Source: Paraurantiacibacter namhicola
GTDB taxonomy: Bacteria > Pseudomonadota > Alphaproteobacteria > Sphingomonadales > Sphingomonadaceae
NCBI RefSeq assembly: GCF_001687545.1
Contig: NZ_CP016545.1
Coordinates: 434,001 to 498,000 of the forward strand
DNA: 64,000 nucleotides
Reading direction: 5' to 3'
The translations under genes were made by a program, and so were the position numbers. The notes under the pieces are model-generated. The model saw only the letters and a program-made list of their open reading frames with translations, was not told the DNA's origin and ran no database searches. Below, in pieces: positions 1 to 64,000 of this stretch. Every line of letters starts with the position of its first letter. Within the stretch, counting starts at the first letter, position 1.

Positions 1-701
1 TCGTCGAAGGTGGAGGAGATTACCTCGCCCTTCACGCTGCGCTGCATGTCGGTGACTTCTTCCGGGCGCTCGTCCACCAGCAGCACCAGCAGGAAGACTT
101 CCGGATGGTTGTCCGTGATGGCCTTGGCGATATTCTGCAGCAGCACGGTCTTACCGGTGCGCGGCGGGGCCACGATCAGGGCGCGCTGCCCTTTGCCCTG
201 CGGGCTGATCAGATCGATCACGCGGGCCGACTTGTCCTGCACCGTGGGGTCGAGCGTATCGAGGTTGAGGCGCTGTTCCGGATAGAGCGGCGTCAGATTG
301 TCGAAATTGGTACGCGTGCGGACCTGGTCGGGATCTTCGTAATTGACGGTCTGCAGCTTGGTCAGCGCAAAATAGCGTTCGCCGTCCTTGGGACCGCGGA
401 TCTCGCCTTCCACCGTGTCACCGGTGCGCAGGCCCCATTTGCGGACCTGGTTGGGCGAAACATAGATGTCGTCCGGCCCGGCAAGGTAATTCGCTTCCGG
501 ACTGCGCAGGAAGCCGAAGCCATCGTTGAGCACTTCGATCGTGCCCATGCCGATGATCTCTTCGCCTTCTTCCGCCACTTCCTTGAGGATGGCGAACATC
601 AGGTCCTGCCGGCGCATGGTGGAGCCGCCTTCGACCCCGTATTCTTCCGACATGCTCACCAGTTCGGCCGGTGTGCGTTCTTTCAGTTCTTTCAGATGCA
701 T
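1..701 (-). CDS. rho: Transcription termination factor Rho, C-terminus outside the window
   Basis: Hexameric RNA-dependent ATPase that ends transcription of untranslated RNA in the cytoplasm. The visible 233 residues begin [17 protein letters not shown], the usual Rho N-terminal helical region. The cold-shock-like RNA-binding domain follows at about residues 50-125 ([22 protein letters not shown]). The Walker A motif [11 protein letters not shown] lies near residue 185 and the Walker B region LLVDERPEE near residue 215. The gene is cut by the window edge just after VISSTFD, so the Q- and R-loops that contact RNA are not seen. Rho proteins are about 420 residues, so roughly 55 percent is here. 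Rho next to hemE is common near alphaproteobacterial origins. Confidence 0.97.
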
Positions 702-881
702 TTGATGTGTTCCGTATGGGAAAATTCGTGTGTTCGGGGCCGGAGAGCGCGGTGACGGGGCCATGGGGCTTGGGGAAAGCGGGCCCGGCTGCGCCACTGG
801 CTACAGCCCAATTCCGTTGCTGCGGCGATACGCCCGCCGCTGCGGCCCGTCAATCGGGCGGATGCGTTCTTTGGCGCGGGC

Positions 882-1325
882 TCAGAAGGGCTTTACGATT
901 GCCAGGATCACGATGATCGCCACGGCAACGCCCGGCACTTCGTTCACCAGCCGCAGCTGCTTGCCGCTCAGGGTGCGTTCGCCGCGCGCCAGCTTTTTCG
1001 CATAAGCGCTCATCCAGCCGTGATAGCCGGACAGCAGGATCACGAAGAGCAGCTTGGCGTGGAACCACCCACTGCTCCAGGCTCCGATCGTGCTGGCGAG
1101 CAGCAGGCCGAGCACCCAAACCACCACGATGGATGGCAGCAGGATGATCTTCAGCAGCTTGCGCTCCCGGTCGACGAATTTTGTCGCCTCTTCGGAACCT
1201 TCGGCCGCTTCCTGGTGATAGACGAACAGGCGCGGCAGCATGAATAGCCCGGCCATCCAGAAAATCACGAAGATGAGGTGTCCCGCCTTCAGCCAGGCAT
1301 AGATCGGGAGGAGCGCTTCCTGCAT
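882..1325 (-). CDS. hemJ: Protoporphyrinogen IX oxidase HemJ
   Basis: Membrane protein of 147 residues of the HemJ (UPF0093) family, which oxidises protoporphyrinogen IX to protoporphyrin IX in heme synthesis. The family hallmark is the first segment, with His16 and the run FWMAGLFMLPRLFVYH. Further hydrophobic helices lie at about residues 58-78, 86-103 and 128-146, fitting the four-helix family fold. The length is typical. It is 9 bases downstream of hemE on the same strand, so two heme-pathway steps are probably co-transcribed. The 180 bases between it and rho show no gene and no clear terminator. Confidence 0.93.
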   Translation of the reverse strand: MQEALLPIYAWLKAGHLIFVIFWMAGLFMLPRLFVYHQEAAEGSEEATKFVDRERKLLKIILLPSIVVVWVLGLLLASTIGAWSSGWFHAKLLFVILLSGYHGWMSAYAKKLARGERTLSGKQLRLVNEVPGVAVAIIVILAIVKPF

Positions 1326-1334
1326 ATCCGCCAG

Positions 1335-2378
1335 TTAGGAGCCCGCGCCGCCGCGCACAACCGCCAGCAGCCGCTCCACATTGGCAATCGGCGTTTCCTT
1401 GTCGATCCCGTGACCCAGGTTGAAGACATGCGGGCGGTCCGCAAAGGCGCGTAATATGCCCCTTGCCGCGCCCTCGAGTTCTTCCGAGCCCGACAACAGC
1501 AGGACCGGATCGAAATTGCCTTGCACCGGCATGCCGGCGGGCAGCTCGCGGTGCGCCCATTCCGGCTCCACCGTCTCGTCCAGCCCCACAGCGTCCACGC
1601 CCGTTTCGCGGGCATAAGCGGGAAGCTTCGTGCCGGCGCCCTTCGGGAACCCGATGACGGGGACCGCTGGATGCCGCTGCTTCACCGCAGAGGCGATGCG
1701 CGCATTGGGTGCGATGACCCAGCGCTCGAACTGCGCCGGGCTCAGCGATCCGGCCCAGCTATCGAACAATTGCACCGCTTCCGCCCCCGCCTCAATCTGG
1801 CCGGAGAGGTATTCCACCGTGTCGGAGACGATCGCATCGATGATTGCGTCGAAGGCCGCGGGGTCGCGGTAAGCCAGGCTGCGTGCGGCCTGCTGGTCCT
1901 TACTGCCCTGCCCTGCCACCATGTAAGTCGCCACGGTCCAGGGAGAACCGGCAAAGCCCAGCAGCGTGGTCTCATCCCCCAGGCCGGCACGCACCTGGCG
2001 CACCGTCTCGTAAATCGCGTCGTACCGGCTGGCATCGGGCTCCAGCGCGGCGAAGGGCGTATCTGCCAGCACCGGCGAAAGCTTGGGGCCCTCGCCTGCC
2101 AGGAATTCCAGCGTCTGCCCCAGCGCATAGGGGACGATCAGGATATCCGAGAACAGGATCGCCCCGTCGAACCCGAACCGCCGGATCGGTTGCAGCGTGA
2201 CCTCTGCCGCGGCCTCGCTGTCATACACCAGCTCCAGGAAACCGCCCTTATCCGCCCGCAAGGCGCGGTATTCCGGCAGGTAACGTCCGGCCTGCCGCAT
2301 CAGCCATACGGGTGCCCGCTCACCCTTGTTACCGTTCAACGTTTCTAGGAGAAGTCCGGGCATTGCGGAATGGTCCAA
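1335..2378 (-). CDS. hemE: Uroporphyrinogen decarboxylase
   Basis: Cytoplasmic enzyme that removes four carboxyl groups from uroporphyrinogen III to give coproporphyrinogen III in heme synthesis. The protein has 347 residues, the normal length. It shows the signature PVWLMRQAGRYLPEYR near the N-terminus and FSDILIVPYALGQ after it; the Arg of the first motif and the Asp of the second are the conserved substrate-contacting residues. Translation may begin at the ATG written here or five codons later (MPGLLLETLNG), which matches most homologues better. It heads a minus-strand hemE-hemJ pair, and its promoter must lie in the divergent gap that I interpret as the replication origin. Confidence 0.97.
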   Translation of the reverse strand: MDHSAMPGLLLETLNGNKGERAPVWLMRQAGRYLPEYRALRADKGGFLELVYDSEAAAEVTLQPIRRFGFDGAILFSDILIVPYALGQTLEFLAGEGPKLSPVLADTPFAALEPDASRYDAIYETVRQVRAGLGDETTLLGFAGSPWTVATYMVAGQGSKDQQAARSLAYRDPAAFDAIIDAIVSDTVEYLSGQIEAGAEAVQLFDSWAGSLSPAQFERWVIAPNARIASAVKQRHPAVPVIGFPKGAGTKLPAYARETGVDAVGLDETVEPEWAHRELPAGMPVQGNFDPVLLLSGSEELEGAARGILRAFADRPHVFNLGHGIDKETPIANVERLLAVVRGGAGS

Positions 2379-2668
2379 TCAAAAAACAATATATTTATAT
2401 ATAGGATTCTGGAGTCTGTTGGCCCTGTGGAAACCGGGGACGAAACGCGCCCTGCCAGACTTTTCCCCGGCTGCAAACCGCAGAACGGTCTTGCGACTCC
2501 GCACCGCACGTGAGTCAAGCGAGAGCTGTCCACGGCCAGAGAATGCTGTGCAAACACCAGGGCTTCCCACGGATAAGCCGCTGCAGGAATCACCCGTTAG
2601 CGGGGACGGATTTCTATCCCGATCTTGTCCGCAGCCATGTCCCGTGGTTTATGCCCCCACTTGTCCAC
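2379..2668. other. oriC: Putative chromosomal replication origin (oriC) between hemE and ppsR
   Basis: This divergent gap has an AT-rich run at about 2376-2410 (AATATATTTATATATAGG core), a plausible unwinding element in otherwise G+C-rich DNA. DnaA-box-like 9-mers are TTGTCCACA at 2661-2669 (one mismatch to TTATCCACA), TGTGGAAAC at 2426-2434 and TGTGCAAAC at 2547-2555 (each one mismatch to the reverse of TTWTNCACA), and weaker TTGTCCGCA at 2625-2633 and CTGTCCACG at 2526-2534. Three GANTC sites, the target of CcrM-type methylases, lie at 2412, 2495 and 2512. No TTAA occurs, so there is no CtrA-type half-site. The Caulobacter origin lies between hemE and the same neighbour (RP001/DUF299). The assignment is inference from synteny plus motifs. 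Confidence 0.68.
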
Positions 2669-3532
2669 ATGGCGAAAATGACCAGACTGCACCTCCACCT
2701 CCTGTCCGATTCCACCGGCGAAACGCTGGAGATGATCGCCAAGGCCGCCCTCGCCCAGTTCGAGGATGCCGGCGTGCAGCGCCATTTCTGGCCGATGGTG
2801 CGCAGCCAGCAGCACCTCGACCGTATCATGGGCGAGCTGAAGGACAATCCGGGGCTGGTGCTTTATACCCTCGTGAACGAGCAGACGCGCGAGAGGCTGG
2901 AAGAACGCTGCCGCGCCATGGGCCTGCCGCATGTCGATGCGCTGGACGCCGTGACCGAGGCGCTGGAGGCGCAGCTGGGGCAGGAAGCGCATGGCCGCCC
3001 GGGCCGCCAGCACAAGATGGACGATGCCTATTTCGCGCGGGTCGATGCCATCCAGTTCACCATCGCGCATGATGACGGCTTGCTTTACGACGAGTGGGAG
3101 GAGGCCGACATCGTGCTGGCGGGCGTGTCGCGCAGCTCCAAGACGCCGACCAGCATCTATCTTGCCAATCGCGGCTACAAGGTCGCCAATATCCCGCTGG
3201 TGGTGGAAAGCCCGCCCCCGCAGAAGCTGTTCCAGCTGAAGAAGCCCATGGTGGTCGGCCTGACCACGGCGACGCGCCGCCTGCTGGAAATCCGGCGCAA
3301 TAGGCTGCTGTCGCTGAACGAGGAAAAGACCACCTCCTATATCGACCAGGATGCGGTGGAAGCGGAGAACAAGTTCGCCCGCCGCATGTTTGCCGACAAT
3401 GGCTGGCCCGTGATCGACGTGACGCGCCGCTCTATCGAGGAGACGGCCGCTGCCGTGATCCGCCTCTACAACCAGCGCGAGACGATGCTGGAAGAAGGCG
3501 GGGAGGCGCAGGAAGGCTTAAAGCCCATATGA
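2669..3532 (+). CDS. ppsR: Pyruvate phosphate dikinase / PEP synthase regulatory protein (DUF299)
   Basis: Bifunctional ADP-dependent kinase and Pi-dependent phosphorylase that switches PEP synthase or pyruvate phosphate dikinase off and on. The N-terminus TRLHLHLLSDSTGETLEM is the family signature, and the nucleotide-binding loop is GVSRSSKTPTSIYLANRG. The start chosen gives 287 residues; ATG at 2678 (MTRLHLH) is equally possible. The frame is open further upstream but that stretch has no family resemblance and would run through the putative origin. The A of the start codon is the last base of the DnaA-like box TTGTCCACA. It leads the ppsR-maf-aroE-coaE-dnaQ run, with a 4-base overlap into maf. 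Confidence 0.93.
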   Translation: MAKMTRLHLHLLSDSTGETLEMIAKAALAQFEDAGVQRHFWPMVRSQQHLDRIMGELKDNPGLVLYTLVNEQTRERLEERCRAMGLPHVDALDAVTEALEAQLGQEAHGRPGRQHKMDDAYFARVDAIQFTIAHDDGLLYDEWEEADIVLAGVSRSSKTPTSIYLANRGYKVANIPLVVESPPPQKLFQLKKPMVVGLTTATRRLLEIRRNRLLSLNEEKTTSYIDQDAVEAENKFARRMFADNGWPVIDVTRRSIEETAAAVIRLYNQRETMLEEGGEAQEGLKPI

Positions 3533-4134
3533 CCCGGCCGGGCAGCTCGGCGCGGGCGCTGGTGCTCGCCTCCAAGTCCGCCTCGAGGCAGGACATGCTG
3601 CGCAGTGCCGGCGTACCATTCGAAGCGCGCCCTGCCGATGTGGACGAGCGCGCCGTGGAAGCGGGGCTGGGCGGTGCGCGGCCGGACCAGGTGGCACTTG
3701 CGCTGGCGGAGGCAAAGGCACTGGCCGTGGAGGCTGGCGATGCCGCCGTGCTGGGCAGCGATTCCCTCGTCGTGCTGGGGAACGAACGCTTCGACAAACC
3801 CGCCTCGCGAGAGGACGCCGCGCGCCATTTGCGGGCGTTCTCCGGCCGCGTGATGCAGCTGCATGCGGCGGCGGCCATAGCCATCTCAGGCGATATCGTG
3901 TGGCGCCATTCCGGCGTGGCGTCACTGCAAGTGCGTGAATTGTCGGACGAATTCATCGAGGCCTACCTACAGACCGAGTGGCCCGAGGTATCCTATTGCG
4001 TCGGCGTGTTCCGGATGGAGGCGCTGGGCGTGCAGATCTTCGAGCGGATCGAGGGCGACTATTTCACCATCCTCGGCATGCCATTGGTGCCCGTCCTCGG
4101 CGCCTTGCGCGAAATCGGCGTGCTGCAATCGTGA
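3529..4134 (+). CDS. maf: Maf family nucleoside triphosphate pyrophosphatase
   Basis: Maf/YhdE-type house-cleaning enzyme that hydrolyses non-canonical or surplus nucleoside triphosphates to monophosphates; Maf is also tied to septum inhibition in Bacillus. It has 201 residues, a typical length. The Maf signature is LVLASKSASRQDMLRSAG near the N-terminus, followed by the DSLVVL and YCVGVFRMEALG regions and the acidic GDYFTILGMPL near the C-terminus. Its ATG overlaps the ppsR stop by 4 bases and its own stop overlaps the GTG of aroE, so translation is probably coupled. maf beside ppsR and aroE is the standard alphaproteobacterial origin-side arrangement. Confidence 0.95.
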   Translation: MTRPGSSARALVLASKSASRQDMLRSAGVPFEARPADVDERAVEAGLGGARPDQVALALAEAKALAVEAGDAAVLGSDSLVVLGNERFDKPASREDAARHLRAFSGRVMQLHAAAAIAISGDIVWRHSGVASLQVRELSDEFIEAYLQTEWPEVSYCVGVFRMEALGVQIFERIEGDYFTILGMPLVPVLGALREIGVLQS

Positions 4135-4997
4135 CGCAGGCCGCCCTGCCCTATGCGGAGGTGATCGGCGATCCCATCGCGCAGTCGAAATCGCCGCTGA
4201 TCCATGGTCACTGGCTGGCAGAGCTGGGCCTTGAAGCCGAATACCGCGCGCACCGGGTCGAGGCTGGCGGCGTGCCCGCCTATCTGGATGCGCGGCGGCA
4301 GGACCCGGACTGGCGCGGTTGCAATATCACCATGCCGCACAAGCAGACCGCGCTGGAACTGGTCGACCGGCTGGATCCGCTCGCCCGGCGCATTGGCGCG
4401 ATCAACACGATCGTGCGCGAGGGCGAGGCGCTGGTCGGCTGCAACACCGATGCGCCCGGTTTCCTGGAGCCGCTGAAGGACCGGCTGGGCCAGCAGCACC
4501 TCTTCCGCATGGCCCGCGTGCTGGGCACTGGCGGCGCGGCGCGGGCGATTGTTGCTGCACTTGCGGCGGAGGGCTTTGTCATCGTCCTGGCGGGCCGCAA
4601 TCTGGACAAGGCGCGCGCCTTGCTGGACGAGCTGGATCCTGGCGGGGAGCATCATGTGGCCCCGCTCGAGCATTTTGCCGCGCCAACCGACTTCGCCTTC
4701 GACGACCGGGAAGGTTGCTGCGACCTGGTGGTCAATGCCAGCCCGCTGGGCATGCGCGGGCAGTCACCGCTTTCCTTCGACTGGAGCCATGCCCCGCCCC
4801 GCTCATTGGCCTACGACATCGTCACCGATCCGCTGGACACACCCTTCCTTGCCGGAGCCCGCGCCGCCGGGCTGGAGACGGTCGATGGCCTCTCCATGCT
4901 GATCGGCCAGGCTGCCATCGCCTTCGAGAAGTTCTTTGGCGCCCCGCCCCCACGCGCAGACCGCGATGCGGCGCTGCGTCAGGCCTTGGCGCAATGA
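4131..4997 (+). CDS. aroE: Shikimate dehydrogenase (NADP+)
   Basis: Reduces 3-dehydroshikimate to shikimate with NADPH in the chorismate pathway. The GTG at 4131 overlaps the maf stop (GTGA) and starts the protein as VTQAALPYAEVIGDPIAQSKS, whose SKSP substrate-binding segment is the normal AroE N-terminus; the same frame is open upstream but without homology. Catalytic Lys sits in NITMPHKQ, substrate-binding Asp in NTDAPGF, and the NADP Rossmann loop is GTGGAARAI. The length of 288 residues is normal. The C-terminal MLIGQAAIAFEKFFG motif is also present. The ATGA overlap with coaE continues the operon. Confidence 0.96.
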   Translation: MTQAALPYAEVIGDPIAQSKSPLIHGHWLAELGLEAEYRAHRVEAGGVPAYLDARRQDPDWRGCNITMPHKQTALELVDRLDPLARRIGAINTIVREGEALVGCNTDAPGFLEPLKDRLGQQHLFRMARVLGTGGAARAIVAALAAEGFVIVLAGRNLDKARALLDELDPGGEHHVAPLEHFAAPTDFAFDDREGCCDLVVNASPLGMRGQSPLSFDWSHAPPRSLAYDIVTDPLDTPFLAGARAAGLETVDGLSMLIGQAAIAFEKFFGAPPPRADRDAALRQALAQ

Positions 4998-5599
4998 GTC
5001 GCCCGCTCGTTATCGGCCTGACCGGCTCCATCGGCATGGGCAAGAGCACGGTTGCTGCCATGTTTGCCGAGCGTGGCGTGCCGGTTTTCGATGCCGACGC
5101 CGCCGTGCGCAAATTGCAGGGCCCGGCCGGCGCGCTCCTGGAACCGATCGAGGCGGCATTTCCGGGCACGACCGGGCCGGACGGGCTGGACCGCGCGGCC
5201 ATGGGTGCGCTCGTATTCGACGATCCCGAAGCGCTCGCAAGGCTTGAATCCATTGTGCACCCTGCGGTTGCGGAGCGCCGCGCGGCCTTCCTGCTGGAGC
5301 ATGGCTCTGCGCCGATGGTGCTGTTCGATATCCCGCTGCTGTTCGAGAAGGGCGGCGCGGACGTGGTGGACGTCATTGTGGTGGTCTCCGCCCCCGCCGC
5401 CATCCAGCGCGCCCGCGTCCTGGCCCGCCCCGGCATGACGCCCGAGCGGTTTGCCGAGATCCTCGAGCTGCAGCTGCCCGATGTGGAGAAGCGCCTGCGG
5501 GCGGACCACGTCATCGACACGGGCATGACGCTGGAGCAGACCCGGGCTGCCGTCGCGGATCTGGTGAAGAAACTTGGCAGCGAGGCCGCGAAGGCTTGA
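4994..5599 (+). CDS. coaE: Dephospho-CoA kinase
   Basis: Last enzyme of coenzyme A synthesis: phosphorylates the 3'-hydroxyl of dephospho-CoA with ATP. The 201-residue protein begins MSRPLVIGLTGSIGMGKSTV, which contains the P-loop G-x-x-G-x-G-K-S. The following FDADAAVRKLQG and the DIPLLFEKGG segments are conserved CoaE features, and the lid arginines lie in QRARVLARPGMT. The start is fixed by the 4-base ATGA overlap with aroE. A longer open frame upstream only shadows aroE. Confidence 0.96.
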   Translation: MSRPLVIGLTGSIGMGKSTVAAMFAERGVPVFDADAAVRKLQGPAGALLEPIEAAFPGTTGPDGLDRAAMGALVFDDPEALARLESIVHPAVAERRAAFLLEHGSAPMVLFDIPLLFEKGGADVVDVIVVVSAPAAIQRARVLARPGMTPERFAEILELQLPDVEKRLRADHVIDTGMTLEQTRAAVADLVKKLGSEAAKA

Positions 5600-5631
5600 A
5601 TGCCAGCCACGCAGGTGCGATTCCATCGCTC

Positions 5632-6327
5632 ATGCGCGAGATCATATTCGACACCGAAACCACCGGCCTGGACCCCAGGAAAGGCGACCGGATGGTGGAG
5701 ATCGGCTGCATTGAAATGGTCAACCGCGTGGCCACGGGCCAGACCTATCACGCCTATTACAACCCCGGCATGCCGATGCCGGCCGAGGCCGAGAAGATTC
5801 ATGGCATTTCCGACAGCTTCCTGGCGGACAAGCCGCCTTTCGCGGAAATGGCGCGCGAATTGCTTGAGTTTCTCGGCGATGCACCGCTGGTGGCGAACAA
5901 TGCGCAGTTCGACTTCAACTTCCTGAATTTCGAGCTTGAGAATTGCGGGTTCGAGGCGATCTCGCTGGACCGGATGATCGATACGCTGGTCCTTGCGCGC
6001 AAGCGGCACCCCGGCGCCAAGCATTCGCTCGATGCGCTTTGCACGCGTTACGGCGTCGATCGCAGCCACCGCACGCTGCACGGCGCCCTGCTCGATTCCG
6101 AACTGCTGGCGCAGGTCTATGTCGAACTGACCGGCGGCCGGCAGATCGGCCTGGGCCTGGCGGACGATGGCAGCGACGGCGGCGATGAGGGGGAGGCCGT
6201 GACGGCGCGCTTCGTCCCGCGCACGGGGCAATTCCGCCCGCCCCGCCCGCACGCCGCATCGCCGGAAGAGCTGGCCCGGCATAAGGCCTTTCTCGAATCA
6301 TTGGATTCCCCGCTCTGGACAGCCTAG
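5632..6327 (+). CDS. dnaQ: DNA polymerase III epsilon subunit (3'-5' proofreading exonuclease)
   Basis: Proofreading subunit of the replicative polymerase. All three DEDDh exonuclease motifs are visible: Exo I FDTETTGLD, Exo II NNAQFDFNFL and Exo III HRTLHGALLDSELLAQVY. The C-terminal tail is long and charged, ending in RPHAASPEELARHKAFLESLD, the region used in this family to contact the alpha subunit. I chose ATG 5632 (MREIIFDTETTG), the usual DnaQ start, giving 231 residues. A TTG at 5596 overlaps the coaE stop and would add 12 residues without family support. Position next to the origin and after coaE is conserved in alphaproteobacteria. Confidence 0.95.
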   Translation: MREIIFDTETTGLDPRKGDRMVEIGCIEMVNRVATGQTYHAYYNPGMPMPAEAEKIHGISDSFLADKPPFAEMARELLEFLGDAPLVANNAQFDFNFLNFELENCGFEAISLDRMIDTLVLARKRHPGAKHSLDALCTRYGVDRSHRTLHGALLDSELLAQVYVELTGGRQIGLGLADDGSDGGDEGEAVTARFVPRTGQFRPPRPHAASPEELARHKAFLESLDSPLWTA

Positions 6328-6376
6328 GCTGCCGGTCAGGGATCGCGGACGGCAACAGATGGAGTAGCACCAGCTT

Positions 6377-6949
6377 ATGGACATTCGTGTATCCGGCCAC
6401 CAGGTCGACACCGGAACCGCGCTGCAGGAGCATGCGCAGGATCGTTTGGGCACAATCGTCGATAAGCATTTCAGTCGGGCCATCTCCTCCCACGTCACTT
6501 TCGGGAAAGCTCCCGCCAACGCCTTCACCGCCGATATCGTCATGCATGTCAGCCACGGACTCGTGCTGAAATCGCGCGGCGATGCGCATGATGCGCACAA
6601 GGCGTTCGACGATGCGGCGGAAAAGATCGAGAAGCAGCTGCGCCGCTACAAGCGCCGGCTGAAAGATCGCCACGAACAGGCCGCCCACGCCGCGCGTGAG
6701 GAGGATGCAGCCTATGTCGTGTTCGCCAATACGGCCGATATCGACAGCGAAGAGGAAGTGGCCGAAGACGCGCCCCCGATCATTGCCGAAACCCGCGTCG
6801 ACATCCCGGAGGCCAGCGTTTCTGACGCGGTGATGATGCTCGATTTGCGCAACACCACTGCGCTGTTTTTCAAAAATGCTGGAACCGGGCGGCATAATAT
6901 GGTCTATCGCCGCCCTGACGGGTCGATCGGCTGGGTGGAACCGGCCTGA
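6377..6949 (+). CDS. hpf: Ribosome hibernation promoting factor, long form
   Basis: Stationary-phase factor that binds the 30S decoding region and, in its long form, brings 70S ribosomes together as 100S dimers. The N-terminal S30AE domain spans about residues 1-100 (MDIRVSGHQVDTGTALQEH start). A short linker rich in Glu and Asp follows, then the C-terminal dimerisation domain from about residue 135, with LDLRNTTALFFKNAGTG and the end YRRPDGSIGWVEP. The length of 190 residues marks the long form. It precedes ptsN, the classic order, but rpoN, often found upstream, is not here. Confidence 0.95.
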   Translation: MDIRVSGHQVDTGTALQEHAQDRLGTIVDKHFSRAISSHVTFGKAPANAFTADIVMHVSHGLVLKSRGDAHDAHKAFDDAAEKIEKQLRRYKRRLKDRHEQAAHAAREEDAAYVVFANTADIDSEEEVAEDAPPIIAETRVDIPEASVSDAVMMLDLRNTTALFFKNAGTGRHNMVYRRPDGSIGWVEPA

Positions 6950-7044
6950 TCTCTGGCGGGTCCGCAGCCCGCCATCAAATCACAACCTGAGGGTTTCAGG
7001 TGGCTTTCGCCGCATGGCGGGCCAATGTTTGAACGAGTGAAGCA

Positions 7045-7506
7045 ATGAACGTGCACTTCCTGATCACGGCGGACGCCGTCGCATTGAGCAATGCGGGCAG
7101 CAAGGACGAGATCCTTGAGCTGCTGGCTGCCCGATTCGCGACCGCATACGAACTTGATTTGCAGGACGTGCTCGACCACCTGCGCGAACGCGAGGCCCTG
7201 GGCAGCACCGGTTTTGGCCGTGGCGTTGCCATCCCGCATGCGCGCATCGGCGGGCTGCAGCGCCCGGTCGGCGTGCTGCTGAAGCTGGACAGCCCGGTGG
7301 ATTTCGCGGCGGCCGACGGCATGCCGGTGGACCTCGTCTTCGGGCTGGTCTCCCCGGAAAATGCCGGGGCAACGCATCTGCATGCCCTTGCCGCCATTTC
7401 GCGCCTGACGCGCGACGATGCCATGCGCGATGCCCTGACAGCGGCGGATACGCCGGAAGTGCTGTATGGTCTCATTACCAATGCCGGGGACCGCGACGCT
7501 GCCTGA
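7045..7506 (+). CDS. ptsN: PTS IIA-like nitrogen-regulatory protein PtsN (EIIANtr)
   Basis: Phosphoryl acceptor of the nitrogen phosphotransferase system, which controls potassium transport, sensor kinases and other targets rather than sugar uptake. The phosphorylated His is His65 in GRGVAIPHARIGG. The 153-residue length and the PTS EIIA type 2 fold pattern (LREREALGSTGFG, then MPVDLVFGLVSPENAGATHL) are typical. It follows hpf after 95 bases; that gap contains a stem ACCTGA-loop-TCAGGT at 6985-7001, without a T run, upstream of the gene. The 3' end overlaps the thioesterase gene. Confidence 0.95.
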   Translation: MNVHFLITADAVALSNAGSKDEILELLAARFATAYELDLQDVLDHLREREALGSTGFGRGVAIPHARIGGLQRPVGVLLKLDSPVDFAAADGMPVDLVFGLVSPENAGATHLHALAAISRLTRDDAMRDALTAADTPEVLYGLITNAGDRDAA

Positions 7507-7960
7507 GAACGCCGGAGATATCGGCCAGTCAGGCCATTTCCGCGCGCTCGAATCGCTCTATGCCTCCGCGCCCGTCAACGCGCTGTTCCGCTCGCGCCTC
7601 GAAGTGCCGGGTCCGGGGGAGGCGCGAATCAGCTTCGAAGTCGGTGAGGAGCACCACCATGCCGCGGGCGCAGCGCATGGGACGCTCTATTTCAAGATGC
7701 TGGACGATGCGGCCTTCTATGCCGCCAATTCGCTCGTCACGGACCGTTTCCTGCTGACCACCGGTTTCAACCTGTTCTTCACCAAGCCGGTGCGCGAAGG
7801 GCCGGTCGTGGCCGAGGGCAAGTGGATCAGCGGCAAGCGGCGAGTCTATGTGGCCGAAGCCCGGCTGGTCGATGCCGAGGGCGAGGAAATCGGGCGCGGT
7901 ACGGGCACCTTCATGCGCAGCAACATCCCGCTGGGCGGCCTGCCCGGCTACCGGACCTGA
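7466..7960 (+). CDS. PaaI family hotdog thioesterase
   Basis: Probable acyl-CoA thioesterase with a single hotdog fold. The conserved core is HHAAGAAHGTLYFKMLDDAAF followed by TTGFNLFFTKPVREG, where His-Gly and the Asp of the LDD turn belong to the hotdog active-site helix. The protein ends RGTGTFMRSNIPL, a common thioesterase C-terminus. Two ATGs are possible, 7466 and 7481, both inside the 3' end of ptsN in another frame, and neither has a clear ribosome-binding site. The substrate is unknown. It sits between ptsN and a DUF1491 gene, probably in one transcript. Confidence 0.82.
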   Translation: MVSLPMPGTATLPENAGDIGQSGHFRALESLYASAPVNALFRSRLEVPGPGEARISFEVGEEHHHAAGAAHGTLYFKMLDDAAFYAANSLVTDRFLLTTGFNLFFTKPVREGPVVAEGKWISGKRRVYVAEARLVDAEGEEIGRGTGTFMRSNIPLGGLPGYRT

Positions 7961-7968
7961 CGGCGCCC

Positions 7969-8313
7969 TTGCCCGACCAGAGGCTCCCCACACATATCGA
8001 GGTTTCCGGCCTGATCCGCGCCGTGCAGGCCGCAGGCGGCTTTGCGACGGTCCTTTCCAAGGGTGAGCGCGATGCCGGGACAATCATGGTAATTTGTTGC
8101 GAAAATGGCACAAATGCCAGCGCCTGGGAGCGGATGCCGCAGCGCGACGGGACCCGTGCATTCGAATGCGCCCGCACGGAAGACCCTGAAAACAAAGCGG
8201 ACTTCTTCGATTTCTGGCGTCGCAGGGCGCAGCAGGACCCCGATTTGTGGGTCGTGGAGCTGGACGTCGAAAATGCAACACGGTTCGTCGCGGGAGACGG
8301 AACCGTTAGTTGA
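7969..8313 (+). CDS. DUF1491 family protein
   Basis: Small alphaproteobacterial protein of unknown function. The family signature is the N-terminal RLPTHIEVSGLIRAVQAAGGF, followed by a beta-rich segment with ERDAGTIMVICC and a C-terminal FWRRRAQQDPDLWVVELDV. No ATG is available in a sensible place; a TTG at 7969 gives MPDQRLPTH as the N-terminus and 114 residues, close to family length. It begins 8 bases after the thioesterase stop, so the two are probably co-transcribed. No catalytic motif is recognisable. Confidence 0.8.
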   Translation: MPDQRLPTHIEVSGLIRAVQAAGGFATVLSKGERDAGTIMVICCENGTNASAWERMPQRDGTRAFECARTEDPENKADFFDFWRRRAQQDPDLWVVELDVENATRFVAGDGTVS

Positions 8314-8338
8314 CAGTTAGTCCTAGCCTACTATTTGG
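8310..8338 (+). promoter_or_regulatory. Possible promoter for the cell-wall hydrolase gene
   Basis: A perfect TTGACA occurs at 8310-8315, overlapping the stop codon of the DUF1491 gene. TATTTG or ATTTGG lies 16-17 bases on, a weak -10. The following 170 bases up to the hydrolase start hold no gene and no other motif that I can support. Confidence 0.28.
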
Positions 8339-8511
8339 GCGGCAACTTCCAACAACGCGGACGATTTTGAAACGCACGGCATGCTGCCGTTGCGGGTCGC
8401 TGCGTAGACGGGGAGTGGCCGGCAGGTCATGCCGATCCACCAAGCGGGCTCTGGACAGCCCCGGATCGCCATCCTGCGACAGTGCGCTCACCGCCTAGAG
8501 TTTAGGGATCG

Positions 8512-9183
8512 ATGAAAGTTTCGAAACTTCGGACCGCGGCGCTCGCCGTGGCCCTTCTTGGCACGGGATGGTACGCGATGGCGCAGGGCGATGGCGCCTT
8601 CGCCCAGGATACCGCCGAACCGGCAGTGATTGCCGGATCCCAGATCCAGGACCCGGTCGAGCCGGCTGCAGAGCCCGCTCCCGAAGTCCGCTTCGTGGCA
8701 GAGCCGGTGGTGCAGGAAATCCCTGCCGAAACCGAGCAGCCCGCCGAGCCGGAAGCCCCGGTCGCCGGCAACTCGCTTAACGAGGTCATGGCAAATGTCC
8801 CGCATGATGGCGACATGAGCGCCGACATGCAGTGCCTCGCCAAGGCCGTCTATTTCGAATCCCGCGGTGAACCCGTTGCCGGCCAGCTGGCTGTTGCCAC
8901 GGTCATCATCAATCGCGCGGACAGCAGCCGTTTCCCCGACACCTATTGCAGTGTCGTGAAGCAGCGTTCGCAGTTCTCCTTCGTGAAGGGTGGTCGCATT
9001 CCCGAGCCCCGCAGCGGTGCTGCATGGAACCGCGCCCGCAAGGTCGCCCGCATCGCGCACCGCGGCCTGTGGGAAAGCGAAGTGGGCGATGCGCTCTACT
9101 TCCACGCCACTTACGTGAAGCCGCGCTGGGCGAGCCGGATGACCCGGCGCGCCAAAATCAGCACGCACGTTTTCTATCGCTGA
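8512..9183 (+). CDS. Exported cell wall hydrolase, SleB domain
   Basis: Putative peptidoglycan hydrolase (Hydrolase_2/SleB family, lytic-transglycosylase-like). An N-terminal signal sequence (LRTAALAVALLGTGWYAMAQG) is followed by a Pro/Glu-rich linker at about residues 30-85. The SleB catalytic domain starts near residue 100 with LAKAVYFESRGEPVAGQLAV, whose Glu is the expected catalytic acid, then VIINRADSSRFPDTYCSVV and SQFSFV. The length is 223 residues. It is followed by a strong terminator and faces xth convergently. Confidence 0.9.
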   Translation: MKVSKLRTAALAVALLGTGWYAMAQGDGAFAQDTAEPAVIAGSQIQDPVEPAAEPAPEVRFVAEPVVQEIPAETEQPAEPEAPVAGNSLNEVMANVPHDGDMSADMQCLAKAVYFESRGEPVAGQLAVATVIINRADSSRFPDTYCSVVKQRSQFSFVKGGRIPEPRSGAAWNRARKVARIAHRGLWESEVGDALYFHATYVKPRWASRMTRRAKISTHVFYR

Positions 9184-9210
9184 TAGCTGACAGGCAATCG
9201 AAACAAGGAA

Positions 9211-9237
9211 GGGCGGCCCCGCGGGGTCGCCCTTTTT
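9211..9237 (+). terminator. Rho-independent terminator after the cell wall hydrolase gene
   Basis: Stem GGGCG-G-CCCC, two-base loop, GGGG-T-CGCCC with one G:U pair, followed by TTTTT at 9233-9237. It lies 28 bases after the stop and directly before the convergent xth stop, so it separates the two transcripts. Confidence 0.9.
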
Positions 9238-9240
9238 GAT

Positions 9241-10014
9241 TCAGTCGGCGAGTTCCACCCAGACGGGGGCGTGGTCGCTGGCCTTTTCCCGCCCGCGATA
9301 TTCCTTGTCCACGCCCGCGGCGCGCAAGCGGTCGGCCGCTTCGGGTGACAGCAGGAGGTGGTCGATGCGGAAGCCATGGTCGCGCGGCCAGGCACCGGCC
9401 TGGTAGTCCCAGAACGTCCATACACCGCCGCGCGGGTTCAGCGTTTCGATCGCATCGGTCCAGCCATCGCCCAGCAGGCGGAAATAGGCATCGCGCGATT
9501 CCGGCTGCATCAGGGCGTCCTCCGCCATGGCGCGCACGGCCCACACGTCGCGGTCATGCGGGATGACGTTGAAGTCGCCCAGCACCACGGTCGGCAGCTC
9601 GCGCGCGGCGAGCTCTGCCATGCGGGCACGCAGGCGCTTCATCCACGCCAGCTTGTAATCAAATTTCGGGCCGGGCTGCGGGTTGCCATTGGGCAGGTAG
9701 AGATTGGCCACACGCACGCCGCCTACATCGGCTTCCAGATAACGGGCCTGCTCGTCCTCATCATCGCCCGGCAGGCCGCGCTGGATTTCCACGGGCTCCT
9801 CGCCATCGGCCAGGATGGCAACGCCGTTGAAGCTTTTCTGCCCGTGCCAGATGGCGTGATAGCCGATCTTCTCGAATTCCTCGCCCGGAAAGCCTTCGTC
9901 CTGGCTCTTGATCTCCTGCAGGCAGGCGACCTTCGGGCGGGTTTCCTCCAGCCATTCCAGCAGGCGGGGCAGGCGCGCTTTCACGCCATTGATGTTGAAG
10001 GTGGCAATCCGCAT
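9241..10014 (-). CDS. xth: Exodeoxyribonuclease III
   Basis: AP endonuclease and 3'-5' exonuclease of base excision repair. The start MRIATFNINGVKARLPRLL and the metal-binding Glu in CLQEIKSQD are standard. The motif GDFNVIPHDRDVW and the terminal ASDHAPVWVEL (catalytic Asp-His) complete the exonuclease-endonuclease-phosphatase fold. It has 257 residues, the normal length. It is 10 bases downstream of erpA, so the two are likely in the same transcript with the CBS gene. Confidence 0.96.
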   Translation of the reverse strand: MRIATFNINGVKARLPRLLEWLEETRPKVACLQEIKSQDEGFPGEEFEKIGYHAIWHGQKSFNGVAILADGEEPVEIQRGLPGDDEDEQARYLEADVGGVRVANLYLPNGNPQPGPKFDYKLAWMKRLRARMAELAARELPTVVLGDFNVIPHDRDVWAVRAMAEDALMQPESRDAYFRLLGDGWTDAIETLNPRGGVWTFWDYQAGAWPRDHGFRIDHLLLSPEAADRLRAAGVDKEYRGREKASDHAPVWVELAD

Positions 10015-10024
10015 GCCGCGGACC

Positions 10025-10357
10025 TTAGATGCCGAAGCTGGAACCGCAACCGCAACCGGCAGCCGCGTTGGGATTTTCGACCCGGAAGGCCGCGCCGCCC
10101 AGCGATTCGACGAAATCCACGATGCTGCCAGCCACCAGGTCCAGGCTCACCGGATCGACCACCAGCTTCGCGCCATCGGTTTCGCTGACCGTATCGTCAC
10201 CTTCCGGCGCCTCGGCCAGGTCGAATTTGTACTGGAAGCCGGAACAGCCACCGCCTTCGACGGACAGCCGCAGGATGGCGGGCTTTCCCTGCTTCTGCGC
10301 AATCAGACGCACGCGCTCGGCGGCGGAGGGGGAAAGGGCCATGGTGCTCATGGTCAA
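10025..10357 (-). CDS. erpA: Iron-sulfur cluster insertion protein ErpA
   Basis: A-type carrier that hands Fe-S clusters to apo-proteins. The three cysteines are in place: one in GGGCSGFQYKF and two in the terminal AAGCGCGSSFGI. At 110 residues it has the usual length. It is distinct from the second A-type protein in the SUF operon at 39776, so the organism has at least two such carriers. It sits between a CBS protein gene (25-base gap) and xth (10-base gap). The usual annotation of this class in alphaproteobacteria is ErpA, but IscA cannot be excluded from sequence alone. Confidence 0.92.
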   Translation of the reverse strand: MTMSTMALSPSAAERVRLIAQKQGKPAILRLSVEGGGCSGFQYKFDLAEAPEGDDTVSETDGAKLVVDPVSLDLVAGSIVDFVESLGGAAFRVENPNAAAGCGCGSSFGI

Positions 10358-10382
10358 GAGATAGGGGGCGCAGGCCCCGCGC

Positions 10383-10814
10383 TCAAGCGGTCTGGATATA
10401 TTGGCGCATCTGCTCGGCTTCCTCGGTCACCTCGTCGATGCGGCCTTTCACGATATCGCCGATGGAAATGAAACCGACCATCTGGCTTCCATCCACCACC
10501 GGCAGGTGGCGAATGCGCCGGCGCGTCATCAGGGCCAGCGCCTGGTTTGCGCTCATATCCGCCGCGCATGTGATGGGCGGGCTGGTCATCACCTCTCCCA
10601 CCGTCTTGTCGAGGCACAGCGCGCCTTCATCGGCCAGTCGGTACAGCACGTCGCGTTCGGAGAAGATGCCTGCAACGCTGCCATCCTGCATCACCGGGAT
10701 CGCGCCGATCCGCTTCTCCGCGAGCAGCTTCACGGCATCGCGCACGCTATGCGAAGTATTGCAGGAAACGATGGCGTCGGGGTCGCGATCGGCAATCAGG
10801 TGGGCGATATCCAT
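10383..10814 (-). CDS. CBS domain-containing protein
   Basis: Two tandem CBS domains fill this 143-residue protein, the first around residues 10-65 (AVKLLAEKRIGAIPVMQDGSV) and the second around 78-130 (ALALMTRRRIRHLPVVDGSQ). Such paired domains bind adenine nucleotides and act as energy sensors; no effector domain is attached. The ATG at 10814 has a good ribosome-binding site (GGAG, six bases upstream); longer versions of the frame lack one. It heads the CBS-erpA-xth run. The partner is unknown. Confidence 0.88.
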   Translation of the reverse strand: MDIAHLIADRDPDAIVSCNTSHSVRDAVKLLAEKRIGAIPVMQDGSVAGIFSERDVLYRLADEGALCLDKTVGEVMTSPPITCAADMSANQALALMTRRRIRHLPVVDGSQMVGFISIGDIVKGRIDEVTEEAEQMRQYIQTA

Positions 10815-10894
10815 GAGTTTCTCCGCTGCGGTGTAACGCAAATGTGCCACAGAGGCGGCTTGCCGCCAAATCCGCAATGCGCCATCAGGCGGGG

Positions 10895-11227
10895 ATGATC
10901 GGCAAATCGCCCCTGGACGACCCCCAAAACGCCAGCTTCGCCTGGGCCAGGTTCCGCCGGCTCATGCGTTTCATGTTCCTGATTACTGTCACCACGGTCG
11001 GGATCGCGCTGTTCCTGCTTTATCGCCAGCACGGCATGGTCTCGGTCCATTTCTTCATCGCCGTCGCGCTGGGCATCGGCTTCATGATGCTGCTGACCGC
11101 AGCCCTGATGGGGCTGATTTTCATGTCCAGCGGCACGGGGCATGACGAATCGGTCGACAATTCGCTGGATGGGAAGCTGCCCGGAGACAAGTCCGGCGAC
11201 ACACCGGATCAGGATTCGCGCGACTAG
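10895..11227 (+). CDS. Small membrane protein of unknown function
   Basis: About 110 residues with two clear transmembrane segments, roughly residues 27-44 ([17 protein letters not shown]) and 51-77 ([21 protein letters not shown]), then an acidic, hydrophilic tail. I do not recognise a family with certainty. The start is uncertain: ATG 10895 follows a G-rich AGGCGGGG, while ATG 10877 would add six residues. It is the only plus-strand gene between 9184 and 16451 and converges on the [2Fe-2S] gene with a 4-base overlap of stops. Confidence 0.7.
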
Positions 11228-11613
11228 GCCTCTCGCGGCGGACGCAGGCGCAGGTCTTCCACCGGCTCCCCGCCGATCAGGTGCTGCTGGATAATCCGCT
11301 CCAGCGCGTCCGGATCGCAGGAATGGTACCAGACCCCGTCCGGCCAGACGACGGCGATGGGCCCCGCCTCGCACACCTGCAGGCAATCGGCCTTCGTGCG
11401 CTGCACGACCATACCATCGGGCGCTTTGGCGGGGGAGGTCAGGCCCAATTCCTTCATGCGCCGCTTCAGGAATTTCCAGGCGGCCTCGCCCTCGGCCCGC
11501 TTGCAGCATTTCTGCTTGTCCGAAATGGCGCAAAGGAAGATGTGGCGGGACATCGCCCCGCCACCGATCTTGGCGAAAGCCTTTTCCGCCTTGCCCAGCT
11601 TTTTTTCGCTCAC
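11224..11613 (-). CDS. Thioredoxin-like [2Fe-2S] ferredoxin domain protein
   Basis: The 129-residue protein carries the cysteine pattern of thioredoxin-fold [2Fe-2S] ferredoxins (Shethna type): Cys28 and Cys36 in [12 protein letters not shown], then Cys77 and Cys81 in [11 protein letters not shown], with the cluster loop ending in [12 protein letters not shown]. It probably transfers electrons; the partner is unknown. Its ATG overlaps the stop of the upstream S9 peptidase gene by 4 bases, so the two are translated together even though one product is exported and the other is cytoplasmic. Confidence 0.86.
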
Positions 11614-13742
11614 GGCTTCAGCCAGCGGGCCAGCCAGTCGAAGACGGTGTTATGCCACTGGACTGAGTTCTTCGGCTTCAGCACCCAGTGGTTCTCGTCC
11701 GGGAAGACCAGCAGCTGGCTGGGGACGCCGCGTTCCTGCAAGGCGGTGAAGCTGGCGATGCCCTGCGTGTAAGGCACGCGGAAGTCCTGCTCGCCCGCGA
11801 TCACCAGCATCGGCGTTTTCCAATTGTCGACGTAATTCACCGGGTTCCACCGCTCGTACAGCTCGCTCTGCTCGGCATAGGATCCGCCAAAGTCCCAGCG
11901 CGGAAACCACAGTTCCTCGGTTGTGTAATAGAAGCTGCGCATGTCGAACAGGCCGTCATGCTGCACCAGGCAGTCGAACCGGTCGGGCCAGTTCCCGGCG
12001 ATCCAGTTCATCATGTAACCGCCATAGCTGGCGCCCATGGCGCAGGCGCGCTCCCCGTCGATCTGTGGATCCAGCTCCAGCGCGGCGGCAAGGCCCAGTT
12101 GCAGGTCTTCCAGCGGCTTCCCGCCCCAGTCGGCATTGATGCTGTCGGTGAAGGCCTGCCCGTATCCGGTGGAGCCATGGAAATCGACGCTGACCACGGC
12201 ATAGCCCTGGCTGGCGACGGTGCGCGGATTCCAGCGGGTGGACCAGCCATCGTTGAAGCTGCCCTGCGGCCCGCCATGGACATAGAGCACCACGGGCAGT
12301 TCGCCTTCGGCCCAGCTCGGCTTGTGAATCTGGCCCCAGACCTCCGCGCCGCCGGCCCCTGCGAATTTGAAGCGCGTCGTTTCGACCGCCGCCATGGCCT
12401 GCGTTTGGGAGAAGGCGACATCGGTCAGGCGCGTTGCCGCTCCCTTGCCGTTCCACAAGAACAGCTCCGCCGGGTGCGCCACCGAATCACGGCGGAACAG
12501 CAGGCGGTTGCCGGACAGCGGGCGGACATCACCGATATGCGCTTCGTTACCCGGCAGCAGGTCCAGCTTCGTCACCGCCCCGCTGCGCGGATCGATCCGG
12601 AAGACGGGCGTGTCGAGCACGTCCTGCGCCGTGGCGTAGATCCAGCGCGAATCGGGCGACCATGCGAGCGAGCCGAAGCTGCGGTCGAATTCGGTCGTCA
12701 GCGCGCGGACGTTGCCCGTCGCCGTGTCGCGCAGGTGGATCACCTGCCGGTCCGATTCGTAACCGGGGCGCGCCATGGCGACGTAGGCCAGCCACTTGCC
12801 GTCGGGCGAGGGGGTGGGAAGGGCGTCGAGCGCCTCGTTCCCGTCCGTGATATTGGCGGGGACCTGCTGGTCGATCCGCGAATGCCAGATGTCGAGATTG
12901 GTCGACATCGGTTCGGCGGCGCCCGTCTGGCGCGCCACGAAATAGACGCTCTGTCCGTTGGGTGCCCAGGCGATGTCCTCGGACCCGCCGAAGGGGCGGG
13001 TGGGCGTGTTGCCGGTGGGTGCGCCTGCCGCATCGTGCGGCCCGTCGAGCGCCGCGCCGTCACCGACTGCCACGCCGTCCTCCAGCCCGAACATGAAAAC
13101 GCGGCTGTATTTGCCGGGCTTCACCCAGCTGTCCCAGTGCCGCACGAAGCCGGCATCACCTTCATACAGGCGGCCGCTGGGGGCATTGGCATCGGCGGCG
13201 TCCTCGCAGCCGAGCTGTTCGCATTCGCGCGCGGTCGTACCCCAGATGGCGATGGCGTTGCCTGTGGGGGACAGGGCGTAGCCGTCGAATGGTGCAGCGA
13301 TGTCCAGCACCACGCTCGCTTCGCCCGGAGTGCCGTCCTCGGCCAGCGCCATACGCCAGACGCGCGGATTGCCGCTTTCTTCATCCGGCCCGTCCGGGCG
13401 GTCGGACATGAAATAGACCATGCCGTCGCTGCCGAATTGCGGGTCCGCCACATCGGCTGGCAAGGTGAGCGCGACAGGCGCGGAGCCGGGGCGCGTGAGG
13501 TCCAGCAGGTAGAACGTGCCGCTGCGCTCGAAGGTCTCTCGGTCGGTTGCGCGTACATTGTAGATGGCGCGGTTGCCGTCCGGCGACACTGTGACGCCGC
13601 CAAGCCGGGGCAGGGTGGCGAGGTCCAATGCGGAGATGGGCTGGGGATCGCTATTCTGCGCGGCGACCGGAGCAGCGAGGGCGAGCGTGCAGGCCGAGGC
13701 CAGCGAGAGGCCGAAGATGCGGCCGAATGTGCGTGTTTTCAT
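11610..13742 (-). CDS. Secreted S9 family (prolyl oligopeptidase-type) peptidase
   Basis: Exported serine peptidase of 710 residues. It has a signal sequence ([21 protein letters not shown]), a beta-propeller built of WD40-like PD40 repeats over about residues 30-400 (for example [14 protein letters not shown]), and a C-terminal alpha/beta-hydrolase domain. The catalytic triad by my count is Ser572 in GASYGGYMM, Asp653 in AGEQDFRVP and His685 in PDENHWVL. The start [11 protein letters not shown] at 13742 is chosen because it begins the signal peptide. The substrate is probably short peptides. Its stop overlaps the [2Fe-2S] gene; popZ lies 38 bases upstream. Confidence 0.93.
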
Positions 13743-13780
13743 GGACGGCGTTGTAGCGCGGCCATCCGGCCTTGCAAGGA

Positions 13781-14251
13781 TCAGCCCTTCTTGCCGGCGA
13801 TCCGCGCGATTTCGGCCTGCACCAGGCGGTCCACCGTGGCGGGCAGATTGTCGTCCAGCCACTGCGCCAGCATCGGGCGCAGCATTTCGCGAACGAGCCC
13901 TTCCAGCGAGGTCTCGCCGGAGCGAACGATCTGCGGCTGCGCGCCGGGTTCCGCCAGCATCGCAAGGGCCGCGAGCGATTCGCGCATGCTTTCGGCCGAT
14001 TGCGGATTGGTCAGGCCGCCCGGGGCTTCGTCTTCGGCCAGCAGTTCGGCATCGGTGCCGAGGTCGAGGATCTCATCCGCCTCGTCCGAATCGGCAGGCT
14101 CGATCAGTTCGCGCTCGGAAGTGCCGGCAGGCATGCCGGTGTTCTCGCGCACACGGCGCGCCTGTTCGGCCCGGCCGCGATTGTCGCGTGCGATCACCTT
14201 CTTGATGGAATCGAGGATCTCCTCGACCGAAGGTTCGCTATCGTGCCTCAT
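13781..14251 (-). CDS. popZ: PopZ-like pole-organising protein (DUF2497)
   Basis: A 156-residue protein with the two conserved ends of the DUF2497/PopZ family. The N-terminal helix is EPSVEEILDSIKKVIARDN, and the C-terminal oligomerisation region is EGLVREMLRPMLAQWLDDN followed by LVQAEIARIAG. The middle (about residues 35-100) is acidic and probably disordered, as in Caulobacter PopZ, which forms a polar matrix that holds ParB and the origin. The ATG overlaps the tolC stop by 4 bases. In relatives this gene often precedes valS; here an S9 peptidase gene follows. It lies about 11 kb from the proposed origin. Confidence 0.88.
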   Translation of the reverse strand: MRHDSEPSVEEILDSIKKVIARDNRGRAEQARRVRENTGMPAGTSERELIEPADSDEADEILDLGTDAELLAEDEAPGGLTNPQSAESMRESLAALAMLAEPGAQPQIVRSGETSLEGLVREMLRPMLAQWLDDNLPATVDRLVQAEIARIAGKKG

Positions 14252-15711
14252 AACCCGAAATCCCCGTTACCCTGACCGCGGACTTCGCCATCCTGCGCGG
14301 GAATGTCAACGGTTCCGGGACTGGGGTTGCCGGGGTCCGGCCGGCTCGACCAGTCCCAGAGCACCGCGCTGGAGCGGTCGTAATTGGTGATCGGATCGTA
14401 CAGCGGGCCGTAGGCATCGAGGCCGAGGTCGCGCGCTTCGGCGCGGCCCATGATGGCCAGCAGCGCAAAGCCGGACACGTAAGCGTTGCGCTTGGCCGTC
14501 ACGAGCTGGACCTGGGCTTGCAGCAACTCCTGCTCCGCATTCAGCACATCCAGCACCGTGCGGTTGCCGATGGAATTGGCCGCCCGCACACCTTCGAGGC
14601 TGAGCTCCGCCGCATCGACCGCAGCCTGAGTGGACGCGATGATGGAAAGCGATGCCTGCCAGCTGGCATAGGCCGAGCGGGTCTGGGCGATCACGTCGCG
14701 CTCGGTCGCGATGAACTGCTCCTGCGCAGCGGAGGCACGCGCCTGGGCCTGGCGTTCCAGCGCGGCGGGCCGGCCACCCTGGTACAACGGGATGGTGGCG
14801 CGCACGCCTGCCGTCACCGAGCTGGAATTGTTCGCGATGATGGCTTGGGCGGCGGTCGGCACCGAACCGACGAAATCGGTGTAGTCGCCGCCGACGAAGA
14901 CGCTGACGCTCGGCATGCGGGTCGATCCCGCCACGCGGATATCGTAACCCGCCGCATCGGCGCGCTCGCGTGCGGCCAGCAGGTCCGGATTGTTCAGCAG
15001 GGCCACGCGCACGGCCTCGTCCGCGCTGCTCGGCATGCCGGGAAGCGGCGGGGGTGGCTGCAGATTGTCGGGCGCGATGCCGACGATGGCGATGTAATTC
15101 TCGCGCGCCTGCAGCAGGTTCGCCTGCGCCTGGCGCAGATCGCCCCGGGCCAGCGCCAGCCGCGCTTCGGACTGCGCCACGTCGGTGCGCGTCAGGTCGC
15201 CGATCTGGAAGCGGTCGCTGGTGGCTTCGAGATTTACCGTCAGGACGGAGACATTGCGCTCGTTCAGGCGGACGATCGCTTCGTTCAGGATCACGTCCAT
15301 GTAGGCAGAGACGGTGCGCGTGAAGACGAAGCTTTCCGTACCGCGCAAATCCGCGCGTCCGGCGCCCACGCGCGTTTCGGCTGCGCGCAGGGCGTTGCGA
15401 TTCCCGCCGCCATCGAAGATCGGATAGCCGATATTGATCGACCCGCCGACGGAGCGCGAAGGGCCGGGATTGTCACCGCTGTTGTAGAGGAATTCGCTGT
15501 AATTGGCCGTCGCGCTGGCGTTGGGCAGCTGGTTGGCACGCTCGATCACAACGGTTTCGTCCGTCGCGCGTTGCTGGGCCCGGGCACCTTCCAGCGTGGG
15601 GTTGGTGCGGTATGCCGCGATCAGCGCGTCGCGCAGCGTATCGGCCTGCGCAGGCATGGCGCCAAGCGCGCAGCCGGCTGCCAGCAGGACGGAGGCGGCG
15701 CGGCGCATCAT
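14248..15711 (-). CDS. tolC: TolC family outer membrane channel protein
   Basis: Outer-membrane trimeric channel used by type I secretion and efflux pumps. Residues 1-23 form a signal peptide ending AMPAQA. Two outer-membrane efflux (OEP) repeats fill the rest, each with long heptad-like helices (for example RTDVAQSEARLALARGDLRQ and LSLEGVRAANSIGNRTVLD). The 487-residue length is typical. The gene lies 2 bases after the methyltransferase-like gene and overlaps popZ, an order seen in other alphaproteobacteria. No pump genes are adjacent, so it probably serves several partners. Confidence 0.94.
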   Translation of the reverse strand: MMRRAASVLLAAGCALGAMPAQADTLRDALIAAYRTNPTLEGARAQQRATDETVVIERANQLPNASATANYSEFLYNSGDNPGPSRSVGGSINIGYPIFDGGGNRNALRAAETRVGAGRADLRGTESFVFTRTVSAYMDVILNEAIVRLNERNVSVLTVNLEATSDRFQIGDLTRTDVAQSEARLALARGDLRQAQANLLQARENYIAIVGIAPDNLQPPPPLPGMPSSADEAVRVALLNNPDLLAARERADAAGYDIRVAGSTRMPSVSVFVGGDYTDFVGSVPTAAQAIIANNSSSVTAGVRATIPLYQGGRPAALERQAQARASAAQEQFIATERDVIAQTRSAYASWQASLSIIASTQAAVDAAELSLEGVRAANSIGNRTVLDVLNAEQELLQAQVQLVTAKRNAYVSGFALLAIMGRAEARDLGLDAYGPLYDPITNYDRSSAVLWDWSSRPDPGNPSPGTVDIPAQDGEVRGQGNGDFGL

Positions 15712-15713
15712 GC

Positions 15714-16313
15714 TCAGAAACTCCAGGCTTTCGGCTTGGCAAATTCTTCGAGCACGGGAATGCCCATTTCGGCGACCGGATAGAAAGCGACGTCGCGGTC
15801 GGACTTGCGACCGATGGCGATGCGGGTGACGCCCCGGTCGAACAGGCCGGTCACGATCCGGCCATCATCGGCGAGCCGCTTCACCAGCGTATCGGGCAGC
15901 TGTTCGGCTGCGCCATGCACGATCAGCAGCGTGTGCTTCGTGCGCTTGCGCGATGCCTTAACCGCGTCTTCCGGAGAGATGACCGTGACGGAGGTGACCA
16001 GCGGGCGCAGCAGCTCGGCCAAGTAGGACGGCGCGTGATCCACCAGCAGCACGTCGTCGGACAGGGCGGGGGCGGCTTCTTCCAGCATCCGGCCCTGCAC
16101 CACGGGCGGCGGCAAGGCCGAACGGCCGGACAGGGGAACCGCGCGGTCCATGTAAGCGAATGCAGCCTGCGCTTCCGGCACGAAATCCTCGCGCGGGACG
16201 CTGCCCATGCGGGCGAGCACGAAAGGCGCATTGACGCCGCTGGTGCGCAGCTGGCTGTCGACCATGGCCTTGCGGGCGGTGGTGAAACGGGCGGTCTTGC
16301 TATCGTCGGCCAT
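15714..16313 (-). CDS. Protein-L-isoaspartate O-methyltransferase-like protein, SAM motif lost
   Basis: The N-terminal half resembles PCMT enzymes: RKAMVDSQLRTSGVNAPFVL, then VPREDFVPEAQ, YMDRAVPL and LPPPVVQGRMLE. The expected glycine-rich SAM-binding motif I (about DIGTGSGY) is replaced by LVDHAPSYLAELL near residue 90, and later motifs are also weak. The fold is probably kept but methyl transfer is doubtful. It is 199 residues, near normal length. It sits directly upstream of tolC, a conserved neighbourhood in the group, which argues that the protein has a role of its own rather than being junk. Confidence 0.78.
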   Translation of the reverse strand: MADDSKTARFTTARKAMVDSQLRTSGVNAPFVLARMGSVPREDFVPEAQAAFAYMDRAVPLSGRSALPPPVVQGRMLEEAAPALSDDVLLVDHAPSYLAELLRPLVTSVTVISPEDAVKASRKRTKHTLLIVHGAAEQLPDTLVKRLADDGRIVTGLFDRGVTRIAIGRKSDRDVAFYPVAEMGIPVLEEFAKPKAWSF

Positions 16314-16387
16314 TATTTCTCGCGTCGTTACGGGCGTTTTTGGTGGGGACGAGCTTTAGGAGCATGGCCCCTCAACGCCAAGCGCCT

Positions 16388-16414
16388 TTGACCTTTGCCG
16401 ACTTGCCCTACTAT
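16388..16414 (+). promoter_or_regulatory. Candidate promoter of the fumarase gene
   Basis: TTGACC at 16388-16393 and TACTAT at 16409-16414 resemble sigma-70 type -35 and -10 boxes, with a short spacer of 15 bases; CTATGC at 17-base spacing is the alternative -10. The start codon follows about 38 bases later, after a GGAG at about 16438. Confidence 0.4.
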
Positions 16415-16451
16415 GCGCGCATCCAAATCGACCGGCAGGAGTATCGACCCG

Positions 16452-17972
16452 ATGAGCGACATGACCACAATCCGCGAAGAAGACCTGGTCGAGAGTGTTG
16501 CGGATGCGCTGCAGTTCATCAGCTACTACCACCCGATGGATTACATCCGCGCGCTGGGCGACGCTTACAAGGCGGAGCAGGGCCCGGCGGCAAAGGATGC
16601 CATCGCGCAGATCCTGACCAACAGCCGCATGTGTGCCGAGGGGCACCGCCCGATCTGCCAGGACACCGGCATCGTCAACGTCTTTGTCAAATGGGGCCAG
16701 GATTGCCGGCTGGACAGCGACAAGAGCCTGCAGGACGTGGTCGATGAAGGGGTGCGGCGCGGCTATACCAACCCCGACAACAAGCTGCGCGCCAGCATCC
16801 TGGCCGATCCTGCCTTCACCCGCCGCAACACGCGCGACAACACACCCTGTGTCCTGTCGGTGGACATGGTGCCGGGCAATACGGTCAGCGTCGATGTCGC
16901 GGCCAAGGGCGGGGGCAGCGAGAACAAGTCCAAGTTCAAGATGATGAACCCGTCCGACAATATCGTGGACTGGGTGGTGGAGCAGATCCCCAGCATGGGC
17001 GCAGGCTGGTGCCCGCCGGGCATGCTGGGCATCGGCATAGGCGGCACGGCGGAACATTGCCTGAAGCTTGCCAAGCAGAGCCTGATGGACCCGATCGACA
17101 TGGCCCAGCTGAAGGCGCGCGGGGCGAGCAGTGACATCGAACAGCTGCGAATCGACATCTTCGATGCGGTCAATGCGCAGGGCATCGGCGCACAGGGGCT
17201 GGGCGGCCTGTCCACCGTGCTCGACGTGAAGATCCTGGACTGGCCGTGCCATGCTGCGGGCAAACCGGTGGGCATGATCCCCAATTGCGCCGCCACGCGC
17301 CATGCGCATTTCACACTCGACGGCTCCGGCCCGAGCTACCTGGAGAAGCCGGACCTGGACGCCTGGCCCAAGGTCAACTGGCAGCCCGATGCAGAGGCGA
17401 AGCGCGTCGATCTGGGCAACCTCACGCAGGCCGAGGTGGAAAGCTGGGAGGCGGGTGACCGCCTGCTGCTGTCGGGCAAGATGCTGACCGGGCGCGATGC
17501 CGCGCATAAGCGCATCAAGGACATGCTGGATGCCGGCGAAGAGCTGCCCGTCAACTTCAAGGGCCGCGCCATCTATTACGTCGGCCCGGTCGACCCGGTG
17601 ATGGGCGAAGTCGTCGGCCCGGCCGGCCCCACCACCGCCACGCGCATGGACAAATTCACGCAGATGATGCTGGACCAGGGCCTCCTCGCGATGATCGGCA
17701 AGGCGGAACGCGGGGCCGATGCGGTGGACGTGATCAGCAGCTTCAAGGTCGCTTATTTGATGGCAACAGGCGGCGCGGCTTACCTCGTGGCGCGGGCCAT
17801 CAAGGAAGCGAAGGTCGTGGCTTTCGAGGACCTCGGCATGGAGGCGATCTACGAATTCACCGTCGAGAACATGCCCGTGACCGTGGCGGTCGACAGCAAG
17901 GGGACCAATGTCCACGTGCAGGCCCCGGCGCACTGGCGGGACCGTATCGCGAAGGAAAACCTCCTCGGCTGA
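16452..17972 (+). CDS. fumA: Fumarate hydratase, class I
   Basis: Iron-sulfur fumarase of the citric acid cycle, converting fumarate and malate. The protein has 506 residues. The N-terminal domain contains the cluster cysteine contexts RPICQDTGIVNVFVKWG, GGTAEHCLKLA and NCAATRHAHF; the C-terminal domain carries VGPVDPVMGEVVGPAGPTTATRMD with the swivelling acid/base region. The ATG at 16452 is preceded by GGAG about 10 bases upstream. The cluster makes this enzyme oxygen-sensitive and dependent on the SUF system encoded elsewhere in the window. It is divergent from the methyltransferase-like gene. Confidence 0.96.
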   Translation: MSDMTTIREEDLVESVADALQFISYYHPMDYIRALGDAYKAEQGPAAKDAIAQILTNSRMCAEGHRPICQDTGIVNVFVKWGQDCRLDSDKSLQDVVDEGVRRGYTNPDNKLRASILADPAFTRRNTRDNTPCVLSVDMVPGNTVSVDVAAKGGGSENKSKFKMMNPSDNIVDWVVEQIPSMGAGWCPPGMLGIGIGGTAEHCLKLAKQSLMDPIDMAQLKARGASSDIEQLRIDIFDAVNAQGIGAQGLGGLSTVLDVKILDWPCHAAGKPVGMIPNCAATRHAHFTLDGSGPSYLEKPDLDAWPKVNWQPDAEAKRVDLGNLTQAEVESWEAGDRLLLSGKMLTGRDAAHKRIKDMLDAGEELPVNFKGRAIYYVGPVDPVMGEVVGPAGPTTATRMDKFTQMMLDQGLLAMIGKAERGADAVDVISSFKVAYLMATGGAAYLVARAIKEAKVVAFEDLGMEAIYEFTVENMPVTVAVDSKGTNVHVQAPAHWRDRIAKENLLG

Positions 17973-18052
17973 GGCAAGGGGGCACTCGACCAAGAGCGGA
18001 CGGGCTTCGACCGCCGCCATGGCGCGAAAAGCCCTGCGAGGTCTATGGCAGC

Positions 18053-19327
18053 ATGATGACAAGCGACGAGACCCTTGGCGGGAGCCGGCCCGAAACCGCG
18101 CGCGTCCCCGCGCGCGCCGTCTTCGCGTCGATCGTCGGCCTCTGGCTGTGCTATTTCATCCTCAACACGATCCGTGCGGAAATGCTCGACCTGGGCTTTT
18201 CGCAGGAGCTGTTGTGGCGCCGCGGGCTGACCTCGCTGATGGGCGTGGGCATCACCGGCCTGCTCTGGATCATGCTCCGGCTGTTCGATCGCAGGCCGCT
18301 GTGGGCAAAGATTGCCGCCGCACTGGTGCTGGCCATGCCGACCGCCGTGCTGCTGACGCAGGCCAATGCCCTCGCCTTCTCCGACATCATGGACCAGGTG
18401 AACCAGCGCAAGGCCGCCGAACAGGGGCTGGACCTCTCGCGTGACGAGAACGGAGACCTGGTGGTCTCGCTGCCTCCGCGATCCGGCGCATTCGTCACGG
18501 CCATGCCGGAAGAGACGGGCGGTGAGCCCATAGTCGTGCTGCGCCAGTCCGAGAACGAGCGTTCCCGCCTGCGCATCGCCGAAGAAAGCTTCGGGCGGTA
18601 TTTCATGATGCTGACCTGGTGCGCGCTTTATATCGCCATGCTGGTTGGCCAGAAGGCCCGCACGGCGGAACGGCGCGAGGCGCAGGCGCGCGAGGCGGCG
18701 CGCGCGGCCGAGCTGCGGTCATTGCGATATCAGGTGAACCCGCATTTCCTGTTCAACACCTTCAACTCCCTGTCGGCCATGGTGCTGACGGACCGGGCGA
18801 AGGAGGCGGAAAAGATGATCCAGACGATCAGCCGTTTCTATCGCCGCAGCCTGGCCGACGATCCCACCGCGGATGTGACCGTGGCCGAGGAATTCGACCT
18901 GCAGCGCCTTTACCTCGACATCGAGGCCGTGCGCTTCCCCAAGCGCCTGCGCGCGGTGTTCGACCTTCCCGAGGACCTGGTGGAAGCGCGCATGCCCGGC
19001 ATGCTGTTGCAGCCCATCGTCGAGAATTCGGTCAAGCATGCCGTCGCGCCCGTGAAGCGCGAGGTGACGATCACCCTGTCCGCCCATGCGGAAGGCGACC
19101 GTCTCGTGATCGTAGTCGCGGATGATGGCGGCGTATCGGAAGGCCCGGGCAAGACGCGCCCCGGCTTCGGCATCGGCCTCGCCAATGTGCGCGACCGGCT
19201 GCAGGCGTCCTTCGGGGACGCGGCGCAGATCGCCAGCGGGCCAAGCGTAGAGGGCTTCGCTACCCGCATCACCATCCCGCTTACCGGTGTCCGCCCGAAG
19301 GCAGAGCCGCGCGTGGTGGCGGCATGA
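18053..19327 (+). CDS. LytS-type sensor histidine kinase
   Basis: Membrane histidine kinase of the LytS/YehU type (His_kinase PF06580 plus HATPase_c), 424 residues. Hydrophobic helices lie at about residues 24-42, 62-78, 87-105 and 185-200, with a periplasmic or loop segment between the third and fourth. The phospho-acceptor His is in LRYQVNPHFLFNTFNSLS. The N box is IVENSVKHAVAP and the G box VADDGG...GIGLANVRDRL. No sensor domain is recognisable. The ATGA overlap with the next gene pairs it with a LytTR regulator. A second such pair lies at 56786-58725. Confidence 0.92.
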   Translation: MMTSDETLGGSRPETARVPARAVFASIVGLWLCYFILNTIRAEMLDLGFSQELLWRRGLTSLMGVGITGLLWIMLRLFDRRPLWAKIAAALVLAMPTAVLLTQANALAFSDIMDQVNQRKAAEQGLDLSRDENGDLVVSLPPRSGAFVTAMPEETGGEPIVVLRQSENERSRLRIAEESFGRYFMMLTWCALYIAMLVGQKARTAERREAQAREAARAAELRSLRYQVNPHFLFNTFNSLSAMVLTDRAKEAEKMIQTISRFYRRSLADDPTADVTVAEEFDLQRLYLDIEAVRFPKRLRAVFDLPEDLVEARMPGMLLQPIVENSVKHAVAPVKREVTITLSAHAEGDRLVIVVADDGGVSEGPGKTRPGFGIGLANVRDRLQASFGDAAQIASGPSVEGFATRITIPLTGVRPKAEPRVVAA

Positions 19328-20070
19328 CCGAAACACCGCAAGCAGGAGGACAGCCCTTGCGCACCCTGATCGTCGACGACGAGCCGCTGGCCATCGAGAG
19401 GATGCAGGTGCTGTGCCGGGAGCTGGACGCCATCGAGGTGGTCGATACAGCAAGCGATGGTGAAAGCGGCGTCGAGAAGGCTCGCGAGCTTGCACCCGAC
19501 GTGGTGCTGCTGGACATGACGATGCCGGGGATGGACGGCCTGCAGGTCGCCCGCGCGCTGGCGGAATTCGACAATTCCCCGGCGGTCATCTTCGTGACCG
19601 CACATGAGGATTTCGCCGTCGAGGCCTTCGACCTCGAAGCCGTCGATTATGTCCTGAAGCCTGTCGCGGCGGAGCGGCTGGAGCGGGCCATCGGGCGCGC
19701 AACCTCCCGCCGCAATCCGGGCGAGGCGGCGGACGAGCGCTGGCTCAGCGAATTCTGGGTGCCGCATCGCAGCGAACTGCTGCGGATCGAGGCCGGGCAG
19801 GTGCACCGGATCGATGCCGAGCGCGATTATGTCCGGCTGCATGTCGGCGACACCAGCTACTTGCTGCTGCAGACCATCGCCGGGCTGGAAGCGAAACTGG
19901 ACCCGGAAAAGTTCATGCGTATCCACCGCTCCACCATCCTGCGGCGCGATGCCATCCGCGGCCTGCGCCACGAAGGGTTGGGCGTCTGGTCGGTGGAGCT
20001 GGAGGACGGCGAGGCGCTTCGCATTGGCCGCACATACCTGCGTAAGGTCAAGGCCATCGCCGGGCGCTGA
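19324..20070 (+). CDS. LytTR family response regulator
   Basis: Response regulator of 248 residues. The receiver domain (about residues 14-125) has the acidic pair in LIVDDEPLA, the phospho-acceptor Asp in DVVLLDMTMPGMDG and the conserved Lys in DYVLKPV. The C-terminal LytTR DNA-binding domain (about 150-248) shows HRIDAERDYVRLHVGD and MRIHRSTILRRDAIRGL. It is translationally coupled to the kinase upstream. A stem CGTCCCG-loop-CGGGACG at 20098-20122 follows the stop, without a T run. The target genes are unknown. Confidence 0.93.
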   Translation: MTETPQAGGQPLRTLIVDDEPLAIERMQVLCRELDAIEVVDTASDGESGVEKARELAPDVVLLDMTMPGMDGLQVARALAEFDNSPAVIFVTAHEDFAVEAFDLEAVDYVLKPVAAERLERAIGRATSRRNPGEAADERWLSEFWVPHRSELLRIEAGQVHRIDAERDYVRLHVGDTSYLLLQTIAGLEAKLDPEKFMRIHRSTILRRDAIRGLRHEGLGVWSVELEDGEALRIGRTYLRKVKAIAGR

Positions 20071-20254
20071 GTCTCTCGGGCTGGTCGGGGGGGTTTGCGT
20101 CCCGCGGCGGGGGTTCGGGACGTAGGGGGTAAGCCGCAGGACGCATTTCCTGCCTAACCGGCCCGCCGCGCAAGACCACACCCGCTCGACGATTCGCCAA
20201 CACGGGCCGACCAGCGACAGCGCCGCTCCGCTTGCATTCGGTCCGCGATAGGCC

Positions 20255-20536
20255 ATGCTGCGCCGCATGCTCGTGCTCGGCCTCTGTTTCATTCTTGGCA
20301 TCGTGAATTTCGCGCTGCACGCCGCCGTGCTGGAAAGCGGTCACCCCATGCTGGAGCAGGCCGGGCGCTTCTTCACCGCCATGGACGGACGCGCCAGCCT
20401 GCTGTTCGAATTCGCGATCCTGCTGGCTGCCATGCTGCTGGCGGCAAACGGCTTCCCCGGCTGGGGCTGGGCTTATGTGATCTACTCCATCTTCAATTGC
20501 GGGACGGCGTGGGCCATCCTCTCGGGACGAATGTAG
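20255..20536 (+). CDS. Small membrane protein of unknown function
   Basis: A 93-residue protein with two hydrophobic segments, residues 5-26 (MLVLGLCFILGIVNFALHAAV) and about 49-64 (LLFEFAILLAAMLLAANG), plus a third, weaker one (WGWAYVIYSIFNCGTAW). I recognise no family. The 184 bases before it hold no gene that I can support. Its TAG stop is directly followed by the GTG start of the lipid kinase gene, which suggests co-translation and perhaps a shared role in membrane lipids. Confidence 0.65.
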   Translation: MLRRMLVLGLCFILGIVNFALHAAVLESGHPMLEQAGRFFTAMDGRASLLFEFAILLAAMLLAANGFPGWGWAYVIYSIFNCGTAWAILSGRM

Positions 20537-21412
20537 GTGGCTGGCGAGCAGGCTCCCCCCACGCGCATTGCGTTGGTCGTGAACAGCGCGAGCGGCAGCT
20601 ATTCGCAGGAAGCCGTGGAGCGGCTGGTCGCCGTGCTCGAGGGTGGGCAGGTGGACGTCGCCAAGACGTACCAATTGCCCGATGATGACGTGCCCGGCGG
20701 CAAGGACCTCGATGACGAGGGCCTGGACTGCCTTGCTGTCTTTGCGGGCGACGGGACGATCAACCTAGCGATCCAGGCGCTCTCCGGCTGGGACGGGGCG
20801 CTGCTGCCATTACCCGGCGGGACGATGAACCTGCTGTGCGCGCGGCTCCATGGCGAGGACGCCGGCGCCGAGGAGATTGCGGCCCGCTTCGCCGCCGGCG
20901 ACTTCCGCCGATCGTGCGAGCCCGTGGTCAGGAACGGGACGCGCATATCGCTCGTGGCGATTGCCTGCGGGCCGGGCACACACTGGTACCATGTGCGCGA
21001 GGCCATGCGCGATGTCCCGGAGGATGGCAGCCTGGGAGATCTGGCCAACGAGACCCGCGATGCAGTTGGCCTTAGCGTCAATGGCCCGATGGTGACTTGC
21101 GCCGATCCGAAGCTCGGCCGCGAGGAGGGCTATCCCGTCATTGAGCTGGAACCGCACGAGGACGGCCTGCGGATAGTCGCCTATACCGCGCAGGATTTTG
21201 CCGGTTACGCGAAGCAGGGCCTCGCCATACTGATGCGCCGGTTCCGCGAGGGTCCGCACGAGGTGCTGGGCCATGCGCGGCGCGTGCGGATTGCTTCGCT
21301 GGAGGAAGGCGGGATGGACATGAGTTTCGACGGGGAGCCTGCGAGCGGCGATGCTGCAGAGCTCTTCACGCTGGAACGCTGCCCCGTGCAGCTGGTTGCT
21401 ACAGGCACATGA
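20537..21412 (+). CDS. Diacylglycerol/sphingosine kinase family lipid kinase
   Basis: DAGK catalytic-domain protein of 291 residues. The N-terminal IALVVNSASGSYS, the nucleotide-binding VFAGDGTINLAIQAL (GDGT motif) and LPLPGGTMNLLCARLHG are the family hallmarks. It probably phosphorylates a lipid such as diacylglycerol or a sphingoid base. The start is a GTG immediately after the stop of the membrane-protein gene. The stop overlaps the phosphodiesterase gene by 4 bases, making a three-gene unit with its neighbours on either side. Confidence 0.88.
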   Translation: MAGEQAPPTRIALVVNSASGSYSQEAVERLVAVLEGGQVDVAKTYQLPDDDVPGGKDLDDEGLDCLAVFAGDGTINLAIQALSGWDGALLPLPGGTMNLLCARLHGEDAGAEEIAARFAAGDFRRSCEPVVRNGTRISLVAIACGPGTHWYHVREAMRDVPEDGSLGDLANETRDAVGLSVNGPMVTCADPKLGREEGYPVIELEPHEDGLRIVAYTAQDFAGYAKQGLAILMRRFREGPHEVLGHARRVRIASLEEGGMDMSFDGEPASGDAAELFTLERCPVQLVATGT

Positions 21413-22266
21413 CCCAGCAGACCCTGATCTTCCACCTGTCCGACATCCACTTCGGCCTGGAGGACAATCGCGCGCTCGACTGGGTGCAGCAGGAAATTGC
21501 CGAGCGCAGCCCGCACGCCATCGCCATTACCGGCGATTTGACCATGCGCGCGCGGCACCGGGAATTCGATGCGGCCTGCAATTGGATCCTGTCGCTGGAC
21601 GTGCCGGTGACGGTGGAGATCGGCAATCACGACATGCCGTACTTCAATCCGATCGAACGGTTCTTCGATCCGTACAAGCGCTTCCGCGCGATCGAGGACA
21701 AGGTGGAGCGGGACCTCGACCTGCCCGGCCTCTCCATCGTGTCGCTCAAGACGGTGCGGCGCTGGCAGCCCCGGCTGAACTGGTCGAAGGGCTGGGTGAC
21801 CGATGCGGCGCTGGAACGCTGCCTTGCCTCGCTGGACAGTGTGCCTGCCGGCAATCGCGCCGTCGTGGCGGTGCACCATCCGCTGCGCGAAGTCGGCACG
21901 CAGGGCACGGCCCTGACCCGCAATGGCCAGAAAGCGCTGGACGAGCTGGCGAAGCGCGGCGTGCTCGCGGTGCTGAGCGGGCACGTCCACGACGCCTTCG
22001 ATATCATGGAGCATACGGCGCACGGGCCCATTCGCATGATCGGTGCCGGGACACTTAGCCAACGCACCCGCTCCACCCCCGCCAGCTTCAACCTGCTGCG
22101 CTGGGATGGCGAGACGCTGGATGTGGAAGTGCGCAATCTGCAGGATGTCGAAACGGCCGACATGATGATCGACGACGTGCCGGAAAACGCGCTGCCCCCG
22201 CGCGAAGCAGGGGAGCCGGTCGCACCGGTGAACCAGGTCCCCCGGACCGATCCTCCGGTGCATTGA
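21409..22266 (+). CDS. Metallophosphoesterase, CpdA-like
   Basis: Calcineurin-like phosphoesterase of 285 residues. All metal-binding motifs are visible in order: DIHFG with the Asp-His pair, ITGDLT, IGNHD, VAVHHPL and LSGHVHDA. The class III cyclic nucleotide phosphodiesterase group (CpdA) has this layout, so cAMP hydrolysis is possible, but the substrate cannot be fixed from sequence. It overlaps the lipid kinase gene by 4 bases and ends before a bidirectional terminator. Confidence 0.88.
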   Translation: MTQQTLIFHLSDIHFGLEDNRALDWVQQEIAERSPHAIAITGDLTMRARHREFDAACNWILSLDVPVTVEIGNHDMPYFNPIERFFDPYKRFRAIEDKVERDLDLPGLSIVSLKTVRRWQPRLNWSKGWVTDAALERCLASLDSVPAGNRAVVAVHHPLREVGTQGTALTRNGQKALDELAKRGVLAVLSGHVHDAFDIMEHTAHGPIRMIGAGTLSQRTRSTPASFNLLRWDGETLDVEVRNLQDVETADMMIDDVPENALPPREAGEPVAPVNQVPRTDPPVH

Positions 22267-22272
22267 GGCGCA

Positions 22273-22303
22273 AAAGAAAAGGGCGACCCGCGGGCCGCCC
22301 TTT
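22273..22303. terminator. Terminator shared by the phosphodiesterase gene and rplM-rpsI
   Basis: Stem GGGCG-A-CCC / GGG-C-CGCCC at 22281-22300. Read on the minus strand the A/C mismatch becomes a G:U pair and the stem is followed by TTTTCTTTT, a good terminator for rpsI. Read on the plus strand the T run is only three bases. Confidence 0.8.
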
Positions 22304-22327
22304 CCATGAACAGTCTGTCCTGAAGGC

Positions 22328-22843
22328 TTAGCGCTTCGAGAACTGGAAGCTGCGGCGTGCCTTGGCACGGCCGTACTTCTTACGCTCCACCACGCGGCTG
22401 TCGCGCGTCAGGAAGCCGGCGGACTTCACGGCGGCACGCAGGGCGGGCTCGTACTTGGTCAGGGCCTGGGAGATGCCGTGCTTCACGGCGCCTGCCTGGC
22501 CGGACAGGCCACCACCCTTGACGGTGGCGACGATGTCGTACTGGCCTTCGCGGTCGGTCACGGCGAACGGCTGGTTGATCACCAGGCGCAGGGTGGGACG
22601 TGCGAAATACACTTCCTGGTCGCGGCCGTTGACGGTGATCTTGCCCTTGCCGGGCTTCAGCCAGACACGGGCGACCGCGTCCTTGCGGCGACCGGTGGCA
22701 TAGGCACGGCCCTGGCCGTCCAGTTCCTGCTCGCGCAGCGGCGCGGACGGCGTTTCCACAGCGGTTTCACCGGCGTCCGGTGCATCGCCTGCGATATCCT
22801 TCAGGTCCGACAGGTCGGATACGGTTTCGGTATTCTCGGCCAT
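22328..22843 (-). CDS. rpsI: 30S ribosomal protein S9
   Basis: Small-subunit protein whose C-terminal tail contacts the P-site tRNA. The core starts near residue 42 ([21 protein letters not shown]) and the protein ends [17 protein letters not shown], the universal S9 tail. At 171 residues it carries an acidic N-terminal extension of about 40 residues, common in Sphingomonadales relatives. The ATG overlaps the last base of the rplM stop (TAATG-type junction), the usual rplM-rpsI coupling. A terminator follows. Confidence 0.97.
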
Positions 22844-23322
22844 TATGCGGAGACCTTGTTCTTGCGGTTCATCGAAGCGACGTCGAGCGTCTCGGGCTTC
22901 TGGCCCTCATGCGGATGCTCGGTGCCATTGTAGAGGTGCAGGGCGCGCATCTGGTCGCGGCCCAGCGGCCCGCGCGGAATCATCCGCTCGACAGCCTTTT
23001 CCAGAACGCGTTCGGGGAAGCGGCCTTCCAGCACCTTCGCAGCGGTCGTTTCCTTCAGGCCGCCGGGATAGCCGGTGTGCTTGTAGTAGACCTTCTTGGC
23101 CGCCTTGTTGCTGGTGAAGGCAACCTTGTCGGCATTGATGACGATGACGTGGTCACCGCAATCGACGTGCGGGGTGTAGCTCGGCTTGTGCTTGCCGCGC
23201 AGGATGTTGGCGATGATGGATGCAAGGCGGCCGACGACCAGTCCTTCCGCATCGATCAGGTGCCATTTCTTTTCGACCTCGGCCGGCTTGATCGACCGGG
23301 TCTGCTTGCTGAGCGCCTTCAT
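22843..23322 (-). CDS. rplM: 50S ribosomal protein L13
   Basis: Early-assembling large-subunit protein, 159 residues from the ATG at 23322 ([20 protein letters not shown]). Conserved features are [21 protein letters not shown], the [14 protein letters not shown] segment, and the [20 protein letters not shown] motif near the C-terminus. The frame is open further upstream but without homology. It is the first gene of the rplM-rpsI operon; promoter-like sequences lie in the 154-base gap upstream. Confidence 0.97.
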
Positions 23323-23397
23323 GGCTGTTGGAATCCTTGTAATGCAAAAATGCATCGCGGCCGCAGAATCGAAGATCCCTGGTCGCGAAGAGCGCGC

Positions 23398-23426
23398 CAA
23401 ATGATGGGTAAGGGGCCGCAAGTCAA
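23398..23426 (-). promoter_or_regulatory. Candidate rplM promoter
   Basis: On the minus strand TTGACT (23426-23421) is an alphaproteobacterial-style -35 box, with CATTTG 17 bases on as a weak -10. A second possibility lies further upstream, where the near-palindrome GGTATAATAATACC at 23450-23464 gives TATTAT on this strand. I cannot choose between them from sequence. Confidence 0.3.
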
Positions 23427-23476
23427 GCAAAACGGCGGGTCAGCGGGGAGGTATAATAATACCCCCAACCGTTTCG

Positions 23477-24217
23477 TCAGGCCGAAAGCGGTGCCAGAGA
23501 CCAGCTTTCCACGGTGGCGCGGGCGCTGTCCCCGATGCGCGTGACGATGCGGCGCTGCGCGCTTTGCAGCACGCCCGTTTCGGGATCGACCTGCGCTTCG
23601 AACGACACCTCGATCCGGCCGGTGCTGCCGCCGGGCAGGTTCACGCTGCGGCTGTCATGTGTCGCCCTCTGGCGCGGCGCGAAGAGGTCGACCGGCAATG
23701 TGGCCACCAGGCTTTCGCTCTGCCGGTGGGCCGCCTGGAGCATGCCGGAAATCACCTGCTGGTCAGCACCATCGAAATTGCCGGTCGCCAGCTTCTGCTC
23801 GACCACTCCGATGGCACGGCCGATGGCTTCGTCTGCCCGGTAATCCGGCCCGCCGATAATGGCGCCGGCATTGTCGAGCTGCATCGGGAAGATCCCGTCC
23901 TCGCGCCTTTCCCGTTCGATCCGGGCGAGGCTTTCCAGGGAGGGCGGCATGTCGACCTCGGCGGAAATCTGTGACCCGTCGAGGCGGAATCCGGCGGCCT
24001 CGCTGGAAAAGCGTACGGAAAAGGCCCGGCTGACTTCGATATGCGCGCCGCGCCCCAGCTCGCGGTGCAGGGCGCGGGTATAGCAAAGTGGGCTCATCGG
24101 TGGCCGGAACAGCCCTGCCGGTGCGCTTTTGGCCAGCGCGGGGGCTGCCCGCATGGCGAAGAGCGGCGCGCAGGCGCCATAGAGGGCTAGTTTCAGGGCG
24201 TTGCGACGATCGGCCAT
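23477..24217 (-). CDS. Exported protein of unknown function
   Basis: A 246-residue protein starting MADRRNALKLALYGACAPLF, a signal sequence whose RRNALKL resembles a weak twin-arginine motif, with likely cleavage after PALA. The mature part has no family I recognise. It has an amphipathic middle (SLESLARIERERREDG) and a beta-rich C-terminal half (GRIEVSFEAQVDPETGVLQS) with one DYRADEAIGRAIGVVEQKL helix. It begins 2 bases after the cutA stop, so it is the last gene of ctaA-cutA-this, and may be a periplasmic partner, but that is only context. Confidence 0.72.
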   Translation of the reverse strand: MADRRNALKLALYGACAPLFAMRAAPALAKSAPAGLFRPPMSPLCYTRALHRELGRGAHIEVSRAFSVRFSSEAAGFRLDGSQISAEVDMPPSLESLARIERERREDGIFPMQLDNAGAIIGGPDYRADEAIGRAIGVVEQKLATGNFDGADQQVISGMLQAAHRQSESLVATLPVDLFAPRQRATHDSRSVNLPGGSTGRIEVSFEAQVDPETGVLQSAQRRIVTRIGDSARATVESWSLAPLSA

Positions 24218-24219
24218 GA

Positions 24220-24543
24220 TCAGGCAGTCTTCCCGATTGCCGAAAGCCAGTCCAGCGTTACCTGCGCGCTGGCATCCGCCAGCCACCCGCTTACTGCCGG
24301 AGTGTCGTATGGATGCAACGCTGTCAGGCGTGCGATGGCATCATCCAGCCGCGAACAGGTGGTCTTGAGTACGAGGATCGCTTCGGACGAGGCATGCACC
24401 TCGCCCTGCCAAACGAATCGCGACTCGGCTCCGGGCAGGATATTGGCGCAGGCAATCAGGCCTTCGGCCAGCAAGCCATCCGCCAGCACCCTTGCGCTGT
24501 CCGCATCGGGACAGGGGCACCAGACGAAGGCGGCCCTGGTCAC
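24220..24543 (-). CDS. cutA: Divalent cation tolerance protein CutA
   Basis: Small trimeric protein (107 residues) of the CutA1 family, linked to copper tolerance in E. coli though its exact role is unclear. Family features are ADSARVLADGLLAEGLIACANI, then ESRFVWQGEVHASSEAILVLKT and the conserved HPYDTPAV. The GTG start at 24543 overlaps the ctaA stop (GTGA) and is preceded by AGGA. The pairing with heme A synthase fits a copper oxidase context, although no other copper gene is adjacent. Confidence 0.92.
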   Translation of the reverse strand: MTRAAFVWCPCPDADSARVLADGLLAEGLIACANILPGAESRFVWQGEVHASSEAILVLKTTCSRLDDAIARLTALHPYDTPAVSGWLADASAQVTLDWLSAIGKTA

Positions 24544-25595
24544 TCCTGCCGGCCGAGCGCGTGCGCGGCCCAGGCGAAGGCGACCACCAGCAAGGCGCCG
24601 ACCGTCTGGTGTGCCACCGCAATCCAGATGGCGACACCGCTCAGCACAGTCAGGATGCCCAGGATCACCTGCACGCCGACCGTGGCATTGAGGGCGATCG
24701 ATGCACCGCGCTGCACCGGCTTCACCTTGCGCGCAATCACGATCAGCGCAGCGAGGGCGACAAAGGCCCACCAGCGGTGCAGCCAGTGCAGCAGGAACGG
24801 GTCATGCGTCAGCGCCCAAAGCGCGCCGCGCGAGGTATCGAATTCCGGGACGAACTGCCCCTGCATTGCGGGCCAGGTGTCGCTGGCGAGGCCTGCATTC
24901 AGGCCTGCCACCCAGGCACCCAGCAGCAGCTGGATGAACAGCACCGCCAGCACAGCGATGGAGAGGCCCGTGAAGCGCGCGGGACGCTGCCCGAAGCGCC
25001 GCAGGTCCAGCGCCGTCCAGACCAGCCCGCCCAGCAGGAACAGGGCGGTCAGCAGGTGCACGGACAGGCGGAAGTGGCTGACATCGGTCCGCGCTTCCAG
25101 CCCGGATGCGACCATCCACCAGCCGATGCTGCCCTGCAGGCCAACCAGCGCGACCAGCGCGCCGATTCGCAGCTTGTACCCGGCAGGGATCGCGCCGCGC
25201 AGCCAGAACCACAGGAAGGGCAGCAGCAGCGCCAGGCCGATCACCCGGCCCATCTGGCGGTGCACCCATTCCCAGAAATAGATTGTCTTGAACGCTGCCA
25301 GGTCCATCCCGGCCGGCCCGTTGATCTGCGTATATTCCGGGATCTGCTTGTAGAGTTCGAACTCGGCCTGCCAGTCCGCCTCGTTCATCGGGGGGAGGGC
25401 GCCCAGGAACGGCTTCCATTCAGTTATGGACAGGCCGCTTTCGGTCAGCCGGGTGATCCCGCCCACCGTCACGATGGCGATGACGAGCCCGGCCACGATG
25501 AACAGCCAGCGGGCCAGTAGGTGCGGGCGCGCCGTCCCGGTTCCGGCATCATGCAGGGCTTCGGACGAGCTGCGCTTGGCGGAATGTGCGACCAT
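24540..25595 (-). CDS. ctaA: Heme A synthase (COX15/CtaA)
   Basis: Membrane enzyme that oxidises heme O to heme A for aa3-type cytochrome oxidase. The 351-residue protein has about eight transmembrane helices. Conserved features include GGITRLTESGLSITEWKP, a motif in the first loop, and heme-ligand histidines in FWEWVHRQMGR and LLHWLHRWWAF. I chose ATG 25595; a TTG at 25631 would add 12 residues with no support. The long Ser/Ala-rich N-terminus before the first helix is not conserved. Translation runs on into cutA by overlap. Confidence 0.94.
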   Translation of the reverse strand: MVAHSAKRSSSEALHDAGTGTARPHLLARWLFIVAGLVIAIVTVGGITRLTESGLSITEWKPFLGALPPMNEADWQAEFELYKQIPEYTQINGPAGMDLAAFKTIYFWEWVHRQMGRVIGLALLLPFLWFWLRGAIPAGYKLRIGALVALVGLQGSIGWWMVASGLEARTDVSHFRLSVHLLTALFLLGGLVWTALDLRRFGQRPARFTGLSIAVLAVLFIQLLLGAWVAGLNAGLASDTWPAMQGQFVPEFDTSRGALWALTHDPFLLHWLHRWWAFVALAALIVIARKVKPVQRGASIALNATVGVQVILGILTVLSGVAIWIAVAHQTVGALLVVAFAWAAHALGRQE

Positions 25596-25661
25596 GGGGG
25601 CACAGGTGCGCGCGAGGCGAGCCTTTTTCAAGACCGAACGAACACGCCCAGCCCTTGCGTA

Positions 25662-25678
25662 ATGTTACATGGTCACAT
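25662..25678. promoter_or_regulatory. Inverted repeat over the start of the MerC-like gene
   Basis: ATGTTAC-ATG-GTCACAT has 7-base arms with one mismatch around a 3-base centre. The centre is the first candidate ATG of the downstream gene. The position between two divergent genes suggests a regulator site, possibly Zur or another Fur-family protein, since MerC-like genes are often metal-controlled. If it is an operator, the true start may be GTG 25690. Confidence 0.38.
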
Positions 25679-26061
25679 ATCTAGCCCGCGTGACGAATGA
25701 TTCCCCCATCCAGGCCCCGCGTCTCGACCGGGTCGGCATCGCCCTTTCGGGGCTGTGCGCGCTGCATTGCATTGGCGGCCTGCTGCTGGTGGCCAGCGTT
25801 GGCGCAGGCGGATCGTTCTTCCTCAACCCGCTGTTCCACGAGATTGGTCTGCTGGTGGCCACCGTTATCGCGGGCATCGCCATTGGCCTGGGCGCGATCA
25901 AGCATCGCCGCCGCAAGCCCTTCGTCGTGGCGATGACGGGCCTGTCGTTCATGGGCGGTGCGCTGGCGATGGATCACGGTGTGGAAGAGGCGGTCCTGAC
26001 CGTTATCGGCGTCGTGTTGGTGGCCGCAGGACACTTCCTGAACTTGCGCGGCGCGCGCTAG
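25669..26061 (+). CDS. MerC domain membrane protein
   Basis: Small membrane protein (130 residues) of the MerC family, known for mercuric ion uptake but widely found as an uncharacterised metal-related protein. The signature is [20 protein letters not shown], where the Cys-x2-His-Cys cluster lies in the first helix. Three more hydrophobic helices follow ([30 protein letters not shown] and [10 protein letters not shown]). There is no mer operon here. Two starts are possible, ATG 25669 and GTG 25690; the second leaves the inverted repeat in the leader. Confidence 0.84.
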
Positions 26062-26077
26062 GCTCTATCTGCGGCGC

Positions 26078-27058
26078 ATGTCCGCATCCATTTCCATCAC
26101 CGTCAACGGCGAAACCCGCCGCACTTCCGCATCCACTGTCGCCCAACTGGCGCAGGAAATCGGCCTTGATCCGGCGAAAATTGCCGTGGAGCGCAATGGC
26201 GAGATCGCTCCGCGCTCCCAGCTGGCCGAAACCCAGCTGGCCGATGGCGATACGCTGGAGATCGTGCATTTCGTAGGCGGCGGACAAGGCGACGACAGCT
26301 GGGAAGTGGCTGGCCACACATTCAACTCTCGGCTGATCGTGGGGACGGGCAAGTACAAGGACTTTGCCCAGAACGCGGCTGCCGTGGAGGCAAGCGGCGC
26401 AGAGATCGTGACCGTGGCCGTGCGCCGCGTGAATATCTCAGACCCGGGCCAGCCGGTGCTGATGGATTACATCGACCCGAAGAAGGTCACGTACCTTCCC
26501 AACACCGCAGGCTGCTTCACGGCGGATGAGGCCATCCGCACGCTGCGGCTGGCGCGCGAGGCGGGCGGCTGGGACCTGGTGAAGCTGGAAGTGCTGGGCG
26601 AGGCGCGCACGCTATACCCCGACATGCGCGAGACGCTGAAGGCGACCGAAACGCTGGCCAATGAAGGCTTCAAGCCGATGGTCTATTGCGCGGACGATCC
26701 CATCGCGGCGCAGCAGCTGGAGCAGGCAGGCGCGGTGGCCATCATGCCGCTGGGCGCGCCGATCGGCAGCGGGCTGGGCATCCAGAACCGCGTGACCATC
26801 CGCCTGATCGTGGAGGGTGCGAAAGTGCCCGTGCTGGTCGATGCCGGTGTCGGGACGGCCAGCGACGCGGCCGTTGCCATGGAGCTGGGCTGCGACGGGG
26901 TGCTGATGAACACCGCCATTGCCGAGGCGAAGGACCCGCTGCGCATGGCGCGCGCCATGAAGCTGGCCGTGCAGGCCGGGCGCTACGCTTATCTGTCGGG
27001 ACGCATGGCCACGCGCAAATATGCCGATCCCTCCAGCCCGCTGGCCGGCCTGATCTGA
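26078..27058 (+). CDS. thiG: Fused sulfur carrier ThiS and thiazole synthase ThiG
   Basis: Single polypeptide of 326 residues. Residues 1-66 form a ThiS domain ([11 protein letters not shown] to [11 protein letters not shown]), whose glycine pair is normally the free C-terminus that carries the thiocarboxylate. Residues from about 72 are Thi[15 protein letters not shown], the Schiff-base Lys in DLVKLEVLG, and the phosphate-binding [14 protein letters not shown]. ThiG makes the thiazole of thiamine from deoxyxylulose phosphate. Because the fusion buries the glycine terminus, sulfur delivery must work differently or depend on cleavage. It starts 16 bases after the MerC-like gene. Confidence 0.93.
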
Positions 27059-27155
27059 CGGCCGCGCGCATGTGGGCATGCACAAAAGCTTCGCCCCGCG
27101 CACGATTTGTTAACCAAACTCGGTGACATTCTCCCTGTAATCACAGGGGGCTTTC

Positions 27156-27683
27156 ATGGCCGGAACGAAGACTGCATCGCTGACCATTTCGGAACTGCGC
27201 GAATTCGCCAGCTTCACCGAAAGCGAACAGCTGTTCATCGAGCGCAGCCTGGATATCGGGCTGAACCGCGGCGATGCGTTCAAGCGCTGGCAGCGCGAAA
27301 GCGGCGACGGGCGGGCGATCCGCGGACAGTATCTGGCATACCGCGAACTCAAGACGCTGCGTGACTGCGTGCCGTCCGAAAACGCGATCGACGGTGTCGA
27401 GAGCTTCGTTGCCCCGCTGATGCGGATTGCGGCGCAGGATCTCGCCATGGAGCGGATCGACAGCTTCTCCGCCTTTCGCTTCCTCTACGAGCGCCTGCTG
27501 GGCGCGCGGGCACGGCCTTTCCTGCCGGCGATCTTCTGCGGGGCTGCGGCCCTGCCGCAAATCCGCCCCGCGCGGCGCAAGATGCTGCTGCAATCGCTGA
27601 GCGAAGCCGCTGCGACAGCACCCGGCTGGTCCGAGCGCGAGCCATGCTTCTATCCCGAATGGGTGGAGGCCGAAGCGGCCTAA
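27156..27683 (+). CDS. Protein of unknown function
   Basis: A 175-residue, mostly helical, soluble protein with no motif I recognise. The first half is charged with a regular acidic/basic pattern (ESEQLFIERSLDIGLNRGD, KRWQRESGDGRAIRGQYLAY). The second half is more hydrophobic (SFSAFRFLYERLLGARARPF). The start ATG follows an AGGGGG-like ribosome-binding site. It is not clearly in an operon with thiSG (97-base gap), and its stop faces the cupin lipoprotein gene. Confidence 0.68.
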   Translation: MAGTKTASLTISELREFASFTESEQLFIERSLDIGLNRGDAFKRWQRESGDGRAIRGQYLAYRELKTLRDCVPSENAIDGVESFVAPLMRIAAQDLAMERIDSFSAFRFLYERLLGARARPFLPAIFCGAAALPQIRPARRKMLLQSLSEAAATAPGWSEREPCFYPEWVEAEAA

Positions 27684-27702
27684 ACCGGATTCTGGCCAGC
27701 GC

Positions 27703-28089
27703 TTAGCGGCCGTCCGGCTTTTCCTCGACGATCAGGTAGATGACGGGCGTGTCGCCCACATTCACCACTTCATGCCAGGCGGTTCCCTCGCTGCGATAGC
27801 TGGAGCCTGTTTCCAGCCGGACTTCACGCGTGCCGCCGGCATCCGTGATTTGCATGGTCCCGCCGCTCAATGCGTAGCCATAGTGCGGCGGATGATAATG
27901 GCGTTCATGCCCCACACCCGGCGCAAATGTGCATCGCAGCATGCGGTCGCCGGGTGTCTCATGCAGCAATTCGCAGACACGCTCGCCTTCCCAGCCCGCC
28001 TCCAGTGCGGAAAGCAAGGCCGGCTCCGGCGTGCTGGCGCAGCCCGCCAGCAGCAATATCGGGGCGAGCAGGGCGTGCCGGGGCCTCAC
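27703..28089 (-). CDS. Cupin-domain lipoprotein
   Basis: A 128-residue protein with an N-terminal lipoprotein signal (LLAPILLLAGC, lipobox ending at Cys17) and a single cupin domain. The cupin motif 1 histidines appear in GHERHYHPPHYGYALSGG, and motif 2 in GTAWHEVVNVGDTPVIYLI. Metal binding is therefore likely, with unknown substrate. The ATG overlaps the acyl-CoA ligase stop by 4 bases, so it is the downstream partner of that gene. Confidence 0.82.
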   Translation of the reverse strand: MRPRHALLAPILLLAGCASTPEPALLSALEAGWEGERVCELLHETPGDRMLRCTFAPGVGHERHYHPPHYGYALSGGTMQITDAGGTREVRLETGSSYRSEGTAWHEVVNVGDTPVIYLIVEEKPDGR

Positions 28090-29888
28090 CCGCGGTAAAG
28101 CCCGTCCATCCGGCTGGCATAGCGTTCGCGGATCGGGCCGCGGCGGATCTTCATGCTGGGCGTCATCTCACCGTTGTCGATGTCGAACGGCTCGTCCGCG
28201 AAGCAGAACTGGCGGACCTTTTCGATCACCGACAGGTCCTGGTTGGTCCGGTCCACCGCCGCGCGCACGGCGCTGCGGAAGGCTGGCAGGTCCTGCAGCG
28301 CCTTCAGGTTGAATTCCTCGCCGTTCTGGCGCGACCATTCCAGCGCCCAGTCCGCATCGGGCACGATCAGCCCGACGACATAGGGGCGCTTGTCGCCGCT
28401 CACCATCGCCTGCGCGATTTCCGGCTGCAGCGTCAGCATGCCTTCGATCTTCTGCGGGGCGATATTGTCGCCCTTGTCGTTGACGATGATGTCCTTCTTG
28501 CGGTCGGTGATCTGGATGCGGCCCTTATCGTCCAGCAGGCCGATATCTCCGGTATGCAGCCAGCCATCCTTGATCGTGCGATCGGTTTCGGCCTGGTTCT
28601 GCCAGTAGCCCAGCATCACCAGCTCACCGCGCACCAGGATCTCGCCATCCTCGGCGATCTTCACCTCGACGTCCTTCATCGGCGCACCGACGGTTTCCAT
28701 GCGGATACCCACGGCGGGACGGTTACAGCTGACGACAGGCGCGCTTTCGGTCTGGCCATATCCCTGCAGCATGACGAGGCCCATGCTCTCGAAGAAGCTG
28801 CCGACTTCCGGGTTAAGCGGCGCGCCGCCGGAAACGAGCGCCTTCATGCGTCCGCCAAACTTCTCGCGCACCTTCGGGCGCAGGGTCAGGTCCAGCAGCT
28901 TGGCGACAGGCCAGTCGAGCAGGCCGGATTTGCCTGCGCCCTTGCGCTCCGCCATGCCCAGCGCCTGGCCGAGCAGGAAATTGGCAAGTTTGCCCTGCTT
29001 TTCCACCTGCTTGACCATCCGGCCGCGCAGCAATTCGAACAGGCGCGGGACCACCACCATGATGGTGGGGCGCGCTTCCTCGATATTGCTGCCCAGCTTG
29101 TCCAGGCCTTCCGCAAACCAGATTTCCGCGCCCATGCCGATGGGCAGGTAAAGCCCGGCAGTGTGCTCCAGCGCGTGGCTCAGCGGGAGGAAGGACAGGA
29201 AGCGTTCGTCATCCCAGCCGAAATCATTGGCCAGGATATGCGCCGCGCCGTCCACATTGCACAGGATCGCGCCGTGATGCAGCAGCACGCCGCGCGGAGC
29301 GCCGCTGGTGCCGCTGGTGTATATGATGCACGCCGGATCGGTGCGCTGGATTGTCTCTGCGCGCGCCTCGACCGCCTTGCGCGATTCGCCGGCATCGCCC
29401 GCCACGAGGTCGGACCAGACATGGCAGTCGAAGCCGCTGGATTGGCTGCAGTCGAGCGCTTCCATGCCGATCACATGCTCCACGATTCCCGATTGCAGGA
29501 TCGCGGGATGGAGCGGTTTCGACAGCTTCTGGGTCGAAACGATGGCCGCCCGCGCACCGGAGTTCTCCAGGATGTGCAAGTGGTCACGCTCGGTATTGGT
29601 CACATAGGCCGGCACGGTAATGCACCCGGCGGCCATGATCGCAAGGTCTGCGATTGCCCATTCGGGGCGGTTTTCGCTGACCAGCATCACCCGGTCGCCG
29701 TCCTGCAGCCCCATGGCGCGCAGCGCCTCGGCCAGCTGGCAGACCTGCCTTGCGGCCTCGGTCCAGCTTGTCTTTTCCCACTTGCCCGCTTTCTTCGCGG
29801 CCAGGAAAGTCATGTCGCCCCGCTCGTCTGCCCGCTCAAGGAACAGCGACACAAGGTCGGTGGCATTTTCGAAATCGGAAAGCTGCAC
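28086..29888 (-). CDS. Long-chain acyl-CoA synthetase (AMP-dependent ligase)
   Basis: Adenylate-forming enzyme of 600 residues that activates fatty acids to acyl-CoA. The ATP-binding P-loop is IIYTSGTSGAPRGVLLHHG, the A5 motif is LQGYGQTES, and the A7/A8 hinge region WLHTGDIGLLDDKGRIQITDRKKD is complete. The overall plan matches the FAA1-like long-chain group. It has no signal peptide. It leads a short minus-strand unit with the cupin lipoprotein gene. Confidence 0.93.
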   Translation of the reverse strand: MQLSDFENATDLVSLFLERADERGDMTFLAAKKAGKWEKTSWTEAARQVCQLAEALRAMGLQDGDRVMLVSENRPEWAIADLAIMAAGCITVPAYVTNTERDHLHILENSGARAAIVSTQKLSKPLHPAILQSGIVEHVIGMEALDCSQSSGFDCHVWSDLVAGDAGESRKAVEARAETIQRTDPACIIYTSGTSGAPRGVLLHHGAILCNVDGAAHILANDFGWDDERFLSFLPLSHALEHTAGLYLPIGMGAEIWFAEGLDKLGSNIEEARPTIMVVVPRLFELLRGRMVKQVEKQGKLANFLLGQALGMAERKGAGKSGLLDWPVAKLLDLTLRPKVREKFGGRMKALVSGGAPLNPEVGSFFESMGLVMLQGYGQTESAPVVSCNRPAVGIRMETVGAPMKDVEVKIAEDGEILVRGELVMLGYWQNQAETDRTIKDGWLHTGDIGLLDDKGRIQITDRKKDIIVNDKGDNIAPQKIEGMLTLQPEIAQAMVSGDKRPYVVGLIVPDADWALEWSRQNGEEFNLKALQDLPAFRSAVRAAVDRTNQDLSVIEKVRQFCFADEPFDIDNGEMTPSMKIRRGPIRERYASRMDGLYRG

Positions 29889-29973
29889 CCCTGCTGCCTC
29901 CTCTCATAGCTATCGCCGGTTAGTCCGGCTGTCATGGCGCCAAGGCTTAGGCACGCTTGGCTTGGCAGGCAAG

Positions 29974-31698
29974 CTAGTCGGGAATGGCAAGCACGCCCTT
30001 CAGCCGCGGATCGTATGCCCCCACCCAACCATCGGGCGTGCGGATGGCTCCCACGGCGCGGAAGGGCGGGGTGGCGGAGCGCACGTTGGAAAAGCCCATG
30101 GCGGAGAGCTCGGCCATGCGCGGCTCCAGGCTGCTGCCCTCCTCCACGATGACCGTCTCCCTGAAAGTGGTGACCAGCGGCAGGCCCAGCGCATCTTCTA
30201 GCGGCAGGCCGAAGTCGATCACGCCGATGATGCTGCGCGCGACCTGTACCGGGATCGTCGCCCCGCCTGCTGCGCCCACCAGCATGAAGGGCTCGCCATC
30301 GGGTGCATAGATGATCGTCGGCGCCATGGAGCTGCGCGGCCGTTTGCCGCTTTCCACCCGGTTGGCGACGGGCAGGCCATCTGCCTCGGGCGAGAAGCTG
30401 AAATCGGTCAGCTCGTTGTTCAGGAAGAAGCCGCCGGTCATCAGCCCGCTGCCGAACGCCCCTTCGATGGTGGAGGTCCAGCTGGCCATGTTGCCCTCGC
30501 CGTCCACGGCCACGAAGTGCGACGTGCCGTTCTCGGGCGGTTCATCCCCGTCGCCGGCAGGGGCAGGTGCGCCGCGCGGGCTGCCCGGCTCGGCAGAGGC
30601 CAGCGCGCGGCCCGGCTGCAGCAGCAGCGATCGCGCGGCGAGGTAATCGGGTTCGACGAGGCCCGCGACGGGGACGGACACGAAATCGCCATCGCCGGTG
30701 TAAAGCTCGCGGTCGGCGTAGGCGAGGCGCTTGGAATCGACGAACAGCTGCCAGAAGGTCAGCGAATCCGGCCCCATGGCCGCAAGGTCGAAGCGCTCCA
30801 GCTGGCCAAGCATTGCCAGCACCGCGATCCCGCCGGAAGATGGCGGGCCCATGCCGCAGATGCGATACCCGCGATAGGACCCGCAGACGGTCTCACGCTC
30901 CTTCGCGCGGTAGGCCGCGACATCGGCAGCGCTCATGCGCGCTTCGCCCGGAGTGGCTGCGGCGACGGTTTCGGCCAGTGTTTCTGCGCGCGCACCGGTG
31001 TAGAATGCCTGCGCGCCCATCTCCGCCATAGCCTCGAACGTGCCTGCCAGTTCAGGGTTTACGATCAGCGTCCCGACCGGCTTCGGGCTGCCGTCGGCTT
31101 CGAAATAGAGGTTGCGCCCGAAGGCGGAGTTACCGGCCCGTTCGCGGTAGGCGTCCAGCGACATGTAAAGCCGCGGATTGATCCGGAAGCCGTCGCGAGC
31201 GAGCGCAATGGCGGGCTGGAACAGCGTCTTCCAGGGCAGACGGCCGCGCTCGGCATGGGCTTTCGCCGCCAGGGCGATATTGCCGGGGACGCCGACGCTT
31301 TTACCGGTCAGCACCACTTCCCGGTAGCCTATCGGCTTGCCGTCGCTGCCAAGGAACCAGTCCGGCCCGGCGGCCGATGGCGCGGTTTCGCGGCCATCGT
31401 AAGTGGTGACGCTGCCATCCGGCGTGCCCAGCAGCAGGAAGCCGCCGCCGCCGATGCCGCTCGATTGCGGCTCCACCACGGTCAGGGCCAGCATCGTGGC
31501 AATCGCCGCATCGGTGGCGTTGCCGCCCATGCGCAGCATGTCCATCCCCGCTTCCGCCGCGCGCGGATCGGCAGCGGTGACCAGGCCGGTTTGCGATTGC
31601 CCGGCAACAGGCGAAGCGGTGGAGGCCAGCGGCTCCTTCGGCGGGCAGGCGCAGAGCGAGAAGGCGGCGAAAAGCGCGAACAGCGTGCGGATTGTCAT
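29974..31698 (-). CDS. ggt: Gamma-glutamyltransferase, probable lipoprotein
   Basis: Cleaves and transfers the gamma-glutamyl group of glutathione and related peptides in the periplasm. The precursor has 574 residues. By my count the autoprocessing nucleophile is Thr392 in NGTSHFVAVD, giving a large subunit before it and a small one after it. The substrate-site motif GKRPRSSMAPT and the VGAAGG segment are present. The N-terminus (FALFAAFSLCACPP) looks like a lipoprotein signal with lipobox Cys18, so the enzyme may be anchored. It is followed on the same strand by the ligase gene after 85 bases. Confidence 0.93.
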   Translation of the reverse strand: MTIRTLFALFAAFSLCACPPKEPLASTASPVAGQSQTGLVTAADPRAAEAGMDMLRMGGNATDAAIATMLALTVVEPQSSGIGGGGFLLLGTPDGSVTTYDGRETAPSAAGPDWFLGSDGKPIGYREVVLTGKSVGVPGNIALAAKAHAERGRLPWKTLFQPAIALARDGFRINPRLYMSLDAYRERAGNSAFGRNLYFEADGSPKPVGTLIVNPELAGTFEAMAEMGAQAFYTGARAETLAETVAAATPGEARMSAADVAAYRAKERETVCGSYRGYRICGMGPPSSGGIAVLAMLGQLERFDLAAMGPDSLTFWQLFVDSKRLAYADRELYTGDGDFVSVPVAGLVEPDYLAARSLLLQPGRALASAEPGSPRGAPAPAGDGDEPPENGTSHFVAVDGEGNMASWTSTIEGAFGSGLMTGGFFLNNELTDFSFSPEADGLPVANRVESGKRPRSSMAPTIIYAPDGEPFMLVGAAGGATIPVQVARSIIGVIDFGLPLEDALGLPLVTTFRETVIVEEGSSLEPRMAELSAMGFSNVRSATPPFRAVGAIRTPDGWVGAYDPRLKGVLAIPD

Positions 31699-31709
31699 GC
31701 GCTGGGGTG

Positions 31710-32741
31710 CTATTCGCTTCCCACCGCTTCGGCAATGGAGGCAAAGCCGTCCGCGCGCATGAGCCGCTCCAGCCCGCGGGTGATGTAGCGCGCGATGCCG
31801 GGCCCGCGATAGACCGCTGCGCTGTAAAGCTGCACCAGGCTCGCCCCGGCGCGGATCCGCTCCCAGGCATCTTCGGCCGTGGCGATCCCGCCGACGCCAA
31901 CCAGCGGCAGCGTGTCGCCCGCAATCTCGCGGAAGCGGCGAAGCTGGGAAAGCGCCAAAGCCTTCAGCGGCGCACCGGACAGGCCGCCTGCCTCCCCGGC
32001 ATCCGCCGATTGCAGCGATGGGCGCGAGATGGTCGTGTTCGAAACGATCAGGGCCGCGATGCCATTATCGAGCGCGGCCCGCACGATGCGCTCGTGATCG
32101 CCGCTCTCGAGGTCCGGCGCGACTTTCAGGAAGACCGGCGGTGTTTCCGGCTGGCGCGCAGCAGCAATGGCTTCCAGCAGGGCTTCCAGCTCACCCTTCG
32201 CCTGCAGGTTTCGCAAGCCCGGCGTATTGGGAGAGGAGATATTGACCGTAATATAGTCTGCCACGCCGGAGAAGCGCGTGATGCCGGTGACATAGTCTGC
32301 GACGCGGTCCGCCGCATCCTTGTTGGCGCCGACATTGACGCCCAGTACGCCGCTGCCGTCCCGCTTGCGCCGCGCGAGGCGAGCGAAAGCTGCGTCCATC
32401 CCGCCATTGTTGAAGCCCATGCGATTGATGACCGCGCGGTCCTGCACCAGCCGGAACAGGCGCGGCTTCGGATTGCCGGGTTGGGGAAGCGGCGTGATGG
32501 AGCCGATCTCCGCGAAGCCGAAGCCCAGACCCATCAGCGCATCGGGGACTTCGCCATCCTTGTCATAGCCTGCGGCCATGCCGACGGGATTGGGAAACTG
32601 CAGCCCGGCCACTTCTGTCGCGAGCGGCCCAGCCGCGGGCGCGGCCCTGCCGGGCAGGGCCTTCAACCCAGCGATGGAGAGGCGGTGCGCGCGTTCGGGA
32701 TCGAGCGCGAAGATGACGGGCCGGGCCAGCTTGAAGAGCAT
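31710..32741 (-). CDS. pyrD: Dihydroorotate dehydrogenase (quinone), class 2
   Basis: Membrane-associated FMN enzyme of pyrimidine synthesis that reduces quinone. From ATG 32741 the protein has 343 residues and begins MLFKLARPVIFALDPERAHR, the class 2 membrane-binding helix. The core includes FPNPVGMAAGYDKDG, NRMGFNNGG and the catalytic Ser context NISSPNTPGLR, plus VGVGGIATAEDAWERI near the C-terminus. Class 2 enzymes use Ser where class 1 use Cys, as here. ggt begins 11 bases downstream. Confidence 0.96.
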   Translation of the reverse strand: MLFKLARPVIFALDPERAHRLSIAGLKALPGRAAPAAGPLATEVAGLQFPNPVGMAAGYDKDGEVPDALMGLGFGFAEIGSITPLPQPGNPKPRLFRLVQDRAVINRMGFNNGGMDAAFARLARRKRDGSGVLGVNVGANKDAADRVADYVTGITRFSGVADYITVNISSPNTPGLRNLQAKGELEALLEAIAAARQPETPPVFLKVAPDLESGDHERIVRAALDNGIAALIVSNTTISRPSLQSADAGEAGGLSGAPLKALALSQLRRFREIAGDTLPLVGVGGIATAEDAWERIRAGASLVQLYSAAVYRGPGIARYITRGLERLMRADGFASIAEAVGSE

Positions 32742-32867
32742 GGGAAGCGCGCATGGCAAACCGGTGGGCGGCTGTCGACACCTGTCTTTCGCAGAGAAAA
32801 TGCGCAGCAATCGTATGCAGGCACAATGCGTGACGCATTTTTACAATTGTTTATTCCATTTTCGTGC

Positions 32868-32964
32868 AATGACACCGCTGCGACCCGAAGGGCTCTTGGC
32901 GAACGCCATCGAGTTCTCGACTTCCAAGGGGGCGGCTCCGATCTCGGCGCCGCCCCTTTTTTTT
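32868..32964 (+). ncRNA. Putative small RNA or leader attenuator upstream of the SUF operon
   Basis: No gene on the plus strand ends here, yet there is a near-perfect intrinsic terminator at 32928-32964. Upstream are small stems (TCGAG-TT-CTCGA at about 32909-32920 and TGGCG/CGCCA at about 32897-32908). The 5' end is my estimate. Either this is a free-standing small RNA of roughly 100 bases, or the early-ended leader of the SUF transcript, whose regulator gene starts 130 bases on. I do not recognise a known RNA family. Confidence 0.42.
32928..32964 (+). terminator. Strong intrinsic terminator in the pyrD-sufR gap
   Basis: GGGGCGGC (32929-32936) pairs with GCCGCCCC (32949-32956); the loop can itself pair as CCGA-TC-TCGG. 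Eight T follow at 32957-32964. It points away from pyrD, and no plus-strand gene lies before it. Confidence 0.88.
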
Positions 32965-32991
32965 CGCGATAATTGCAGCAATCCTGCGGGA

Positions 32992-33008
32992 TTGAGAGTG
33001 ATTCGCAA
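32992..33008. promoter_or_regulatory. Fur/Irr-like box upstream of the SUF operon
   Basis: TTGAGAGTGATTCGCAA is an imperfect palindrome close to the TGAGAATNATTCTCA-type iron-box. It lies 86 bases before the regulator start, where an iron-responsive repressor or activator could act. The remaining bases of the 352-base gap from 32742 to 33093 show nothing else except an AT-rich stretch at about 32838-32860, a possible promoter for the RNA above. Confidence 0.4.
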
Positions 33009-33093
33009 CAGTCGGTTTTGCTTGAAGGGGGTGGGCGCGCTCCCTAGCTGGAAACCGGAACGAATCACTCCGATTAACCGCCAGGACCCCGCA

Positions 33094-33500
33094 ATGCGCC
33101 TATCCAGCATGGCCGATTATGCCGTCGTCACGATGTGCGCCGCCGCGCGCCATTGTGGCGGATCGCGCGTGTCGGCGGCAGAGCTGGCGGCGGAAACCGG
33201 CCTGCCCGTGCCCACGGTGCAGAAGGTGGTCAGCCTGCTTGGCCGCGCCGGCCTGATCCGCTCCATGCGCGGTGCGGGCGGCGGGCTGCAGCTGGCGCGC
33301 CCGGCGGCGGCGATCAGCGTGGCCGATATCGTGGAAGCGGTGGAAGGCCCCATCGCGCTAACCGCATGCGTGGACGGCGCGGATTGCGCGGTGGACCACA
33401 CCTGCAGCGTGAAGCCGCACTGGCCGGTAATCAACAATGCCCTGCGCGGCGCGCTGGCGGACATCCCGCTGACGCAGCTGGCAGGCGCGAGGGAAATGGC

Positions 33501-33504
<4 letters not shown>
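33094..33504 (+). CDS. Rrf2/IscR family iron-sulfur regulator of the SUF operon
   Basis: Winged-helix repressor of 136 residues that probably senses cluster status. The N-terminal helix-turn-helix includes [21 protein letters not shown] and the wing [11 protein letters not shown]. Three cysteines, Cys92, Cys98 and Cys104 by my count ([14 protein letters not shown]), match the spacing and even the numbers of the cluster ligands in E. coli IscR, with a His just after. It is the first gene of the operon and overlaps sufB by 4 bases, so it likely controls its own transcript. Confidence 0.93.
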
Positions 33505-34981
<1,477 letters not shown>

Positions 34982-34982
<1 letters not shown>

Positions 34983-35284
34983 TGCGACTCTTCATGGGAA
35001 TTGCGCTTCTTTTTGCTTCATTTGCAGCGCATGCAGAAACTCCAGCGCCTTGGTTGATTGATCACCAACGATGCCTGGGTGAGAAGGCGAATGATCAATT
35101 GGCCAAACTGGACAAAAAGCTGAGCAGCAGTGAATCGCGCGCGCTCGCCGAGGTGATCTATTGGGAATGCGCGGTTTGGATGCCGAACGAGATGTTGCCT
35201 GAAGAGAAAATTCAGTTCGTTCATAGACGCAGCCAAGAGTTTGCAAAAAGTCTTCGTTGGCATTCGGCACAAGAAAATGACTGA
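34982..35284 (+). CDS. Small exported protein of unknown function inside the SUF operon
   Basis: A 100-residue protein with a clear signal peptide (MRLFMGIALLFASFAAHAE) and a mature part of about 80 residues with two cysteines (HQRCLGEKAND and IYWECAVW) that could form a disulfide. I recognise no family. The first 120 bases are about 48 percent G+C by my count, lower than the sufB and sufC coding sequence on each side. It starts at the sufB stop and overlaps the DUF559 gene by 8 bases. It looks like a recent insertion that kept translational coupling, but could also be an old, weakly selected gene. Confidence 0.7.
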
Positions 35285-35816
35285 CCGCAAAACCCTCAAC
35301 CTGCGCCCGCCATCCGACGATGCCGAAGCGCCCGCGCTCAAGAAGAAGGGGCGCGGCTGGGAAATCAGCGACAAGCGGCTCGACGCGCTGCATGACCGTG
35401 CGCGCGAGATGAAGCGCTTTGCCTCGCCCGCGCATACGGCGCTGGCCGAACGCTTCGCCAAGGCGGATTTCGGCAAATACACTTTCAAGCGCTTCGCCGT
35501 GGTCGGCAGCGCCATCGTGGACTTCAACTGCCACAACCTCGGCATGGCGATCATTATCGACGACCCCGAGGCTGACCCGACCATTTCCCGGCGCCGCGAC
35601 AAGAGCCTTGAGTCGGTCGGCATCCGCGTGATGCGGATCACGCCCGAGGCCATCCTCGAGCATATGGACGACACGCTCGCCCGGATCGCCGCCGGCATGC
35701 GCATGCGCATCGCCGACAAGGCCGATGCCCGCCGCAAGCACCTCGCCGAAAACCCGCGCCAGAGCCGCCCACGCTATGACCGCGATGGCAATGGCCCGCC
35801 AAGGGGGCGCAGGTGA
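35277..35816 (+). CDS. DUF559 (Vsr-like endonuclease fold) protein
   Basis: Protein of 179 residues with the DUF559 core, related to very-short-patch repair and restriction nucleases. The core is RFAKADFGKYTFKRF, then AVVGSAIVDFNCHNLGMAII with the first acidic residue, and RRRDKSLESVGIRVMRITPEAILEHMDD. The classic acidic motif after the beta strand is weaker than usual (IIIDDPEADPT), so nuclease activity is uncertain. The basic C-terminal tail (RQSRPRYDRDGNGPPRGRR) may bind nucleic acid. Its presence in a SUF operon seems shared by related genomes, from memory; that should be tested. Confidence 0.78.
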   Translation: MTDRKTLNLRPPSDDAEAPALKKKGRGWEISDKRLDALHDRAREMKRFASPAHTALAERFAKADFGKYTFKRFAVVGSAIVDFNCHNLGMAIIIDDPEADPTISRRRDKSLESVGIRVMRITPEAILEHMDDTLARIAAGMRMRIADKADARRKHLAENPRQSRPRYDRDGNGPPRGRR

Positions 35817-35832
35817 CGCGGATAGGTTCACC

Positions 35833-35932
35833 GTCATTGCGAGCGGAGCGAAGCAATCCATCTCCTACCGCTGCGCCTGTACGCAAGCCCGGAAGATGGA
35901 TTGCCATGTCGCCTTCGGCTCCTCGCAATGAC
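35833..35932. repeat. Palindromic intergenic repeat between DUF559 and sufC
   Basis: Left arm 35833-35862 starts GTCATTGCGAGCGGAGCG and ends GCAATCCATC. The right arm 35895-35932 is its imperfect reverse complement (starting GATGGATTGCC, ending CTCGCAATGAC), with 8 extra bases. A 32-base loop separates them. This is the widespread GTCATTGCGAG...GCAATCC repeat type, dispersed in many proteobacterial genomes. It would form a long hairpin in the SUF mRNA just before sufC. Confidence 0.82.
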
Positions 35933-35955
35933 GAAATTTGAATGAGACTGATCGA

Positions 35956-36708
35956 ATGCTGAAAATCGAAAACCTCCACGCCGAGATTGACGGTAAGGAA
36001 ATCCTCAAGGGCCTGACGCTGGAAATCCCGGCGGGCGAGATCCATGCGATCATGGGGCCGAACGGCGCGGGCAAGTCCACGCTGGCCTATGTGCTGGGCG
36101 GGCGCCCGGGCTATGAAGTCACGGGCGGCACCGTCACGTACAATGGCGAGGACTTGCTGGAGCTGGAGCCGCATGAGCGCGCCGCAGCAGGCATGTTCCT
36201 GGGCTTCCAGTACCCGGTAGAGATTCCCGGCGTCTCCAACGTGCAGTTCCTGCGCGAGGCGCTGAATGCCCAGCGCGCGCACCGCGGCGAAGAGAAGTTG
36301 TCGGGCGGCGAGTTCCTGAAGCTGGCCAAGGAAAAGGCCGCGCTGCTCGGCCTCGACATGGAAATGCTGAAGCGCAACGTGAATGTCGGCTTCTCCGGCG
36401 GCGAGAAGAAACGCGCCGAGATGGTACAGATGGGCATTCTCGATCCCAAATTCGCCGTGCTGGACGAGACGGACAGCGGCCTCGACATCGACGCGCTGCG
36501 CGTGGTGGGCGAGGGCATCAATTCCATCATGCGCGCCAGCGGCAAGGCCGTGCTGCTGATCACCCATTACCAGCGCCTGCTGGACGTGGTGCAGCCGGAC
36601 AAGGTCTCCATCCTGGCCGATGGCCGGATCGTGAAGACCGGAGGGCCGGACATCGCCCTGCGCCTTGAAAGCGAAGGCTATGACGCGGTCATGGCGGAGC
36701 CTGCATGA
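35956..36708 (+). CDS. sufC: Fe-S assembly ATPase SufC
   Basis: ABC-type ATPase of the SufBCD complex, soluble and not a transporter. Walker A is IMGPNGAGKSTLAYVL, the signature motif is NVGFSGGEKKRAEMVQ and Walker B is FAVLDETDSGLD, with the H-loop His in LLITHYQRL. It has 250 residues from ATG 35956; a TTG 18 bases upstream is possible but unsupported. It overlaps sufD by 4 bases. Confidence 0.97.
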   Translation: MLKIENLHAEIDGKEILKGLTLEIPAGEIHAIMGPNGAGKSTLAYVLGGRPGYEVTGGTVTYNGEDLLELEPHERAAAGMFLGFQYPVEIPGVSNVQFLREALNAQRAHRGEEKLSGGEFLKLAKEKAALLGLDMEMLKRNVNVGFSGGEKKRAEMVQMGILDPKFAVLDETDSGLDIDALRVVGEGINSIMRASGKAVLLITHYQRLLDVVQPDKVSILADGRIVKTGGPDIALRLESEGYDAVMAEPA

Positions 36709-37478
36709 CCCAGAGCATCCTCCTCCCCACGCGTAAGGACGAGGCCTGGCGCTATTCCGATACGGACGCGCTTGAGGGCATGGACCTTGGCCGCTTCGAC
36801 CAGTGGCGCGATATCGAGGTGCCGGCGGGCGAGACCTATCGCGAGCTGCTGGTGATCGAGGACGAGGGCGGCGTGTCGGACGATACGCTGCTCACGCGGC
36901 TGCGCGTGACGATCGGGAAAGGCGCGCGGTGCGAGCTGTTCGCGGTGATCGCCAGCGGCCACCTTGGCCGGGTCGAGACCGTGGTGATGCTGGAGGATGG
37001 CGCGCATTTCGAATTTGGCGGCGTGACTGTGGGCGGGCGCGACACGGTGCGCGAATTCGTCACCCGCGTGGCGCATGAGGAGCCGAATGCCACCAGCAAC
37101 CAGGTGATCCGCAGCGTTCACTGGGGGCAGGGCACGGGCAATTTCCTCGGCCGGATCGACGTGGTGCGCGATGCCCAGAAGACCGATGCAGCGCAGGACT
37201 TCAAGGGCCTGCTGCTGGAGAAGGGCGCGAGCGTGAATGCCGTGCCGCAGCTGGAAATCTTTGCCGACGATGTGCAGTGCGCGCATGGCGCGACCGTGGG
37301 CCAGCTGGACGAAAGCGCACGTTATTACATGGCGACGCGCGGCCTCTCTCCCGAACAGTCCCGCCGCCTGCTGGTACAGGCTTTCATCGGCGATGCCTTC
37401 GTGGCGCTGGACGATGACGAGGAAGCGCGCGAGCGGCTGATGCGCGTGGCGCTCGACAAGCTGGACCGGCACCTGTGA
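36705..37478 (+). CDS. sufD: Fe-S assembly protein SufD, short form
   Basis: Partner of SufB and SufC, paralogous to SufB. At 257 residues it lacks the roughly 150-residue N-terminal part found in E. coli SufD (about 420 residues). The conserved C-terminal beta-helix is retained: NQVIRSVHWGQGTGNFLGRI, VPQLEIFADDVQCAHGATVG and QSRRLLVQAFIGDAF. The N-terminus RKDEAWRYSD is standard, so this is not a truncation by mutation but a compact version. The stop overlaps the sufS start region. Confidence 0.93.
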   Translation: MTQSILLPTRKDEAWRYSDTDALEGMDLGRFDQWRDIEVPAGETYRELLVIEDEGGVSDDTLLTRLRVTIGKGARCELFAVIASGHLGRVETVVMLEDGAHFEFGGVTVGGRDTVREFVTRVAHEEPNATSNQVIRSVHWGQGTGNFLGRIDVVRDAQKTDAAQDFKGLLLEKGASVNAVPQLEIFADDVQCAHGATVGQLDESARYYMATRGLSPEQSRRLLVQAFIGDAFVALDDDEEARERLMRVALDKLDRHL

Positions 37479-38767
37479 TGGGTAGTCCCGCTTCCATGAG
37501 TTCCCGCGAAGGCGGGAACCTCCTTCGGCCTGGCACGGGCCTGAAAGAGACCCCAGCCTCCGCTGGGGATCAGGTGCGCGCCGATTTCCCCGGCCTGCTG
37601 ACGGCAGACGGCCAGCCGTGGCACTATCTCGACACTGCCGCCACCGCGCAGAAGCCAAGGCAAGTGATCGATGCGATGAGCCGCGCGCTGGGCGAAGATT
37701 ACGCCACGGTCCACCGCGGGGTCTATTCCCGCTCCGCCAACATGACGCTGGGCTTCGAGGCTGCGCGCAAGCGTGTCGCCAAGTTCATCGGCGCGGAGAG
37801 TGAGGACGAGATCGTCTTCGTGCGCGGCGCGACGGAGGGCATCAACCTTGTGGCGCAAAGTTGGGGCCAGGCGAATGTCGGCGAGGGCGACCGTATCATG
37901 CTCAGCCAGCTGGAGCATCACTCCAACATCGTGCCCTGGCAGATGCTGGCAGAGGGTGTCGGCGCCGAGATCGACGTCTGCCCGCTGACCGAGGACGGCC
38001 TGATCGACCTCGACTGGCTGGAAGCGAATTTGACCAAGCGGCACAAGATGGTCGCGCTGGCCCATGTCTCCAACGTGCTCGGCTCGATCCTTGGCGCGAA
38101 GAGGGCGGCGAGGGCCGCGCATGCCGTTGGCGCAAAGCTGCTGCTGGACGGCTGCCAGAGCGCACCGCGCATGCGGCTCGACATGGCCGAGCTGGGCTGC
38201 GACTTCTTCGTGTTCTCCGGCCACAAGCTCTACGGCCCGACCGGCATCGGCGTGCTGTGGGCGCGGGGCGAGATCCTGGACGAAATGCCCCCATGGCAGG
38301 GCGGCGGCGCCATGATCGACACGGTGGATTTCGGCGGCACGACCTATGCGCCCGCCCCTCAGCGCTTCGAGGCCGGGACGCCGATGATCACGGAGGCGAT
38401 CGCACTCCATGCTGCCGTGGATTACACCGAGGCCTTTGGCATGGAGAACCTGTTCGCGCATGAGGCACGGCTGGTGCGCAAGGCGCGCGAAGCTTTGAGC
38501 CACTTCAATTCCATCCGCCTGCTGGGCCCCGAAAAATCTGCCGGAATTCTCTCCTTCGCAATGGAGGGGGTGCATCCGCATGATCTCGGCACCATATTGG
38601 ATGAAGAGAATGTCGCGATCCGCGCCGGTCATCACTGCGCCCAGCCGCTGATGGAGCACCTGGGCGTTCCCGCCACGGCGCGGGCCAGTTTCGGGCTGTA
38701 CAGCGACGAAAGCGATGTCGAGGCGCTGGTGCGCGGCATCGAGAGAACACAAAAGATATTCGCCTGA
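37478..38767 (+). CDS. sufS: Cysteine desulfurase SufS, possibly with repeat-derived N-terminus
   Basis: PLP enzyme that takes sulfur from cysteine for cluster assembly. The PLP Lys is in SGHKLYGPTGIG and the catalytic Cys in RAGHHCAQPLMEHLG. The usual SufS N-terminus (VRADFPGLL, compare E. coli KVRADFPVL) starts only at residue 33. Residues about 3-31 are encoded by a palindromic element (see repeat at 37501-37568). ATG 37478 and GTG 37475 both overlap the sufD stop; a GTG at 37574 would begin just at VRADFP and leave the element in the leader. The protein is 429 residues from ATG 37478. Confidence 0.93.
   Translation: MGSPASMSSREGGNLLRPGTGLKETPASAGDQVRADFPGLLTADGQPWHYLDTAATAQKPRQVIDAMSRALGEDYATVHRGVYSRSANMTLGFEAARKRVAKFIGAESEDEIVFVRGATEGINLVAQSWGQANVGEGDRIMLSQLEHHSNIVPWQMLAEGVGAEIDVCPLTEDGLIDLDWLEANLTKRHKMVALAHVSNVLGSILGAKRAARAAHAVGAKLLLDGCQSAPRMRLDMAELGCDFFVFSGHKLYGPTGIGVLWARGEILDEMPPWQGGGAMIDTVDFGGTTYAPAPQRFEAGTPMITEAIALHAAVDYTEAFGMENLFAHEARLVRKAREALSHFNSIRLLGPEKSAGILSFAMEGVHPHDLGTILDEENVAIRAGHHCAQPLMEHLGVPATARASFGLYSDESDVEALVRGIERTQKIFA
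37501..37568. repeat. Double-hairpin palindromic element in the 5' end of sufS
   Basis: Two perfect 7-base-pair hairpins with 4-base loops: TTCCCGCGAAGGCGGGAA at 37501-37518 and CCCCAGCCTCCGCTGGGG at 37551-37568, joined by about 32 bases. The frame stays open through it, encoding about 24 residues beginning SSREGGNLLRPG. Sphingomonad genomes carry such TTCCCGCGAAGGCGGGAA and CCCCAGCxxxxGCTGGGG repeats, mostly between genes. Confidence 0.8.
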
Positions 38768-38778
38768 GGAATTCGATT

Positions 38779-39282
38779 ATGAGCGAGGAAAGCTCGACCA
38801 AGGATTACATCGCCGCGCCGCCGCCCAATGAGCAGGTTGCCGAGGTGGCGAAGCCTGCGCGTGCCAGGGTCGACGATGCGGTGGAGGAATCTGCGCCGCA
38901 GAAGCTGGAGCGCAAGAAGGATTACCTCGAAGGGTTCCTCCAGAAGAAGCCGGAAACGGTCTCGTCCGGCGAACCGGGCGGAGAGCTTTATGAGGCTGTC
39001 GTGGCCGCGCTGAAGGAGATCTACGACCCGGAAATCCCGGTGAATATCTACGATCTCGGCCTGATCTACGCGGTCGATGTCACGCAGGATGCAGACGTGA
39101 AGGTCACCATGACGCTGACCACGCCCAATTGCCCTGTGGCGGAATCCATGCCTGCCGAGGTCGAGCTGCGCGCAGGCGCCGTGCCGGGCGTCCGCGATTC
39201 CGAAGTCATCCTGACCTTCGATCCGCCATGGGACCCGGCCAAGATGAGCGACGAAGCCCGCCTCGAACTGGGCATGTTGTGA
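38779..39282 (+). CDS. sufT: SUF system protein SufT (DUF59/MIP18 family)
   Basis: Helps mature Fe-S proteins; in Staphylococcus it is needed at high demand. The DUF59 domain spans about residues 70-165: LKEIYDPEIPVNIYDLGLIY, TLTTPNCPVAESMP with the conserved Cys, and DSEVILTFDPPWDPAKMS. The first 65 residues are a charged, low-complexity extension not part of the family. The gene follows sufS after 11 bases and overlaps the acetyltransferase gene by 4. Confidence 0.92.
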   Translation: MSEESSTKDYIAAPPPNEQVAEVAKPARARVDDAVEESAPQKLERKKDYLEGFLQKKPETVSSGEPGGELYEAVVAALKEIYDPEIPVNIYDLGLIYAVDVTQDADVKVTMTLTTPNCPVAESMPAEVELRAGAVPGVRDSEVILTFDPPWDPAKMSDEARLELGML

Positions 39283-39779
39283 GCACGGCCGCGCCCGAGG
39301 TGACCGTCGCGCTTGCCGATTACGGCGATCCTGCCGATGCGGCGGCGATCGTCACCCTGCTGGACGCATATGCCTGCGATGCCATGGGCGGCGGAGAGCC
39401 TTTGCCGGAAGATGTCCGCGCCCGGCTCGTGCCATCGCTGGCACAGGTGCCCGGGGCGTTTTCCCTGATCGCGCGGCTCGGCGATTCGGCCGTCGGGCTT
39501 GCCAATTGCTTCACCGGCTTTTCCACCTTCAACGCGGCCCCGCTGGTGAACATCCATGACATGGCCGTGCTGCCGGGACACCGCGGCAAGGGCATCGGCC
39601 GCGCCCTGATGGAGGCCGTCGATGCCGAGGCCTTGAAGCGCGGCGCGTGCAAGGTCACATTGGAAGTGCTGAGCGGCAACGATACGGCAAAGACCCTCTA
39701 CCAGCGCTGCGGCTATGGCGATTACGCGCTGGACGCTGGCACCGGCACCGCCATGTTCTGGCAAAAGGCACTGACATGA
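39279..39779 (+). CDS. GNAT family N-acetyltransferase
   Basis: Acetyl-CoA dependent acetyltransferase of 166 residues from GTG 39279, which overlaps the sufT stop. The acetyl-CoA loop is MAVLPGHRGKGIGRALME (Q/RxxGxG/A type), and the following KVTLEVLSGNDTAKTLYQRCGY is the standard C-terminal half. The substrate is unknown. Its place between sufT and sufA with overlaps on both sides suggests a link to the SUF system, but none is documented that I know of. Confidence 0.86.
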   Translation: MSTAAPEVTVALADYGDPADAAAIVTLLDAYACDAMGGGEPLPEDVRARLVPSLAQVPGAFSLIARLGDSAVGLANCFTGFSTFNAAPLVNIHDMAVLPGHRGKGIGRALMEAVDAEALKRGACKVTLEVLSGNDTAKTLYQRCGYGDYALDAGTGTAMFWQKALT

Positions 39780-40141
39780 CCGACACCGCGACAAGCACCC
39801 GCCCCGCCCCCAAAGCCGCCGTCAACCTGACGCCGCGCGCCGAGCAACGCATTGCGGACCTGATGGCCAAGGCGCCTGCCGACGCCATCGGCGTGAAGCT
39901 TTCCACCCCGCGCCGGGGCTGTTCGGGCCTTGCCTATTCGGTCGATTACGTGACCGAGGAAGTGGCTTTCGACGAGAAGATCGCGACGCCGGGCGGCACG
40001 TTCTACATCGACGGGGCGAGCGTGCTTTACCTGATCGGCAGCACGATGGACTGGGTGGAGGACGACTTCTCCGCCGGTTTCGTATTCGAGAACCCCAACG
40101 CCAAGGGCGCCTGCGGCTGCGGCGAAAGCTTCATGGTGTGA
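39776..40141 (+). CDS. sufA: Fe-S assembly A-type carrier SufA
   Basis: Carrier/scaffold of 121 residues, the last gene of the SUF operon. The three conserved cysteines are in RRGCSGLAYSVDYV and KGACGCGESFMV. An N-terminal extension of about 15 residues (Thr/Ala/Pro rich) precedes the domain. It overlaps the acetyltransferase gene by 4 bases. It is a paralogue of the A-type protein at 10025-10357. The next gene, on the opposite strand, ends 13 bases on; I see no strong terminator between them. Confidence 0.92.
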   Translation: MTDTATSTRPAPKAAVNLTPRAEQRIADLMAKAPADAIGVKLSTPRRGCSGLAYSVDYVTEEVAFDEKIATPGGTFYIDGASVLYLIGSTMDWVEDDFSAGFVFENPNAKGACGCGESFMV

Positions 40142-40154
40142 CGCGGCTGGCGGC

Positions 40155-40586
40155 CTAGCGCTGCCGCAACGCTTCCACGCAAGCCGCGCGGTCCACATCC
40201 AGCCCATCGGAATAGCGCCGCGCATCGACATAGGTCGCGACCGGCTCTGCCCCCGGGCTCATGGGATAGAGATAGACGTCGAGCACGCAGGCCTCGCCGC
40301 TGAACTGCAGCTTGCGGGCATCGCCTTCCACCACATCCAGCCGCGGCGTGCCGAACAGACCGACCAGCGCGGCGCGGTCGCGCTCGATCACGTCTTCCAG
40401 CCCGCGCATGCGCAGGACCTGCGGCTGCAGGAACCCGGCGGGGGCTGCCGGCGTCACCGACTGCTGCGGCGGCGGGCGCGAGGCTTCCGGGCGAGGCGGC
40501 ACGGGGCGGGCCTGCTGCGGGGCATCGGGCACGCTGGCGCAGGCTGCGGCCAGCGGAGTCAGGAGAAGGGCGATCTTAGCGCGCAT
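40155..40586 (-). CDS. Small lipoprotein of unknown function
   Basis: A 143-residue protein from ATG 40586, with the lipoprotein signal MRAKIALLLTPLAAAC (lipobox LAAAC). A Pro-rich stretch (RPVPPRPEASRPPPQQSV) leads to a small domain with LFGTPRLDVVEGDARKLQF and CVLDVYLYP, and two cysteines in the mature part that may pair. The pattern FGTPRLDVVEGDARKLQF...CVLDVYLYP is seen in outer-membrane assembly-type lipoproteins (SmpA/OmlA-like) but I am not certain. It overlaps the start of the EI24 gene by 11 bases. Confidence 0.7.
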   Translation of the reverse strand: MRAKIALLLTPLAAACASVPDAPQQARPVPPRPEASRPPPQQSVTPAAPAGFLQPQVLRMRGLEDVIERDRAALVGLFGTPRLDVVEGDARKLQFSGEACVLDVYLYPMSPGAEPVATYVDARRYSDGLDVDRAACVEALRQR

Positions 40587-41298
40587 TTGCGGTTGCATCC
40601 TTGCGATGGATCAGATGGGTCGCACTCGCCGCGCCCAGCAGCGGGGCGAGGAAATTGACGCCCGGTATGGCGAGCATGGCGGCGGTGATCCCGCCCAGCA
40701 GGAAGCGTTGCATCTTGCCCAGCGGATGTGCGCCACCACCCGCTGCGACACCCATCGCGCCGTGATGCCGCTGCCAGACCATGTCCTGCAGCTCACGCCC
40801 GATCAGCACGCCGTTCACCACCAGGAACAGGGCGAAGGTCCCCACCCCGGTCACCAGCAGGGCGATGGCAAAGGGCAGGGCGATGAGGTTGGCCAGCAGC
40901 GCGCGCCCGGCGGCCTTCAGGCTGGCGCGGACCTGCTCTGCCAGGGGCGGCGTGCGGGCACGACCGGCAGCCTCGGGATAGAAGCGCGCTTCCACCGCCT
41001 CCACCACGTCGTCGGCATAGAACTGGATCACGGCCATCGCCACGATGCGCCATGTCAGCCACAGGCCTGCCAGGGCGAGCAGCAGGGAAAGCGCCTCGCG
41101 CACCACGCCTGCGCCCGCAAACAGCGTGTCGGACAGGCCCAGCGCGCCGATCGCCCAGTCGAAGGCATACCAGCCCGCCACGGCCACGATCACGAACAGC
41201 ACCAGGCTGGCGGCGATGCTCTTGAACAGGATCGCCAGCACGCGGGAATCGCCCAATTGGCGCAGGCCAAGGAGGAATGCGGAGAGGATCTGGGACAT
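40576..41298 (-). CDS. EI24 domain (CysZ-like) membrane protein
   Basis: Integral membrane protein of 240 residues of the EI24/CysZ group. Hydrophobic helices lie at about residues 22-48, 62-85 and 130-160, with a re-entrant region near 190-225. CysZ transports sulfate, but many alphaproteobacterial members are uncharacterised, so function is open. The start MSQILSAFLLGLRQLGD is typical for the family. It precedes the lipoprotein gene and is divergent from the PfkB kinase gene. Confidence 0.82.
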   Translation of the reverse strand: MSQILSAFLLGLRQLGDSRVLAILFKSIAASLVLFVIVAVAGWYAFDWAIGALGLSDTLFAGAGVVREALSLLLALAGLWLTWRIVAMAVIQFYADDVVEAVEARFYPEAAGRARTPPLAEQVRASLKAAGRALLANLIALPFAIALLVTGVGTFALFLVVNGVLIGRELQDMVWQRHHGAMGVAAGGGAHPLGKMQRFLLGGITAAMLAIPGVNFLAPLLGAASATHLIHRKDATANAR

Positions 41299-41393
41299 AG
41301 GCCCTTGCGATTGCGCGGCGATGCGGCCAAGTCAACGCCGCTTTGCCGCCTGCCAGACAAGCGGCCCTCCCAACCGGATAGACAGGACGACCA

Positions 41394-42386
41394 ATGACCC
41401 AGCCCCGTTACGATGTGATCGCCATCGGAAATGCCATCGTGGACGTGATGGCCCCGTGCGAGGATGGCCTGATCGACGAGCTGGGCCTCAACAAGGGCGG
41501 CATGACGCTGGTGGACGAGGACGGCGCGAAGACGCTGTACGATGCCATGGGCCCGGCGCGCGAGATTTCCGGCGGCAGCGCGGCCAACACGCTGGCGGGC
41601 CTGTCCGCCATGGGCAGCCAGTGCGCCTTCATCGGCCAGGTCGCGGACGACCAGCTGGGCGAGGTCTTCGCGCATGACATCCGCGCCGTGGGCATCGATT
41701 TCGACACGCCCGCCCGCACCGGCTCCCCCGCCACGGCGCGCTGCCTGATCTTCGTGACCCCCGATGCGGAGCGCACGATGAACACCTTCCTCGGCGCAAG
41801 CCAGTTCCTCCCCGCCGAGCGACTGGACGAGGAAGCCATCGGCGGCGCCAAGATCCTCTATCTCGAGGGCTATCTGTGGGATCCGGAAGAGCCGCGCGCT
41901 GCCATGCGCCGCGCCATCGAGGCGGCCCGCAAGGCCGGGCGCAAGGTCGCCTTCACCCTGTCCGAGGTCTTCGTGATCGACCGCCACGGCGACGATTTCC
42001 GCGCCCTGATCGAAGATGGCCTGATCGACATCCTCTTCGCCAACCACACCGAACTTGCCGCGCTGACGGGTGAGGACGATTTCGAAGCCGGCATCGCCGC
42101 GCTGAAGGACAAAGTGCCCACGCTGGTCGTGACGCGCGGCCCCGAAGGCGCGGTTGCGCTGGCGGGCAGCGAACGCGCCGAGGTTTCCGCCGAGCCGGTC
42201 GAACATGTCGTCGACACCACCGGCGCAGGCGACCTCTTCGCCGCCGGCTTCCTCCACGGCCACGTCCAGGAAAAGCCGCTGGAAACCTGCCTGCGCTACG
42301 GCGCCATCGCCGCGGCGGAAGTCATCTCGCACTACGGCGCGCGGCCGGAGGCGGACCTCGCAAAGCTGATCGCTGAGAAGGGCTGA
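41394..42386 (+). CDS. PfkB family sugar/adenosine kinase
   Basis: Ribokinase-fold kinase of 330 residues, closest by pattern to alphaproteobacterial adenosine kinases. The glycine-rich substrate motif is EISGGSAANTLAGLSAMG, and the ATP anion hole with catalytic Asp is VDTTGAGDLFAAGF. The N-terminus YDVIAIGNAIVDVM is typical. It stands alone: the genes on both sides face the other way. I infer nucleoside or sugar phosphorylation; the exact substrate cannot be told. Confidence 0.88.
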   Translation: MTQPRYDVIAIGNAIVDVMAPCEDGLIDELGLNKGGMTLVDEDGAKTLYDAMGPAREISGGSAANTLAGLSAMGSQCAFIGQVADDQLGEVFAHDIRAVGIDFDTPARTGSPATARCLIFVTPDAERTMNTFLGASQFLPAERLDEEAIGGAKILYLEGYLWDPEEPRAAMRRAIEAARKAGRKVAFTLSEVFVIDRHGDDFRALIEDGLIDILFANHTELAALTGEDDFEAGIAALKDKVPTLVVTRGPEGAVALAGSERAEVSAEPVEHVVDTTGAGDLFAAGFLHGHVQEKPLETCLRYGAIAAAEVISHYGARPEADLAKLIAEKG

Positions 42387-42598
42387 GTATTCGGGCGCGG
42401 GCTGGGCGCGGCCTAATGGTGAAAGGCCTGCGACAGACTTTGGTGCTTCATGGGCGGTGACGCTGGTCCGATCTATGGTTTGACCGGCCCGACTGGCTTC
42501 ACGCAACCGCTGTAGTGCAGCGACGAGCCGCCTCGCCGTTGCCTTGGTCGAGACCCGTGCACCGGTGCTCTTTCAAGAAGCCGTCTCAACCTGCAGCC

Positions 42599-43279
42599 TC
42601 AAGCTAGGCCCAGCCATTTCAGGCCGCCGGGCAGTTTGTCAGCTGAGAAATCGACTTGAAGTACGCGTCTTCGGTCCGGCCTAGAGGCGCGTTTTGAGCT
42701 GTGCAGTATTGAAGTCGCATAGAGCCAGACGTCGCCTCGGCTTGCGACACATTCGATCGCGGGGCACGCCTCAGCCACTACGTTGGCGTGCCCGCTTGCG
42801 ATCTTTCCAAGTCGATGGGATCCGCAAGCAACGACTAAAGGTGCGTTGGCCTTAGGCGTATCATCGAAATGGATGCGCAGTGTCAGCATGCGTTCAATGA
42901 TTTCAAACGGGGGTTCGACATGCAGGACGCCCGCTTTCCGCGACCATGGCCCAAACCCTTCCACCGGACGCTGTTCCTCCACGTTGATGGTTCTGTCCTG
43001 ATGCCAACCTAAAGCCCAATTCGTATTAGCCGACTTGTCGAACAGCACGGCACGCACGGGGCGAAAATCCTTCGCGCCAAAAGCCAAAAGCCGGTTCGAA
43101 ATTGGCTTGAGCCAACCCGCTATGTCGGAATGACTAGTCAGACGCATACCTGGTCGCCTGCCTTGACTGAGCAGTGAGGGAACCGGGAAGCGCTCCACTT
43201 CTGCCGAAGCAAACAGTGGAAAGTGCTCGCAGCCATCCTCAGCCAGGCTCGGGCCGTCTGGCGCAGAGCGTGCGCTCAC
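42599..43279 (-). CDS. Phytanoyl-CoA dioxygenase (PhyH)-like protein
   Basis: Putative Fe(II)/2-oxoglutarate dioxygenase of 226 residues. The metal motif is WHQDRTINV (His-x-Asp), the distal His is in [12 protein letters not shown] and the 2-oxoglutarate Arg is probably in RRRVLQVDF. The pattern [17 protein letters not shown] and [20 protein letters not shown] fits the PhyH family. The GTG start overlaps the purD stop. G+C of a 120-base sample is about 56 percent, somewhat lower than its neighbours. A downstream gap of 212 bases (42387-42598) shows no gene or RNA. Confidence 0.78.
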
Positions 43280-44562
43280 CCCCGATCCCGTTCCGCCTCG
43301 CGCCGGATTTCATTATGGCCGATGTCGCGCCGCACGAAGCCGGTGGGGAAGTCGATGGCGTCCACTGCTTCGTAGGCCGTCGCCTGCGCCTCGGTCACAT
43401 TCGCGCCCGTCGCCGTGACGTTCAGCACGCGGCCGCCGTTTGCCACCAGTGCGCCGTCCTTCATCGCGGTGCCGGCGTGGAAGACCTTGGCGTCCTTCGC
43501 CTCCGCATCGCGCAGGTCGATCGCGCCGCCTTTTTCCGGCGTGCCGGGGTAGCCATTGGCGGCCATCACTACGGTCAGGGCGGTCTCGCCCGAGAATTCC
43601 GGCGCGGGCAGGTCGGCCAGACGTCCCTCGGCGCAGGCCAGCATGGCCTCCACCAGGTCTCCGGCAAAGCGCATCATCAGCACCTGGCATTCCGGATCGC
43701 CGAAGCGGCAATTGTATTCCACCAGCTTCGGGCCGTCCTCCGTCAGCATCAGCCCGGCATAGAGCACGCCGGAATAGGGCGTGCCTTCTGCGGCCAGCTT
43801 CGCCACCGTCGGGCGCACGATCTCCGCCATGGCGCGCTCTTCAAGATCGGCGGTGAGGACGGGCGCGGGGGAGTACGCGCCCATGCCGCCAGTATTGGGC
43901 CCGGTGTCGCCTTCGCCCACACGCTTGTGATCCTGCGCGGTGCCGAAGGGGACCACGCTGGTGCCGTCGGTAATGGCGAAGAGGCTCGCCTCCTCCCCGC
44001 GCATGAACTCCTCGACCACCACTTCCGCGCCCGCACTGCCGAACTGGCCGCCGAACATGCCGGCCAGCGCCGCTTCGGCCTCCGCGCGCGTTTCGGGGAT
44101 GACCACGCCCTTGCCCGCAGCAAGGCCATCGGCCTTCAGCACGTAAGGCGGCTCGAATCGGTCCAACGCTCCCATGGCCTGCTCCAGCGAGGCCGCGTGG
44201 ACATAGCCAGCCGTGGGGATGCCCGCCCGGTCGCAAAGCGCCTTGGTGAAGCTCTTGCTGCCTTCCAGCTGCGCCGCCGCGCGCCCGGGTCCGAAGACCG
44301 GCACGCCCTCGGCGCGTAAGGAATCTGCGAGCCCGTCCACCAGCGGCGCCTCCGGGCCGATCACCACCATGCCGATCGAATGCTCCGCACAGAACGCGCC
44401 CACTGCGGCGTGATCGGCGGCGTCCAGCGCCACCAGCTCCGCTTCTTCCGCAATGCCAGGATTGCCGGGCGCGGCGTAGAGTGTATCGCAGCGCGGGGAT
44501 TGCGCGAGCTTCCACGCCAGCGCATGTTCGCGCCCGCCCGAGCCCAGCAGAAGGATATTCAT
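43276..44562 (-). CDS. purD: Phosphoribosylamine-glycine ligase
   Basis: Second enzyme of purine synthesis, an ATP-grasp ligase of 428 residues. It begins [19 protein letters not shown], the universal PurD start, with a ribosome-binding site TGGAG six bases upstream (GGAG at 44571-44568). Conserved motifs include [33 protein letters not shown] and [12 protein letters not shown]. Its ATG shares bases with the xseA ATG on the other strand. Its stop overlaps the dioxygenase gene by 4 bases. Confidence 0.96.
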
Positions 44563-46015
44563 GGCCGCTCCAGAAACTTCGGATGAAAATGCGTCAGGAC
44601 TGGTAGCGAAGGGCCGCGCGGGCGACAATTCCGCGCCTTTCTCCATCACCGAGATTTCCTCGCTGCTGAAGCGCACCGTCGAGGACCGTTTCGGCCATGT
44701 GAAGCTGCGCGGCGAGCTTTCGGGCGTGAAGCGGGCGGCCAGCGGGCACATGTACTGCGCGCTGAAGGACGAAAAAGCCGTGATCGACGGCGTGATGTGG
44801 AAGGGCAATGCGCAGCGCCTTTCCTTCCGCCCCGAAGACGGGATCGAGGTGGTCGCCTCCGGCAAGCTGACGACTTATCCCGGCCGCTCCAAATACCAGA
44901 TCGTGATCGACAGTATGGAGATTGCGGGCGAGGGCGCGTTGCTCGCGCTGCTGGAAAAGACCAAGGCGAAACTGCAGGCCGAGGGGCTGTTCGACGCGGA
45001 TCGCAAGCGCGCGCTGCCCTTCATCCCGCGCCGCATCGGCGTGGTCACCAGCCCCACGGGCGCGGTAATCCGCGATATCCTCCACCGCCTGGCCGACCGG
45101 TTTCCGAGCGAAGTGCTCGTCTGGCCCGTCATGGTGCAGGGGCAGGGCAGCGCCGAGCAGGTGGCGGCCGCCGTGCGCGGCTTCGGCGCGATGGAGGTGG
45201 ATGCCCGGCCGGACCTGCTGATTGTGGCGCGCGGCGGCGGCTCGATCGAGGATTTGTGGAGCTTTAACGAGGAGGTGGTGGTGCGTGCTATCGCCGACTC
45301 GCCGGTCCCCGTGATCAGCGCGGTGGGGCACGAGACCGATACGACGCTGGCCGATTATGCTGCGGACCGCCGCGCGCCCACGCCCACGGCGGCGGCGGAG
45401 ATGGCGGTGCCGGTGCGCGGGGAGCTTGTCGCCACCCTGGCGGACTTCGCCGCGCGGCAGAAACGCGCCATCCTGCGCCCCGTGCAGCTGGGCCGCGAGC
45501 GGCTGGCCGCCCGGGCCGAGCGCCTGCCCCGGCCCGATGCCCTTCTCCAGCCCCAGCAGCAGGCGCTGGACGATGCCGCCGAACGCCTTCGCCGCGGCCT
45601 GGCGGACCGGGCCTCGAAGGGGCGCGAGCGGCTGCAGGCGGCGCGCCTCTCGCCCGCAATCCTGCAGCGCGCCCTTCGCGACGGGGCCGGCCGGCTGGCG
45701 CAGGCTCGGCTCTCGCCCGCCTTGCTGACCCGCAAGTTTGAGGATGCGACGTCGCGCCTCGATGCCATGGAGCGCGTGCGCCGCCAGCTTGACCCCAAGG
45801 CGCCGCTCGCACGCGGCTATGCCCTTGTCAGCGCGCCGGACCTGCCAGTCATCGCCAGCCGCGACCTGGCGGGCAAGCAGCCGGTCCTGACGCTGGAATT
45901 CGCCGATGGCAGGCTGCAGGTCGCCCCCGGCGACGCGCCGCCGCTGAAGGCCCGTCCCAGGCCCCGCAAACCCAGCACCGGCGAGGCAGCAAAGCGGCAG
46001 GGCGACCTGTTCTGA
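44561..46015 (+). CDS. xseA: Exodeoxyribonuclease VII large subunit
   Basis: Catalytic subunit of the single-strand nuclease ExoVII, 484 residues. The OB-fold N-terminal domain starts near residue 28 ([19 protein letters not shown]). The catalytic domain has [36 protein letters not shown] and [24 protein letters not shown] long coiled-coil region of about residues 285-400 follows. The ATG 44561 has a good site AAGGA five bases upstream (44551-44555). The small subunit xseB is not here. The DUF2093 gene follows after 69 bases. Confidence 0.95.
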
Positions 46016-46084
46016 TGCTGCTTCGGACAGGCCGGGCCACCCACGCCCTTGCCGCCACTCGCCCCCGCGCCTAAATTGCCGCGC

Positions 46085-46291
46085 ATGCTGATGAATTCCG
46101 GAAACAAGCCCGCCACGCTCCTTTACGGCCCGAACGGCTTTCGCGTCGTCAAACCCGGCGACCATGTCGTTTGCGCGGTGAGCGGACTGGCTGTCCCGCT
46201 GGAAGAGCTGCGATATTGGTGCGTGGAGCGGCAGGAGGCCTATGCCGGGCCCTCGCAGGCCGCCGAACGGCTCGCGCCGGGCGCGGCCTGA
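46085..46291 (+). CDS. DUF2093 family protein
   Basis: Small protein of 68 residues from ATG 46085 (or 46091). The family pattern is TLLYGPNGFRVVKPGDHVVCAVSG followed by IPLEELRYW-type VPLEELRYWCVERQEAYAG. Members are restricted mostly to alphaproteobacteria and have no known function. Two cysteines (VVCAVSG, RYWCVE) might bind a metal. It is joined to the M23 gene by a TGATG overlap and follows xseA, an order seen in related genomes. Confidence 0.85.
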   Translation: MLMNSGNKPATLLYGPNGFRVVKPGDHVVCAVSGLAVPLEELRYWCVERQEAYAGPSQAAERLAPGAA

Positions 46292-47220
46292 TGCGCATCG
46301 CCCTCGTCGCAGGTATCGCCGCCGTATCGCTCTCTGCCTGCATCCCCGGCGCGCAGGAGCCGGATAGCACGCCCTCGCCATCGCCAAGCCCCACCATCGT
46401 GGCGCAGGCGCTGCCGACACCCGCGCCGACCCCGACCCCGACACCTACGCCCGTCGGCCCCACCACCTTCCTCTTCAGCGGTGAGCTGACGCAGGGCGGC
46501 TGGATCCGCGGTCAGGCCCCGGCGGGCACTGTCTCGGCGCGGCTGGGCGAGCAGGCGCTGGTGCTGGACGAGGCCGGCATGTTCTTCGCCGCATTCGACC
46601 GCGATGCCGCCAGCCAGACCAGCCTCGTCGCCACCCTGGCGGACGGGCGCACGATCAGCAGTCCGGTGGCAGTCTCCCCGCGCGAGTGGAATATAGAGCG
46701 CGTGAATGTCGCGCGCCGCTCCGGCGGGCCCAGCGCGAGCTTCATGGAGCGTCGCCGGCCCGAGCTGGCGCAGATCAACGCCGCACGCCGCGTCAACGCG
46801 GACAGCGATGGCTGGCAACAGGATTTCATCTGGCCCGTGAAGGGGCGCATCTCCGGGCGATTCGGATCGCAGCGCATTTATCGGGGGGAGCCGGGCAGCT
46901 ATCACTCGGGCATCGACATTGCGACGGGTGAGAGCGGCACGCCCTTCGTCGCCCCGGCCGACGGGGTTGTCGTCCTGGCAACGCAGACCCCCTTCAGCCT
47001 GGAGGGATACCTTCTGATCATCGATCACGGGCAGGGCCTCAACAGCGCCTTCCTGCATTGCTCGCGAATCGCGGTGCAGACCGGCGATGTTGTTCGGCAG
47101 GGCCAGTATGTCGGCAACATAGGCTCGACCGGCCGGGCAACGGGCCCGCACCTCCACTGGGGCCTGAAATGGCGCGATGCGCGGCTCGACCCGCTGCTGT
47201 TCACTGGACCGATGGACTGA
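46291..47220 (+). CDS. M23 family metalloendopeptidase lipoprotein
   Basis: LytM-type peptidoglycan endopeptidase of 309 residues. The lipoprotein signal ends in VSLSAC at Cys17. A Pro/Thr/Ser-rich linker (about residues 22-52) follows. The M23 catalytic domain is at the C-terminus: zinc ligands in SYHSGIDIATG, and the catalytic GPHLHWGLKW. It probably cuts cross-links in the periplasm or helps activate amidases. The repeated PTPTPTP codons make the linker DNA simple-sequence, but there is no tandem repeat array. It overlaps the DUF2093 gene. Confidence 0.92.
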   Translation: MRIALVAGIAAVSLSACIPGAQEPDSTPSPSPSPTIVAQALPTPAPTPTPTPTPVGPTTFLFSGELTQGGWIRGQAPAGTVSARLGEQALVLDEAGMFFAAFDRDAASQTSLVATLADGRTISSPVAVSPREWNIERVNVARRSGGPSASFMERRRPELAQINAARRVNADSDGWQQDFIWPVKGRISGRFGSQRIYRGEPGSYHSGIDIATGESGTPFVAPADGVVVLATQTPFSLEGYLLIIDHGQGLNSAFLHCSRIAVQTGDVVRQGQYVGNIGSTGRATGPHLHWGLKWRDARLDPLLFTGPMD

Positions 47221-47578
47221 AGCTTCGCCCGGCGATTCAGGCGGTTAAGAAACGCTGGTGCTGGAATGCAACGCATGACCGCCAGATCGCGCAACAATAT
47301 TGCGTACAGGCGTCCTTTCCCAGTGAGGCCGCGGCTTTCGCAAGGCGCGCGCGGTAGTGTGGCAAATTGGTGACAACGCCCGCCCAATCTTAACGCAAGC
47401 TGCAAGTGCCCCTTGTGGTGGACCCCGCTTTGCCGCCATTCGGGCGCATCATTTTCCGGACGGGAGTCGTGCGTCCGTGGTGTGGCAACTCGTGTCGCAT
47501 CGCACGCAGGAAGAAGTCAGGAAATGTCAGGAACCGTCGCATAATCCGCGACGGCCTTCGGGAAAAAGGGACTGGAAC
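47221..47578 (+). promoter_or_regulatory. Long leader region of the TonB-dependent receptor gene
   Basis: This 358-base gap has no gene. It holds a perfect hairpin CCGTCGC-ATAATCC-GCGACGG at 47534-47554, ending 24 bases before the start codon, and a direct repeat GTCAGGAA at 47517 and 47526. A possible promoter lies near 47366-47395 (GTGACA followed by TCTTAA), which would give a leader of about 180 bases. The structure suggests post-transcriptional control, but I recognise no riboswitch class. Confidence 0.4.
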
Positions 47579-50500
47579 GTGAAATCTTTCCTCAAGAAAT
47601 CTGCTCTTAAGAGCGCCAGCTGCCTGCAGGCACTGTCCATCGTCGGTGTCGGCGCGGGCATGGTTGCAGTGGCTGCTCCTGCGGCAGCGCAGGACTACAC
47701 CCGCGGTGTGCTTCAGGGCACCGTGGTCGACGAAGCTGGCAACCCGGTTGCCGGTGCAGAAGTCACGGTGACTTCGAACGCACAGGGCTTCAGCAACTCC
47801 ACCACCACCAGCGCAAACGGCGGTTTCACCGTCAACGCTCTGCCGACCGGCAACTACACCGTTGTCGTTTCGCAGAACGGCACGCCGCTGGTTGAAGACC
47901 GCGGCGCACGCGTCGTTGCTGGTCAGACCAACAACTACCGCTACATCGCCACCGGCGAAGCGGTTGCTGTTGCTGACGGCGGCAACGAAATCGTCGTTCT
48001 CGGCATTCGTACGCAGACCGTCGACTTCAGCGCCACCCAGACGGGTATCACGCTGGACGTCGAAGACCTGGCAGAGAACATTCCGGTTTCGCGTAACGCG
48101 AACGACCTGATCCTTCTCGCTCCGGGTACGACGGCAGGTGACGGCGGCTTCGGCAGCCTGGTCTCCATCGGCGGTGCAACCGTCGCTGAGAACGCCTACT
48201 ACGTGAACGGCCTGAACATCACGGACTTCCGTAACTTCCTCGGCGGTTCGATCATTCCGTTCGAATTCTACCAGACCCTCGACGTCAAGACCGGCGGCTA
48301 CCAGGCCGAATACGGTCGCGCGCTGGGCGGTGTGACCTCGGCCACCACCAAGTCGGGTTCCAACGAATTCGAATTCGGTGTTGTCGCCACGTATAACCCC
48401 AACTGGGGCCGTTCGACTTCGCCGAACACCTTCCAGGACAACCCGCTGATCGCCGGTGACGACGTTCTGTCGCTCAACGACGATGACTTCAGCGAAAGCT
48501 ATGACGCTTCGCTGTATGCTTCGGGCCCGATCATCAAGGACCGCCTGTTCTTCTACGCTCTGTACCAGCCGCGCTATTTCAAGTCGGCCGGCACCAGCGC
48601 AGGCGTCAGCACCGGCACGGCCCCCAGCGGCCAGCGCCTGACCACGACCAGCGACTCCCCGTTCTTCGGCGGCAAGCTGGACTTCGTGATTGCTGACGGT
48701 CACCGTCTGGAAGGTACCTACTTCCGCGACGACCAGACGCAGGAAACCGAATACGCCATCTATGATGCGCGTGGCGGTGCCGGCCTGACGGGCGGCATTC
48801 TCGGTAACGTGGTCAACACTTTCGGTGGCGACAACTTCATCGTGACCTACACCGGTTCCTTCACGGACTGGTTCACGCTGTCGCTCTCCTATGGTGAGAA
48901 CCACGACAAGTCGACGCAGGTCGCTGATCCGAACGTCAGCTCGGCCATCACGCGTCTCGGCACGACCCGCCAGGCATACGGCACCGTCACCGGTGACGTG
49001 AACGACCTGAACGACCGTATCTTCTACCGTGCAGATGCCGACGTTTATGTAGATTTCCTGGGTGAGCACCACTTCCGTTTCGGCTTCGATTACGAAGACC
49101 TGACGGCGTCGGAAACCACGCGCTACACGGGTTCGGGCTACCGCTACGATTTCCGTAGCCGCTTCGCACTGGCCTATCGTTACTTCAACGAAGGTTCCTT
49201 CAACACCGACATGCGGGCGTTCTACATCCAGGACGACTGGTCGCTGTTCGATGGCCGCCTGAACCTGCAGCTGGGTCTGCGTAACGATCGCTTCCGCAAC
49301 TACACGCAGAATGGCGAGCTTTACTACGACTCCGGTGACCAGTGGGGCCCGCGTATCGGTGCCGCATTCGACGTGTTCGGTGATGGCCGTACGAAGCTGA
49401 CCGGCTTCTGGGGTCGTTACTTCCTGCCGATCGCGACGAACACGAACATCCGTCTCGCCGGTTCGGAATCCTACTACCTGCTGCTCGACTTCTACGGCTC
49501 CGCGCCCGACGTCGACGGTGACGGTATTCCGGATTTCTACACCGTCGGTGCTGATGGCGAAGTCACCAACTTCGGCACCTCGCCCAACAGCTTCCTGTTC
49601 GGTAGCGCAACCTGCCCCGCCGGTACGCCGGATGCAGGCCGTGTTTGCCGCGCAGTGTTCGCTGACGGGACGCTTGGCCCGACAGACACGCTGGTCAACG
49701 CCAGCCTGCAGCCGAGCTACACCGACGAGTTCATCATCGGTGTCGAGCACAAGATCGACGACTGGACCTTCGGCGTGAACTACATCAACCGTCGTCTCGG
49801 TGAGACGCTGGAAGACGTAGCCATCGACGCCGCCGTGATCGCATACTGCGCCGCCAACGGCATCGCAGGCTGCCCCACGGAGTGGACCGGTTTCCACCAG
49901 TACGTGCTGACCAACCCCGGCAAGGACATGACCGTCCGTCTGGATGGCGATTGTTCGATCGCTGGCCAGTGTGACGTCGTGACCCTGACGGCAGCCCAGC
50001 TGGGTTACCCGGAAGCCATCCGTGACTATGACGCGGTGGAATTCGTGGTCGATAAGTCCTTCGACGGTCTCTACGGCTTCAACTTCAGCTACGTCTGGAC
50101 CAAGCTCGAAGGTAACTTCGAAGGTGCGGTTAAGTCGGACAACAACCAGTCCGACGCCGGCCTTACGCAGGACTTCGACCAGCCGGGCTTCCTGGATGGT
50201 GCCTTCGGCCCGCTGGCCAACGAACGCGAGCACTCGTTCAAGTTCTACGGTCACATCCAGCCGCTGGAATGGCTCGACATCTCGACCAACGTCGTTGTCC
50301 AGTCGCCGCGTAAGTTCAGCTGTATCGGTAACTACCAGAACGACTCCTCCGCCTTCGAATATTCGTATGGCGCTGCATCGTTCTACTGCCGTCAGCCGGA
50401 ATTCGGTGGCGACCCGAGCCAGCCGATCGGCAACGGTCAGGGCTCTGTCCTGGTGCCGCGTAGCTCGGCGTTTGAATCGGACTGGAACAAGCGTGTCGAT

Positions 50501-50719
50501 CTCGGCGTTCGCTTCGACCTGCTGCCGCTTCGCAACATCGGCAACAGCTACTTCCGTGTGGACATCTTCAACGTGTTCAACTGGCAGTCCAAGCTCGACT
50601 TCAACGAGTTCGGTGACATCGGCTTCGGCGGTATCAACCCGAACTACAAGAAGGTTCGCGGCTATCAGGCTCCGCGTTCGGTCCGCTTCACGCTGGCCCT
50701 GCGTTACGGCGGCGATTGA
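47579..50719 (+). CDS. Oar-like TonB-dependent receptor with carboxypeptidase-regulatory domain
   Basis: Large outer-membrane receptor of 1046 residues. The GTG start gives VKSFLKKSALKSASCLQALS, a signal peptide cleaved after PAAAQ. A CarboxypepD_reg-like domain follows (about residues 45-125, GVLQGTVVDEAGNPVAGAEV), then a plug domain (NDLILLAPGTTAGDGG) and a long beta-barrel ending RSVRFTLALRYGG. Codon choice differs from neighbours (many CGT, GTT and GGT codons), as in strongly expressed genes. The substrate is unknown; Oar-like receptors often handle large polymers or peptides. Two sulfotransferase genes follow after a terminator. Confidence 0.93.
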   Translation: MKSFLKKSALKSASCLQALSIVGVGAGMVAVAAPAAAQDYTRGVLQGTVVDEAGNPVAGAEVTVTSNAQGFSNSTTTSANGGFTVNALPTGNYTVVVSQNGTPLVEDRGARVVAGQTNNYRYIATGEAVAVADGGNEIVVLGIRTQTVDFSATQTGITLDVEDLAENIPVSRNANDLILLAPGTTAGDGGFGSLVSIGGATVAENAYYVNGLNITDFRNFLGGSIIPFEFYQTLDVKTGGYQAEYGRALGGVTSATTKSGSNEFEFGVVATYNPNWGRSTSPNTFQDNPLIAGDDVLSLNDDDFSESYDASLYASGPIIKDRLFFYALYQPRYFKSAGTSAGVSTGTAPSGQRLTTTSDSPFFGGKLDFVIADGHRLEGTYFRDDQTQETEYAIYDARGGAGLTGGILGNVVNTFGGDNFIVTYTGSFTDWFTLSLSYGENHDKSTQVADPNVSSAITRLGTTRQAYGTVTGDVNDLNDRIFYRADADVYVDFLGEHHFRFGFDYEDLTASETTRYTGSGYRYDFRSRFALAYRYFNEGSFNTDMRAFYIQDDWSLFDGRLNLQLGLRNDRFRNYTQNGELYYDSGDQWGPRIGAAFDVFGDGRTKLTGFWGRYFLPIATNTNIRLAGSESYYLLLDFYGSAPDVDGDGIPDFYTVGADGEVTNFGTSPNSFLFGSATCPAGTPDAGRVCRAVFADGTLGPTDTLVNASLQPSYTDEFIIGVEHKIDDWTFGVNYINRRLGETLEDVAIDAAVIAYCAANGIAGCPTEWTGFHQYVLTNPGKDMTVRLDGDCSIAGQCDVVTLTAAQLGYPEAIRDYDAVEFVVDKSFDGLYGFNFSYVWTKLEGNFEGAVKSDNNQSDAGLTQDFDQPGFLDGAFGPLANEREHSFKFYGHIQPLEWLDISTNVVVQSPRKFSCIGNYQNDSSAFEYSYGAASFYCRQPEFGGDPSQPIGNGQGSVLVPRSSAFESDWNKRVDLGVRFDLLPLRNIGNSYFRVDIFNVFNWQSKLDFNEFGDIGFGGINPNYKKVRGYQAPRSVRFTLALRYGGD

Positions 50720-50724
50720 TGCCG

Positions 50725-50790
50725 GTTGCCCCAAACGGGGCAGCAAACTAGATACGGAAGGGGCGGCCATGCGGTCGCCCCTTTCTTTTT
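50725..50790 (+). terminator. Double terminator after the receptor gene
   Basis: A small stem TGCCCC-AAAC-GGGGCA at 50727-50742 is followed by the main hairpin AAGGGGCGGCC-ATGC-GGTCGCCCCTT (50758-50783) and a T-rich TTCTTTTT. The next gene starts right at its end (GTG 50791), so that gene needs read-through or its own promoter. Confidence 0.88.
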
Positions 50791-52272
50791 GTGAGACGTC
50801 AATTGAATACCAACGGACTCCAGATTGCAGCCGCTGCCTATAAGTCCGGTGTGCAGCAGGATGATCGACGATCCACCATCGCGGGCGCGCGCACGCTCGT
50901 TCAGATGAATGCGCCGGTCGGACCGCAATGGCAGGGCCTCGCCCAACAGGTTTTCCGCTGGGGAGAGCTCGATCTCGCTCTCGCGGCGCTTGATCGTTGG
51001 GCAGGCCAGGGGGGAACGGCGCCCGCCATCGCTTACGAGAAGGCCATCCTGCTCAGCCGCGTCGGGCGCGCGGCCGATGCGCTGGAAAAGGTTGAAAAGC
51101 TGCCCGCTGACCAACCCAACGCCATCGCCAACGCCTACCTGAAGGCGTCGCTCTATTGGAACCTCGGCCGCAACGATGACGCAGAACGCGAATATCGCCG
51201 AGCGTTGTCGGTCAACCAGGCCGCCGGCGCGGCATGGCTGGGACTTGCCCAGATCGGCAGTCTGTCGGCTGAGGACCTTGCTGCCATCCACCGCCAGATC
51301 GAAACGAACGCCTTCGCTGACGGTACCGACCGTGCCGCGGCCCACCAGGCTCTCGCCATGCAGGCGCACCGTGCTGGCAACCACGACAAGGCGTTTGGCC
51401 ATTTCGAACAGGCCAGGGCTGCCAAGGATGCCCGCGCATACAGCGCTCCCGACAATGAAGCTTCCGCTCGCATCGCAAGCGCATGGGACAGCGCGGCAAT
51501 TGATCGGATGATTAGCCTCGGGAAAGACCCGGCTGAAGCCGAACGGCCGCTTACCATCGTGACCGGCCTACCCCGCAGCGGAACCACGCTGGTCGAGCAG
51601 ATCCTTTCCTCGCATTCCGCCGTCGATGGCGGCGGCGAACTGGGTCTCGCCCGCCAGTTGGAGGCCGAAATCGGCGGTTTCGCACCGAAGGATTTCGATG
51701 CCTACGCCGCCGCGAACGACGCCTCGCTGCAGAAGGCGCAGGCGCTGTACCTTCGCCTCGCGGCAGAACGGGTGCCCGGCTCGCAAATGCTGGTCGACAA
51801 GTCGCTCAACCAGTCGCGCTCGCTCGGACCCTATGCTGCCCTCTTCCCGCAAGGTCGGTTTATCTGGCTGCGCCGTGACCCGCTGGAGAATGCATGGTCG
51901 ATCTTCCGCACCTGGATGGCCAATGCTGCCATCTCAGGCTGGTCGCAGGAAGCCATCGCCCATCACATGAAGACCGAAGACCGCCTTCACGCGCATTGGC
52001 AGGCCCAGCTTGGCGGCCGCCTGCTGACTGTGCCGTATGAAGAGCTGGTGGCCGCGCCCGAAGAGTGGATCGAGAAGATCACGCGCCACGCAGGGCTAGA
52101 TCCGGAAGAGGCGCAATCGCGTTTCTACGAAAGCGACGGCGCGGTCAGCACGGCCAGCGCGATGCAGGTTCGCCAGCCCATTAACCGCAAGGGTATTGGT
52201 GCAGCCGAGCCTTATCGCGAACACATGAAGCCCTTCCTCACCGCTTATTACGGACCCAGCGGCGCCGCATGA
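50791..52272 (+). CDS. TPR-containing sulfotransferase, first copy
   Basis: Cytoplasmic protein of 493 residues without signal peptide. The N-terminal half (about residues 20-230) consists of TPR-like helical repeats (for example AYLKASLYWNLGRNDDAERE). The C-terminal half is a Sulfotransfer_3 domain: the PAPS 5'-phosphosulfate loop TGLPRSGTTLVEQIL, then the 3'-phosphate motif FIWLRRDPLENAWS, and the end QVRQPINRKGIG. It would move sulfate from PAPS to an unknown acceptor. The start is unclear: GTG 50791 or TTG 50803. A paralogue follows with a 4-base overlap. Confidence 0.88.
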   Translation: MRRQLNTNGLQIAAAAYKSGVQQDDRRSTIAGARTLVQMNAPVGPQWQGLAQQVFRWGELDLALAALDRWAGQGGTAPAIAYEKAILLSRVGRAADALEKVEKLPADQPNAIANAYLKASLYWNLGRNDDAEREYRRALSVNQAAGAAWLGLAQIGSLSAEDLAAIHRQIETNAFADGTDRAAAHQALAMQAHRAGNHDKAFGHFEQARAAKDARAYSAPDNEASARIASAWDSAAIDRMISLGKDPAEAERPLTIVTGLPRSGTTLVEQILSSHSAVDGGGELGLARQLEAEIGGFAPKDFDAYAAANDASLQKAQALYLRLAAERVPGSQMLVDKSLNQSRSLGPYAALFPQGRFIWLRRDPLENAWSIFRTWMANAAISGWSQEAIAHHMKTEDRLHAHWQAQLGGRLLTVPYEELVAAPEEWIEKITRHAGLDPEEAQSRFYESDGAVSTASAMQVRQPINRKGIGAAEPYREHMKPFLTAYYGPSGAA

Positions 52273-53690
52273 ACCCGCCTGCCAGCCCCGCAGCCTTCGT
52301 GGCCGCGTTGCAGCGGCAGGACCGGGTCGGCGTCCGCCAGAACGCGGCCGGCATGCTCGATGCGGGCGCAAGGCTTGCCGGGCAGTGGAAGGCCGTGGCG
52401 CAAGTGATGCTGAACGATGGCGAGTACGAGCTTGCCCGCCGCGCCGCCGATGCGCTGGCCCGGCAGGTACCCGGCCCGGGGTCGGAGTTCGAGCGTGCTG
52501 CGACCTATGCCCGCAGCGGCCGCCCGCAAGTCGCTGACGAGATCCTGCAGGCCCTGCCGGAGACCGTCCCCGACCGCCTGAACCACCATTACACCCGCGC
52601 CACTCTGCGCATGAACCTTGGCGACCTTCCGGCCGCACGCTCGCATTTCCAGCAGGCCCTTACCCTCGATCCAACATCGGGTGAGGCGTGGCTCGGGCTG
52701 GCAATGGCGGGCGGGCTGGACGCGGAGTGGAGCGAAAAGCTGCTCGCCGCGAAACAGACTGCCAATGGTCCGCCCACCATGTCCGCCGCGGCCCTCCAGA
52801 CGGCGCTCGGCCGCGTACACGAGAAGCAGGGCGACCACGCCGAGGCTTTTGCCAGATATGCTGCGTCCGGCGCGGTGCTGGAAAGCCTGCGTCCCTACGA
52901 CCGCGCCGCCGACCTGGCCGAGGCTCGGCGGAACCTGTCGATCGAGACACTGGGGACGCCGGCCGCTGGCGATGCGCGCGGACCCATCTTCGTGACCGGT
53001 CTGCCGCGATCCGGGACCACGCTGGTCGAGCAAATCCTGGCCAGTCATGATTTAGTCAGCGGTGGCGGTGAGCTCGAGCTGCTGCCGCAGGTCGCGCGCC
53101 TCGTCGGCGGGCCCGGTGTGGACGCCATCGCCCGCTATTCCGGCCCGGAAACCCCGGCGGGTTTCTACAGCCGCCTGGCTGCAGAGCGTTTCGGCAACGG
53201 CCGCCTGGTCGACAAGTCGCTCAGCACCAGCCGCTACGTCGCGCAGGCTGCGGCAATGTTCCCGCAGGCCCGTTTCGTGTGGCTGCGCCGCGACATGCAC
53301 GACTGCGCCTGGTCTGCCTTCCGAAGCTTCTTCCTGACCGGCGTGAGCTGGAGTCAGAGCCTGGAAGGGCTGGGCGCGCACTTCGCCATGGAGGATGCGC
53401 TGTTCGAACATTGGCGCGGCCTGCTGGGTGACCGCCTGCTGGTGACCGAGTTCACCGAGCTGGTTGAGGACAGCGCGGCGATGATTGCCGCGATTGCCGC
53501 GCATTGCGGGCTGGACCTGCAGGATGCCATGCTGGCACCCCACAAGACCGAGCGGGCCGTCATCACCAACAGCGCGGCGCAGGTGCGCGAGCCAATCAAC
53601 AAGCGCGGCCTTGGATCCTCCGCGCCCTATCACGAGATGCTGGCGCCGGTATTCGAGGCTTACGACAGGGCTCGCGCCCAACTGGACTGA
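52269..53690 (+). CDS. TPR-containing sulfotransferase, second copy
   Basis: Paralogue of the upstream gene, 473 residues. TPR-like helices fill about residues 10-220 (HHYTRATLRMNLGDLPAARS, EAWLGLAMAGG). The sulfotransferase domain has the identical PAPS loop TGLPRSGTTLVEQIL and the 3'-phosphate motif FVWLRRDMHDCAWS, with a matching end QVREPINKRGLG. The two copies are clearly a tandem duplication but have diverged well beyond recent duplication. ATG overlaps the first copy's stop. Distinct acceptors or a heterodimer are both possible. Confidence 0.88.
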   Translation: MNPPASPAAFVAALQRQDRVGVRQNAAGMLDAGARLAGQWKAVAQVMLNDGEYELARRAADALARQVPGPGSEFERAATYARSGRPQVADEILQALPETVPDRLNHHYTRATLRMNLGDLPAARSHFQQALTLDPTSGEAWLGLAMAGGLDAEWSEKLLAAKQTANGPPTMSAAALQTALGRVHEKQGDHAEAFARYAASGAVLESLRPYDRAADLAEARRNLSIETLGTPAAGDARGPIFVTGLPRSGTTLVEQILASHDLVSGGGELELLPQVARLVGGPGVDAIARYSGPETPAGFYSRLAAERFGNGRLVDKSLSTSRYVAQAAAMFPQARFVWLRRDMHDCAWSAFRSFFLTGVSWSQSLEGLGAHFAMEDALFEHWRGLLGDRLLVTEFTELVEDSAAMIAAIAAHCGLDLQDAMLAPHKTERAVITNSAAQVREPINKRGLGSSAPYHEMLAPVFEAYDRARAQLD

Positions 53691-53732
53691 AATCGCCCGA
53701 AATGGGCGCCACACCTCAGCGGATGGAAGAAC

Positions 53733-53772
53733 AAGAAAAACCCGCCGGCAGCCAGGCTGCGGGCGGGTCTTC
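53733..53772 (-). terminator. Terminator downstream of rpmB
   Basis: Stem CCCGCC-G-GCAGC / GCTGC-G-GGCGGG at 53741-53767. On the minus strand it is followed by GTTTTTCTT, a normal intrinsic terminator for rpmB. On the plus strand the T run is poor, so the sulfotransferase genes may rely on another mechanism. Confidence 0.82.
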
Positions 53773-53795
53773 TGATCGCCGTAGCGACGGAGTGC

Positions 53796-54101
53796 TTATG
53801 CGGCCTGGTCGGCCTTTTCGGCTTTTGCAGCCTTCTTGAGCTCGCGCTTCACCTTCAGCGCGCGGGCCGAGAGCTTCTCGTCGCGCGTCTTCAGCAGCCA
53901 ATTGTCCAGCCCGCCATTGTGCTCGACAGAGCGCAGGCCGTGCGTGGACACACGGAACTTGAAACCGCGATCCAGCTTTTCGCTGAGCAGGGTGACGTTC
54001 TGCAGGTTGGGCAGGAACACACGCTTGGTCTTGTTGTTGGCGTGGCTCACATTGTTGCCGGTCAGGCGGCCCTTGCCGGTCAGTTCGCAGATGCGCGACA
54101 T
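53796..54101 (-). CDS. rpmB: 50S ribosomal protein L28
   Basis: Large-subunit protein of 101 residues starting [20 protein letters not shown], the universal bacterial L28 N-terminus, then [14 protein letters not shown] and [19 protein letters not shown]. The tail is lysine- and alanine-rich, as in other alphaproteobacteria. A single-gene transcript is likely, with a terminator 24 bases downstream and a candidate promoter upstream. Confidence 0.97.
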
Positions 54102-54147
54102 GCTTCGTCTCTTCTCAATAAAATACGGTTCTATCCGGGAAGCGGCG

Positions 54148-54176
54148 CGCTTACCCCCCATGGTGCGAATCGTCAA
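54148..54176 (-). promoter_or_regulatory. Candidate rpmB promoter
   Basis: On the minus strand TTGACG (54176-54171) and TAAGCG (54153-54148) are separated by 17 bases, an acceptable sigma-70 type pair for a G+C-rich genome. The rpmB start is about 47 bases further on. Confidence 0.42.
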
Positions 54177-54237
54177 GCATTGCCGCACGCCTGCGTGCAG
54201 CATTGCGTGCGGGCAGGCGCCGGTATAGCTCCGCGCC

Positions 54238-54693
54238 ATGACCCGCTGGCCCTTACCCTCACCCATGCAGCTCGCGCTGGAAGAAGCGGCAAAGGCGGCC
54301 GCGGCGGGCGAAGTGCCGGTTGGCGCGGTTGTTGTCCATGACGGGCGCGTGATTGCGGCCAGCGGCAATGTGACGCGCGATCCGCCCGACCCGACAGGCC
54401 ATGCCGAGGTCCGCGCCCTGCGCGATGCGGCACGGCACCTGGGGCAGGAGCGGCTGTCCGAATGCGATCTCTATGTCACGCTGGAGCCTTGCGCCATGTG
54501 CGCCGGCGCCATCGCCCATGCGCGCATCGGCAGGCTGTATTACGCCGCGTCCGATCCCAAGAGCGGCGGCGTGGAGCATGGCGCGCGCGTGTTCGAGCAT
54601 GCTCAGGCGCATCACAAGCCGGAAGTCTATGCCGGGATGGGAGCAGACGAAGCCTCCGCCATCCTGCGCGACTTCTTCGCCGCGCGGCGTTAG
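54238..54693 (+). CDS. tadA: tRNA-specific adenosine deaminase
   Basis: Converts A34 to inosine in tRNA-Arg(ACG). The zinc and catalytic motif is [13 protein letters not shown] (HAE), with the two zinc cysteines in [12 protein letters not shown] (PCxxC). [17 protein letters not shown] is the conserved TadA segment. It is 151 residues, typical. It is divergent from rpmB, and its stop overlaps the convergent RNase T2 stop by 4 bases. Confidence 0.95.
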
Positions 54694-55433
54694 AGCCCGC
54701 GCCAGATCTTCGCGCGTGCGCTGCCTGGCGGGCCGAACTGATGCGCCTCGCACCGCGTGGGCATGAAATCCGCGCCGTAACACAGCCGCATCTCCTGCAG
54801 CCATCCGCGCGAATTCAGCTTCAGCCCGACATGCTCCGGCTCCCAATAGGGATTGGCCTGCGCAAAGGTTTCGCGGATGTCCCCGGCGGTCAGGCCGCGC
54901 TTGCGGGATAGCCGGTCGAAATCGGGCCAGCGCAGGCTGTTCCAGAGGATGCGCGTCACCTTGTAATAGGTTTCCGGCCTGGAGAAGCGGCAGCTGCCGT
55001 GCTTCTCCCATTGCCGCGCCTGCAGCCGCGCATCGGGGATCATGCACATGTTGCGGCGCGCCTCCTCCGCCTGCAGGTCGCGGCGGTTGGGGCACCATTG
55101 CGGCCAACGATCGCCGGGCCCGTCCGGCCAAAGCCCGTGAACGACGAAGCCGAAGCGCCCGCCTTGTCCGGAACATTGCCGCGCGTCGCGGCGGCTGTCC
55201 TTGCGGAAGCGGCAGTATTCCGGCGACCAGCTGAGCGCGAGTGTATACCCCTCGGTCGGCATCTCCCGGGGGCGACCCTGCGGCCGGATGTCGGGCACGG
55301 TGACGCCCGATTGCGGTACGCGGCACTGATAGGCTTGCGCCGCCGCGTGGAGCGGAGAAAGCAGGCCCGCGGCCGCCGCAATCGCAGCCAGATGCCCGCG
55401 CAAGCGGCTCAGGCCTTGTCCTTGGCGAACCAT
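54690..55433 (-). CDS. Ribonuclease T2 family protein, exported
   Basis: Acidic-type RNase with 247 residues. A signal peptide (LAAIAAAAGLLSPLHAAAQ) is followed by LALSWSPEYC, the first catalytic motif FVVHGLWPDG (CAS I, with His) and the second MCMIPD...RQWEKHGSC (CAS II, with Glu and His). Cysteines are placed as in bacterial RNase I-like enzymes. The start at ATG 55433 lies 25 bases inside the upstream membrane-protein gene. Periplasmic RNA scavenging is likely. Confidence 0.9.
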   Translation of the reverse strand: MVRQGQGLSRLRGHLAAIAAAAGLLSPLHAAAQAYQCRVPQSGVTVPDIRPQGRPREMPTEGYTLALSWSPEYCRFRKDSRRDARQCSGQGGRFGFVVHGLWPDGPGDRWPQWCPNRRDLQAEEARRNMCMIPDARLQARQWEKHGSCRFSRPETYYKVTRILWNSLRWPDFDRLSRKRGLTAGDIRETFAQANPYWEPEHVGLKLNSRGWLQEMRLCYGADFMPTRCEAHQFGPPGSARAKIWRGL

Positions 55434-55837
55434 GCCTTGGCATCGGCCCTGAACAGCATGGCTGCAGCGCCCAGTGCCATCAGGCGGGCAGCGGCCACCA
55501 GCACGGTGCGCAGCGTGATGTCGCCGCCGAAACCGATGAAGAAGGTGGCCAGGCTGTAAAGCGCCAGCGCGGCGATCAGCCATTTGACCCATCCTGCGCG
55601 CCAGATGGAAGCACCGGCCCACAGCAGCAGCTGGATTACCACGACGATGCCGATCCCGAAGCCCGCGCTGATCATGGCCAGCGTGTTCGTGCCCTCACCC
55701 ATTTCCATGCCCTGCCGCGCGAGCTCGGCATTGGTCGCGGCCATCAGCCCGTCCCAGGCGAGCACGGTCGCGATGATCGTGATCGCGATGGAGCCGAGGT
55801 ACAATATGTCGAATGTCTTGATCGAAGCGGGTTTCAT
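55409..55837 (-). CDS. Membrane protein of unknown function
   Basis: A 142-residue protein with four predicted helices: about residues 11-30 (ILYLGSIAITIIATVLAW), 52-74, 83-104 and 112-130. I recognise no family. The ATG 55837 has an AGGGGAAA region about 9 bases upstream, so it is preferred over ATG 55855. It overlaps the RNase T2 gene by 25 bases in a different frame, so the two are probably co-transcribed. Confidence 0.74.
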   Translation of the reverse strand: MKPASIKTFDILYLGSIAITIIATVLAWDGLMAATNAELARQGMEMGEGTNTLAMISAGFGIGIVVVIQLLLWAGASIWRAGWVKWLIAALALYSLATFFIGFGGDITLRTVLVAAARLMALGAAAMLFRADAKAWFAKDKA

Positions 55838-55922
55838 GGCCGCGTTTCCCCTCATCTTCCGGATGGGCGCAGGTTGGCCGATCCGCAGGCATTGGTAAAG
55901 CCCGCTCGCGGAAGAGAAGCGG

Positions 55923-56783
55923 TCAGACCGGCGTGAAATCGAGACCGATATCGGCCGCCGGTGCGCTCTGCGTAAGGCGACCAACGCTGACAAAATCCAC
56001 CCCGGTCGCGGCCTTTGCGCGGATGGTCTGGAGATTGATGCCGCCGCTTGCCTCGGTCGGGACGCGGCCATCTACCAGGGCGACGGCTTCGCGCAGGGTG
56101 TCGGGCGCCATGTTGTCAAGCAGCAGGCGCGTGGCACCTGCCTCCAGCGCGGGCTCGATCTGGTCGATCCGGTCTACTTCGCAGATGATGTCCGCCACGC
56201 CTGCGTCGCGTGCGCGGCGCACTGCCTCACCCACATTGCCGGCGACAAGGATGTGGTTATCCTTGATCATGGCCGCATCCCACAATCCCATGCGGTGATT
56301 GCTGCCGCCGCCCATGCGGACGGCGTATTTTTCGAGGTGGCGCAGGCCGGGGATGGTCTTTCGCGTATCGAGCAGCGTGCAATCGGGATTATCCATCGCG
56401 GTCACATATTCGCGCACCATGGTGGCGATGCCGGAAAGGTGCTGCACGGTGTTGAGGGCGCTGCGCTCGGCCGTCAGCATGGCGCGGGCATTGCCGGACA
56501 GGCGCATCAGGTCCGTGCCCGGTTCGACTTCGGCCCCCTCGTCCACCAGGAGCTCGACAGCCATGTCCGGGTCCAGCGCGCGGAAGAAGGCTTCGGCTAT
56601 CGGCAGGCCCGCCACCACGATGGGATCGCGGCTGTCCATGACACCCTGGAAGCGCGCATCGGCCGGGATTACGCTCTCGGCGGTGACATCGCGGCCGCCA
56701 CCCGGCAGGCCTTCGCCCAGGTCCTCCGCCAGCGTGTCCCGCACGAATGCGTCAAGATCGAAGCCATGGAGTTCGAAAGACAT
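55923..56783 (-). CDS. nadC: Nicotinate-nucleotide pyrophosphorylase (carboxylating)
   Basis: Makes nicotinate mononucleotide from quinolinate and PRPP in NAD synthesis, 286 residues. Conserved motifs are the ERSALNTVQHLSGIAT substrate region, LLDTRKTIPGLRHLEKYAV and GGGSNHRMGLWDAAMIKDNH with binding Arg, His and Lys residues; EASGGINLQTIRAKAATGVD closes the barrel. It begins 2 bases after the response-regulator stop, an unusual partner for it. nadA and nadB are not in the window. Confidence 0.95.
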   Translation of the reverse strand: MSFELHGFDLDAFVRDTLAEDLGEGLPGGGRDVTAESVIPADARFQGVMDSRDPIVVAGLPIAEAFFRALDPDMAVELLVDEGAEVEPGTDLMRLSGNARAMLTAERSALNTVQHLSGIATMVREYVTAMDNPDCTLLDTRKTIPGLRHLEKYAVRMGGGSNHRMGLWDAAMIKDNHILVAGNVGEAVRRARDAGVADIICEVDRIDQIEPALEAGATRLLLDNMAPDTLREAVALVDGRVPTEASGGINLQTIRAKAATGVDFVSVGRLTQSAPAADIGLDFTPV

Positions 56784-56785
56784 AA

Positions 56786-57583
56786 TTAGTGCACAAACCG
56801 CGCGACCACATCGCGGTAGCTGCGCGAAACCTTCACCTCCGCCCCGCTATCCAGCACCAGGAAGCATTCGCCATTGGTATGCGGCTTCACCTGCCGCACC
56901 TGGTCGAGGTTGACGATGGTGGAGCGGTGCACGCGCTGGAAGGTCTTGGGGTCCAGGCGGCGCTCCAGGTCCTTCATCGTCTCGCGCAGGATCAGCGAAT
57001 TGTCGCCGGTGTAGATGCACATGTAATCGCCCGCCGCCTCGATATGCTCGATCGTCTCGACATCGACGCGAAAGATCTGGCCGCGGTCCTTCACGTTCAG
57101 CAGCTTCTCGTAACGGCCGGCTGCGTCGTCCTCGCCGGATTCGAACGTATCGACCTTTTCGGGGGCGACTTCGGCCAGCACGTCTTTCAGCTTGTCGGCC
57201 TCGTCGGCGGACTTCTTCTCAGCCAGGCGCTGGCGCACGCGTTCCAGCGTATCGGCCAGCTTGTCGCCATCGACCGGCTTCATCAGGTAATTGATGGCAT
57301 TGGCCTCGAAGGCGCGGATCGCATGCTCCTCGAAGGCAGTGACGAAAACAAACAGCGGCGGATCCAGCTCCATCACGCCTTTCACCACGGAAAACCCGTC
57401 GAAACCCGGCATCTGCACGTCCAGGAAGACGAGGTCCGGCTTTTCCGTCTTGATCGCGCGGATCGCTTCGCGGCCGTTGGCGCAGGTGGCGATGATCTCC
57501 ACGTCGGTGAATTTCTCGAGCCGCAATTCCAGCCCCTGCCGGGCGAGCTTCTCATCGTCGACGATAATGGTGCGAATTGTCAT
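56786..57583 (-). CDS. LytTR family response regulator, second pair
   Basis: Response regulator of 265 residues. The receiver domain (residues 1-120) has IVDDEKLARQGL, the phospho-acceptor Asp in DLVFLDVQMPGFDG and Lys in NYLMKPV. A linker of about 30 acidic residues follows (EKVDTFESGEDDAAG), longer than in the first pair. The LytTR domain (about 165-265) shows HIEAAGDYMCIYTGD and QRVHRSTIVNLDQVRQV. It overlaps the kinase gene by 4 bases and nadC follows after 2. Confidence 0.93.
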   Translation of the reverse strand: MTIRTIIVDDEKLARQGLELRLEKFTDVEIIATCANGREAIRAIKTEKPDLVFLDVQMPGFDGFSVVKGVMELDPPLFVFVTAFEEHAIRAFEANAINYLMKPVDGDKLADTLERVRQRLAEKKSADEADKLKDVLAEVAPEKVDTFESGEDDAAGRYEKLLNVKDRGQIFRVDVETIEHIEAAGDYMCIYTGDNSLILRETMKDLERRLDPKTFQRVHRSTIVNLDQVRQVKPHTNGECFLVLDSGAEVKVSRSYRDVVARFVH

Positions 57584-58725
57584 GGTCTTTGTCCCAGCAT
57601 GCCCGCAAAGCTGCCTTGCGCGCTCTCTTCCTCAACCCGCGGCAAGCGCGGAGGTTTCTGGGCTGCGCCGATTTCGCGCGCGCCCTCTTCCTCCGCTTCT
57701 TCGTACGGAATCTCTATCCGCACGATAAAGCCGCCTTCTTCCGGGCTGTGAATGGCGAAGCGATGATCCGTGCCATACGCCTGTGCGAGCCGATCGCGGA
57801 TATTGGGCAGACCGACGCCGGTGGAAACGGTCTGGCTGGGTGAACCGGGCTGGGGGCGGGGTGCTTCGCCGCGGCGGGACATGCCGGGGCCGGTATCGGC
57901 GACGGACAGCATCAGCCGGTCGCCCATGCGCTTGGCCGTCAGCGTGATCTCCGCGCCTTCCTCCTGCGGGGAGACGGCGTATTTGATGGCATTTTCCACC
58001 AGCGGCTGCAGCAGCAGCGAGGGGATGTACCCCTTTTCTGCCGAAGGATCGACGCGGAAGCGGGTGCGCAGCCGTTCCTCGAACCGCATGTGTTCGATCG
58101 CCAGGTACAGCTTCAGCGTCTCCACCTCCTGCGCAATGGTCACGCGGCCACCGGGCTGGGTGACGAGCGTGTGGCGCAGGAAGGCCGAAAGCCGCGTCAG
58201 CATGGCATTGGCAGGCTCGGTCTGCTGGGTCAGCACCAGCGTACTGATGGAATTCAATGTGTTGAACAGGAAGTGCGGGTTCAGCTGGTATCGCAGCATC
58301 GCCAGCTGCGCGCTGGTGGCCTGCATCTCCAGCCGCTCCAACCGGTCAGCCTGCTGTTCCACCTGCAGGAAGAAATTGATAGCGTAATACAGCGCCGACC
58401 ATGCGCCCAGCAGCGTCATGTCGAGGTAAAACACACCCAGCACCAGCTGCGCAAAGCTCGTCTCGCTGCCCGCCTGGTACAGGCTGACGGTCCAGCCGTT
58501 GATCGTGGCGGACAGCGCCACGGCCAGCATCAGCACGATCGCCGTCACGCCCCATGTCACCAGCGGCTTCTGGTTGATCAGGCGGCTGTAGATGACGGAC
58601 AGCACGAGGCTGATGAAAAAGCCGGTCAGCGTGGCAATCAGCACGATGATGTAGAAGGAGAGCGGGCGGCCATTGGCCAGGCTGGTCACCGCGCGCAGCA
58701 GCATGGCGCCGCCCCAGCCCAGCAT
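57580..58725 (-). CDS. LytS-type sensor histidine kinase, second pair; start uncertain
   Basis: Membrane histidine kinase of the LytS/YehU type. From ATG 58725 it has 381 residues, with helices at about residues 3-15, 24-44, 54-72 and 85-105. The phospho-His is in LRYQLNPHFLFNTLNSIS, the N box LVENAIKYAVSP and the G box VADTGPGM...GVGLPNIRDRL. The first helix appears cut: coding sequence continues upstream (FFADKNRAFWRLQ precedes the ATG) with no ATG, GTG or TTG until dsbA. A CTG at 58863 overlapping the dsbA stop (CTGA), with AGGTG just upstream, would add 46 residues. Confidence 0.86.
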   Translation of the reverse strand: MLGWGGAMLLRAVTSLANGRPLSFYIIVLIATLTGFFISLVLSVIYSRLINQKPLVTWGVTAIVLMLAVALSATINGWTVSLYQAGSETSFAQLVLGVFYLDMTLLGAWSALYYAINFFLQVEQQADRLERLEMQATSAQLAMLRYQLNPHFLFNTLNSISTLVLTQQTEPANAMLTRLSAFLRHTLVTQPGGRVTIAQEVETLKLYLAIEHMRFEERLRTRFRVDPSAEKGYIPSLLLQPLVENAIKYAVSPQEEGAEITLTAKRMGDRLMLSVADTGPGMSRRGEAPRPQPGSPSQTVSTGVGLPNIRDRLAQAYGTDHRFAIHSPEEGGFIVRIEIPYEEAEEEGAREIGAAQKPPRLPRVEEESAQGSFAGMLGQRP

Positions 58726-58859
58726 CTGCAGGCGCCAGAAGGCGCGGTTCTTGTCCGCGAAGAAGGGCGTGGGGCGGAAGGGCAGCGAATTGATGCCGCG
58801 CTCGTCGCGCCGCTTCGCGTCCCTTGCGGACCTCAGGCCCAGGAAGTTGCGCAGCCAGC

Positions 58860-59564
58860 TCAGCTTGCACCTGCCGCATCGCGTACATTGACAATGGCCT
58901 CGCCCAGCCGCTGCTCGCCAACGGCCCCGTCGAACAGCGCATCGCCGACGATGAAGCCGGGCGTGCCGCGCAGGCCCAGCTCATTCGCCATGAAGGCGTT
59001 TGCTTTCAGGTGGGGATCGAAGCGGCCGCTGGCGATGTCCGCCTCCGCCCGCGCCATGTCGAGCCCTGCGGCGCGTGCTGCGGCCGCGATGGTGGCGGGG
59101 CCGGGCTGGCCCGCCTCGAACATGGCGAGGTGGAACTCGCGGTACTTGCCCTGCTCCGCCGCGGCCAGCGCCATGCGGGCGGCGGCCTCGCTGTTCTCGC
59201 CAAAGATGGGGAGCTCGCGGATGACGACGCGCAGGTCCGGGTTGGCGGCGATCAGCGCCTCCACATCCGCAACGCTCTGCCGGCAATAGCCGCAGCCGTA
59301 ATCGCTGAACTCCACCAGTGTCACGCTGCCTTCGGGGTTGCCCAGGACCGCGCCGGGCCAGGGCGTCTCGATCTGCTCGGTGTATTTCGCGACGCGCTTG
59401 GCCGCCTCGTCTCGCTGCCACTGCTCGATCGCGTCGGGGACGATTTCGGGTTGCGCCATGATGGCGCTGCGCACGGCGGTATCGCCCAGCCCGCTCACCT
59501 GCCACAGCCCCGCGCCCGCAAAGCCTGCGAGGAGGGAGACAAGGATCGTGGCGAGCCAGCGCAT
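58860..59564 (-). CDS. DsbA family thiol-disulfide oxidoreductase
   Basis: Periplasmic thioredoxin-fold protein of 234 residues. An N-terminal hydrophobic segment (LATILVSLLAGFAGAGLWQV) anchors or exports it. The active site is DYGCGYCRQ (CxxC with Gly-Tyr) and the cis-Pro loop is LRGTPGFIVG. The insert between them is helical, as in the DsbA/BdbD/ScsC group. It sits 9 bases after the M48 protease gene and leads directly into the histidine kinase, suggesting an envelope-related operon. Confidence 0.92.
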   Translation of the reverse strand: MRWLATILVSLLAGFAGAGLWQVSGLGDTAVRSAIMAQPEIVPDAIEQWQRDEAAKRVAKYTEQIETPWPGAVLGNPEGSVTLVEFSDYGCGYCRQSVADVEALIAANPDLRVVIRELPIFGENSEAAARMALAAAEQGKYREFHLAMFEAGQPGPATIAAAARAAGLDMARAEADIASGRFDPHLKANAFMANELGLRGTPGFIVGDALFDGAVGEQRLGEAIVNVRDAAGAS

Positions 59565-59573
59565 GGCCTTGCC

Positions 59574-60932
59574 CTATCGGCGCTCTCGCATCCGTTCAAG
59601 CTGATCGCGCGCCTGCAGAGCCACGTCCTGCGCGCGGATCCAATCCGGCGTGCCGTAAGGCAGGTTCGCCTCGGCATATTCGGCATGGCTCAGCGCCTCG
59701 GTCGGCTTGCCCGTCAGGATGGCGAACTCGGCGCTGGCAAGGCGCGCGCGGGGCATGTCGCCCTGCCGGCCATAGACGATGCCCAGCTGGTACCAGGCGA
59801 AGGGGTTCTCACGGTCGCGGCCCACGGCGGCGCGCAGCACCTGCTCGGCTTCGGGCAGATATGCCTCGTCCTCGGTGGCGATCAGGGCATGGGCGAAGGT
59901 GGAGGCAATCAGCGGGTGATGGCCGGAAATCCGGGTCGCCTCCCGCAGGTTCGGCAGCGCGTCCAGCGGCTTGCCCGATTCCAGCAGGACCTGGCCGCGC
60001 AGCTCCAGGAAATAGGCGTTGTCCGGATCGTCCAGCAGCAGCGCATCGGTTTCCGCCAGCGCCATGTCGAGCCGGGCATCCTTGTGATAGGCATAGGCGC
60101 GGGCATAGCGCGCGGGCACGGTCTGGTCGTTCTCAGGATAGAATTGCAGCGTGCGCTCGGGCGGGGAGAGGTATCCGAACAGCTTGGCCTTGGCCTGCGT
60201 GAAGCGGCGCTCCAGCACCGGGTCGGACGGGGTATCCCATGCCGGGTCGGCCTCGTAATCGGCGCGCAGATTGGCGATACGGTCGCCCGATAGCGGGTGC
60301 GTGCGGGCAAAGCCTGCCTCGTCGGACTGGCTGTAACCGCGGCGGAACTCGTAATTCTGCAGCTTGCCGAAGAAGGCCAGGCTGCCCCGGCCGGAAATGC
60401 CGGCCTTGCTGAGATACTCGGCACCCGCAGCATCGGCAGAGGATTCCTGCGCGCGGCTGAAGGACAGGAAGCTGCGCTGTGCGGCCTGCTGGCCCAGCGC
60501 CATGGCGCCGACGGCCGCATCGCTCGACCCGGCCAGCGCCGCCCCGATACCGACCAGCAGCGACAGCAGCGTGATCTTGGTGGCGTTGCCGATCCCTTCC
60601 TCGAACCGCAGGATATGCCCGCCGGTGATATGGCCCAGCTCGTGCGCCAGCACGCCCTGCACCTCGTTCGCCGTGTCGGCGGCGCCGATCAGGCCGGAAT
60701 GGATGTAGACGCGCTGCCCGCCCGCCACGAAGGCGTTGATGGAGCCATCGTTGATCAGCACGACCTCGACCGATCCGGCGCCAAGCCCGGCGGCCTCGGC
60801 CAGCGGGTCCATCATGTCCTGCAGCAGCTGTTCGGTTTCCGCATCGCGCAGGATGCTTTGTGCGGCGGCGGGCTGCGCCACCATGCCGAATGCAGCGATA
60901 ACGGCCAGGAAACGGGCAAATATACGGGTCAT
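59574..60932 (-). CDS. M48 family metalloprotease with TPR domain (BepA-like)
   Basis: Exported zinc metalloprotease of 452 residues. A signal peptide ends in AQPAAAQ. The catalytic HELGHITGGH is at about residue 98, with a third ligand in the ESSADAAGAEYL Glu region near 170. From about residue 270 TPR-like repeats follow (ARAYAYHKDARLDMALAE, PFAWYQLGIVYGRQGDMPRA). The plan is that of E. coli BepA, which helps LptD and BAM assembly and degrades stalled substrates. It precedes dsbA-like in the same operon, which fits a role in outer-membrane protein quality control. Confidence 0.92.
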   Translation of the reverse strand: MTRIFARFLAVIAAFGMVAQPAAAQSILRDAETEQLLQDMMDPLAEAAGLGAGSVEVVLINDGSINAFVAGGQRVYIHSGLIGAADTANEVQGVLAHELGHITGGHILRFEEGIGNATKITLLSLLVGIGAALAGSSDAAVGAMALGQQAAQRSFLSFSRAQESSADAAGAEYLSKAGISGRGSLAFFGKLQNYEFRRGYSQSDEAGFARTHPLSGDRIANLRADYEADPAWDTPSDPVLERRFTQAKAKLFGYLSPPERTLQFYPENDQTVPARYARAYAYHKDARLDMALAETDALLLDDPDNAYFLELRGQVLLESGKPLDALPNLREATRISGHHPLIASTFAHALIATEDEAYLPEAEQVLRAAVGRDRENPFAWYQLGIVYGRQGDMPRARLASAEFAILTGKPTEALSHAEYAEANLPYGTPDWIRAQDVALQARDQLERMRERR

Positions 60933-60975
60933 GGCGCCACGCTAGCGTGATTCGCGCTGAACCGGAACTGAAGCG

Positions 60976-61938
60976 TTACTCGGATCGCGCGCTTGCCGGG
61001 GCCTGCGGGGTGGGGGCCGCGCTGGCCGGATCGGGCAGGAAAGCAGCCATGGCGCGCAGCACGCGCTCGTCACGGTAGGAGAACGGCCGCGCGATGGTCG
61101 TCAGGATCTGCACGTGGTCCATGCCTTCGAACTTCACCAGTTGCACCGGGCTGCCCGCCGCTTCCAGCGCATCGGTCAGCGATCGGGAATTGCGCAGCTC
61201 CACCACCGTATCTTCGGTCCCGGTCAGCAGGAGCATGGGCGGCGCGCCGGCCCGTGCGAAATTGACCGGCTGCGTGCGTTCCGGATCGTCCTCCTGCCCG
61301 AAGACCAGCTTCGTGCCGTCGCTGTTGAAGGGGAGGAAATCATACGGCCCGGCCAGCCCGATGATGCCTTTCAGCGTATCCTCGCCCAGGCCTTCGCGGC
61401 CCAGCCACTGCCGGTCCAGCGCCAGCATGACCGCGTTATAGGCGCCGGCCGAATGGCCAGAGGCGTAGATACGGCCAGGATCGCCGCCGAACCGGGCGAT
61501 ATTGTCGACCGTCCAGCGCACGGTGGAGGCGCCGTCTTCCAGCATGGCGGGAAAAATGCCCGCCTCGCTCAGGCGGTAGCCCGGGATGACCGCGACATAG
61601 CCCATTTCGGCCAGCCTGCGCCCCGCGAAGCCGTAATCGGCGGGATCTCCGGCGGTCCAGCCGCCGCCATGGATGAAGATGACCACCGGGAGCGCCGCGT
61701 CCGCCGCTGCACCTTGAGGCCTGAACACATAGAGCCGCTGCGCCGGATGGTCGCCGAAGGCTTCCTCGTGGACGAGGTAATCGGGTCCGCCTGCAAGGGT
61801 CTTGTCGATCCCGTCGAGCGCGCCGACAGAGCCCGCGCCCACGGCCCAGCGATAGGCCAGGAACAATGCGCCGCCCGTCAACAGCAGCGACACCAGCACG
61901 CCTTTCATGCAGCCGCGCCGCCCCCTCGTCTCGCTCAT
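60976..61938 (-). CDS. Alpha/beta hydrolase (BD-FAE-type esterase)
   Basis: Esterase-like protein of 320 residues. The oxyanion motif is IFIHGGGWTAGD, the nucleophile is in ASGHSAGAYNAVM, the Asp is in LTGTEDTVV and the His in EGMDHVQIL. The N-terminus has a transmembrane helix (VLVSLLLTGGALFLAY), so it is likely membrane-anchored. Start could be MSETRGRR or MKGVLVSL 10 codons later. It overlaps the App1-like gene by 4 bases. Confidence 0.88.
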   Translation of the reverse strand: MSETRGRRGCMKGVLVSLLLTGGALFLAYRWAVGAGSVGALDGIDKTLAGGPDYLVHEEAFGDHPAQRLYVFRPQGAAADAALPVVIFIHGGGWTAGDPADYGFAGRRLAEMGYVAVIPGYRLSEAGIFPAMLEDGASTVRWTVDNIARFGGDPGRIYASGHSAGAYNAVMLALDRQWLGREGLGEDTLKGIIGLAGPYDFLPFNSDGTKLVFGQEDDPERTQPVNFARAGAPPMLLLTGTEDTVVELRNSRSLTDALEAAGSPVQLVKFEGMDHVQILTTIARPFSYRDERVLRAMAAFLPDPASAAPTPQAPASARSE

Positions 61939-63035
61939 TCCACCAGCCCTTCCACGCGGCGCACGATCTGCTCGGTCTCACCGCCCATGGATACGCCCGC
62001 GGCTTTCAGGAATTTCTGACCTTCTTCCCAGGTTTCGCCCATGAACATGGGCACGCCGGCAGCCTCGATCAGCGCCTTGGCGGTCTGTTCCTCGGCATTC
62101 AGGACCTCGCCCGCTGCCTTGCGCATGAAGATGGCGGCGATCCGTCCGGGATAGGCGCGCACGGCTTCGCCATAGGCGGGTAGGTCACCTTGCGTATCGT
62201 CGCCGATCAGGGCGAAGCGCAAGTCCGGATACATCGCCAGTATCTCGCGGATCGCGGCGCTCTTGTGGGCGCCGTGGCCCTTCTTGCCCAGCGTCGCCCG
62301 GTCGAAACCCCAGTCGCGCAACTTCAGCGGACCAAGCGGCAGCTTGTTTGCCCGCTGGAAGGCGATGAGGTAGGAATAGAGGTTCCACGGGCTGGACGAA
62401 ATGTAGAAGAACGGCCGGTTGGTGGCCGGGATATGCTTGTTGGCAGAGCTTGCCCCGTCCTGCAGCACCGCGCCGCCGCCCAGCGCGCCGTAGAAGGCGT
62501 CGGCCCCCGGCACGGCGATCCTGTCCTCCGGCAATTGCGCCACGACGCGGCGCCAGTTGCGCGCGATGGAGCGGAAACCGCCGGTGATGCCGGTCTCTAT
62601 GATCGTGTCATCGATGTCGGAGATGACAGCCAGCCGCGCGTTGGCGGCCGGCGCCAGCACGTGGCCTTCCACGCATTGCGGGCCGTCCTCATTGGTCCAG
62701 TGAAGCGCCACCACATCCCACATCGTGGCATCCGGCATCGCCAGTTCCGGGTCGAGCGTGACGTCGAAATGCACGAAGCCTTCCGCGTCGGTCACCCGGG
62801 TAAAGCTCTCGCTGCGTCCGTCGGCCAGTTCGATTTCCAGCCGGACCTCGACACCTTCTGCCTCGCGCGAGGCGAATTGCGCCAGCATCGTGCGGATGGC
62901 CTGCAGCCGGCCGCCGGTCTTGCGGAAGTTGGGGGAGCCCGATTTTAGCGCCCGCGCCGACAGCAGCAGGCGGCCCCGGCTGCGATGGCCGAAATAGGGC
63001 TGAATGCGGACGGGCGCTTTAGGGGAAAATACCAT
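61935..63035 (-). CDS. App1-like phosphatase (DUF2183)
   Basis: Protein of 366 residues in the phosphatidate phosphatase App1 family, HAD-like. The catalytic motif is SDIDDTIIETG (DxDxT) at about residue 158; further motifs are FFYISSSPWNLY, LGKKGHGAHK and ALIGDDTQGDLPAYGE. The N-terminal part is a beta-sandwich-like accessory domain (FTRVTDAEGFVHFDV). In yeast App1 acts on phosphatidate; the bacterial role is unknown. ATG 63035 is preferred over a longer frame. It overlaps the esterase gene. Confidence 0.86.
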   Translation of the reverse strand: MVFSPKAPVRIQPYFGHRSRGRLLLSARALKSGSPNFRKTGGRLQAIRTMLAQFASREAEGVEVRLEIELADGRSESFTRVTDAEGFVHFDVTLDPELAMPDATMWDVVALHWTNEDGPQCVEGHVLAPAANARLAVISDIDDTIIETGITGGFRSIARNWRRVVAQLPEDRIAVPGADAFYGALGGGAVLQDGASSANKHIPATNRPFFYISSSPWNLYSYLIAFQRANKLPLGPLKLRDWGFDRATLGKKGHGAHKSAAIREILAMYPDLRFALIGDDTQGDLPAYGEAVRAYPGRIAAIFMRKAAGEVLNAEEQTAKALIEAAGVPMFMGETWEEGQKFLKAAGVSMGGETEQIVRRVEGLVE

Positions 63036-63121
63036 GCGGCAGGCGCTAGCACTGCCGGGCCGCGGCAATCCAGAGCTTGCGCAAATTTGTCACGCTTCCG
63101 CGGGAAAAGGAATGCGCCGGA

Positions 63122-64000
63122 TCAGCCCGCGATCTTGCGAGCGGCGCGCTCTACCAGCGCGGCATCCTCGGGCACTTCGCCCAGCAATACCACGCGGCCA
63201 TCTTCCAGGCGGCGAACCATCAGCAAGGCAAATTCCTCGCCTTCGCCGTCCAGCGCGTCGAATCCCTGCGGCGGCATGGCGCGCAGCTGTTCGAACAGTG
63301 CTTCGCGTGCCTCGTCCGCGGTGAGGGCGGTTTCGCCGCTCTCTTCGCGGCGCAGGCGACGTTCTGCCTGGACCACGCCCTTCAGGCCGCCATCGGCCTC
63401 GCGCAGGAAATCGGCCAGCTTGCCGCGCGGCATTTCCAGCCGGTGTGCGTGGGAGAGGACAGCGGCATATTCGGTCAGGCGCGTCTTGTCGTAATCCGCG
63501 CCGAACACCAGTTTCACGACCGGCGTCATCGGCGCGCGGTCCTGCACGGCCAGGCCACTATCGGCCACCAGCTCGGCAAAATCTTCCGGTTCTTCGGCAG
63601 CGGCGAGCGAGAAATCGTAGGCCCGACCCACGGCTTCATACAGCGCGCTCCGCGTGCGATCTTCGCTGCTGCGCGCTTCGGCGGCGCATTCGCGAGCGGC
63701 GGCGAGCCAGTCGCCCAGTTCCATGTCGCCTTCGCTGGCAACGGGAAGCTCGATAATGGTCGCGCCCGTCGCGGGTTCATCCGCAGCGCCGGCTTCCGGA
63801 GTGTCGTAAGCGTCTTTGGAAGCGCCTTCGCCGGCACCTTCATCAGCGCTCACATCTGCGCCCAAGTCATTGGGGGCAGTGCCCTCTTCGCTGTCGATCC
63901 AGGCATCTTCACCCGGCTCGTAAGCAGACGGGATGGCAGAGGCTTTCTTCGGCGCATCGGCGCCGCCAGCCGGACGCACCAGCGATGCGAAGCGTCCCAT
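63122..64000 (-). CDS. Protein of unknown function, start at window edge
   Basis: A protein of at least 292 residues. The frame begins with an ATG exactly at the window edge, so the real start may lie beyond it. Residues about 30-80 are a long acidic, low-complexity segment. The rest is helical (GDWLAAARECAAEARSSEDRTR, YDKTRLTEYAAVLSHAHRLE), ending with DGRVVLLGEVPEDAALVERAA. I recognise no family. No signal peptide or membrane helix is visible. The 86-base gap to App1 holds no feature. Confidence 0.68.
   Translation of the reverse strand: MGRFASLVRPAGGADAPKKASAIPSAYEPGEDAWIDSEEGTAPNDLGADVSADEGAGEGASKDAYDTPEAGAADEPATGATIIELPVASEGDMELGDWLAAARECAAEARSSEDRTRSALYEAVGRAYDFSLAAAEEPEDFAELVADSGLAVQDRAPMTPVVKLVFGADYDKTRLTEYAAVLSHAHRLEMPRGKLADFLREADGGLKGVVQAERRLRREESGETALTADEAREALFEQLRAMPPQGFDALDGEGEEFALLMVRRLEDGRVVLLGEVPEDAALVERAARKIAG

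Follow-up and report, generated by a model that had tools for sequence, protein, structure and literature searches.

Caulobacter has been shown to have its chromosomal origin beside hemE, and the same has been predicted of Rickettsia (PMC1914354); in the Sphingomonadaceae an oriC next to the same gene has been reported from Ori-Finder predictions (PMC4741004; PMC4059872). The origin of Caulobacter crescentus, Cori, is marked by a hemE/COG1806 gene pair and an AT-rich run, and it carries DnaA boxes of modest affinity and several GANTC sites (PMC1914354, PMC4468827, PMC3973325), with parS lying within 8 kb of it (PMC4468827). The predicted oriC of Sphingopyxis and other Sphingomonadaceae is likewise linked to hemE and has a predicted DNA-unwinding element (DUE) and DnaA boxes; the passages devoted to these Ori-Finder/DoriC predictions mention a GC-skew ring and contain no parS or GANTC analysis (PMC4741004; PMC4059872). 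Plots at 1% resolution show GANTC becoming denser toward ori in four orders, among them the Sphingomonadales (PMC9836097); several GANTC sites have been noted in Caulobacter origins (PMC3973325), and GANTC-rich repABC origins have also been described (PMC6090056). Clustered methylation sites are also the mark of the Dam/SeqA system of E. coli, where oriC holds eleven GATC (PMC10073500).

Here, a stretch of 64,000 nucleotides, called the window below, was analyzed in Paraurantiacibacter namhicola, whose chromosome is a single contig (C1) of 2,591,679 bases (2.59 Mb); the window covers C1:434,001-498,000. The gap between hemE and ppsR at window positions 2364-2668 is very probably (probability about 0.93) the chromosomal oriC of this alphaproteobacterium of Sphingomonadaceae/Erythrobacteraceae type. 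The origin was placed in or beside the gap because a polarity switch, parS sites and synteny agreed, and the likely origin proposed there in the initial annotation was supported by the same three lines, the polarity being that of an octamer. The gap resembled Cori in its hemE/COG1806 pair, its AT-rich run, its candidate DnaA boxes and its several GANTC sites, and the predicted oriC of the Sphingomonadaceae in its link to hemE and its candidate DUE and DnaA boxes. It is very probably a hemE-type alphaproteobacterial origin, expected and ordinary in kind.

The gene order was conserved well beyond P. namhicola, whose nearest named relatives, as judged by ppsR, were Croceibacterium, Novosphingobium, Aurantiacibacter and similar genera. 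A search of 149 family genomes detected ppsR in 141, and its surroundings were examined in 44 of these, six short loci duplicating 20-kb regions having been dropped beforehand. Divergent hemE and ppsR were present in 44/44 (P. namhicola included), with a gap of 268-359 nt. Among the named loci, which come partly from the same genomes as the 44, a divergent hemE was detected in 79 of 80, and the lone locus lacking it had just 214 bases of contig before ppsR. For the other families of the class, one genome per family was picked for contig room from 184 ppsR-positive genomes among 289 searched; 38 of these 40 showed the divergent pair and the other two lacked hemE in the roughly 4 kb around ppsR. 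Eight of the 149 family genomes gave no ppsR match (G007, G024, G025, G077, G082, G108, G142 and G144), six of them at least 90% complete; ppsR, and perhaps the origin context too, may have been lost in these eight genomes.

The features of the gap and of its two flanking genes are given below in window coordinates; same-column counts refer to the 44 family gaps.
1335-2363, minus strand: hemE (uroporphyrinogen decarboxylase); TIGR01464 (NCBIfam) gave 388 bits for 1335-2378
2369-2408, unstranded: AT-rich stretch, candidate DUE, 32/40 A/T
2405-2409, unstranded: GANTC site GATTC on the border of the AT-rich run; same column in 8/44 (a count of 37/44 close by includes the adjacent site and was set aside)
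2412-2416, unstranded: GANTC site GAGTC between the AT-rich run and box 1; same column in 32/44
2426-2434, minus strand: DnaA box 1, DUE-proximal, candidate, GTTTCCACA; 2 mismatches to TTATCCACA
2452-2468, unstranded: conserved block, family form cTGCCCGATTTcTCCCg / GCCCGATTTnTCCCG
2495-2499, unstranded: invariant GANTC site GACTC; GA-N-TC in 100/100 aligned non-redundant origins
2512-2516, unstranded: GANTC site GAGTC in conserved GAGTCAA; GANTC in 26/44
2526-2534, plus strand: weak DnaA-box-like site CTGTCCACG, 3 mismatches; consensus nnTTnTCCcCgcTnTCCcCAGc
2587-2591, unstranded: GANTC site GAATC, loosely placed; same column in 10/44, within 8 columns in 29/44
2625-2633, plus strand: candidate DnaA box TTGTCCGCA, 2 mismatches; consensus aaCTTGTCcnC
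2640-2655, plus strand: conserved block TCCCGTGGTTTATGCC; exact GTGGTTTA in 83/92 origins
2661-2669, plus strand: candidate DnaA box TTGTCCACA, 1 mismatch, overlapping the ppsR ATG
2669-3532, plus strand: ppsR (DUF299/COG1806 kinase-phosphorylase); NF003742, 331.6 bits against a cut-off of 225

The initial annotation had recognized the gap, the edge of which at 2379 was moved to 2364; ppsR starts at 2669. The start of hemE was better set at the CAT of 2361-2363 (MPGLLLE), the likely start codon, the C, A and T of which were kept in 43, 41 and 40 of the 44 genomes. With this conserved start the gap corresponds to C1:436,364-436,668, in place of C1:436,379-436,668 as first delimited. rho, hemJ and hemE on the minus strand are followed by ppsR, maf, aroE, coaE and dnaQ on the plus strand, and the names given to these neighbors were all confirmed. 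hemE, ppsR/DUF299, hemJ, coaE, dnaQ and rho, the last severed by the window edge and thus incomplete, each passed at least one curated NCBIfam cut-off; maf matched the right families below their cut-offs (101.8 vs 117.15 and 198.9 vs 269), as did aroE its own (196.6 vs 200.2). Neither window 1-10,000 nor C1:428,000-434,000 contained an RNA family at Rfam gathering scores.

The AT-rich run described beforehand was borne out, since 32 A/T in the best 40 bp was reached by none of 84,240 windows taken in 10-nt steps over 844 kb of the genome, and an AT-rich run was seen at the same place when the gaps of relatives were inspected by eye. The five DnaA-box-like 9-mers fared less evenly: the single-mismatch box at 2661 held, and only three of the five were within two mismatches of TTATCCACA, the rest having three. 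The 9-mer TTGTCCACA occurs in five copies in the genome, one of them C1:436,661. When the P. namhicola gap was taken alone, one box within one mismatch was matched by 113/2000 dinucleotide shuffles and three boxes within two mismatches by 74/2000, so that the organism's own boxes, few and weak, appear suggestive of an origin and not decisive. Across the relatives the argument looks strong, with 76 boxes within one mismatch in the 44 family gaps vs 1.9 in shuffles, and 197 within two mismatches vs 31.9.

Box 1 lies inverted in CCTGTGGA, with the family form CCTGTGGAta on the plus strand, and the G, T, G, G and A at 2427-2431 were each conserved in at least 97% of 100 origins. Relatives often carried tandem direct boxes (consensus TTnTCCcC..TnTCCcCA), the strict pair pattern occurring in 39/100 origins; in P. 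namhicola this pair is half degenerate (window 2524-2545), the second box being the degenerate one. The arrangement of a DnaA box beside an AT-rich run is also that of the DnaA-trio/BUS system, from which the gap differs in lacking the trio pattern itself. The published rule, a DnaA box, a spacer of at most 16 and at least three NAN trios (PMC8287927), was applied with its second-box and scoring steps left out, and a DnaA-trio reading of the P. namhicola gap was rejected. The trio pattern was observed in 19/44 family gaps vs a mean of 4.1 in shuffles, and the unwinding sequence may differ between clades of Sphingomonadaceae.

The comparison with Caulobacter made in the initial annotation stood for the gene neighbors and the origin class, but not for control by CtrA. 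The CtrA site pattern TTAA-N6/7-TTAA was found in 0/100 origins, P. namhicola included, and in 5/38 gaps of other families. The absence is in keeping with the statement in PMC4468827 that most other origins show no CtrA sites; the Sphingomonadales nevertheless retain the CckA-ChpT-CtrA relay (PMC2877005). The IHF site pattern WATCAANNNNTTR (exact match) was found in 0/100 origins. Judged by these patterns, the P. namhicola gap, carrying neither, does not appear to be a Cori in the strict sense. A further difference from Cori was a GANTC at a fixed place across the Sphingomonadaceae origins.

GANTC was by far in excess in the gap, with five sites vs 0.27 expected from the genome, and nowhere else in the 844 kb sampled did 305 bp contain five GANTC. 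Dinucleotide shuffles of the gap itself, which is richer in A/T, gave 1.25 sites on average, and five were reached in 17/2000. The 44 family gaps together held 236 GANTC vs 67.6 in dinucleotide shuffles (at most 90), a density of 15.7/kb; the 20-kb regions around 20 of these gaps had 2.44/kb. The seven isomeric palindromes reached 0.7-3.0/kb, except AGNCT (6.9/kb), a word that shares bases with the conserved GAGTCT. A further 56 non-redundant origins, obtained from the 79 named hemE loci by removing 23 with shared 60-mers, had GANTC at 14.9 vs 2.8/kb. For the other families, the two loci without hemE were dropped from the 40, and the remaining 38 gaps, three of them above 1 kb, contained GANTC at 6.3 vs 2.2/kb, with at least one site in 36/38; the 145 sites compared with 32.7 expected from the flanks and 82.2 from the gaps' own base composition, and the excess outside the Sphingomonadaceae would therefore be modest. 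The counts of GANTC and of origins are not independent events, since the genomes are related.

The enzyme expected to act on these sites is also present. P. namhicola encodes a CcrM homologue with methylase and RAMA domains, very close to the solved CcrM (phmmer to structure 6pbd, E 4.8e-152), so that an origin cluster of candidate CcrM substrates occurs together with a CcrM homologue, as is characteristic of sequestration-type systems. The gap is thus like E. coli oriC in outline, with GANTC/CcrM in place of GATC/Dam.

One of the sites was fixed in position. The GANTC at 2495 kept each of its four defined bases in 100/100 origins, the middle base being C in 72, A in 27 and T in 1, and its neighbors were variable except for a C at -1 in 92; in the smaller alignment GANTC stood in this column in 40/44. 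No other 5-mer of the gap combined at least 95% at its four outer positions with at most 80% at the middle one; at looser limits (90%, 85%) four other 5-mers fitted as well. When alignment was dispensed with, a GANTC was found 45-130 nt beyond box 1 in 92/92 origins and at 67-69 nt in 82/92. That the origins of this family are packed with GANTC and hold one at a nearly fixed place is apparently new, as far as our searches show; the open-licence literature, outside which most subscription papers fall, gave no report of a position-fixed GANTC in these origins.

We tentatively propose a position-fixed CcrM switch, a reading that is possible but doubtful, in which the GANTC that stands 67-69 nt away from the DUE-proximal box would be read during assembly of the orisome. 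The packed GANTC sites would be the expected substrates of the CcrM homologue and would turn hemimethylated once the fork has left. On the simplest reading, the mark would be the invariant site, which lies between box 1 and the boxes farther out; DnaA, GcrA or another protein would sense its methylation state there, so that an origin that has fired could be told from one that has not. In its detailed form, in which methylated, hemimethylated and unmethylated states would be distinguished with the help of the sites at the DUE edge, this would be an alphaproteobacterial counterpart of Dam/SeqA, and we hold it with the same reserve.

The published experiments point both ways. Caulobacter without CcrM has a DNA-content profile like that of the wild type (PMC3973325), and in Agrobacterium the DnaA-dependent ori1 showed no significant change on CcrM depletion or excess (PMC11514494); by analogy, both results count against a Dam-like role, and the probability given to the methylation switch was lowered because of the ori1 result. 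Over-expression of CcrM in Caulobacter is reported to lead to extra chromosome copies, as cited in PMC3973325, and the RepC origin of Agrobacterium, ori2, over-initiates under CcrM excess (PMC11514494), which would count, again by analogy, for some role of CcrM. Methylation-sensitive initiation seems plausible for the origins analyzed here.

The same conservation would be expected if the gap is the origin and the invariant GANTC is kept for a sequence-specific protein that does not read methylation, its match to the CcrM site being incidental. Other short blocks of the gap were conserved without any GANTC, the G-T-C-A-A portion at 2512 was kept more widely than GANTC itself, and methylation of the gap sites by CcrM is a prediction from sequence. 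Against this explanation, just the four bases recognized by CcrM were fixed at 2495 while the unread middle varied, no other 5-mer of the gap had that pattern at 95%/80%, four more doing so at the looser limits, and the word GANTC was also in excess at several other points of the gap. On balance we regard it as unlikely.

Fixed spacing was not confined to the GANTC site. Toward ppsR, the weak box at 2526 is followed by CTTGTCCGC, TCCCGTGGTTTATGCC and, at the ppsR start, TTGTCCACA. After removal of 8/100 origins without the TGTGG anchor, the distance from box 1 to the invariant GANTC had an interquartile range of 67-68 (n=92); after removal of nine more without exact GTGGTTTA, the distances to GTGGTTTA were 147-148 from the invariant GANTC and 214-216 from box 1 (n=83 for both). 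This phasing, kept over some 20 helical turns, suggested one assembly and not unrelated promoter parts, and the conserved spacing would accordingly reflect a single nucleoprotein assembly.

Ordinary promoters of hemE and of the ppsR operon, with GANTC serving GcrA-CcrM transcription control and the origin elsewhere nearby, would be the competing account of these elements. The hemE promoter would lie in the AT-rich run, and that of ppsR would consist of TTGTCC, 17 nt and TTTATG preceded by TG. Just before ppsR there is indeed a -35/-10-like pair, its halves 17 nt apart and its core conserved: TTGTCC in the 2625 box is a possible -35, and TCCCGTGGTTTATGCC, 17 nt from 2630, a possible extended -10. 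But unrelated promoters need not hold their spacing across about 216 bp, and GANTC is about 6-fold above the surroundings; in 17/20 relatives the part of the 20-kb region richest in GANTC overlaps the gap. By a single blastn measure the origin part, C1:436,370-436,596, was matched in 12/20 relatives, and the other true non-coding gaps of 26 kb in 0, 1, 1, 3 and 7 of 20; one more gap, matched in 19/20 relatives, is a small gene and not non-coding. Polarity and parS still indicated the gap. As a replacement for the origin, the promoter account is very improbable, and promoters may well coexist with the origin in the gap. C1:429,890-430,240, considered as a second conserved intergenic stretch, was rejected, since it holds a small conserved protein gene on the minus strand (MKMHIEIDCTPEEARQFMG...), situated between parS and the origin.

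With two mismatches allowed, the only parS sites of the whole genome were those at C1:426,098, 426,460 and 428,587, on the hemE side at 7.8-10.3 kb from the gap, close to the distance of within 8 kb given for Caulobacter (PMC4468827). Among 25 single-contig relatives, parS was found at up to one mismatch in 19 and was absent at this limit from six; in 18 of the 19, all 32 sites lay 5.8-12.4 kb from ppsR. The nineteenth, G139, had 14 parS-like sites, seven of them clustered 23-28 kb from ppsR and the rest scattered over the chromosome.

The strand-polarized octamer GGGCAGGG has 161 and 192 sites in its two orientations in the whole genome, and its listed places are complete for C1:1-1,296,083, where the change-point test was run. 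The best single change point fell at 438,144-447,608, with 17:39 forward:reverse sites before it and 83:23 after it, and 0/2000 label permutations were as good. The 2-log-unit support range was 435,906-471,125, and the interval containing the gap (435,906-438,144) was 1.1 log units under the best, which places the gap at the low edge of the support. Polarity therefore names the neighborhood and not the gap, because the support spans 35 kb and the best interval begins 1.5 kb past the gap. As the octamer had been chosen on stretches partly inside the tested region, a control omitted the 31 sites there; the 131 remaining left best interval and support range unchanged, with 13/34 before the gap and 63/21 after. 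GGGCAGGG behaves like an FtsK-orienting (KOPS-like) motif, switching near C1:438-448 kb and at 1.65-1.69 Mb.

The terminus was taken from polarity, GGGNAGGG flipping from 6:0 to 0:7 between the stretches at 1.650 and 1.680 Mb; a dif-like pattern gave no match at up to three mismatches. With the origin at the gap, the arms are about 1.24-1.25 and 1.34-1.35 Mb long (ratio 0.92-0.93). GC skew, sampled in 39 stretches of 20 kb plus the window, was positive in 10/10 stretches from 0.705 to 1.67 Mb, negative in 14 of the 15 that lead from 1.68 Mb past the contig ends to 175 kb (the one at 2,525,001 differed), and weak with mixed sign at 185-655 kb. The sampled skew agrees with an origin within 0.18-0.7 Mb and is not sharp.

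A skew minimum elsewhere, for example next to dnaA, had been named in advance as the outcome that would speak against the gap; the support range of the octamer switch included the gap, and no switch occurred at dnaA. The contig does start 538 bp before the DnaA match (539-1900), and C1:1-538, part of which may be dnaA coding sequence, has five GANTC sites in its 538 bp. Rotation of a contig to dnaA is probably a database habit. An origin at dnaA or next to it, the arrangement of many bacteria, is highly improbable here, given that dnaA lies 435 kb from the gap inside one polarity arm without a switch at 0 kb, that the 17 forward and 38 reverse GGGCAGGG sites of C1:0-436.5 kb have the sense of a left arm, that GC skew is negative in all but one of the stretches from 1.68 Mb through dnaA to 175 kb, that the dnaA region has no parS and one DnaA box within two mismatches, and that the arms would be uneven, with a ratio of 0.54-0.55.

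With the origin in or beside the hemE-ppsR gap, initiation might proceed as follows. DnaA would load on the inverted box beside the AT-rich run and on the direct-orientation boxes toward ppsR, and the boxes and conserved elements would probably act as a single nucleoprotein assembly, since their spacing is conserved almost to the base. The assembly would open the AT-rich run beside hemE and load the helicase both ways, and parS, 8-10 kb off on the hemE side, would let ParAB separate the new origins.

The placement of the origin is mainly useful as the zero point of the P. namhicola chromosome and of the chromosomes of its relatives. What lifts this origin above routine is the fixed GANTC, whose conservation was observed and whose role is proposed. 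A phased, invariant GANTC would give a single small target for asking whether DNA methylation times replication in alphaproteobacteria whose origins carry no CtrA sites.
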